In this document: positions 1-64,000 of the stretch, in pieces
Layout: each line of letters begins with the position of its first letter
Position numbering within the stretch: position 1 is the stretch's first letter
Assembly (NCBI GenBank): GCA_016946835.1
Contig: JACVTC010000123.1
Span: forward strand, 90,001 to 154,000
DNA length: 64,000 nt
Source of the DNA: Neocallimastix lanati (nom. inval.)
Taxonomy: Eukaryota > Neocallimastigomycota > Neocallimastigomycetes > Neocallimastigales > Neocallimastigaceae
Reading direction: 5' to 3'
Notes under the pieces: generated by a model
The model's database searches: none
The model's input: only the letters and a program-made list of their open reading frames with translations
Told to the model about the DNA's origin: nothing
Program-made: the position numbers and the translations under genes

Positions 1-3000
1 CTGAAGAATTATTCTCTACTTTTGTTTTTGATAAAGATGAAGAAGAAGAATTATTAAAAGATTTCGAAAAAGAGATTGGAGGTGCCATTCATTTTGAAGA
101 TATTAGATATAAAACTCCAAACCCTGCAAATAATAATGTTAATGCTAATCCAACCTATGAAAAAATAAACACTGAAGAATTCAATTCAGGTGTTAATGGT
201 GATATTAATAGTTTTAATGCTATTAGTACTAAGGAACTAGATTCAAAAATTGAAATTGAAAATGATAAACCAAACCAAGCTGCTAAAACTAACAACAGTG
301 CTACTAATGAAGCAATTAATATTATTACTAGAACAGATTTAGAAAGTGAAGATGACTTATCAATAGGTAATTTAATATATAATATTAAATTTAATTGTTA
401 ATATAAATTTATTGTAATAATATAATAATATAATAATAATGTAATAATTATAATAAAAAAAAAATGTAGTGGAAAAATATATTTATATATAAAGGATAAT
501 TGTATAATTAAAATATAAAATTTATAAATAATATAATATTTAGTTAAAAGGCATAAGAGAGCTTTAACTCCATATAACCAATTTATGAAGCAAGAAATCA
601 CAAAAATTAAGGCCAAACAACCAAATATTACTCACAAGGCTGCTTTCACGGAAGCTGCTCAAAGAGTAAGTGATAATATGAATTTATTTAAAAAAAAATA
701 AGATAATAAAGTGACAAAAAATGAGAAAAATATATTAATAATTTTTATAATATTTTAAAATTATAGTGGAAGATTTCTCTAAATAATCCAAAGAACAATA
801 GTATTAATGAAGCAATTAATATTATTAGTAATAAAGATTTAGAAAGTGAAGATGATTTATTAATAGGTAATTTAATCTTTAATATTAAATTTAATTATTA
901 ATGTAAATTTATTGTAATAATGGAATAATAGTAAAAAAAAAAAAAAGTTGTATAATTTAAAAATAAAAATAAATGTTTTATAAATATATATTTTTTATAA
1001 AAATATTGTGTAATGGATAAATATATTTATATTTAAAGGATGTTTGTATAATTAAAATATAATTTTTATAAATAATATAATATTTAGTTAATAAGCCAAA
1101 GAGAGCTTTAACTCCATATAACCAATTTATGAAGCAAGAACTCACAAAAATTAAGGCGGAACAACCAAATATTACTCACAAGGCTGCTTTCACGGAAGCT
1201 GCTCAAAGAGTAAGTGATAATAAGAATTTATTTGAAAATAAAAATAAGATAATAAAGCGACAAAAAATGAGAAAAAGATATTAATAATTTTTTTAATATT
1301 TTTTAAATTAATAGTGGAAAGTTTCTCTAAATAATCCAAAGTACAACACTACTGATGAAGCAATTAATAATATTGGTAAAACTAATTTAGAAAGTGAAGA
1401 TGATTTACTAATAGGTAATTTAATATTTAATATTATGTTTAATTATTAATATAAATTTATTGTAATAATGGAATAATAGTAAAAAAAAAAAAATTGTATA
1501 GTTTAAAAATAAAAATAAATGTTTTATAAATATATATTTTTTATAAAAATATTGTATAATGGAAAAATATATTTAAAGGATATTTGTATAATTAAAATAT
1601 AAAATTTATAAATAATATAATATTTAGTTAAAAAGCCAAAGAGAGCTTTAACTCCATATAACCAATTTATGAAGCAAGAACTCACAAAAATTAAGGCCAA
1701 ACAACCAAATATTACTCACAAGGCTGCTTTCACGGAAGCTGCTCAAAGAGTAAGTGATAATATGAATTTATAAAAAAAAAAAAAATAAGATAATAAAGCG
1801 ACAAAAATGAGAAAAGTATATTAATAAGTTTTATAATATTTTAAAATTAATAGTGGAAGATTTCTCTAAATAATCCAAAGAACAATACTATTAATGAAGT
1901 AATTAATATTATTTCTAAAACAGATTTAGAAAGTGTAGATGACTTATCAAGAGGTAATTTAATCTTTAATATTAAATTTAATTATTAATATGAATTTATT
2001 GTAATAATATAATAATGTAATAATATTGTAATAATGTAATAATAGAAAAAAAAATGTTATAGAAAAATATATTTATATATAAAGGATGTTTGTATAATTA
2101 AAATATAAAATTTATAAATAATATAATATTTAGTTAAAAAGCATAAGAGAGCTTTAACTCCGTATAACCAATTTATGAAGCAAGAAATCACAAAAATTAA
2201 GGCCAAACAACCAAATATTACTCATAAGGCCGCTTTCAAGGAAGCTGCTCAAAGAGTAAGTGATAATATAAATTTATTTAAAAATAAAAAAAAATTAAAA
2301 TAATAAAACGACAAAAAATGAGAAAAATATATTAATAATTTTTATAATATTTTAAAATTAATAGTGGATTGTTTCTCTAAATAATTCAAAGAACAATGCT
2401 TTTGATAAAGCAATTAATATTATTAATAAAACAGATTTAGAAAGTGAAGATGACTTATCAGGAGGTAATTTAATATTTAATAATAAATTCAATTATTAGT
2501 ATATAATTATTGTAATAATGTAATAGTATTATAATATAATAATAATAAAAAAAAATGTAGTGGAAAAATATATTTATATTTAAAGGATGTTTGTATAATT
2601 AAAATATAATATTTATAAATAATATAATATTTAGTTAAAAAGCATAAGAGAGCTTTAACTCCATATAACCAATTTTTGAAGCAAGAACTCACAAAAATTA
2701 AAGCGGAACAACCAAATATTACTCATAAGGCTGCTTTCACAGAAGCTGCTCAAAGAGTAAGTGATAATATGAATTTATTTGAAAATAAAAATAAGATATT
2801 AAAATGACAAAAAATGAGAAAAATATATTAATATTTTTTATAATATTTTAAAATTAATAGTGGAAGGTTTCTCTAAATAATCCAAAGAACAATAGTATTG
2901 ATGAAGCAATTAATAATATTTCTAGAACAGATTTAGAAAGTGAAGATGACTTATCAAGAGGTAATTTAATATTTAATATTAAATTTAATTATTAGAATAT

Positions 3001-6000
3001 AATTATTGTAATAATGTAATAATATTATAATAAAATAATAATAAAAAAAAAAAAAAAAAAAAGAATTTAGTGGAAAAATATATTTATATTTAAAATTTGT
3101 TTGTATAATTAAAATATAAAATTTATAAATAATATAATATTTAGTTAAAAGGCAAAAGAGAGCTTTAACTCCATATAACCAATTTATGAAGCAAGAAATC
3201 ACAAAAATTAAGGCCAAACAACCAAATATTACTCACAAGGCTGCTTTCAAGGAAGCTGCTCAAAGAGTAAGTGATAATATGAATTTATTTGAAAATAAAA
3301 ATAAGATAATAAAGCGACAAAAAATGAGAAAAATATATTAATAAAATTTATAATATTTTAAAATTGATAGTGGATGATTTCTCTAAATAATCCAAAGAAA
3401 AATACTACTAATGGAGCAATTAATATTATCACTAAAATAGGTTTAGAAAGTGAAGATGAATTATCAAGAGGTAATTTAATCTTTAATATTAAATTTAATT
3501 ATTAATATAAATTTATTGTAATATTGTAATAATAATAAGACAAAACAAAACAAAACAAAACAAAACAAAACAAAAAAAAACAAAAAAAAAAAAAATGTTG
3601 TGAAAAAATATATTTATATATAAAAGATAATTGTATAATTAAAATATAATATTTATAATTAATATAATATTTATAATATTTAGTTAAAAAGCATAAGAGA
3701 GCTTTAACTCCATATAACCAATTTATGAAGCAAGAAATCACAAAAATTAAAGCAGAACAACCAAATATTACTCACAAGGCCGCTTTCACAGAAGCTGCTC
3801 AAAGAGTAAGTGATAATAAGAATTTATTTTAAAATAAAAATAAGATAATAAAACGACAAAAAATGAGAAAAATATATTAATATTTTTTATAATATTTTAA
3901 AATTAATAGTGGATGGTTTCTCTAAATAATCCAAAGAACAATACTACTAATGGAGCAATTAATAGTATTACTAGTACAGGTTTAGAAAGTGAGGATGATT
4001 TATCAAGAGGTAATTTAATATTTAGTATTAAATTTAATTATAATATAAAATTATTGTAATAATGTAATAATAATATAATAATATAATAATAATAATAATA
4101 AATGTAGTGGAAAAATATATTTATATATAAAGGATGATTAAATAATTAAAATATAAATTTAATAAATAATATGATGTTTAGTTAAAAAGCCAAAGAGAGC
4201 TTTAACTCCATATAACCAATTTTTGAAGCAAGAAATCACAAAAATTAAGGCCAAACAACCAAATATTACTCACAAGGCTGCTTTCACGGAAGCTGCTCAA
4301 AGAGTAAGTGATAATAAGAATTTATTTGAAAATAAAAATAAGATAATAAAGCGACAAAAAATGAGAAAAATATATTAATAATAATTTTTAAAATATATTT
4401 TAAAATAAATAGTGGATGATTTCTCTAAATAATCCAAAGAACAATAGTATTGATAAAGCAATTAATATGATTAATAATACAGGTTTAGAAAGTGAAAATG
4501 ATTTATTAATAGGTAATTTAATATTTAATATTAGATTTAATTATTAATATAAATTTATTGTAATAATGTGATATATTGTAATAATATGATAATAGTGAAA
4601 AAAAAAAAAAAAATGTAAAATTTAAAAATAAAAATAAATGTTTTATAAATATATATTTTTTATAAAATATTGTATAATGGAAAAATATATTTATATTTAA
4701 AGGATATTTGTATAATTAAAATATAATATTTATAAATAATATAATATTTAGTTAAAAAACAAAAGAGAGCTTTAACTCCATACAATCAATTTATGAAGCA
4801 AGAAATTACAAAAATTAAGGCGGAACAACCAAATATTACTCATAAGGCTGCTTTCACAGAAGCTGCTCAAAGAGTAAGTGATAATAAGAATTTATTTGAA
4901 AATAAAAATAAGATAATAAAGCGACAAAAAATGAGAAAAATATATTAATAATTTTTATAATATTTTAAATTTAATAGTGGATGGTTTCTCTAAATAATCC
5001 AAAGAACAATAGTGTTAATAAATCAATTAATATTATTACTAATACAGGTTTAGAAAGTGAAGATGATTTATTAAGAGGTAATTTAATATTTAATTATATA
5101 TTAAATTTAATTATAATATAAATTTATTATAATAATGTAATAATATAATAATATTGTAATAATATGATAATAGTGAAATAAAAAAAAAAAAAAAAAAAGT
5201 TGTATAGTTTAAAAATAAAAATAAATGTTTTATAAATATATATTTTATATAAAAATATTGTATAATGGAAAAATATATTTATATATAAAAGATAAATGTA
5301 TAATTAAAATATAAAATTTGTAAATGATATAATATATAGTTAAAAAGCATAAGAGAGCTTTAACTTCATACAACCAATTTATGAAACAAGAACTCACAAA
5401 AATTAAGGCGGAACAACCAAATATTACTCATAAGGCTGCTTTCACAGAAGCTGCTCAAAGAGTAAGTGATAATAAGAATTTATTTGAAAATAAAAATAAG
5501 ATAATAAAGCGACAAAAAATGAGAAAAAGATATTAATAATTTTTTTAATATTTTTTAAATTAATAGTGGAAGGTTTCTTTAAATAATCCAAAGAACAATA
5601 GTATTGATGAAGCAATTAATAATATTTCTAAAACTAATTTAGAAAGTGAAGATGACTTATCAAGAGGTAATTTAATATTTAATATTAAATTTAATTGTTA
5701 ATATAAATTTATTGTAATAATGTAATAATAGTAAAAACAAAAACAAAAAACAAAAAACAAAAACAAAAACAAAAAAAACAAAAAAAACAAAAAAAAAAAA
5801 TTGTATAGTTTAAAAATAAAAATAAATGTTTTATATATATATTTTTTATATATATTTTTTTTAAAAATATTGTATAATGGAAAAATATATTTATATTTAA
5901 AGGATGTTTGTATAATTAAAATATAATATTTATAAATAATATAATATTTAGTTAAAAAGCCAAAGAGAGCTTTAACTCCATACAATCATTTTATGAATCA

Positions 6001-6216
6001 AGAACTCCAAAAAATTAAGGCAGAACAACCTAATATTACTCACAAGGCTGCTTTCACAGAAGCTGCTCAAAGAGTAAGTTATAATATGAATTTATTTGAA
6101 AATAAAAATAAGTTAATAAAGCGACAAAAAATGAGAAAAATATATTAATAATTTTTATAATATTTTAAATTTAATAGTGGAAAGTTTCTCCAGATAATCC
6201 AAAGAATAAATCTTAA
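1..6216 (+). CDS. SYAP1-like acidic region fused to eleven YABBY/HMG-like repeats (5' end outside window)
   Basis: The first exon in view (1-366) encodes an acidic, Asn/Ser-rich stretch (EEELLKDFEKEIG and following). It is colinear without gaps with exon 5 of the SYAP1-like gene downstream (11842-12207, 366 bp each, about nine of ten bases identical by eye). So the missing 5' part probably encodes the SYAP1 BSD domain; that is inference. It then splices, phase 1, into eleven two-exon cassettes. Exon A encodes a KPKRALTPYNQFMKQEL type motif continuing to FTEAAQR, and exon B starts WKVSLNNPKN. This matches the two-helix YABBY/HMG-box motif that binds DNA in plant YABBY and fungal HMG proteins. 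The last exon B is shorter and ends WKVSPDNPKNKS-stop at 6214-6216. About 914 residues lie in the window with no stop or frameshift. Likely a nuclear DNA-binding protein, but the function of the fusion is unknown. Confidence 0.8.
544..6216 (+). repeat. Tandem array of eleven HMG-like exon cassettes
   Basis: Exon A/exon B pairs: 544-665/767-866; 1088-1209/1315-1414; 1628-1749/1854-1953; 2134-2255/2365-2464; 2635-2756/2861-2960; 3145-3266/3371-3470; 3684-3805/3910-4009; 4182-4303/4413-4512; 4752-4873/4978-5077; 5340-5461/5567-5666; 5952-6073/6178-6216. Unit spacing is 498-612 bp. Every exon A is 122 bp and every full exon B 100 bp, so one cassette is 222 bp (74 codons) and phase-symmetric (1-1). 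Donors are GTAAGT after exon A (GTAAGT also in unit 11) and GTAATT after exon B; acceptors are TAG. Length differences between units lie only in introns. Variation is mosaic at a few residues: KRHK/KKPK/KKQK, QEI/QEL, KAK/KAE, FTE/FKE. Confidence 0.93.
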
Positions 6217-6806
6217 TTGATGAGTGCCATAGTATAAGCCATAATTAAATTTGAATTTTTTTTTTTATTTCCATTTTGTATGTAAATTCATAAAAAGGAA
6301 GTAAATGTTTTGAATGAATTATTATTTTTTATCAATAGACGTTATTTTTTTCGCATTTAAAGATAATATATAATATGTAACGTTACTACACTTAATTTTT
6401 AGAAATATTATTTAAAACCGCTACTATTTTATCATTTATATACAATATAAATGTTTAAATTTTTAATATTAAATTATAAAAAGTTAAATATTAATATTTC
6501 ATAAAATATTATACCATTTTTTAAAATTTTTGAAAAGTTATTAATGAATTAATAATTAATAAGTTTTCTTTTTTTTTTTTTTTATTTTAATTTTTATTAT
6601 TTTTATTATTATTTTTTTTATTCTAAGTTAAAATAATATAAAATAAAATATATTAAATGTTTTATTATCAAAAAACAATTATTAATAAAAAAAATTTAAA
6701 AAAAAAAAAAAAGTTATTTGTTTTTAGATTTATTTTAGTGTATTGTAAAGTTTGATGTTTATAAATGAACAATATATTTATAAAATTTATTCAATTTAGG
6801 GAAGAT
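6217..6806. other. 3' flank of the HMG-array gene, no gene seen
   Basis: AT-rich DNA with T-runs. No open frame or splice-consistent exon was seen. It ends in the target site into which the LINE inserted. Confidence 0.6.
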
Positions 6807-6821
6807 CTTTGGAGAGATTTT
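6807..6821. repeat. Target-site duplication, left copy (LINE)
   Basis: CTTTGGAGAGATTTT is repeated exactly at 9225-9239, directly after the poly(A) tail of the element. This defines the insertion boundaries. Confidence 0.95.
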
Positions 6822-9041
6822 CCATGCTTTAAGGAATATTAGTCTTAGATCCTCTACCTGGAATATTAACGATTCCATTACGATTGACGATATTAAAAAA
6901 ACAATTTCATCTATGAAAAACAACAAAGCACCCGGCCCCGATGGTATCCCGATTGAATTCTACAAAGCTCTGTTTTGCAATGAAGAATTACTAGAAACAC
7001 ATCCTGCTGCTGGAAAGTGTCTTAAATTGATTTTTAATAAAATATGGAATGGGTCTTTTCCTAAAAAATGGAACTCAGCTTCTATTGTATCAATCCCTAA
7101 GAAAGGTGACCTATCAGATTGTAGTAATTATCAAGGTATTTCTCTCATTAATGTTGGACTGAAAATCATTTCAAAAATTGTAACAGATAGAATATCTTCT
7201 TACGCACTCTCACACAATTTCATTAGACCTGAACAATTTGGCTTTCGCAACCGTTAAGAATGCATTAGTTTATTCATTTCCGTTAGAGAAATATGCCAAA
7301 GAAGAAAATTTCAAGGAAAATTCACATATTTAGCCTTTTTAGATCTTAAAAAAGCTTATGATTCAGTTCCTATTTTTAACATTCTTACTAAATTATATCA
7401 TTATGGCGTACGTGGTAAATGTTTTGATTTTCTTTGTAATTTATATACTTCATCTAAAGCTCGTGCTCGATTTGCTTCAATGTTATCAAATGAATTTCCT
7501 ATTAAAAGAGGTGTTCGTCAAGGTTGTCCATTATCTCCAATTTTATTCAATTTATTCATCAATGATATATTAAATGACTGTGAAAAGTATGGTGTTAATA
7601 TTGGAAGAAAAAAGTGTTGTGGTGGACTCTTTGCTGATGATGTTGTTCTCATTGCTCCAAGTGCAAAAAATTTAGAAAAATTACTAAAAAAGGTACATAA
7701 ATGGGCTAATTTAAATGAAATGACTTTTGGTATTGAAAAATGTGCAACTATGGTTATAAAACCAATGAACTTCCAATCTCCTCCAAACTATAGTGACCCA
7801 ACCTTCTATTTAGGAATGAATGCTATTCCTAAAGTTTCTAGTTATATTTATCTTGGTATTCCTTTTTCTGATGATCTCTTACTAGAACACATTATATCTC
7901 ACATGCATTTTAAAGTTAGAAAATCCCTTCTTTCATTTACACATTTCTTCTCAAATAAACTTATCCCTATTGCATACAAGAAAAAAGTTCTTCAATCCTT
8001 TGTTATTAGTAAAGTAATTTATTATTCTCCTTTACTTGGTTCAAACAAATCCAGAACGGCCAGAATTCAAGCATTAATTAATACTGGTCTATTTTGGTGT
8101 ATCGGCTCCTTCTCTAAAAATGGTAAAACAAGTTCAGAAGACAATTACTATATTAGACATAATTCTACTATGAGTACTTATGCTTTATCTCGAGATCTAA
8201 GCATCCCTCCTATTGCTGGTATCTGCGCAGCCTTACAAATTAAATAAATCATTTGCAAAATGGAGTAAATCAAACTGTATTATAAAGGATCTTATTAAAT
8301 CTATTCCCAAAATGCATCATTATTCCTGGACTAAAGAATCTAGAACACTGTATAAAAAAATCAAAAAATATAAATGTGAAAAATATGACGATATTTTAGA
8401 ACGTTACTGGAAATCAGTTGCCAAATTTCAAGGTATTAAAGGTCAAAATTACGATCGTAATAAGTTCTCAAACAATAAAGCTATAATTATGCTTAGTTTA
8501 AAATATCCCCAATTCAACTTAGGGTTTTCGTGGATTATTCGTTTACGCTGTGGTTATAAATACAATACTACTATTGCTATTAGAATGGGTAGAGTTTCAG
8601 AAGATTGTCCCAAGTATTGCCCCTGTTGTGGCGAAGATAAACAATCTTTTGAACATTGGATTTTTAAATGCGATGCTCTTGCATCTTTTAGATGGAATTC
8701 TTTAAATTTCATCGATGATCTCTATGTTTTATTCCTTAGGAAGATTAGAGTGTTTAATCCTCTTTCTTCCTATGACTATCATTAGTAGTTCGTTTGAGCT
8801 ATTATTTGATAGGTATTGCAAAATACCAAACTTATCCAAGAGCGTCGACATCGTACTGATAAGGCATAATGATAATACAGGATCGTCATCTATTGCTACG
8901 AAGGATGAATCTCTCCCTAGTAGTTCAATAAATGATGAGTCCGGGGAGAGTTTAGTGGACACCACACTATCTATTTTAAAGATGTTACTTCTAGGTTTTA
9001 TTTCTTTTTTATTTGATAGGAAGGGAAAAATTCCCGCATAG
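6822..9041 (+). pseudogene. LINE reverse transcriptase, disabled
   Basis: RT motifs are in order: NNKAPGPDGIPIEFYK, the finger segment YQGISLINVGLKIISK, motif A LDLKKAYDSVP, motif B RGVRQGCPLSPILFN, and the catalytic FADD motif in GGLFADDVVLIAP. They are followed by a C-terminal zinc motif CPKYCPCCGEDKQSFEHW..KC (8608-8672 region), as in many fungal and animal LINEs. It is broken by an in-frame TAA at 7255-7257 (a Glu codon by context). A frameshift lies near 8219-8245 and another near 8740-8785. The tail runs to a stop at 9039-9041. The clade (Tad-like or other) cannot be settled by eye. Confidence 0.92.
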
Positions 9042-9189
9042 TACAACTTGCCGAAATACATAGTATTTTTGAGCTTTTTTATTTTTTTATTTTTTAATTT
9101 TTTATTTTTAATTTCAAATGTACTTTTCACCTACATGTATTTTTTAAAATAAAATTTAATAAAGTTTTGGAAGTGTATTCTCTTCCCTG

Positions 9190-9224
<35 letters not shown>
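6822..9224 (+). mobile_element. 5'-truncated non-LTR retrotransposon (LINE)
   Basis: The element runs from a point inside the reverse transcriptase to a poly(A) tail of about 32 A (9193-9224). It is flanked by a perfect 15-bp target-site duplication, the hallmark of target-primed reverse transcription. Base composition is clearly richer in G+C than the flanks. The endonuclease and N-terminal RT segments are absent, consistent with 5' truncation on insertion. The 3' UTR ends CTCTTCCCTGTCT followed by A's. The same 13-base end recurs at 29355-29367, and a diverged version is found on the minus strand near 62919-62965. Confidence 0.95.
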
Positions 9225-9226
<2 letters not shown>

Positions 9227-9239
9227 TTGGAGAGATTTT
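9225..9239. repeat. Target-site duplication, right copy (LINE)
   Basis: Exact copy of 6807-6821 immediately downstream of the poly(A) tail. Confidence 0.95.
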
Positions 9240-10378
9240 AAATTTATTAAATTTATTAATTAATAGAATTATATAAATACCTTTAATCATTACCGAATTT
9301 AATCCTAGTATTAAAGATTATATTGTCATAATATATGTTAATATATTTTCATATATTATAGAATAAATTCTTAAAAAAAGTTATTTTTTTTTTTAATTTA
9401 AATTTTTAATTTATTTAAATAAAATTGAATTTAATGTTAGTTACATCGAAAAAAAATTTTATTTATTTATTTTTAATTATTTATTCACTTCTATTCAATT
9501 AGAATAAATATTTTGATAAAGTAAAAACAAATACATATTTTATATATATATATATATATATTTTTTTTTTTTTAATTTCATATAAATATTAATAAAGATA
9601 ATAAAGTTATATATATTCATAGTTACAATAAAAAAAATAATAATACTAATAATATATAATAGTTTTAATAACAATTATAATAATACTAATAATAATATAA
9701 CATCTATAATACTAATACTAATAATAGTATAAAAAGTTATATATTAATATTAATTATAATAGTAATAATTATATATAATAATAATAATAAATAAAAAAAA
9801 TTATATTTATTTATTATTTAGTAAATTTTATATCATCTTATATTTTAAAGTATGTAAAAAAAAAAAAAAAAATAAAACAAAAAATAAAACAAAAAATAAA
9901 GCAAAAAAATAAAAATTAATAAAGAAAACTAATAAAAATAATAAGAATATATTATTTAAATTTGAAATATTTAACAATAATTATTTTATTATAATATTTA
10001 AAAAAGAAAGTATCTCTAGTATGTTAAATCACATTTTAATATTTAATAATTTTTTAAATGACCATCTTTTTTATTTTTTTTGTTTTTGATGTTTTTTTAT
10101 ATTATATTACTTATTTATTCTTAATTTTGTACAAATTTTATTAATATTTATAAAAATATTTGATATATTAACTAAACTAATTAAATATTTTGTATATATA
10201 TATATAAAAAAAAAAATAATTAATTTATATACATTTTTTCAAGGTTTTAAAATTTTTATATCAAAGAATTTAAAAAATTTTATAAGGATAAGCCATATAT
10301 ATTAATTAAATAAAAATTATATTAAAAATTAAATGATTAAATAATATATCCTATTAAATATAGTAGAACATTCAAAAA

Positions 10379-10409
<31 letters not shown>

Positions 10410-10539
10410 CTAAATTATAATTATTTTTAAATAGTACATTATAAATTATAAATCATAAATTATCAATTATCAATTATTAATTATATATTTACATAAATTT
10501 TTATTTCAAATAAGTTAAAATAATAAAAAATATAATAAT
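9240..10539. other. AT-rich intergenic DNA
   Basis: Simple AT sequence with TA, AAT and AAAT microsatellites, including (AAAT)n at 10377-10409. It contains the upstream region of the SYAP1-like gene. No other gene seen. Confidence 0.6.
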
Positions 10540-11524
10540 ATGGCAAGCTTTTTTAAAAAAAATTTCAAATTACCAAAACTCGATAATATAGAAAATTATG
10601 CTAAGAAAATTATGACAACAATCGATGAACAAGCTAAAAATATTGTTAATGAAATCAAAAATGAGGATAATAAAAGTAAAAAAGGTCAATCACTAGAAGA
10701 ACGTAAGTTAACAAATATAGAATAAAAATATAAAAGTTAACTTAAAATAAAAATAAATTTGAACTTAAAATTGGATTGATGAATAAAAAATATATACATA
10801 TATATATATATATGTGAAAGATTATTATTAATGAAATCAGAGTATAATTATCTTCTTTTTTTTTTTTTTTTTTTTTTTTTTAATGATAAAGTTTATTAAT
10901 GTAATTCAATTATATTCAGTTATTAAGGATTTTTTTTATTAATGTTTAATTTTAATTTAGAATTTCCTTATCCATGGAGTGATGAAATTGATGAAGAAAC
11001 CGTAAAAAATGCAATTGTTGCGTTGTCTTTGGTAAATTTTATTAAATTAATATAAGTTGTTACAATTAAATTATTTATAAAATTTCTTAATTTCTTAATT
11101 TCTTAATTTATTATTTAAATATAAATATTATTATTTTTATATTAGGATAATAGAAATTTCTTAATATCTCCCGGTGAAAACTTCGATTTCAATTTAAATG
11201 ATAATCTTCATTATGCTATTGTATGTATTTATAATACTCTTAATATATATATATAAACTTATTTAGGTTTTAATATTTAAGTATTAAACTCTTCATAGAT
11301 ATTAATATTAATTATTTCTATATTTATTATTATATAATAATTAAATATAATTTATTTATTCATTTAATATTCTTTATAATTTAATTATATATATTATAAA
11401 AGAATCTTTTAAAATTTGATAAACGTTTAGAAACTCTTCGTTATAATATTGTTCCAAAACAAATAAAAGAAGATGAATTTTGGAAAAATTATGTAAAAAT
11501 TACAATATAATTTTAATTAAAATC

Positions 11525-11566
<42 letters not shown>

Positions 11567-12408
11567 TAATTTAATAGTTAATTCATTAATAGTAGTATTA
11601 TATAATTTAACTTTTAATTTATAAATCACACAACACTTTTTTTCTAATATATATCAAATTTCTTAATCAAATTATGTTAATGTATATAATAATAAATATT
11701 TTAATTAAAAATTAAAAAATTAATAGTTCTATAGAATATCATTAATTAAATCTGGACAAGATATTAAAACATTACCAGATATATTCTTACCAGAAGAAAT
11801 ACCAAAAGCTGAAGAACCAGAAGAACTTAAGAAAAAAGCTACTGAAGAATTATTCTCTACTGATGTTTTTGATAAAGATGAAGAAGAAGAATTATTAAAA
11901 GATTTCGAAAAAGAGATTGGAGATGCTATTCGTTTAGAAGATATTAAATATGAAACTCCAAATACTACAAATGATAATGTTAATACTAATCCAACCAGTG
12001 AAAAAATAAACACTGAGGAATTCAATTCAAGTGTTAATGGTGATATTGATAGTCTTGATGCTATTAGTACCGAGGAACTAGGTACAAAAATTGAAATTGA
12101 AAATGATAAACCAAACCAAGCTGCTAAAACTAATAACAGTACTACTAATGAAGCAATTAATATTATTACTAAAACAGATTTAGAAAGTGAAGATGACTTA
12201 TCAATAGGTAATTTAATATATAATATTAAATTTAATTGTTAATATAAATTTATTGTAATAATGTAATAATAGTAAAAAAAAAAAAAGTTGTATAATTAAG
12301 TAATAATAAATGTTGTATAAATATATATTTTTTAAAATATTATATTATCTTTTAATAGATGAAACCATGAAAGAATTAGAAAATACATTAAAAAAAACAA
12401 CTGTATAG
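10540..12408 (+). CDS. SYAP1: SYAP1-like BSD-domain protein, complete, 6 exons
   Basis: Exons 10540-10702, 10961-11031, 11146-11220, 11403-11492, 11727-12207, 12359-12408; about 308 residues. The N-terminus (MASFFKKNFKLPKL) resembles an amphipathic lead. It is followed by FPYPWSDEIDEETVKNAI, then the SYAP1 signature ALSLDNRNFLISP and the BSD motif around LRYNIVPKQIKEDEFWKNYF. In animals SYAP1 is a cytoplasmic/perinuclear protein linked to Akt (TORC2) signalling; a role in fungi is inference. The C-terminal half is acidic and low-complexity with a probable coiled coil (DKDEEEELLKDFEKEI). Exon 5 and the first part of intron 5 are duplicated at the left window edge, where the gene continues into the HMG-like array instead of the short last exon used here (DETMKELENTLKK). 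Confidence 0.85.
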
Positions 12409-12716
12409 AATAAAATTGAATTTGTTTAATTAATAAAGAATACAATAAATATGTATATAAATCTAATCGTTTTAAGCCAAATTAACAAAAACAAAATATA
12501 CAAGACAAAACAAAAAAAATAAATATAAAAATTTTTAAAATTTAAAATTTTATGCAAATAAAGTAATAAAAAATATATATATAATATTTTTATTTTTTAT
12601 TTTATTTTTTCATTTCATTTCATTTCGATTTCATTTTATTATTATTACTCATTTGTTTATATTATTTTATTATTATTATTATTATTATTATTATCATTAT
12701 TATTTATTTTATTTTA

Positions 12717-12747
<31 letters not shown>

Positions 12748-12766
12748 ATTTTTATTTTTTTTTTTA

Positions 12767-12798
<32 letters not shown>

Positions 12799-12848
12799 TT
12801 TTTTTTTTTTGCATCCGAATTTATTATGAAATTTAAACTTTATTTGGT

Positions 12849-12886
<38 letters not shown>

Positions 12887-12957
12887 TATTAAAAAAAATA
12901 TTCATATAATTAATAAATGAATAAAGAAATAAATAAATAAAAAATAAATATTATTTG
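12409..12957. other. Simple-sequence intergenic DNA
   Basis: TTATT/TTTTA arrays and a T-run of about 37 (12848-12884). The T-run could be the remnant poly(A) tail of the minus-strand LINE fragment that follows, but intervening AT sequence makes this uncertain. Confidence 0.5.
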
Positions 12958-13835
12958 TTCAATAAGAACTTCACTTCCAAGAATATAAGATTTCTGTTTA
13001 TAAGGAATTCTTATTCCGTATTAGGGGTTTGAATTGGTTATCTGAAAGAAATTATGATCTTCTCCATCAGAGGTATTGGCCCTCTACTAGTCTATCTTAC
13101 TGCATTTTCAGTGTTGATACTCCTGGTTAGTTTTTTGCAATAGCAACCCTTATCGGGTACTAGCCCTTGGCAATAATTTCTGTAAAGAGAGCCGCACTAA
13201 GAATGGCGTTTTTAAATAATCACCAGAAACGATTTGGTTCTTAAACGAAATATCCCATTTCCTTTTTATAATTTAAATCTATTATATCTGCATCCCTTCC
13301 ACCAAGAAGAAAGTTATAAAATCGGTACCACGTCACATATATATTTACACACTCATTATTCAGAAAATTACTTAAATTACCACGATTTTCACCAATTGAA
13401 CTACTCACTAAATTAGAAGTTAACGATATTAAAATTTTCATTATCACTAATATTAATATTCTTATATTCACTATCACTATTTCTATTATTATTAACAATA
13501 TTATTTCTATTGTTAATATTATTAATATTATATACTTCGTTACTACTATCAGAATCAGAACTTAGTTCTATATTATTCATATCTGTGATAATAGTGTCTA
13601 CATTACTATTAGATATTGGACAATATTTAGAAATAATATAAAATATTTCATAAAGAATTTCAATATCCTTAAAATATTTCATTCGAAATTCACGGAAAAG
13701 ATAGCATTTAGAAAATCAATGTTCCAATCGAGGATTACTATTTTTTCTATAATGACAAGGACACCTTTCAGGGCAGTCTTCCTCAATTATTTTGGCGGCT
13801 TTGGCAACACGAGCATCGAATTTAAGGATATAAAT
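12958..13835 (-). mobile_element. 3' fragment of a second LINE family (copy 1)
   Basis: Read on the minus strand, 13835 to about 13690 encodes a CPERCPCHYRK...EH.FSKC zinc motif followed by YLFREFRMKYF. This is the same architecture as the zinc motif in the 6822-9224 LINE, but a different family. An Asn/Ser-rich frame follows (YCPISNSNVDTIITDM and on), then FLLGGRDADIIDLNYKKE after a frame change, then a non-coding 3' part. An in-frame stop in the zinc motif and the frame changes show decay. A diverged copy lies at 63303-64000 in the same orientation. No target duplication could be assigned in the AT-rich flanks. Confidence 0.8.
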
Positions 13836-14651
13836 TTATAAATTTATATTTTTATTAAGCTATTATAGTTATTTTATAATGAAATATAAATAATAAAATT
13901 ACAATATAAAATAGCATTGTTTTAAATAATTTATATATATAAAAATTAAAAAAGAAATTAAATAATTAATAATATAAATAATAAGCAAAAAAAAAAAAAG
14001 GTCTTTATAAAAGACCTTTTTTTTTTAATAATTGGTCATAATTTAAATACTTAAAATCTAAATAATATAACTATTAACATAATCGTTAACAACAAAAATT
14101 GAGATGAATAATAGGTATTTTAAATTATTTCTTTCAAATAAATAATATCTTTATTAATTATTTCATTTTAGATCTAATAAATTAATCTTTTATAATTATT
14201 CCCTAAAAATTACACAATTTTTAATCACCAAATAATATACAATTACTTTTTAATTATTTCCTTCAAACAACTTTTTTTTTTCAAAAAAAAAAATGTACAT
14301 ATATTACTTTTAAAATAAAATTTCGTGTATTTTATAACAACTTTTTAAAAAATTTGATTATCGTGTCAATTTTAAAAATTTACTAATGTTCATGTTCCTC
14401 GAAAACACTTTTATTTATTTGACTTTAATGACATTTGGTGAATCATGTTTATTAATAGTTTGATAATTTAATTTAATAAAATTAATTCTTTACCCCAAAT
14501 AAATTTGTATTATTAATTATTCAATGCTTTCAAAACTCCAAATTAATTCAAATTACTTATTTTAATTTTTGTTGTTCAGATAATGAAATTTATAAATTAT
14601 TTATTAAATAATTTCATTCATTCTAAGCTCTTATTACATATATTTATTAAT
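13836..14651. other. AT-rich intergenic DNA between LINE fragment and eL33 gene
   Basis: No coding signal seen. It contains the hairpin at 13990-14026. Confidence 0.6.
13990..14026. other. Perfect A/T-extended hairpin
   Basis: GGTCTTT (14000-14006), a 3-nt loop ATA, and AAAGACC (14010-14016). The stem is extended by an A-run on the left and a T-run on the right to about 17 bp. It lies downstream of, and far from, the stop codons of both neighbours. Function unknown; it may be chance extension of a short palindrome by homopolymers. Confidence 0.6.
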
Positions 14652-15516
14652 TTAAATGTTGGATGGGTACATCATCTTTTAATTTTAAAAAAAGAATAAT
14701 ATTTTTATAATAAAAATTCGAATTAATAAACTTATGAAATTTATATTTATCATTACTCGTTAATATATTTTATACTTACAACACGAACTTGAGCACCAAT
14801 AGCTCTTGGTGGGAGATTTTTTCTATTGATTATTAAATTATAATACTTAATATATATCTTATCTTTTATATATATTATAATTTTATATTTACCTGAACTT
14901 AGCCTTAACAACACCACTGTTACCGTGAGTGGCAGTGATTCTACCCCAGATAACTCTAACTTTAGATCCGTTAACTTCCTTAGTGGCTCTGTAGACGTAG
15001 GCAACACGCTTTCCAAGGTAGAAGAGAGAATCCTTAGTAGTGTTTACATTTTCGATTTCAAGTAAACTATTTTTAATTATATATTATAAATATTAATATC
15101 TTCTATTAAAAAATATAAGGTAAATTATTTTTCTGATTATACTCTTACAAGAATTTTACCTGGTATGAAGTCTTTGGTTGTGCTTGGAACGCTTGTATCC
15201 TAAGAAACGAGCTTTGGAGTAAAGACTATTATATATATTTAATATTTATATATATTTAATATATATAATTAGAATAACTTTTTTTAATTTTTAAATTTAC
15301 TAACATCATTAACTCATCCATTTAATTTTCAAAAGACTTTTTCATTTACACACACAAAGAACAAATATACAGCAACATCTCATTTATTAATTATTCATAT
15401 TAATTCACTTAATTTAAAATAATTCACACCAATACACATTTTCCATTATTCATCAACCACTATTCATCTAATCATTAACTTATTTATGAACCATAAACTC
15501 ACCGAACAGTAGCCAT
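14652..15516 (-). CDS. RPL33: 60S ribosomal protein eL33 (L33/L35A), 5 exons
   Basis: Exons on the minus strand: 15516-15503 (14 bp), 15225-15160, 15066-14893, 14822-14780, 14675-14652; 321 bp, 106 residues, the usual eL33 length. The product starts [19 protein letters not shown], carries [17 protein letters not shown] and the signature [20 protein letters not shown], and ends RVMMYPSNI, as in fungal eL33 (…LYPSNI). It is a structural protein of the large ribosomal subunit. The first exon holds only four full codons plus two bases, and the last only seven codons plus stop, so both are invisible to ORF scans. Codon use is richer in G/C (AAG, GTT, GCC, ACC) than in its neighbours, as expected for a highly expressed gene. 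Confidence 0.95.
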
Positions 15517-16187
15517 TTCAATATAAAATATATGTAAATGTTCGAAAAGGAAGAGCAAAAAAAAATTAAATTTTTCTTCTTATTATTACCATTGGAATAT
15601 TGAGACCTTATTGGATAATATCTTAAGCCACACTCATATATTATTGATATTTTATTGAAATATTTGAATTTTATTGGCTAATTTATGTTTTAATGTTTAC
15701 ATAAATTATTTAATATATTGAAATAAAAATATTGTATACATTTTGAATTTATTTGATGGTTAAGATAAAAAATGAACATTGAGAGTAAATTTAAATATTT
15801 TGAATAAATTTTAAACCGTTTATTAAACTAATTTATTATTTAAATTTTCTGGTATATGAAATAATAATATAATAAAATTTTCATTTTAAAATTATATTAT
15901 TTTAATTTAAAATAAATATTTAATATACAAACAAAATAAATATTTTTTGGTTATTGATTTTTTATGTATCAAAATTCTATATAAAAAATTTTTTATATAT
16001 TTATTATTATATATAAAAAAATGATAATAAAAATATAAAAATAAAAATAAAAATAAAAATAAAAATAAAAATAGTATTTTATAATTAAAATTATAAATAT
16101 GTATATATTTAGTTATTTCAAATTTAATATCATTAAGATTTTCATAAAATAGTAGTATATATAATATTAAATGAATGCTATTTTGTA
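15517..16187. other. Intergenic: eL33 upstream / NKAP downstream
   Basis: AT-rich, holding the presumed eL33 promoter. It includes a relatively complex stretch 15590-15640 (GAGACCTTATTGG). No specific motif can be assigned. Confidence 0.5.
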
Positions 16188-18337
<2,150 letters not shown>

Positions 18338-20762
18338 TTTTTAATTTAACAGCAAAGTAATTTTTACTAAAATTTAATAAAAATTAATAAAAAATGAATA
18401 AATAAAATAAGATAAGATAAAAAAATAAAAAATAAAAAATAAAAAATAAAAAACAAGAAATAAGAAACAAAAAATAAAAAATAAAAAATAAAATATAAAA
18501 AAAAAAAAAAATAATGCAAAATAAAATAAAATAAAATAAAATAAAATAAAATAAAAAAATTATATTATTAAAATTTAATTTAAAAATAAATACTATTTAG
18601 AAAAATAAAAAAAAATAAAATAATATAATAAATATAGAAACGATAATTTAATATATCATATGTAAAAATGATATATATTTGTATATTATATATATATTTT
18701 TTTTAATTTGGTTTGAATTTATATATTTATTATTACTATTATTTCAATAAAATATTAATAATACTTTTATAGTTTTTTATTATTTTTATTTTTTATTTTA
18801 TTTATTTATTTATTTATTTTTTTTTATTATTTTTTTTTTTTTATTTTTTTTTTTATTTCTTTTTTTTTGAGTTACAAAATCTATAATTATTGATAGTTTT
18901 ATTTTTTTTTATTTGTCTTATATAAGTATTTTACTTTATTTTAATTTAATTTTAATTTTATTTTTTGATTTTGATTTAAACAATAAAAAATCAAGTTTCT
19001 ATAGATTATAAATTAAATTTTAATTATTATCACTAAATGAATATGTTATTTTTCAATATTGAATTTAATTTTTATTTTCAGTATTATTTGGATTACAAGG
19101 TTCCGGTTTCGATAACTTCCTGAGTTGCTTTAACTTACTTTTTGCTTTAATTTATTAATAAATTAATAAATATATTAATCTCTTAATATTAAATTAAAGT
19201 TTAAATAAACTTGTAATTGTGAATAAATTATTTATGATCTTAACAGCATATAAATAACTTTTTTTTTTTTTTTAAATTTCTCTTGGGATTTTTTTTATCC
19301 TTTTGTTTTTACGTTTTTATTAATTTTAAATACTTTGTTTTTATTCAATAGTATAATTTTGCAAATAATATTCTATAATAAGTTTAATAACATTTATACA
19401 GTTAATAGTAATGGATCAATACCGTTTCTACTGGGTCATGCATGGTCCTAATTATAATATGTGATATAAGCGTTAATCACATATGTTATATGTTATTTAT
19501 GCAATAAAATATTCAAAATAAGTATAATAAATATAGAATATCAAGAATAATAATATATTTTCCATTAATTTTGATTGAATTATTAAAATAACATAGCAAC
19601 AATAATAATAAACAAATATGTTTACAAATTGTTTCAAATGAATCATTTCCTAATTTTCTTCAAAAACCTACTGTAATTTATATTTATTGATAAATAAAAA
19701 TTATTGAATTTAGCAAAAATATAATAATAATAAAAATAGTAATAATTGAAATAATATAATATCCCAAATTATATAATAATTCTATTAGTACAATATTAAA
19801 AAAAAAAAAAAAAAAATACTTGATTTTAAAATAAATTTAATAATGATTTTTGATAATATCATAGCTAATAAGATGAATTTTACCTTTATCGTTTTGCTTA
19901 TATGTATTAGGGATTTCTTTAATGATATAGGCAAATTTGATGTATGTTAAATAATTTAAAAAAAAAAAATACTTGAAAAGCTAATATTAAATGTTATAAT
20001 TACAATTAGAAAATTGTTTTATATAACCAGATGATTAAGGACATTTAAATAATTATAATTATATGATATTTTGATTTATTAATTTACAAATAAATATTTT
20101 ATATAAATTTTATATAATATCACAGGGTAGTACGAATTAAACTAGATATTTTATTAAGTTTTAATATATATTTAAATCTTTTTTTTTAATATGTATATGT
20201 ATTTCAATGAACTACAAATTTTACATTTTAACTTTTTTTAGTTTTAAGAAATGATAAATAAAAATAAAATGGCGTTCCAATATTTAAAAACTTAAGATTT
20301 TAATTAGTGGCTTTTATTATACCTTGTATAATTATTAATTTAATATTGTATGCTCATTTTGATACATAAATTAAAAAAATTGAATAATTAACACTAATTT
20401 TTTATTCTGAATATACTTCATATCTTTTCTTTATATTTCTGTTATATTAAAAAATTATATATTATTTATTATGAATAATTAAATTAATAATTATATATAT
20501 ATCAATACTTTATTATTAAAATTAATATCAATATTTTATATTTTTTTATTTTATTAAAATTTTAATAATAAACTAAAAATTGATAGAAATTAAATTATAA
20601 AAGAGTAAAACATTTTTAACATAATTTTTTTTATTTAATATTTTTTATTTATTTATTAATTTTATTTATTATACGCTTATTTTTTAAAAATATTTTAAGC
20701 CACATTTTGCGAAATTTACTTTTTTTTTTTTTTTTTAATTATAAATTAATAAATGAATTTCA
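18338..20762. other. Long AT-rich intergenic region with possible exon relics
   Basis: Mostly AAAAT/TTTTA arrays. More complex patches lie at 19080-19145 (GLQGSG-like peptide behind a TTTTCAG acceptor-like site), 19411-19500 and 19873-19941 (signal-peptide-like exon). No complete gene can be assembled. Confidence 0.5.
19873..19941 (+). pseudogene. Orphan signal-peptide-like exon
   Basis: ATG at 19873 opens a hydrophobic 23-residue stretch (MNFTFIVLLICIRDFF...) that ends exactly at a GTATGT donor-like site. It looks like the first exon of a secreted or membrane protein, but no following exon is convincing. Could be a chance open frame. Confidence 0.25.
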
Positions 20763-22099
20763 TCAATGATTATATTTTTTGGTTAGAAATATTGATAGAC
20801 TAACAATATTGATCGCCAATATATATAATGGAATAAATCCATAGTCACTCTTAAAATGAATATCAGTTCCATGCTCTAGTAAATATTTTGCAATATCTTC
20901 ATCTTTATTTCTATTAGCAATTGTTAATGGAGTATCCCCTTTTTTGTTTTTTACATTAACATTTGCTCCATGTTCAACAAAATATTTTATAATTTTTTTA
21001 TTTTCTTTTTGGCAGGCTATAATTAATGGTATATTTTTATTTCTATCATGTTGGTTAACATCTGCTCCATGTTCAACCAAATATTCCATTAGATATTGAT
21101 CCTCCTTTTGACATACCTTTATTAATGGTGTATATCCATCCATACTTTTTTTATTTAAATCCGCTCCTAAATCAATTAAACACGTAGTAACATCAAATCT
21201 ATTATGTATAGCTATGGTATATTCAGAGGTCAGTGAAAAAATCAATGGAGTATCAATCCCTTTATACTTGCCACACTTATTTATATCAGCACCATGATCC
21301 ACTAATATTTTTATAATTTTTGTATTTCCTTTGAAATAAGCATGATGTAGAGGTGTCCAACCCCACCCGTCAGTCTTATTGATATCGACTCCAAGTTCAA
21401 TCAAATATTCTGCTATAGTACCAAAATTGATGGATAATGCATAAGTTAGTGGGGTTTTACTGAGATATATTTTATTTATCAAGTCCATGGTCAATTAAAC
21501 ATTTAATAAGACGTTTATTACAACTATCACAAGCAATACTAATTGGATGATCACCATACTTATTAATAATGTCAAATTTTTGCACCTTTTTTAACTAAAC
21601 ATTTAATTAATTCTTCATTGTTCTTTTTACAACTAACAATAAAAAGGTGTATCCCCCGACCTTTCTTCAATATCATTCACGTTACTACCATGGTCAATAA
21701 GAAATTTTACTATAGATATATTACTTACTTTACAAGCAACAATTAATGGTGTATTACCAGATTTATTTTTAAAATTAACATCTGCTCCTTTTTCAACAAG
21801 ATATTTTATCATATTTTCATTTTTTTCACAACATACCTTAAATAAGGATGAATATCCATATTTATCTTTTTTTTCACTTCCGCCCTATTTTCAATTAAAT
21901 ATTTTATCCCTGGTTCATTGTTTTTTTCACACATTATTATTAAGGGTGTTTCGTTATAATCATTGCTTGTATTTATATTTGCTCCTGCTTCTACTAAATA
22001 TTTAATTTTGTCAATATTATTATTTTTACAAGTAATAATTAAAGGAGTATTTCCTTCTTTATCCTTTTTATTCATATCTATTAAATTACTATTACTCAT
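20763..22099 (-). pseudogene. Ankyrin-repeat protein with four frameshifts
   Basis: Starting from MSNSNLIDMNKKDKEG on the minus strand, about thirteen 33-residue ankyrin repeats of the GNTPLIxACKxxN...KYLVExGADVN pattern can be followed to a stop at 20763. The frame breaks at the A-run near 21868-21875, near 21640-21650, near 21580-21590 and near 21480-21500. Both outer parts remain long and clean: about 83 residues before the first break and about 243 after the last. Small ankyrin-only proteins act as protein-binding scaffolds and form a large, rapidly changing family in this kind of genome. Either a recent pseudogene or uncorrected indels in the sequence. No intron was needed. Confidence 0.8.
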
Positions 22100-22300
22100 T
22101 GAATTTTTACCATCTAAACTTTTTAACCTTTTTTTTTTTTTTTTTATTTTTTTATTTATATATATAAGAATTTTAATTTTTTATTTTTATATTTTTATAT
22201 TTTTTTATTTTTATATATAAGAATTTTAATTTTTTATTTATAAATAAAATTAGATAATTCAAAAAAAAAAAAAATTAAAAAAAAAAAAAAAAAAGTTAAT

Positions 22301-22496
22301 ATATATTTTAATTTTTAACAAAACAAAATTAGCAAAATTATTTTTTATTATTCTAATATCATAGTTTTTTAATTTATTTTTTTAATATTTTTTACTTTTA
22401 ATATTTTATTAAATAAAAAATAAATTAAAAAACTATGATATTAGAATAATAAAAAATAATTTTGCTAATTTTGTTTTGTTAAAAATTAAAGTATAT
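22301..22496. repeat. Foldback element with 82-bp inverted arms
   Basis: Left arm 22301-22382 and right arm 22415-22496 are reverse complements with one mismatch (22306 versus 22491, a G-T pair), around a 32-nt A/T spacer. It is upstream of the ankyrin gene start. It resembles a MITE or a palindromic duplication. No target duplication is clear. Confidence 0.95.
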
Positions 22497-24055
22497 TTAG
22501 AAAGAAAATAAAATAATAAATTATTATTATTAAAATCAATAATTTAAATGTTTAATAAATTTTCTATTATTATAAACAAATAAATTAAATGTTAATTTTA
22601 TAATATATATATTTATATTATATATATTATTTAGTTTTATTTTAAATTAATTTGTTAAGTTACTACATTCTTTGTAATATCTAATCTTCGTAACAAGTTC
22701 AAAAAATTTAAATATATTTATTTTTGATTAACAAATCATTTATATATTATTTATATATTTAATATATTTTATATAAATTTTCTGGTTTCTCCATTCAAAT
22801 TCATTTATTTATTAAAAATGTGACAATAAATAATATGATTTTTATCTTAACCGAAAGGAAAAAAAAAATTTTTTTTATATTATTAATATTAATTATGGTT
22901 TGGAAAATATGATAGATAATATTATTAATATAAATTTCATAAAATTTTATATTAAATTTTATTTTTATTATACGGTGTTTAGTCATTAAATTATATTATT
23001 AATAATATATTTAACAATATAAAATTTATTTTTTTTCTATCTATTTTATTTCTCTCAAATAGTTTTGTTTTATTTTTATATATATATAAATATAAAGAAG
23101 AAAATAATAAAAAAAAAAAAGTTGAATTAAAAAAAGTAATAGTAAATTTTATTTATTGTTTTGTCCTTTTTTTTTTTCTTCCTTTTTTTTTTTTTTTTTT
23201 TTTTTTGCTTTTATTTTTTAATAATTATTTATTTTTAAAAATCAATTTTATATAATGTTTATAAAATAAAAAAAAAAATAACAAAAAGAAATAAAGCAAT
23301 AATAAATTATTTTTAGAATTAAGAAACAATTATTTAGTTTTATCTTTAAATGAAAAGCAATTAATAATAATAATAAATAATTACCTATATTTAAAAATAT
23401 TAAAAAATAAAGAAAAAAAAAAAAAAAAGAAAAAAAGAAAAACATAGTTTACAAGTAACAAATTAAAAAAAAAAAAATTCTTTATTTTTTAATTAAAATT
23501 CAATTAACTTATTTAAATTGAAAATCAAGTAGGAAAAAAAAAATACATAAATACACCCAAACACACATAAAAAAAAAGAAAAGATATCACTAATAATTGT
23601 TATTATTATTTAAGTCATTATAATAAATATTTTAGTCATAAATAAATTGAAAATTATTTACGTCAAAAATAAATAATTAATTTGCCTAAAATAAAAAACG
23701 AAATTGAATAGTGAAATATAAATTATTTAAAAAGTAGTAATACTAAATAAATAATATATATATAAGTATTTAGCTAAGCAGAGACTATTATATATTAAAT
23801 TTGATTAAGAAATATATAATAGTAAATTCAACAATTATAAATAATAATAATAATAATAATAAAACTATCAGTGATTCTGTAGATATTTATTTAATAGTAT
23901 ATTTTTTTTTAATAAAATAATAAAGTATATATATATTTTTTATCTGGAAATAGAAAAATCATAACGTAATTTTCATAATTTATTTAAAAAGCAACAATAA
24001 AACAATAATACAATAAGCATCAATTTTATTAATAATTAATATAACAAGTAAAAAA
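22497..24055. other. AT-rich intergenic DNA
   Basis: No exon-like structure seen. Holds the upstream region of the 24056 gene, with T- and A-runs. Confidence 0.55.
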
Positions 24056-25145
24056 ATGAATAGCGACAAATTAAATGAAAAGAAGGCTCAAGAAATTCTT
24101 GATCGTTTAGACAAAGATGAATTCGTATTTACTATGAATGATTTGGAAGGAGAAGAATATGTAAGTTTTTTTTTTTTTAGTCTTCTTATTTGAGATTATT
24201 AATTATTATAATTATTATTATTGTTATTTAATATTTATTTTAAAAAGATGAAAATTTATATAATTATTAATAATATTTTTTGTATATTTTATCTTTGATG
24301 TGTATTAATTATTAATTATATGTGAATAATAATATTTATTGTCTAATTTACTTGATATATAAAGGTTACATTACCAAATGGTACGAAAATATTAACAGAT
24401 ATATTAAATAATAAAATGGATAGTGACCATATAGAAAAATTAAAAAGTAATAAATCTAAGAATATTGATGACCAATTAGTTCAATTTGGCGACTATATTA
24501 ATTCATATGATGAACATAAACTCAATCATAAGGATGATAATTTATTATTTAAGATTGATGGTAAGTTTTAAACAATTTATAATATTTATAAATAATTTCA
24601 ATATAATTTTATTAATTGGATATATAATAATATATGTAAATAGTTCAAAAAAAAAAAAAAAAAAAAAAAAAATAAAAATAAAAAAAAAGTTATTTATTAT
24701 ATTTAAATAATAATATATAATTATTAATTGTATTAAATGAAATTTAGATACTGAAAGCGGTGAAGGTTTTGATGAAACTGAAAAATACTATGGAAGTGAT
24801 GAAGAAGGATACACTATTAAGGTTACAAATGATAAAAATGAATCTGTCCCATATTCAACAACCACTTCAATGCCAATATCTATTCAGTCCTCACATAGAC
24901 AACAAATTTCTGGTTCTTTAAGTGTTAGTGATGATGGTCATTTATTGGCTAGTTCACCAAATATACCTGTTACTCCACCACCATCTTTAGCAAAGAGTCA
25001 GAATATGTTTAAGGTATTTAAAAATAGGGAAGAAATTCTTCAATCAGATAAAAAAGCCACATCAATACCAGATGGTGAATTAAATGAAAAAGATATGCAA
25101 GAACTTTTAGCAAAACTTGTAATTCATCAGGATGAGCAAAATTAA
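24056..25145 (+). CDS. Unrecognised acidic protein, 3 exons
   Basis: Exons 24056-24160, 24365-24560, 24748-25145; 699 bp, 232 residues, junction phases 0 and 1. It starts MNSDKLNEKKAQEIL and is acidic in the first half (DDTESGEGFDETEKYYGSDE across the second junction). A Ser/Pro-rich linker (SPNIPVTPPPSLAKSQ) follows, then a C-terminal charged helix ending MQELLAKLVIHQDEQN. No catalytic motif, signal peptide or membrane segment. The splicing pattern, codon bias and clean frame support a real gene. I do not recognise the family; the Pro-rich stretch could bind SH3 or similar domains. Confidence 0.75.
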
Positions 25146-25475
25146 TGTTTAGAATTAATCCATTCAATGAATTAAAAATTAAAAAAAAAAAATAAAATAA
25201 AAACAGAACAAAATAAAAATTGAAATAAAATTAAAAAAAGAAGCAATAATAAAAAAACAAAAATAAAAAACATATAAATAAGAAAACCAAAAAAATAAAA
25301 ACACAAAAACTAGAAAAATAAAAAACAAAAAAAAAAAATTTTAAAATATAATTATCTCATGAATTTTTATATTTAGCATAATTTTAGCATATTTATATAT
25401 TTCACTAAATTATATTGTATTTTAATTAAGGAAATGAAAAGAATAATTTAGAAAAGAAAATATTATTTTATTATA

Positions 25476-25508
<33 letters not shown>

Positions 25509-26133
25509 TTTTTTTTTTATTTTTTTTTAAAAAAAAAAAAAAAGAAAAATTAAATATATTTTGAAATATATTAATAATGTATTAATTATAATAAATTCTA
25601 ATTATTTATATTCTTATTTTTATTGTTAAAATAAGAGGATAAATATCTTTTTTAAATATAAATTTATTTATTTATTAAAAATCTTTTTTTCCTTTTATTA
25701 TAATGTAAATTATATGAACGACTTCAAATAATAATAACAATAATATAATAAAAATTTTATGAAAGAAACATATAGTAAAATTATATATATTATAAATATA
25801 ATTAAAATAATAATAACAATAATATAATAAAAAGTTTTTTGAAAGAAACATATAGTAAACTTATTATAAATTATGTTTATAATTAATTATTATTGTTTTT
25901 AAAAAAAAAAGTTATTGTATATGAAAAAATATACATATATATACATATATATATATATTAAAAGAGATATATAACATTTATAATGAAAATACATTGATTA
26001 AACTAGATTATATATATTAAAAATTAATGTATTTTTTTTTTTTTTTTTTTTATTTATTTATTTATTTTATTTATTTTATTTTCATTATAAATGTTAAAAG
26101 CTAGTTTAATGTTAATATAATAATATAAATGAA
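25146..26133. other. AT-rich intergenic DNA with short repeats
   Basis: Contains a direct duplication (about 25728-25778 and 25807-25860, sharing GAAAGAAACATATAGTAAA). It also contains an 18-bp perfect inverted repeat (25973-25990 with 26078-26095, AACATTTATAATGAAAAT and its complement) bounding a ~123-bp segment. Confidence 0.7.
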
Positions 26134-26385
26134 GTATTTTTTTTTTTTTTTTTTTTTTTTTTAGACTGGGTTTAATGAGAAAGGAGGATATTAGGTCTCC
26201 TGTCTCTTCCTTAAATGTAGTAGATTCTCATTGGATTCTTTGTCATATCGTTCTCTAAGCAAGGTTAATATGAAAGACATTCCGTATATACAAGGATGAA
26301 AATTGACCCATATAAATTCAAGAGATAGTCTTGGGGTCGGTTCAGAAACCTTACGTGTATTAGTACTTAATTTATCTTTCCAGTT
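26134..26385 (-). mobile_element. Retroelement 3' fragment with poly(A) tail (minus strand)
   Basis: A ~225-bp patch of normal-complexity sequence lies between T-runs. Read on the minus strand it holds a short frame (MSFILTLLRERYDKESNEN..., stop near 26200), ends CCCAGTCT and continues into about 29 A's. This looks like a LINE C-terminal tail plus 3' UTR, or a SINE. No homologous copy or secure target duplication found in the window. Confidence 0.5.
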
Positions 26386-26575
26386 TTTTTTTTTTTTTTT
26401 ATTATGGTGGTTAGTGCTAAAGACTAATATAAATATATATATATTTTTTAGTTTTAATGTTTTTAAATATGTTTCATAATATATTGAAAAGTTTTTTATA
26501 TAAATTATTAAATCAATAAAATAATAATAATAAAAAAAAAAAAATAGAGAAATTTTAAAATATATTAATTTTTAT

Positions 26576-26910
26576 ACCACACGTGATATTCATAAGGCTT
26601 TCCCTCAAATGATTATTTCACCCAACTCTGATACTACGCTTTGAATTGAAGCATAGACCTTGATGATTGTAAAATTTCCAATCGCCAATGATTACACCCA
26701 GTAGGGAGGAGTTAATGATTCCGTTCTGATGCTCGTGGTCATTAGAGATATATGTAGGAACGTTAGGAATGCATCTCCGGGCAGTGTGTAACGACGATTG
26801 AGAGCGGCGAAGCTGATACAGTATGCCAATAACTCATCACCTTACAGTTAATTAATAACTGTATGGCCATATGGGAGATGGGTACCCATATGTGCAAGTC
26901 AATGTTTTTT
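26576..26910 (+). mobile_element. SINE-like element, copy A (5'-truncated)
   Basis: A 335-bp patch rich in G+C for this genome. It is flanked by 15-bp direct repeats TATATTAATTTTTAT at 26561-26575 and 26911-26925. It aligns with the minus-strand element at 62514-63156 through several blocks, including CCCAGTAGGGAGG/CCCACTAGGGGAAG, TTAATGATTCCGTTCTGATG, ATGGGAGATGGGTACCCAT and a TTG-T tail. It lacks the tRNA-like head of that copy. No ORF. Confidence 0.8.
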
Positions 26911-26925
26911 TATATTAATTTTTAT

Positions 26926-27478
26926 GTAATTCAAATATTATATATTACTATTTCATATTAAAATTTTAAATAAATTTTTGCAATCGAATTTCCGATGTTT
27001 TATATATATATATATTTCTATTTTATTTAGAACAAATCGATTATTTTTATTAAAAAATAAAAAAACATAATAAATATACACAGAACTTTTTATTAATTTG
27101 ATTATTTATTATCATTCATTTATTTCTTTAGTTATCATATAATATTTTTACTAAACCAAATATTAATAAATACATAAAAATCACATTAAAAAAAAATAGA
27201 AATAAAAATAAAAAATGAAAATTTTGTATATAATATGAAGACAAGTATATATATATGTAAATAAAAAAAAAAAAAAATTTAAACAGATTCAATAATTTGA
27301 TATTCTCCTTATGTAATATATATTTCTATTTTATTTAGAAAAGATTCATTAGTTTTATTTAATATATATATATAATGTTAAATAAGTACTTAATGAGAAT
27401 ATGATGCTACCAAATAATACTTATTAATAAATATAATATAATATAATTTTAATTATAAGATTATATATTATTTTATTA
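26926..27478. other. AT-rich DNA, no gene seen
   Basis: Low complexity. Short patches such as TTTCTATTTTATTTAGAA recur twice (about 27014 and 27327). Confidence 0.5.
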
Positions 27479-28560
27479 TGTAAAAAAAATATTAGTGAGA
27501 AATTAAAAAGTTTTTAATTTTTTTTTTTTATATAATGTTATTGTATGTTAGAAGAAATTCATATATCAAATATTTAATATTTTTTATAAATATAAAGAAC
27601 AAAAAATAATGAGCTATAAACTATAAACTATAATATAAAATATCAAATATAAAAATATAAAATATAAAATATAAATTTATAAAATATTTATAAAATATAA
27701 AATTTAAAATATAAAGTATAAAATATAAAATATAAAATATAAAATATAAAATATAAAATTATTAAATATTAAATATAGAATATAAAATATAAAATAATAA
27801 AATATAAATAATAAAATATAAAATATAAAATAATAAAATATAAAATATAAATTATAAAATATAAAATATAAAATATAAATTATAAAATATAAAATTTAAA
27901 ATATAAAATATAAAATATAAAATAATAAAATATAAAATATAAAATATAAAATATAAACTAATAAAATATAAAATATAAAATATGAAATATTAAATTTAAA
28001 TATGGAATATAAAATATAAAATATAAAATATAAAATATAAAATATAAGATATAAAATATAAAATAAAATATATAATATATAAAATATAATAAATATATGT
28101 AAAAAAAAAGATCAGTGAGAAATCAAATAATGTTTTTAATTTTTTTTTTTATATAATGTTATTGAAATTTTGAAGAATTCATATATCAAATATTTAATAT
28201 TTTTTATAAATATAAAAAACAAAAAATAATGAACTATAAACTATAATATAAAATAATAAAATATAAAATATAAAATAAAATATAAAATTATAAAATATTT
28301 AAAATATATAAAATTATAAAATTATAAAATATTTAAAATATATAAAATTATAAAATAAAATATAAAATATAAAATATAAAATATAAAATATAAATATAAA
28401 ATATAAATATAAAATATAAAATATAAAATATAAAATATAATATATAAAATATAAAATATAAAATATAAAATATAAAATATAAAATATATAAAATATAAAA
28501 TATTGAAATATAGAAATATAATATATAAAATATAAAATATAAAATAAAATATAAGCATTA
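27479..28560. repeat. AT minisatellite in a duplicated ~620-bp segment
   Basis: Arrays of the ATAAAATATAA type fill 27640-28090 and 28245-28555. Each array is preceded by a near-identical ~160-bp unique lead (27479-27640 and 28098-28245, sharing TTCATATATCAAATATTTAA). The whole thus looks like a tandem segmental duplication. Confidence 0.85.
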
Positions 28561-29131
28561 TAACATTTACATAAAATAAGTTTATTGTATATACGTTTTT
28601 CTATTGATTAATAAATTACTAAATAATTTAAAAAATATTTCTATTTGTTTAATTTTTATATAAAATAATTTACATAATAATTAAAAAAAGATAATGAAGT
28701 AATCTTTAAATTTATTGGTTAATAAGAAATTAGTTTTTTTTACCGTTTTTAGCGGTCAGTTAATAAATTTGGTAATGTTATATTAAAATAGAAAACGGTA
28801 AGTATTTGTACAAGATGATATACCAATATGGAATGAATGGAAAAAAATAATATTTAACTAAACAAAAATATAAAATGTGTGTATTGATATATATAAAGTG
28901 TAATAATAATAATAGTACCGTTTTATATAAAATAAATGACATATGTATACTAATTAAATACATGTATATTAATTACTCAATAAATGGATTATTCATTAAT
29001 AAGTAGTATATATAATTTAAAATATAAATATAAATATTTGGCTCTCTTTAAGGAATATATATTGCTTAAACAACATTCATGATTATTTAATATATAGGAT
29101 GATTATCTTATATATTTTCTTTGTTATTATT

Positions 29132-29164
<33 letters not shown>

Positions 29165-29354
29165 TTGATAATTCATTTATTCATATTAAAAGTATTATAT
29201 TAATATAAAAATTTGGTAGGAATTATTATTAGTACATGCATATATTATATTATCAAGATAAAATATCAGACCCTTTATTATTAAAAGTATTATTATTTAA
29301 TTAACAATTATAATTAGAAGCCATAATATATTTTATAGTATGATAAAAAGGTAT

Positions 29355-29377
29355 CTCTTCCCTGTCTAAAAAAAAAA
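29355..29377 (+). mobile_element. Extremely truncated LINE insertion (tail only)
   Basis: CTCTTCCCTGTCT plus about 10 A's, identical to the 3' end of the LINE at 6822-9224. It is bracketed by a perfect 15-bp direct repeat ATGATAAAAAGGTAT (29340-29354 and 29378-29392). Only 13 non-A bases of the element were copied. Confidence 0.88.
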
Positions 29378-29463
29378 ATGATAAAAAGGTATAATATTAT
29401 ATTTTTTTAATTTTCTCTTGCATGTTTTCTCTAAATTCAAAAAAAAAAAACTCTTTGTAAAAT

Positions 29464-29634
29464 AAAAAAATAACTTATTATTATATCTCTTTGAATTCGT
29501 GTAGTTTTTATATATAGTTAAAGGTATAATTTAAATATAGAAAAAGTAAAAAAAAAAATAAAATAATAAAAAAATAACTTATTATTATATCTCTTTGAAT
29601 TTGTGTAGTTTTCATATATAGGTATAATTTAAAT
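29464..29634. repeat. Direct duplication, ~70-bp unit
   Basis: ATAACTTATTATTATATCTC with its continuation through TTTGAATT and GTGTAGTTT occurs at about 29470 and again at about 29573. Both are followed by the same GGTATAATTTAAATA block. Confidence 0.85.
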
Positions 29635-32600
29635 AAAAAATAATAATAATAATAATAAAGTAAAAAATAAATATTTTAATTGTAAATTTAAGAACTATAA
29701 AATATGAAGAATAATATATAGAATTTAAAAGTATAATATATTCATTAAATCAATATTAAAATATTAATAATATAAAAACATTTTATTTATTAAGAACATA
29801 TTTATATATTTATATATATGATTATTTCATTTAAATATATATATTAAAATTAATTTATGTATTAATTAAAATTAATTTTTTGATATAATAATAATAAAAA
29901 AAAAAAAAAAAATTGAAAAATAAAAAGGTATAGTGAGAGGTAGTAATGAATATACTTTTTCCATTATATATCTATATTTTTAAAAGAAAGTAAAAATAAA
30001 ATTAAACAATTAATAAAATAAAAAAAATAAGACATAATAATTATAGTTAGCTGTTGAATATTAATGTATATTGTAATAAGAATTATTTTCATGTAAAATA
30101 TTTTTTTTTTTTAATTTTAAAATTATATATTTAATAAATTATTTTTATTATTCTTCCGAAAAATCTTATTTAAATAGAAATTTAATTATTAAGTCATTAT
30201 AATTCTTATTTTTTTTTTATTATAAATCAAATTATTTAATTTTCATTTAAAAAAATAATTAGTTCCAAAGGTGATTATTAAAATACTTTTTATTACTAGT
30301 TTAATAAATAGCATTATTAATATTTATCTATATAAATAATACACTGATATTTATAAATGGTTTGTATTTTTTTTTATTTTCATTATTTTTTTGAGTTTAA
30401 ATAATTTTTATAAGTATTTTAGATTTTAAAAGGGTAATATATATGATTTTCATATTCATTTATTATTTATTTAAATAGTAATCTTTTATATATTATATAA
30501 ATCTTTATTTTCATCATATTATAATTAAAAAATTAATAATTTTTTAATGATTAAAATTTATATATATGAAATTCTCTAGAATAATTATAATTTTATTAAT
30601 AAATAATATTAAATAATCAGTTTTGTTTATTTTAAGTGTTTTAATTTTAAAGGTTTAACATGTAAGTAGAAAATAACCTTTAATTTTTATATTTATTTAA
30701 TATAATTCCTTTAACTTATAGTTAATTACTACCTCGAATGAATATACTCATAGTTTAAATGAAGCACTATATAAAAAATTTATAATGAATTAAAAAATGT
30801 TAAATATTTTTATTTATTATTAATATTTTAATAAAATATATATTAATATAGTTAATAATGATATATTAAAATAAAAAACAATTAATTCTAATATACTATA
30901 TATATTGTATATTTATAATTAATTTTATTTTTTAATTAAATCATAAATTGATTTTTTTTTTTATTATTTTATATATTTAGTTTATTATAATTGTATTGAA
31001 TATTATAAAATATTGAATCATAAATATTGAATATTATAAAATTTGAATAATACATTATAATTGTATTAAATACAATATATATTGAATAATAAATTGTAAT
31101 ACAACATAATATACATCATTCTATAATATTATTAAATTTGTTAGTATAATAAATATTAAATTAATATTTTTTGATCATTAATTTAAAAAATATATATGTA
31201 TATAAAAGTAATTAAAAAAAAAATTAATAAATGTTTTAATAAATTTTTTAATAAATATTAATTATTAATTAATAAAATTTAAAATTTTATAATAATTCAT
31301 AAATATTTTTAAAAAATTTACTTTATATAAAAAAAAATATAATTAAAAATTACACCTATTTTTTTTTTATATATATTAATATTAATATTATATGAATAAA
31401 AGGATTGAATTGAATAATTATATTGAATGGAATAATTATAATTATTCAATAAAAACATTTTGTATTATATTAAAAAAGTTATCTGTAAATTTTTTTTAAT
31501 CAAATGTATTGGTATAATATGTTACCAAAAAAGAAATTAGAAAAAAAATATTATCAAATAGGATTAAAAACTATAAAACTATAGTTTTTCGCTCTTTTTT
31601 TGTTTTATACTTTTTTTTATATTAAATAAATTTTAAAGTTGTTTTATTATTTATTTTGTAAATATAAATATAATAAACAAATGTAAATATATTATATATA
31701 GTGTAATTTTAATAATTAATAATTATCATATAAGAAATAAAAGAAGTAAAATCTAAAATAAAAGGAAAAGAAAATTGCTTTTAAATAAATTAAAATAAAA
31801 ATAAAGTAAAATAATAATAATAAAATAAAATATTATATATATATATATATAAAATAATATTTATATAATAATATATAATAATAATAAATTAAGAAATAGA
31901 TTTTATTATAAAACACTTTTTTTTTTTTTTAAAAAAAACTAAAATCAAAATACAAAAATAATAAACATAAATAGTAAAAATTGAACAACAAATAAATAAA
32001 AAAAAAAAGAACAACAAACAACAATAATAATAAAAATATATATATATATATATAATTAAAATTTTCAAAATAAAAAATATATTGTATTTATTTTTTTTTT
32101 TCTCTAAAAGAAAAGCTAATAATATAAATACCTTTTATCCAGAAAAGATATTAAAGTATGTAAAATATGTCTAATATTACAAAGTAAAGCATATCCTTAG
32201 AAGATATTAAAAAATAACTGTAATGAAATTAAAATAAAAATAATTTAATAAAGTTAGTTAAATAGAAAAGTACCAAAAAAAAAAAAAAATTTATTTAAAC
32301 CATTAAAAACTTTTAAAAGTATTAATTTAATATTTGAAAATAAGATACTGTTAAATATTATTAAGAAAGTGAATAATATATATAAATTATATTGGTATAA
32401 TTTATATAAAAATTACTATTGGATATATATAATATATAAAATTTTATTATATAAATATATTTATATAAATTTGTATAATATAAAAAAAAATAGTAAATTT
32501 ATGATAATAATATAAAAAGAAAAATAAATATTTATATATATATATATTATTTATTTATTTGTTTTTTTTTTGAATGAAAATTATAAATAAAAAAATATAC

Positions 32601-32763
32601 ATTTAAATAAAAATATAAAAATTTAAATAATAAATCAAGTTAAATTCAAGTTAGTATATATGTATATATAATTTATTATATAATATTAAAATAATAATAT
32701 ATATTTATATTTATATTATATTATTAAATATCTTAATAATTTTAGAATTTGCTATAATACAAA

Positions 32764-36527
<3,764 letters not shown>

Positions 36528-36586
36528 AAACTTTTAAGGAAAATGAAAATAAAAAAATAAATATTTATTATAGAAGAAAAAGAAAT

Positions 36587-36621
<35 letters not shown>

Positions 36622-37221
36622 ATTAATATATCGCAAGAACAGAATAAATTTTATTATAATTTTTTATTTTTTAATATCTTTATTTAATAAATTAAAAATA
36701 AATAAATAAATATAAATAAATAAATAAACAAATAAATAAATAAATAAACAAATAAATAAGTAAATATAAATAAATAAGTAAATAAATAAATATAAATAAA
36801 TTAAATTAAAATAAATAAATAAATAAATAAATAAATTAATAAATTAATAAATAATAAATTAAATTTGATAAAAATTATATGGAAAATAATATATATAAAT
36901 TTTTATATTATTAAAAAAATTTAAAAATTAATATTTTTAAATAATAGTTTATTTATTAAATTTTTTTATAATTATTTAATTTTTTAATTATGCTATATGG
37001 TTATATATAGTTTCAAATTTATAAATAAAATATAAATTTTAACATACTATAAAATATTTATATAAATATAAATTATACTATTATAATTATTAAAAATTAA
37101 TATCTATATAATTAATAATATTTTAATATACTATTTATTTTAAAATATATATTTATGTAGCTTCAGATATAATTATTTAAAAAAAAAAAAGTTATATAAT
37201 TTATAACAACTTGTTGACTAT
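36528..37221. other. Convergent intergenic region
   Basis: Separates the 3' ends of the Asn-rich gene and the Bzz1-like gene. Contains an A-run (36591-36619) and (AAAT)n. No gene seen. Confidence 0.6.
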
Positions 37222-37307
37222 TTAAGTTGACAAATATTCAACATAAGATTCAGGAATTAATCCTATATTACCAGTTTTTTCATTTTTAACCTTTAAAAAG
37301 TTAATTG

Positions 37308-37351
<44 letters not shown>

Positions 37352-39286
37352 GATAAATTAGTAAATAAGTTTAATTTTTGTACTATATATGTAAATATAG
37401 TATTAATTACCTTTATCCATCCGGGGTCAGAATTTTCAATAAAGGTTACTATATCATCTTGTGTGATAGTTAATTCTTCATCTACTTGACTTTGATAATC
37501 ATATATTACCTTCGCCCGTTTTAAATTACTTAAGAATGATGTATGTCCATTATTTGAAGTAGTATAATTAGGTATGTTTGATATTGACTCTAAGTAATTC
37601 GCTGGTACTAAACCTGTTCCTGATGAACACGATACCTGATTATATATATATATATATATATTACACATTTTTGGGTTAATTTTTTTTATTATTATTATTA
37701 TGTATTAATATTTCTTACCTTAGCCCAGCCATCACCTTTATCTTTTAAATAAACATATATTAAATATTATAAATATACATTATATGGAATTAAATATAAT
37801 TGTTTGTTGAATAATATTAATTTAATATAATTATTTCTATACATTTTATATAAATGCATTTTAAAATATTACCATCTTCTATGATTGTTACTATTTCTCC
37901 AGCACGTAAATCAACTTCATCAGAATTTTGCTTCGTATAATCATAAGCAGCTTTCATTGTTAGTAAACTACTAATATTAAAATCACTTGAACTTGAAAAT
38001 GGATTGACATTATTGGTATCTTTTAAAAAATAATAATTTAATGAATAAATTTAAAAATACTTAAATAAAATAAATTCTATAATGATAACTAATTTTACCA
38101 TCATCGTCATCATCATCTTCCAAGAATGGATTTTTTGCTGAAATTGGTGATTTCATACCTTTTGTTCATTAATTTTTTTTTTTAATTAGAATTATTATAA
38201 TATTATATATATTCGTTAATTATTTTTATTTTTTAAATTTTTATTTTAAAAAATATATAATTATATACTTGAACTGGTAGTTGGAAAAGATGCTATTGTA
38301 TGTGATATTGGCAATGAAACTTAAGGAATTTATATATAAATGATAAATATAAAATATAAAATATTAATTTAGTATTATTTATATTGATTAACTAATATTA
38401 GAATTCAATATATAAATTTATGCATTATTGCTTGAATATTTAAAAATATTTATTTTAAATAGATCGTTCATAATTACTTCTTTCATTTGAACTGGCTGGT
38501 ACTGAACTAACAGAGTTAATGGAATTAATTGAAGTTCTTTTATTTTTTGGTAATTTAACTTTACCACAATTAGGGGGTACATTTAATTCACATTTTGTGT
38601 GACAGAGATAACCACATTCTCTGCATGCTAAACCTTTACCCCAGAGTGATTCTCCACAGAAAGAACATATTGTTTTGTTAATAATTTTTTTATTTTTGAA
38701 ATTATGTGGAACAATAGACGTTTCATCATAACCTATAGCTTCTGTTATAACTTTAATTTGCACTTCACATTTTAACTCTTCTAACTGCAAATGTGCAATC
38801 TCTTTTTTTGCATCGGTAAGTTTTTGTAAAGCTTCATCAGGATCGCCAAATGATGGAGTTGCTTTATAAGTTTGATACATACCGTTAATACCTTCAATTT
38901 CTTTATTTTTAGATGAAATATCATCCTTAAGAATACTTAAATTTTGTTGTAACTTTAATAAAATATTTCTAAGGAAAGTTACAGCATTATCGTCATTTGT
39001 ATATATAGCATCTTTTATTTCACCTAATGAGATAGTTGGAATTCTTTTAATTTCAGGTTGTTTCCAATCTCTTGGTTTATTATATTTAATATATAAATTA
39101 ACATCACTTGGAATATCAATTTGATTATTTCCCTCAATTACTTCTTCATTAGAGCTTTCTATATTTTGATATAATTCATTTTCACTTTCTAGATATTCAT
39201 TACAAATACTTTTATAATATTCCATAACAGATTCATGAAATTCTTGCATACTCTTTATATAATATATATATATATATTTATTTAAC

Positions 39287-39332
<46 letters not shown>

Positions 39333-39673
39333 TTAAAAAATTAAAATAAAACAAAATATAATAACTAATAATATCATTTTGTATCAATATTTACATCAAG
39401 AATATTGTGGATTTCGACATTAATAAATTTTTCATTATATGCATTTGCTACTCTTAAAGATAATATATATATATTCTATTTTAATATTATATTGATATAA
39501 TAAAATTAAATTTGATATAAGCTTAATGTATAATTATTACATAATTATAAATTATGTTTAATTCATTATTATTATTGTTTTAAAAACCTTTTTATTATTC
39601 ATATCGATAATACTTTGTTCTAAATTTCTTTTGGACTTTTAATATAAATTCAAATTCAAATAATAATAAAAAT

Positions 39674-39769
<96 letters not shown>

Positions 39770-41196
39770 GATATTAATAAATTAAATTAATATCAAATAT
39801 GTATTATTCTTATTAATAAATAAATAAATAAATAATAAATAAATAATTAAATAAATAATTAAATAAATAATAATTAAATAATTAAATAAATAATTAAATA
39901 AATAATTAAATAATTAATTAAAAAAAGCTTTCTAATAACGGTGATTTAACCTTTTTATCATCTCCTGTAGAATCTATTTTTTTTTTAAGAGCGTCAGTAT
40001 TACTACATGCTTCACGAAATTTGACTTCATTCTTAATAAATAATTTAATATAAAGAAAAATATGTAATGATGTATATTTTTTGTATATTGTTATTATTTT
40101 GTATATTTTTTATATATTATTATTATTATTATTATGTATATTTTATGTATATTATTATTATTATTATTATTATTACTATTATTATAATTATTTGAATCAT
40201 TAATTATACCTTATCAGTTTCTGCTGACATATTTAATACTTCCGAATTAATTTTTGAATAGTAATCCATATGCTTTTATATTTAATAAGTTTAATTAATA
40301 TTTCAATGTTAGTGTATAGATGAAATAGGATAATTAAAAATACTTTCTTTTATATATATAATTTTAATAATTTTAAAACATTTTTAATATATTAAACTAA
40401 AAAATAATAATAAAATTGGTAATAAATACTTTTTTCCTTAATTCTTCTTTTTTATTAATTTTTGCTTTTATATTATCTGATAAAGTATTTAGTTTTGCTG
40501 CATAGTCGTTTCTTTCTTTTACTGTATCATCAAATTTTTCTATAAACTTATCATATACTTGTTGAAATGTAGAACTATTATGTATTTAAAAATTATAATA
40601 TATTTTTATATTATCATGTTATATTAATATTTTCCCCCTTCTTACTAATTATTGTTTATATTATTATTATATCAATTAAATTTTTTAATATGTACATATT
40701 TGGAATGGTAGATTCACCATTTTGTCCCTTAATACTTCCTATACTTAAACTTAATCCTCTTTTTTCATTTTTTTGAACATATTTTTTTTGTAAATTTTCC
40801 AATTTATGAATATATTCCTTTTCAATACTGAACCTTTCTTTTACCAGTTCACTATAATAAATTGTTTTTATATTGTTTTTAATTTAATTTTAGATATTCA
40901 TATTATGAAAGATATTATATATATTTATATAAAGGATAAAATAAAATGAAATTAATAAAAATAATAATACCAATTATATATAAATTAAAATACAATTATA
41001 TTTTATTTTTACCGAAAATCTTGAATAAAAGCAAGATCTTTATATTAATATATATTATATATATTAATACAAATACATTCTATTAAGTAATTATTGTATA
41101 TGTATAACGCATCATAATTATTAATTATTAATTATTACCATTCAAAAGATAATTATTTACTGACTGTACGTCTTGAAGTTCACTTCCGAAACTCAT
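37222..41196 (-). CDS. BZZ1: Bzz1-type F-BAR / C1 / tandem SH3 protein, 15 exons
   Basis: Exons on the minus strand: 41196-41139, 41037-41013, 40851-40696, 40574-40430, 40272-40210, 40031-39951, 39635-39588, 39475-39395, 39252-38478, 38319-38269, 38158-38099, 38019-37873, 37741-37719, 37635-37411, 37290-37222; 2,007 bp, 668 residues. It starts MSFGSELQDVQS, as Bzz1 does, with an F-BAR helical region to about residue 300 (LRVANAYNEKF, SMQEFHESVMEYYKS). A C1-type zinc finger is at about 403-452 (CSFCGESLWGKGLACREC, CHTKC). The first SH3 domain starts KAAYDYTKQNSDEVDLRAGE, and the second KVIYDYQSQVDEELTITQDD to the C-terminus (GLIPESYVEYL). Bzz1 recruits Las17/WASP at endocytic actin patches. 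A poly-T stretch lies within the last intron. Divergent from the EFCAB5-like gene. Confidence 0.92.
39675..39769. repeat. (AAT)n microsatellite in a Bzz1 intron
   Basis: About 30 uninterrupted AAT units lie in the intron between the exons at 39951-40031 and 39588-39635. Confidence 0.95.
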
Positions 41197-41225
41197 GCTG
41201 ATATATGTTTAACATAAATTTATTG

Positions 41226-41283
<58 letters not shown>

Positions 41284-41526
41284 TAATTAATAACTAAATA
41301 ATTAAAATACTATGAATTAAATTAATTATTATTAAAATATAAAAGTTTAATAATTATTATTTTAAGTTAAATTGAATTTTTTTTATTCGTTTTACTTTTT
41401 CTTGTACAATAAAAATATTATTTATATATATATTTTTTGATGGTTATAAAAAAAAAAAAAAATAAAATAAAAATAAAAGTTTAGTATTATTAAAAATGAA
41501 TATTTTTTATCTTTTTTACTTTTTTT

Positions 41527-41563
<37 letters not shown>

Positions 41564-41738
41564 TAAAATAAGATTATATATATATACTATTACTATTATA
41601 AGACATGGTTCATTATTTCAAGACTAATTTTTAATTTTCCTTTTATATTTTTTCGGACTTTTAATAAACTTATGCCTTAATGAACAAAAATGATTTCTAT
41701 ATTTATTATTTAACAAAGTGATTTATATAGAACTTGAG

Positions 41739-41769
<31 letters not shown>

Positions 41770-42146
41770 TATTTTCTACTTTAAAGTTATAAATATATTA
41801 AAAATATAATATTTAAGATTATAAAAACTTTAATTGATAAAATTTTAAAAAGTAAGATATAATAAAATAATATTAAATATATTTAAATTTTTTTTCGAAA
41901 AAAAAAAAAAAAGAAAAAGAAAAAAAGAAAATATATAGTAAAATTTACTATGAAATTAATAACTGAAAAGAAAATATAATAATTTTCAAAAATTATATTT
42001 TAATATCTACAAAATATATAATACAAATTTATATATTATATATATATAATATATAAATGAATTAAATATATGAATAGTACTATTAAGAAATAAAAGATTA
42101 ATAATACTAGGAAAGAAAGTTAATTTAATTTATTTAATTTTTCGTC
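41197..42146. other. Divergent promoter region, Bzz1-like and EFCAB5-like genes
   Basis: 950 bp of AT-rich DNA with long T-runs (41229-41276, 41522-41562) and GAAAAAAAAAA tracts. It must hold both promoters; no specific site can be named. Confidence 0.55.
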
Positions 42147-48588
<6,442 letters not shown>

Positions 48589-49798
48589 TATATAATTATT
48601 AGCTTATTATTAATTTTTTTTTATGCAATATACATACATTTTAAATAAATTATATGTTTATAATCAATTTTATTAATATTTTTCATTTTGTAATACAAAC
48701 TTAATTTTCTAATATAATATGTAAATGCTATTTTATATAATAAATAGCTTATCATTTAATTATTCATTCATTCATTAGAATATTTTAATATTAATTTTAT
48801 GTAAAATTATATTCAAAATCTAATATAAGAAATAATAATATTAATAAAAAAAATAAATATATTAGAGTAATTTAATAACTTGAATGATAGTTAAATATAG
48901 AAATTTAATATTATATTATATATGCCGTTTTTTTTATTAATTTTATACATATATACAATATAAACTATTTACTATTTAAAGTTTAATGCTAAAAAATTTA
49001 GTATTAAATATTTATATTAATATATAAAAATTTTTAAATTACACAAAAAACAATATTTTATTATAATTATAGTTTTTTTGTTTAAAAAATATTTATTTTA
49101 AATTATTGTGAAGTTAATAAAGTATTTATATAATAAAAGAATATTAGAAAAAAATGATTAATATTATTGAAGTAATTTTAATTTAAAATAAAACATAATA
49201 TAATTAAATTTTATGTAATATTGTTATATTAATATAAAACTTTTGATTTTTAACAGAAGTTAGACATTAAAATAAACGAAAAGAAAAAGTTATAACATAT
49301 AATGAGGATAACAAAAATATGATAAAAATAATTAATTAATTAATTAATTAATTAATAGTAATAATAAAAACATTAATAATAGTAATAAATAAATAAATAA
49401 ATTAATAAATAAATAAATAAAAACTAAGAAAAACAAAAAACAAAAAACAAAAAACAAATTATTATAATAAATAACAAATAAATTTATTAATATATTATAT
49501 ATTTTTTTATGTATTAATTAGTAATTTTATTAAAAAAGTAAATATTTATTTTTATGATTATTTCAATTACATGAATAATTTCGTTCGTCAATTCTTAAAT
49601 TAGATAAATTAAAAACATTTTTAAATATTAAAAAAGGAGCTTTAAACATTTCTATATATTTCTATACATTTCAATCAATCAATCAATCAATCATTCATTT
49701 TTTTTTTTTTTTTTCTTCTTTTTCTAAGAGTATATCAAATATTAATAATAAATAATAAAAAGTTTTGAATAAAATTACCTTAAAAAAAAAATAAAAAG
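48589..49798. other. Intergenic, EFCAB5-like to VPS39
   Basis: AT-rich with (TTAA)n near 49335 and (AATC)n near 49674. No gene seen. Confidence 0.6.
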
Positions 49799-52352
49799 AT
49801 GCATGAAGCATTCACATATCAAATTATTCAAGATAAGCCTCCTTTAGAAGTAACGTCTTTGTGTTCTTATGGTAAAATCGTAGTTTTTTATTATATTAAA
49901 AAATAATATAAAAAAAAGAAATAAAAAAATAAAAAAAAATAATTTTTTTTAATTAGTAAAGAATTTATGTAATTAAAATGAAATTTAGAATATAAGGAAT
50001 TATTCATAAATAAATTATTATATATATTCACTAATTTTTATATTTATAAATAATTTTCAATACAATAAATGGATATTAATATTTTTTATTTCTATTTTTT
50101 CATTATCTATAGATAATAAATTATTAGTAGGAACTAAAGATGGAATTTTACTAATTTATGAAATTAAAGATAATGATGATTCATTTTTTGTTTCACTAAT
50201 AGATTCTCGAAAGGATTTTACAAAAAAAGAAATTAAAGCATTATATGCTATAAAGGAAATCAATATACTTATATGCATATCTGGTATATTTAATTTATTA
50301 TCAATTTAATTTTTTTTTTTTGTTTTTATATATAATATTAATAACAATATTTATAAATAAAATTTAATTATTTTGTTTGTGTAGATACCCAACTATTGGC
50401 CTATAATTTGGAAACTTATCAATTAATAACACAAATAGCAAAATTGCAAGGTGTACAATTAATAGATATTTATAATTCTTCTAAGAAAGAAAATGAAAAA
50501 AATAATATCTTTCGTAGCAATAATTTCAATGATAATAATAATGAAAATAATAAAATCATTATAAAGATTGCAGTAGCTATTAAAAGAAAATTAATTATTT
50601 TACAATGGAATCAGGATTCTTTCGAGAAATTAAATGTATTTATTGAATAATATATTATTTTAATTTTAATAATTAAAGTATAATTATTAATGAATAAATA
50701 ATTATTTATAATATTTGTAAGGAATTTAATTTATCTCATACTATAAAAGCAATATCTTGGGGAAAAGAATATACTTTATGTGTCGGATTTGCAAGAAATT
50801 ATGCTTTTATTGATTTATCAACAGTTACTATTGATTATTTTTCATTGGGAAATTCTCTTATCGATTTAACATCGTTTACACCGTCAAAATTTACTAAAGT
50901 TTATACAAATTCACTATCAAATAATCAGTTTTTACTTACAAAAGATGGTATTTTTTAGTTATAATTTTTTTTAAAATAATATTTTATTTTATATTAATTA
51001 AAAATAACCCCAAATTTTTTTATACAAAAATAGATACAAGTACTTATATTGCTGAAACTGGTCAACCAATGAGAACAGTTAATATTAATTGGTCAGCAAT
51101 TCCTTTAGCAATTGTGTATATGCATCCTTATTTTATAGCATTATTACCACAAAAAATTGAAATAAGGGCATTTAATACTGGAATATTTATTCAAGAAATC
51201 GAATTAAATAATTCTAATATAATAATAGCAAAAGATGTTTTATTTTTATCATATGAAGATAATTTATATACAATATTACCTATTGATTTCGATAATCAAG
51301 TAATTTTTTTTTTTTTTTTTAATATTTATATAAATTTTTATTTATTAACTTTGCTTATTAATACTAACTTTTAATATAATAGGTTGTTCAATTGTTAAAT
51401 AAAAAACAATTTTCTGAATCACTTCAACTTGTTGAATTATATTCATCAATATTTTCCCCTGATGAAAAGGTAAAATATATAAATTTAAATATAATAAATA
51501 TATATATATAACTTATATTAAATTTTTAATATGGTATTTCAACAGATTGCAGAAATAACAAGAATTCGGTCATTGGAAGCAAAACATTTATTTACAGAAG
51601 AAAAAGATTATGAAAGAGCATTTGGTATATTTTTAAGTTTAGAAATTGATCCAAATGAAATCTTACAACTTTATCCAATGCTTAATTCTATAGAAGAGAT
51701 ATTAAAATTAAAGAAAAGCAAGGATAATAATGATGGTAAATAATATATTTGCAATTGAATATTGTTTATATATTAATATATTTTTAGTTCATTAATTTGT
51801 TTTAAATTTTTAAATTCTAAATATAATTTTGTATGAATCTATATTATATTATAATATTATAATATTTATTATTATTTTTTATTCTATTTCAATTAAACAG
51901 AAGAATCTTTTGATAAATTAAAATCAATCAATTATTTAATTCATTATTTAACTGAACAACGTTCAAGATTAACTAAACAAAGATTATATTTATTAACTAT
52001 GCAAAATCATTCTTCTATGTCAAAGTCATTTTCAAATTCAACTGTAAATTCTTATTTATCAGCAGGAATATCAGAAATCTCATTAAGTACTATTGTTTAT
52101 TATCGTCAACTTTCACTTCCAGATGTTGAAGCTTTGTCTAATATTATTGATACAGCATTATTTAAAGTATATATGATAATTAATGATGCTTTAATCGGTC
52201 CATTGTTACGTGTACAAAATAATTGTGATATGGATGTTTGTGAATCTTTATTAAAATCACAAAATGTACTTTTAATTGGAATTTAAATAAATATAAGATT
52301 AAATATTTAAAATTAGTAGTTTAGTGTAATTTTTATATAAATTTATTTATTT

Positions 52353-52390
<38 letters not shown>

Positions 52391-54215
52391 AGAAATATTC
52401 TGAATTAATTGATTTATATAGAGGAAAGAATTATCATAAAAAAGCATTAGATATTCTTATATCGTATGTATAATTATAATTATAATAAGTTTATAATTAT
52501 GTAATGGTAAAATTATTAACAACATTATAATTATTTAGTAAAGGAGAATCCCCAGATGAATCCATGTATGGACCATATCATATAATAACATATCTTCAAA
52601 AATTAAATAAAACAGATTTCAATTTGGTATTAGAATATTCTGTTTGGGTTATAGAACATTATCCAGAGGAATCACTTGAAGTATAAATAAAAATATTTTA
52701 AAAAAAAAAAATAGAAATAAAAATAAAATAACTTTAGATAAAATAAAATAAAATATTTTATTAATAATTTATAATTAAAAAATTCTTAATATATATAAAT
52801 ATTATTTGAAAGATATTTACTTATGAGAAATTTAGTGGTGATGAGGTATTAAGAGGAATGATTGTTGATCATCTTGAGAAATATTCCAAGGATGTTTGCA
52901 TAAAATATTTAGATTATATAATACATAAACTTAATGATACTAATCCAGAAAATCACAATAAATTAGCAACTTTTTATTTAGAAAAAATACTCTCACAAAA
53001 TGAAAAAGATAATGGTAGAAAAATTATAATCTATATTTATAATTGTTTATTTTCTGAATATATTAAATATATTATATATAGTTAATATATTAATATTTAT
53101 TCATTATTTTATTGTTATTAAATATATATATATATATATATATTTTTTTTGCTATATAATTTATATAGAGAGAAAGGTTTATGAAGAAAAACTTAAAGAT
53201 TTCTTGGAAGAGTCAACAGAATATTCACCAAATTTAATTTTATCAAAGTTACCAAAACACTGTAATAATCAATAATAATAATAATAATAATTATAAAATT
53301 AAAAAATATATTTACAAGAAAAATTTTAATTATTTAAAAATATACTTATTTTCATTTTATATTCATTTTTAATATAGCTTATTATGAAATACGTGCTATA
53401 TTATTAAGTCATATAGGTGAACATAGAAAAGCACTTAGTATATATTTCAATGAATTAAATGATCCGAAAATGGCAGAACAATATTGTGTTAAATATTATA
53501 GCCCAGAAGATGAAAAAGTAAAAGATGTTTTCTTTATTCTTATTCAAATTCACTTGGAAAACAAAAAAAAGGATGAAGAGATTTCAAATGAAGTTTATGA
53601 ATTGTTAAATAAATATGGTGCTTATATTGATGCTTCAAAGGTATAATTTTTAATTAATATATTTATATTTAATAAAATAAGTACAATAATAATATTGTCT
53701 CTAATACCAAAATATTATATAATGTAATTTATATTATAGATTATTGAGATTTTCCCGGAATCTACGAAGTTAAATAAATTAGGAATTTACTTTGAAAAGT
53801 TTTTCCAAGAATTAATGAATAGGAAGTATAGTCAAAAAATTATATATAATTTATTGAAATCCGAACAATTACAAGTATTATATTATATTATATTATATTA
53901 TATTATATTATACTATTTATATGTTAACTTTTTTTTTGTTAATTTTTTTTTTTTTTTTTTTTTTTTTTTTCTTTTTTTTTGCATATTAAATTGAAACTAT
54001 TTATATTTTAAATTTTATTAATATTAATTTAAAAAAAGGTCAGGGAAGAATTAATGAATTATCAATCTCAATCTATAGGAATTTCAGAAGAAAGAGTTTG
54101 TAAAAAATGTTTAAAACGTATTGGAACAAGTGTATTTGTAAAAGATTCAGACAATTCTGTTGTTCATTATGGTTGCATGAAATCACAAAAAAAGAAATCC
54201 GCAGTTATTTCTTAG
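49799..54215 (+). CDS. VPS39: VPS39/Vam6, HOPS complex subunit, 15 exons
   Basis: Exons 49799-49871, 50113-50283, 50385-50635, 50722-50947, 51034-51299, 51383-51469, 51546-51735, 51901-52265, 52393-52463, 52539-52680, 52813-53014, 53169-53261, 53378-53640, 53740-53874, 54039-54215; 2,712 bp, 903 residues (human VPS39 is about 890). It starts MHEAFTYQII like other VPS39 proteins. An N-terminal CNH beta-propeller (LLVGTKDGILLIYEIKD, KIAVAIKRKLIILQW) is followed by alpha-solenoid repeats (KYSELIDLYRGKNYHKKAL; YYEIRAILLSHIGEHRKAL) and a C-terminal zinc-binding end (VCKKCLKRIGTSVF...HYGC). VPS39 binds Rab7/Ypt7 and tethers vacuole or late-endosome membranes in the HOPS complex. All junction phases agree. 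Intron 14 begins with a (TATTA)n microsatellite at the donor site. Confidence 0.93.
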
Positions 54216-54350
54216 AAAAATAATATATATAAGAAACATTAAAATATACCATTTTACTACTATATTATATATAATAATAGTAATGTATATTAAAACAATT
54301 ATTAGTATCATTTAAATAAAAGCATTGATAATAAATAGTATTAACACGTA

Positions 54351-54545
54351 ATAAAAATAAAAATAAAAATAAAAACTAAAATTAAAAATAAAAATTAAAA
54401 TAAAAATAAAAATTAAAATAAAAATAAAAATTAAAATAAAAATAAAAATTAAAATAAAAATAAAAATTAAAATTAAAATAAAAATTAAAATAAAAATAAA
54501 AAATAAAAATAATTTAAAAATAAATATAAATATAAATATATAAAT
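54351..54545. repeat. AAAAT/AAATT minisatellite 3' of VPS39
   Basis: Imperfect ~18-bp units of the AAAATTAAAATAAAAATA type, starting about 135 bp after the VPS39 stop codon. Confidence 0.85.
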
Positions 54546-55069
54546 ATATAAATAAATTAATCAATAAATAAATATTATATTATAATACATAATATAAAAC
54601 AATAATACATAAAGGATGAAGAAAAAAGATTGTTGAAAAAATAAATCAAAATTATTATAAAATAATGAAAGTATATATATATAAAAGGAAATAACCAAAA
54701 AAAAAAAAAAAAAAATATTTACAATAAATAAAAAATTACACTAATTAATTTAAAAAAAAAAAAAAAAAAAAAAATTATATTTTAAAGCATTTTAATAATT
54801 ATAATACAGAATTTTTTTTGTTTTTTTTTTTTTTTTTTGTTTTTTATTTAACTATAATTTAATATTAATTTAAGTAATTTTAACAAGAATATTAAATATT
54901 TACAAGAATGATAATTGATAATATTATGTAATATGTTTATGAATATCTAATTTAAAAAAGGAAATTATTGATTATTAAGATTACAAGAAGGAAAAAAAAA
55001 ATTGTACTAATAAATAATTAAGTTTAGTTGTTTTGGGGAATACGACCAGAAGTTATGAGAACTATTTTT

Positions 55070-55228
55070 TTAAGTTTTTTGCATTTCATCTTTTGGTTCT
55101 TTATAATGTTTTCGTAAAGATGGTGGTAACTTTAAACTATTGATATTATCTTTACCATCACCTTGTTTAGAAAAATTATATGAACTATATCTTACTACGA
55201 AGAAATCACTTAGGCATGATTCCGACAT
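55070..55228 (-). CDS. Possible small protein of 52 residues
   Basis: On the minus strand ATG at 55228 opens a frame with balanced composition, unlike the surrounding AT desert: MSESCLSDFFVVRYSSYNF, then KQGDGKD and SLKLPPSLRKHYKEPKDE, stop at 55070. The soluble, charged sequence looks like real coding DNA or the remnant of an exon. A GTAAGA inside it could be a donor, so the true structure may differ. No family recognised. Confidence 0.35.
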   Translation of the reverse strand: MSESCLSDFFVVRYSSYNFSKQGDGKDNINSLKLPPSLRKHYKEPKDEMQKT

Positions 55229-55403
55229 AATGCTATTACATGCTTTTTTTTTTTTTTTTTTTCTTTCCTATACAAGTTTCTGAAGTTGCAATAATATTGC
55301 ATTAGCTTTATTAATATAAATAAATCAATATTAATATATTAATATTTATTATATTAAATATAATAAAAGTATCTTAAAATTGTAATATTTGACTTTTATT
55401 GGC

Positions 55404-55421
55404 GCTGCCGCTCACGGCAGC
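55404..55421. other. GC-rich perfect hairpin in AT desert
   Basis: GCTGCCG (55404-55410), loop CTCA, CGGCAGC (55415-55421), within the patch GGCGCTGCCGCTCACGGCAG. It is the most GC-dense short stretch in the intergenic DNA here. Function unknown. Confidence 0.8.
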
Positions 55422-55429
55422 TACATATA

Positions 55430-56686
55430 TTTTAAAATTTAAATTTTTTTTATTCAATTTATTTAATCCATGTATTATTTTTAAAATGAATTTGAAAATT
55501 AAATTAATATTAAATTCCCAATAATTAATTGAAATTTATTTGAAAATAATTTTTATTTATAATCTTAGTAGAAAATTAATAAATTAAAGTTTTAAAAGTT
55601 TCGAAAATTTGTTCAAAACTCTATAAATATAAAAAAAATTATATATTTTTAAAATATATTTAGAATTTAAATTTTATTAAAATCATAATTTTCAAGAAAC
55701 TATATTATTATTAGTATTCTTTATATATGTTTTTAATAATATTTATATTATTCTTTAAAATTTTCTTTTTAAAACTATTTCAAAATGTTAAAATATTATT
55801 CAAATATAAAAAATAATTTTATTATATCATATAAAATTAATATAATCATTTTGATTATTAATTTATATCAAAAAAAAAAATTTAATGGTAATAATAATAA
55901 TTAAGCAAATATAAATGAAAATGAATTTGATCATTTATATGATTATATCAACTTTTTTTTTTTTTTTTTTTCTTGATTGTTATTTCTTGATTTTTGTGTA
56001 TTACATTTTGCTTTTTGGTTAATATTTATTAATTAATTATTTATTAATTATTTAATAATTCATAAAATAAAAAAATTTTTTTGTTTATTTTTATTCATAT
56101 ATTATTAAGATTTTTTTTTATTGATATTTATTTATTAAATTAATTCAATCATTTTTTTTATATTAATCATTATATTAAATTTTAATATATTATTTACATA
56201 TATAGGAATTATTAATAATACATTCTCTAATTTTGTTCTATGTATTATTATTAATTTTTTAATTTAAAATTATACAAAATTTTTTTCAATTTTTTATTTT
56301 TTTATACATAAACATTTAAAAAAAATAATATAAAATAAAAAAAAAAAAATATTTGTAATTATTTTTTTTAATGAAATAAAAAGTGTTTAAATAGATCATA
56401 TATTACTTTTATAAATTAAATTATATCAATTATTAAATTTTCATTTCATTGTTTGAATGTTTTTTTAACTTATTCTACTATATAATAATTTATTTTTAAA
56501 TCATATTTATTACAAAAATTAAAAATTTTTATTTTATTTGTATTATTATATATTTAATATAAACATTTTTTTTTTTTAATATATTTAGACAAAAAAAAAA
56601 GTTAAATGAAAATTTTTTTGAAAAATTTTACAAAAATAATCACAAAGAAATTTTTAAAGATATTTATTATATTTATCATATATTTA

Positions 56687-56727
<41 letters not shown>

Positions 56728-56913
56728 TTTTTTTTATTTTTTTTTTTTACATATTATACCTTTTTAATTGAAATCCTAAATATTAAAATATAAATAATTG
56801 AAATAAAAAAAAAAATTTTTTTAGTAAAAGAATATATTTAATTAATTATTAATTTCAAAAACTATAATAAAAAAGTAATATATTTAATATATAACTATTA
56901 GTAATACATATTT

Positions 56914-56946
<33 letters not shown>

Positions 56947-57164
56947 AAGTTTAATATAATATTTCAAATTATGGAATTTAATTTGTGGGATTTAAAAATA
57001 TTTAATTTTATCACTCAAATATATATATAAATATTTTTTTTAAAAAATAATAAATTAAATTTTATTTATTTTTTTTTTTTTTTTACAAATTTATAAATTA
57101 ATATAAATAAAACACCTATTTAATTTTATTAAAACTAGAGTATAGATAATATTATTAATTAAAA
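55430..57164. other. AT-rich intergenic DNA
   Basis: Low-complexity A/T with homopolymers. It ends in the upstream region of the DNAI3-like gene. No gene seen. Confidence 0.6.
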
Positions 57165-60100
57165 ATGAAAAAGGCCACAAAAAAGAAGACTAAAGGTATG
57201 CTTCTAAATTAAAACATAATCAAAAGAAAAAAAGTTAATATATATTCATTGTAATAGAAATGAAAAAAAAAAAAAAAAGATAAAAGAATAAAAAAAAAAA
57301 ATAATTATATAATAGAATATAAAGCATTAAATATTAATATTAATTATATTTTATTATTAATTAATAATAATAATAATAATAAAATAAAAAAAGTTTCTAA
57401 GAAAAAAGAAGAAGAGAAAGAAGAATTATCACCATCTGAAAATCCAGAAAGTGAAGTAGTACATGAAATTCATGATGCCCCAGATGGCCTTTTTCCATTA
57501 TTTTTGACTAGTATGACACAAAATTTATTCAAAATACAAGCAGATGTAGATGTAACAAAAGAAGATCCTATAAAGTTAATTCCAAAAGCTGATATTCAGT
57601 CAGATCTTATATCAAGAGCCTCAATATCTGATTTTTCTGTGATAAAGCAAGCAATACTAGTAAATATTAATTTAAATTGACATATCACTTATTTTTATAT
57701 AAACATAATATATATAATTTTTTTTATAAAAAAAAAAAAAGAAAAAAAGAAGCGAATATTAAATAATTTAAAATTTTAATTATTATGTTATATTCCATTT
57801 TGTATAAATATGAATATATAATTTTATTTTATGATTATTTGTATATTTATTATTTTTTTTTTTTTTTTAATTTTAGGATAGTCCATTAGATGAAATTTTA
57901 GTTGGTTATGATCCTACATATTTTTATGGTCAAAATTATTTTGTATGTGTAACAGATGATGCTGTAAATTTAATTCTTCATCCACCACAATCGAAAGAGG
58001 AAGTTAAAGAAGAAGAAAAGAGTAAAAGACCTCCAGAATGGATATCATTAGGAAGTGAAAATGAAATTGATATAGAGAAAGTTATTTTGAATAGAGATTA
58101 TATACATGTTGAAATATCAAAAAAATTAATGGATTTTTCTAAGCCATGTAAATTTGGTGATAGAGATGCTAATGATACTTACTTTGAATATAAATCATTT
58201 AGAGATTCTGGTATAGAAGAAATTGAACTTTTACAAATAAATAAAGGTATTCAAGCAGTACCAGAATTAACAGAAGATTCAACCCAAGTGGATTGGTATA
58301 GACCAGTAAATACATCTGTTCAATATGAACCTCGTAGATTTACAGAAGAAGACATTAATACCATTAAGAATTCGGATGATTTGACTAGATTCGCGAAAAG
58401 TACTATTTATACTTTTGAAAAGGCTATGCAAGAAAATGATCTACTAAATATATTTGTTGATGAATTTAAGGACTTAGGTGATGAAGAAATGAATCTGGAA
58501 CATAACATGCATATTAATTTACAAGAATATCAATCATTTACTGATTTACAGCATAGTAAAGATAGACCTGTTATTTGTATTGATTGGCATCCCACACAAA
58601 TGGGTATATTGGGTGTATCATGTGTAAAAAGTATGACATTTGATGAAAGAGCAGCCACAGGATTAAATGTAAAATTAAAGGATTCATTGATATTAATATG
58701 GAGTTTATTTGATCCTATTCATCCATTATTGTTATTAGAAGCACCTGACGATATTATGTCCTTTCAATTTAATCCTCAAGAGCCAAATATAATAGCAGGT
58801 GGTTGTATTAATGGACAAGTAGTTCTCTGGGATATTTCTGAATATCAAGACAAATTAAAAATGTCACGAAAAAGTAAATATAATTTATCCGAAACATTAC
58901 AAGCAAAAGAAAAGAATACAGAAACACCAATTATTAAATATATAGTAGTTTCATCTATTGAACATAGTCATAAAATGACTGTTACGTCATTACAATGGCT
59001 TCCTAAGCATATGGAGGTATTTTAAAATTTTAATGTTTTAATAAATTAAATTAAGAAAAAAAAAAATGATTGGCTATATATATATTTATTTCATGTCGTT
59101 AATAAAATTTAAATTTATTTATTTATATATTTATTTGTTATTTCTTATAGGTATCAAGTAATGGAGAATTACTGGATGAACCAAGTGGTGAAATTAATCA
59201 ATTAATTACTGGTTCGTTAGATGGTCAAGTTTATTTTTGGGATTTACGTTTTAAGAAAGAAATTAAAATGTTAGATCTCACGTGGAGGCCATTATTGAAA
59301 GTACAATTTTTATTTTTTTTTTTAAATATAAAAAATTTAATATTATATTATATTACCAAATTAATAATTAATATTATTATATTAGTTTTCAATTAGTTCA
59401 TTAGATAATACATATGATTATGGTATATTATCCCTTAATATTCAAAAACAACTAATATATGAACATGATAAAAAAAAGGAGGAAAAAGGTTTTTAAAATT
59501 TTATATTTGTATTTCTATTTAATATTATTTTTATCTTTTTTTTTTATTTTTATTTTATTTTTGTTTACTTTTATAAACAAAAGAAGAATTAAAACTAAAA
59601 AATATTGTTCATGAAAATTTATAAATTGTAATAAAAAAATAAAAAAATATTATTAAATTAGTAAAAAGTTTAAAATTTAGTGAGAATACATCAGAAAAAA
59701 ATGACGATGCAAATATTGAAATTGATAAAAAACAATTATGTAAATTTTTCTGTGGAACAGAAGTAAGTTTACATGTTTATTACATGATTATTACATGTCT
59801 CCTATTAAAATATATGTATATAAATTTTATTAATATTAATATTTAATAATAAATATAAAAACTCATTTAATTATTTAGGATGGTGATTTAATATACGCAA
59901 ATTGGCTTTCTACAGAAACTAGTGAAGAAAAAGGATCATGTAAAAAAATTTAATCTGTATATTAAATACCAATTATTAATACAACATTTAATTTTTAACA
60001 TTTTTAATTGATTGAAAAAAATATAATCATTTTAATATCTATTTTAATATATATAGTGTCAAGAGTTGAGCATGTTTTTGAAGGACATTATGGACCAGTA

Positions 60101-60442
60101 TGCGATATTAAAAGATCACCATTTTTTCCTACAATTATATTAAGTGTAGGGGGAAAGAGTTTTAGAATATGGAAAGAAGGTGTATCGGTGAGTAAATAAA
60201 TATTTAATATTACATAATTGATATTAATATAAATAAATGATAAAAAACATTGGTACTAATTATAAATATAAATTATATTATAATAATTATTATATATAGG
60301 AAGGTCCACTCTTAATTTCACCTTTATCAACTTGTAATTTAACATCTGGTGAATGGAGTCCAACAAGACCTGGTGTGTTCTTTATTGGAAAAAGAGACGG
60401 TACAATTGAAATTTGGGATTTGATTGATAGGTATTAAATTAA

Positions 60443-60497
<55 letters not shown>

Positions 60498-61481
60498 TAA
60501 GTATTAATAGTAGAATATATATATATATATATATGTAATTAAAATAAAAATATAATATATATGTAAATACAGGTCAAATACACCATCATTGTGTCAAAAT
60601 ATTTCATCCACTGGTGTTACATTCCTAATTATTCATCAGTATAAAAGTATGTTTTAAAGTAAAATGTTTTTTTTTTTTTTATTAAATAATAATATAATTA
60701 ATATTTACAATTAATTTTTTATTTCTAAAAAAAAAATTATTATAAAAAAATTTTAATTTTAAATATATATGCATATATAGATAAAACTAGAGCAAATAGA
60801 CAATTTTTGGCAAGTGGTGATGATGAAGGAACATTACATGTTATTGAAATTCCTAAGAATTTAACAAAAATAAAAAGAAATGAAGTTAGTAAATTATAAT
60901 TTTATATTGAAATTAATATTTTAAATTGCTAATAAACTTTTTTATAATATTATTATTATTATCGTTATTAAAAAAAATATATAGAAATCTGTAATGAAAA
61001 ACTTCTTTGAACGTGAAGAAAGTAGACTTGGTTACATTACTGAAAGAAAGGCTATCAGAGCAAAAGAAAAGGATTCATTTGATATTGAACATGCTGAAGT
61101 ACTTATATATATATATGATTAATTTAATATTTGATATTAAATAACAAAAAGCAAATATAGAAATATTTACAATTATGATTTAATATAAAAATTAAATAAA
61201 TTATGATAAATATATATAAAATAAAAATAAAGATTAAGACGGATGCCGCTGGTAATGGTGATGCAGCTCAAGGAGCTCAATCTCAACCTCAAGAAAACCA
61301 AGATGGTCAACAAGGTATGGAAGGTGAAGAAGAGAATGAAGAAGAAAGAGCAGCCTTAAAATTGGAAGAAGAATTCAAAGAAATTGAAAAGAATCTTAAC
61401 AATGACCAAGAAAATCTTATTTTATCAGATGATGATGAAGAAAAGCCCAAAGAAACTGAAGAGGAAAATAATGATATATAA
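57165..61481 (+). CDS. DNAI3: DNAI3/WDR63-type axonemal dynein intermediate chain, 13 exons
   Basis: Exons 57165-57195, 57394-57659, 57877-59016, 59151-59300, 59386-59488, 59662-59762, 59879-59939, 60057-60187, 60300-60430, 60573-60646, 60781-60884, 60985-61098, 61233-61481; 2,655 bp, 884 residues (human WDR63 is about 890). It has a Lys-rich start and a family-typical N-terminal block (APDGLFPLFLTSMTQNLFK, QVDWYRPVNTSVQYEPRRFT). WD repeats follow: VICIDWHPTQMGILGVSC, LILIWSLFDPIHPLLLLEAP, IIAGGCINGQVVLWDIS, LITGSLDGQVYFWDLRFKK, VEHVFEGHYGPVCDIKRSPF and FFIGKRDGTIEIWDLIDR. The C-terminus is acidic. WDR63/IC140 is the intermediate chain of inner-arm dynein f/I1 in motile cilia, so the organism very probably makes flagellated zoospores. 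Confidence 0.93.
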
Positions 61482-61736
61482 ATTTAGATTTAATTTATAA
61501 AAATTCTTTTTTTTTTATTATTTATATTATTTTTTAACATTTAATTTAATTATTAATTTATATAATGTGACTATTATATTTATTTAATTATAGAAAATAG
61601 TAAATTTAATGATAAAATAATGTACAAATGTATAACTTTAATTTTTTTTTTTTTTTTTTTAACATAAAATTTAGTAATTAAACATTATAATATATGCATA
61701 AATAAAATATACATTTAAATTAAAAATTTTTTAAAT

Positions 61737-61780
<44 letters not shown>

Positions 61781-61975
61781 GCATTTATTAAATAAAATAA
61801 AAATGAGAATAAAAATTAAAATAATAAATAAAAAAAATTTAAAAAAAAATATATATATATATATCTTTCTAAAAAAAAGAAATTGTAAATTTTTATTAGG
61901 ATAGAGATATGGCAGGAAAATTGATCAAATCTAATGCTTATAAGAAAAATGAATTTGAAAAAAACTAGAAACTGT
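61482..61975. other. 3' flank of the DNAI3-like gene
   Basis: AT-rich with an A-run (61741-61777). No gene seen. Confidence 0.6.
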
Positions 61976-62400
61976 TTAAAACTCAACTTTGTAATACTGA
62001 ATATAGTCTTTAGAGACAGAATAATTACCCGTAGGAATTAAGACTGCTTTGTACCCATTAGAACGAAAGTTACTTTTAATTTTCTTGAGATTAGTACAAA
62101 TTTTATGATCTGTTGTAAATTGATCTAGCTAAGAGTTAACATCAGTTAATGGCTTAATAACTGAAAAGGGTATCTAGAGGTTAAAATTATTTTTAAAAAT
62201 TTTTCTATGGAATATACCGAATTATTAAGATATAAAGAGTTTAAACAATAGCGCTTCCAACTAATTTTCGATGTAATAGGGTGCCTTTTAATACTTTAAA
62301 GTTGAAACTAATTAGTGTGTGTTGAATAGGAGTATTAACTTTAATAACAAAAATAGGAGTCATGAAATTGTGAATAACTTTTACTAATAGAAAAAATAAG
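61976..62400 (-). pseudogene. Decayed coding stretch, unidentified
   Basis: Composition is far more complex than the flanks. On the minus strand, open segments in shifting frames read TPIQHTLISFNFKVLKGTLL (about 62340-62270), then a broken stretch, then FTTDHKICTNLKKIKSNFRS and NGYKAVLIPTGNYSVSKDY, with a stop near 61976. Several stops and frame changes. Adjacent retroelement fragments suggest it derives from a transposable element, but no motif proves it. Confidence 0.45.
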
Positions 62401-62868
62401 GACGAATTGAGATTTAGTATTTATTATTTATATTTATTACATTATAGAACTGTTACCAGTCTTTGAGATAATGAATGAATATAATGTAATAACTTTTTTT
62501 CAGTATTGTTAAAAAAAATAAAAAAAACAAGGATACACATATAATGGGTACCAATCTCCCATTAGAGCCCCATCAGTTATTATTGTAGGTGTGATGATAT
62601 ATGGAATATCAGTATAGTGTATATATTTCCATTAACTACGAACATCGGAACTGGAATCATTCACTTCCCCTAGTGGGTTGACGTGTTGGAATTTATCCTG
62701 CCTAATTCTTGTAGAAGTGAGTGGAGACATCATCAAGTCTTATGATTACGTATATCGTATAATCAGGGTTGAGTGAATAAGCAGCCAAGTGAAAGCCTTT
62801 TAGATACTACTTTTATTGCATGACACCCAAGGATAGAAAAGATTAGTGCTTATTTGGAGTCATATCGG

Positions 62869-62879
62869 GGATTCGAACC
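62869..62879 (-). promoter_or_regulatory. RNA polymerase III B-box in SINE head
   Basis: The minus-strand sequence GGTTCGAATCC matches the tRNA T-loop B-box consensus exactly. An A-box-like TTAGTCAGG lies near the 5' end of the SINE, now separated by the LINE insertion. Confidence 0.8.
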
Positions 62880-62903
62880 TCGGCCATTACAGTAACCTGT
62901 ATT

Positions 62904-63127
62904 TTTTTTTTTTTTTTTCTATGACTAGGAAGAGAATATACTTCCAGTGCTTTATTAAATAGATGATTATATTTTTATGTATTACATTTTTTTAAAAAAT
63001 TCATTATATAATTTAAAAATAAAAATAAAAATATATAAAAGATTAAGTAAAACAAAAAATAGTATAAAATTAAAAAAAAAAATTTAATTAATCATAGAAA
63101 ATTTAGTGTAATACAGAATAAAAATAC
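62904..63127 (-). mobile_element. LINE 3' fragment inserted into the SINE head
   Basis: Minus strand: AT-rich sequence, then AATAAAGCACTGGAAGTATA, TTCTCTTCC and a poly(A) tail (the T-run at 62902-62918 on plus). The 3' end resembles that of the 6822-9224 LINE (GGAAGTGTATTCTCTTCC). It is flanked by the 12-bp target repeat GTAACCTGTATT at 62892-62903 and 63128-63139. Confidence 0.82.
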
Positions 63128-63302
63128 GTAACCTGTATTGTCCTGACTAACATGGCTTCAATATTGTTAAAGTAACGTAAGCCACCAAAGATTCAATAAT
63201 ATTCGGATAATTTCATTTTGGTTGTTTCAAATTAGTGAAAATTAATTAGTAAAGAATCTAAATTCGCTGAATATATTTGAGTAAAGATGATAATATAATG
63301 AA

Positions 63303-64000
63303 AATCACCTCCAGATTATAAGATTTTTGTTTAAAGAGAATTTTTATTTCGGATATGGGTTTGAATTGATTATCTGAAAGAAATTATGGTCTTCTCCTTT
63401 AGAAGCATTGATCTTGCTGGTTTGTGTATTGCATTTTCAGAGTTGACGCACCTGGTTAGTTTGCGCTTATAACGTCGGAATAGCAACACTTGTCAAGTAC
63501 TAGCCCTAGGTATAGTTTTTGCAAAGAGAACACGCAGATCGTACTAAGAATGGCATTCTTGAATAATCACTAAAAATGAATTGGTTATTAAATAAAGCAT
63601 CCCATTCCTTTTTATAATTTAATTCAACAATGTCTACATCTCTTCCATCAAGAAGGAAGTTCTATAATCAGTACCACGTAACATATAGATTTACACACTC
63701 AAAATTCAGAAAATTACTAATATTAATATGATTTTCACCATTAATCTATTCACTATATTATTAGTAACGATACCATTATTTTCACTATCACAAATATTAA
63801 TATTAATATTTTCACTATCAAAACTATTACTATTATTAACAACAATATTGATATTGTTATAATTATTATTATTAATATTATACACTTCGCTACAACTATC
63901 AAAATCAGTATTTGATTTAATATTATTTATATCTGTGACTATAGTGTTTATATTAATATTTGATATTGGACAATATTTGGGAATTACAAAAATTTTTTCA
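63303..64000 (-). mobile_element. 3' fragment of the second LINE family (copy 2, runs off window)
   Basis: Aligns along its length with the 12958-13835 fragment in the same orientation. On the minus strand it encodes the same YCPISN.INTIVTDINNI segment (near 63965), the Asn/Ser-rich stretch, and FLLDGRDVDIVELNYKKEW after a frame change. Several stops are present. The zinc-motif part would lie beyond 64000. Confidence 0.8.

Follow-up and report, generated by a model that had tools for sequence, protein, structure and literature searches.

The window analysed here is a 64-kb stretch of contig C28 (bases 90001-154000), part of a genome that was scanned over 199 Mb and 762 contigs. It is very AT-rich, with a GC content per 2 kb of 10% to 28%, and nothing anywhere in the 64 kb scored above the Rfam gathering score. 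The window opens inside a gene carrying an array of two-exon cassettes; the start of this gene lies upstream of the window, and its 5' part falls in a stretch reading N. Elsewhere in the window, an ankyrin-repeat protein gene lies on the reverse strand at 20763-21494 (Ank_2, 165.8 bits), a gene for a TOCA-type HR1 + C1 domain protein lies at 38458-39285, also on the reverse strand, and the 7-bp unit TATAAAA forms an array of 940 bp (~133 copies) at 27615-28554. The features of the locus are as follows.

1..366, forward strand: 3' part of a penultimate-type exon of the BSD1 copy, encoding the acidic tail of a SYAP1-like protein, with a phase-1 end
544..866, forward strand: cassette 1, exon A 544-665, exon B 767-866, within database protein P0001
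1088..1414, forward strand: cassette 2, exon A 1088-1209, exon B 1315-1414, within P0001
1628..1953, forward strand: cassette 3, exon A 1628-1749, exon B 1854-1953, within P0001
2134..2464, forward strand: cassette 4, exon A 2134-2255, exon B 2365-2464, within P0001
2635..2960, forward strand: cassette 5, exon A 2635-2756, exon B 2861-2960, within P0001
3145..3470, forward strand: cassette 6, exon A 3145-3266, exon B 3371-3470, within P0001
3684..4009, forward strand: cassette 7, exon A 3684-3805, exon B 3910-4009; P0001 ends in the intron after this exon A
4182..4512, forward strand: cassette 8, exon A 4182-4303, exon B 4413-4512, splice model
4752..5077, forward strand: cassette 9, exon A 4752-4873, exon B 4978-5077, splice model
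5340..5666, forward strand: cassette 10, exon A 5340-5461, exon B 5567-5666, splice model
5952..6216, forward strand: terminal cassette 11, exon A 5952-6073, terminal exon 6178-6216; database protein P0004 crosses the junction
6217..6821, forward strand: 3' flank common to the array and the parent YABBY gene Y, by sequence alignment
6822-9224: retroelement insert, a non-LTR-type reverse transcriptase fragment (RVT_1, 92 bits)
10540..12408, forward strand: BSD2, an intact parent-type SYAP1-like gene downstream of the array, with six exons encoding 309 aa

In the array gene, ten cassettes have both exons at full size (122 + 100 bp), and a terminal cassette of 122 + 39 bp carries the stop codon. 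All eleven copies of exon A are exactly 122 bp long, while exon B occurs in ten copies of exactly 100 bp, the eleventh being replaced by a 39-bp terminal exon that reads WKVSPDNPKNKS followed by a stop and resembles exon 3 of gene Y. Every one of the 22 array introns is of the GT..AG type, and the spliced reading frame stays open for 914 codons from base 3 before it stops at 6216. The initial annotation had described eleven in-frame tandem copies of a two-exon cassette within one gene, with intact splice sites, exact exon sizes, and neither stop nor frameshift. The single gene, its splice sites, and its open frame are all borne out, yet the copies are ten full cassettes and a terminal one, whose B exon departs from the otherwise exact size. 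Introns had also been thought to vary freely in length, which is true of the B-A introns alone (170-285 bp), as the A-B introns are nearly constant at 101-109 bp. A longer B-A intron form, marked by the AAAAATAAATGTTTTATA block, is found in units 1, 2, 8, 9, and 10, while units 3-7 and the exon 0 intron lack it; this distribution is a trace of the order of exchange between units.

Together, exons A and B make up 222 bp or 74 codons, with a phase-1 intron on either side, and the units of the array are 86.1-94.8% identical to one another. The eleven exon A copies in the window all score above the Pfam cut-off for YABBY, and the modules they encode carry a net charge of +6 to +11. The linkers had been described as acidic and ~25 residues long; they are indeed acidic, if mildly, with a net charge of -2 to -5 in 10/10, and are 23 residues long. 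As near-identical repeats assemble poorly and the array is seen in a single assembly, it could be an assembly artefact. This is hardly credible, as the units are distinct from one another at the identities given above, and an independent contig, that of P0001, has units 1-7 in the same order and with the same letters.

P0001 is a protein of 785 aa from a contig of 2,748 bases. Its first 171 residues belong to a BSD protein and are encoded upstream of the window, after which it follows the splice model of the array over 606/606 residues, with 13 introns removed. Its part within the window spans 3.8 kb of genomic DNA, so a contig of 2,748 bases is not unspliced genomic sequence. RNA is by far its simplest source, and a spliced fusion RNA very probably exists, an origin deduced from the length of the contig, as the record names no source. 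P0001 holds units 1-6 and exon A7 in order; its C-terminus, VSDNKNLF, is the intron after exon A7 read through, and since it stops there, a full eleven-module mRNA is beyond its reach. At the other end of the array, P0004 (39 aa, from a contig of 960 bases, source jgi) is identical to the model at 39/39 residues over the last splice junction. In total, 14/22 splice junctions are supported, and A7-B7, one of the other eight, appears unspliced. Two further database proteins differ by a single residue from the window, P0008 (3186-3338, one contig of 3244 bases) from unit 6 and the following intron, and P0009 (5993-6145, 21 contigs) from unit 11 and the following intron. These differences hint at other alleles or strains, although an alternative start codon could also account for P0008. 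A 222-bp cassette between phase-1 introns can be skipped with the frame surviving, and it could be speculated that the array is a splicing device, in which cassettes are skipped or chosen to yield proteins with differing module numbers. We regard this as highly improbable, as P0001 skips none of the cassettes it covers, which argues against mutually exclusive use.

The gene to which the array belongs is larger than the initial annotation assumed. While the array stands as described there, the gene starts upstream and is fused to a SYAP1-like BSD gene, both parents lie nearby, and exon B is a hybrid. Of the 13 matches above the cut-off in a YABBY profile search of the genome, 11 fall in the array; the other two lie at C28:82158-82271 and on C739. 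The match on C28 belongs to an unexpanded and complete parent gene upstream of the array, Y (C28:82008-82415, L010:2008-2415). It has three exons, the first with 31 bp of coding sequence so that intron 1 is in phase 1, and its product of 63 aa (MPKVAKEKKD..NPKNKS) has one YABBY/HMG-like module. The match on C739 is a second complete single-module Y gene (L012, C739:738001-748000), and exon A of the two Y genes encodes an identical 41 residues. Their surroundings align over ~3.1 kb at 69.7% identity only, the C739 locus being an older duplicate of the C28 Y locus; that the same 41 residues were kept despite this divergence argues that the single-module gene is strongly conserved. The second parent is represented by BSD2 (Pfam BSD, 40.1 bits against a cut-off of 24.6), whose last intron (12208-12358) is in phase 1 and preceded by 880 bp of coding sequence. 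The first 290 residues of P0001 are 89.3% identical to BSD2 without gaps, and bases 1-484 of the window match BSD2 at 11842-12330 with 90.2% identity, bases 1-366 corresponding to the fifth exon of BSD2. The genome's second BSD-type match, on C522, was considered as a third copy and rejected, as it is a diverged BSD protein (22 residues at 41%).

Both parents can be recognised in the non-coding parts of the array gene as well. The end of the array and its 3' flank (5862-6821) are 91.0% identical to the end of Y and its flank (C28:82063-83031) over 975 columns. The homology is interrupted by the retroelement at 6822-9224, whose reading frame is broken by a TAA at 7255-7257. The element has a run of A at its 3' end, and the 15-bp direct repeat CTTTGGAGAGATTTT is present on either side. 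Beyond the insert, the homology picks up again at 81.8% identity over 424 columns; the homologous flank of Y is without the insert. Within the B-A intron of unit 1, bases 1-135 are 90.4% identical to the last intron of BSD2, while the last 94 bases (128-221) are 86.3% identical to intron 1 of Y, and the two segments meet in an AT-rich overlap of 8 bases. The same two-parent seam is found in the B-A intron of unit 8. Finally, exon B is itself a hybrid, which starts as exon 3 of Y (W..NPKN) and continues as the tail of a BSD exon (EAINII..LESEDDLSI).

From these traces, we infer the order of duplication events. The ancestral locus would have held Y, with its three exons and 63-aa product, followed by the six-exon SYAP1-like BSD gene. 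A first tandem duplication would have had its breakpoints in two phase-1 introns, intron 1 of Y and the last intron of the BSD gene. It would have kept Y and BSD2 on the outside and, between them, fused BSD exons 1-5 to Y exons 2-3. Such a single tandem duplication accounts for the intron seam, the intron phases, and the shared 3' flank. In a second duplication, the end of Y exon 3, before its stop, may have been joined in frame to the BSD exon tail at a shared AAC, giving rise to the hybrid linker exon B and to a symmetric cassette flanked by phase-1 introns. Unequal exchange could then have amplified the cassette to eleven copies, and since the unit is 74 codons long and symmetric, any change in copy number is frame-safe. 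As the units are about as similar to one another as the parental copies are (90-91%), the amplification would have followed soon after the fusion. The array gene is a BSD::YABBY chimera, and the account as a whole, with its recent origin, splicing, and nucleic-acid binding, is probable. Chimeric genes arising by tandem duplication are described for Drosophila yakuba and for animals in PMC5460883 and PMC2926785, respectively. The array gene shares with these the fusion of neighbouring genes and adds a second, internal duplication that yields an amplifying exon cassette.

Selection on the array had been argued from a contrast between conserved exons and freely varying introns. The mean pairwise identity is 93.2% for exon A, 86.8% for exon B, 93.5% for the A-B intron, and 88.7% for the B-A intron, and by substitutions, the introns are no more diverged than the exons. 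The contrast therefore holds for the length of the B-A intron only, and exon/intron divergence was rejected as proof of selection, as the identities are equal or reversed. Codon-based tests were used instead on units 1-10, with unit 11 excluded for its short B exon. Counting on a tree gave 22 synonymous against 21 non-synonymous changes for exon A (omega 0.27, p 5e-5), and 8 against 60 for exon B (omega 1.69, p 0.21). As the intron mutation spectrum comes from only 2 C columns, the test was rerun with four further rate models, giving five mutation models, and a tree-independent lower bound was obtained from the fewest changes per column. By this count, exon A has 13/8 changes (omega 0.16-0.22, p 5e-5 to 7e-4 in 5/5 models), and exon B has 8/35 (omega 0.98-1.58, p >= 0.30 in 5/5 models). 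Exon A, which encodes the module, is thus under purifying selection with an omega of about 0.2, and the linker exon B evolves freely with an omega of about 1. Positive selection on the linker was considered and rejected, as an omega of 1.69 does not differ from 1 (p 0.21). The tail of BSD1, with 27 differences from BSD2 distributed over codon positions as 14/7/6, looks unconstrained too. Selection on the coding repeats, as first proposed, accordingly applies to exon A and not to exon B; exon and intron divergence are equal, as had been expected of an array free of selection, yet the synonymous excess that such an array should lack is present in exon A.

These results bear on a further reading, in which the gene is a non-functional relic of the fusion, its cassettes multiplied by unchecked unequal exchange and its open frame a leftover of youth. 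Several observations fit a relic: exon B makes up half of the coding sequence and evolves as though unconstrained, the exons taken together are as similar to one another as the introns are, and the sole long RNA-like contig (P0001) terminates in an unspliced intron. Yet a relic does not explain the low omega of exon A in all five models, nor the 13 introns correctly removed from P0001. When 64 substitutions were simulated over ten units with the intron spectrum, all ten remained stop-free in 0.4% of 5000 runs, and with 111 substitutions in 0.00% of 5000; the array has taken up 64-111 substitutions without a stop. Every splice site was kept, and the exons of units 1-10 have no indel in 222 columns, compared with 7 gap patterns in the A-B intron alignment (11 units) and ~15 exon indels expected if rates are assumed equal and homopolymers ignored. 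Overall, a relic appears improbable, and the preferred reading remains that of a chimera with a selected module.

The module resembles known domains of more than one family. In parent Y, the YABBY domain scores 46.5 bits (cut-off 28.6), the HMG_box profile 32.9 bits (cut-off 25.4), and the Ccdc124 domain 30.6 bits (cut-off 24), and in P0001 there are 7 YABBY stretches. The structural model of the module, that of the ortholog P0003, has two helices at residues 22-37 and 43-55 with a mean pLDDT of 80.4 and was predicted from 13 close sequences; a full L-shaped, three-helix HMG box is not seen in this model, where two helices only are predicted. The initial claim of eleven YABBY/HMG-type two-helix modules agrees with these predicted helices and with the eleven matches above the cut-off. 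The module profile found no match in the PDB at E 0.01, and Foldseek found no solved structure for the module model at E <= 0.001. For the low-confidence P0001 model (mean pLDDT 45.5, pTM 0.19), Foldseek gave none at E 0.001, the top row being tandem HMG boxes at E 0.71. Besides the modules, P0001 has a BSD domain (32.7 bits, cut-off 24.6; human SYAP1 structure 1x3a, E 2e-17). HTH_59, DUF6661, and DUF3027 also exceed their Pfam cut-offs in P0001, where repeats sum up weak scores, and NCBIfam gave matches only far under its cut-offs.

Among plant YABBY transcription factors, the C-terminal YABBY domain (PF04690) is the best Pfam match of the module, and a CRABS CLAW-like protein, P0002, is 43% identical to parent Y over 60 columns. 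The array product differs from these factors in having eleven copies and in being without their N-terminal zinc finger: YABBY_N (C2C2, PF24868) is present in P0002 but absent from parent Y (E up to 1) and P0001 (E up to 0.001). One-module YABBY/HMG-like proteins, such as P0003 (65 aa, 89% identical to parent Y) and the genome's Y genes, have the module in common with the array product, yet they have a single module and neither BSD domain nor linker. SYAP1-family BSD proteins share the BSD part with the N-terminal 171 residues of P0001 and with BSD2, which has no module array; in the chimera, the array stands in place of the last BSD exon. As described in passages of PMC5098910, the GCNA family combines a two-helix HMG box with a zinc finger, a protease, and a disordered region. 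Neither a zinc finger nor a protease is found beside the HMG box among the 8 Pfam families of P0001, scanned through module 7. In two database searches that scored only the ~8,000 candidates with the most shared words and may thus miss relatives, a 914-aa query returned P0001 alone, and a 349-aa query (units 7-11) returned a single match, the plant CRABS CLAW-like protein. A 63-aa query returned 7 proteins. No literature was found on YABBY in Neocallimastix or on a YABBY domain in chytrids, which does not establish its absence from print. Within these limits, protein and literature searches found the arrangement nowhere else, and the array gene is a new architecture built from known kinds of parts.

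The predicted product would combine a BSD domain and its acidic tail with eleven basic two-helix modules, which come after the tail and are strung on mildly acidic linkers of 23 residues. It is most likely a multivalent, sequence-tolerant nucleic-acid binder, in which more modules would give more avidity. UBF has about six HMG boxes. Together with HMGB1, TFAM, and Abf2, it resembles the array product in combining tandem HMG-type modules with acidic segments, while the array modules are missing the third helix and occur as eleven near-identical copies derived from exon cassettes. Acidic segments autoinhibit HMGB1 and UBF1, according to passages of PMC10250230, and the linkers may moderate binding like the acidic tails of HMGB1 and UBF. 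In a fold comparison, however, CCDC124/Oxs1 tied with TFAM, and the modules could instead be two-helix domains of the CCDC124/Oxs1 type, with the array acting on ribosomes or another RNA-protein surface rather than chromatin. This rival is live, though we consider it unlikely, and DNA is favoured as the target of the modules. More tentatively, the gene may encode a copy-number-tunable, polyvalent chromatin protein that assembled itself from a 63-aa protein by way of two phase-1 introns and a hybrid exon. It would then have more HMG-family modules than any protein known to us.

All stages of the process are preserved within 21 kb of C28: the two parent genes, the seams that the fusion left in two introns, the hybrid exon B, and the array after its amplification. 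Exon shuffling followed by domain amplification is normally only inferred and becomes directly testable here, as regards selection on module and linker as well as module number between isolates and its effect on binding. The eleven near-identical, naturally spaced modules also offer a ready series for relating avidity to module number. If the chromatin-protein reading is true, unequal exchange would shift the number of cassettes, and binding strength would evolve stepwise inside a species.
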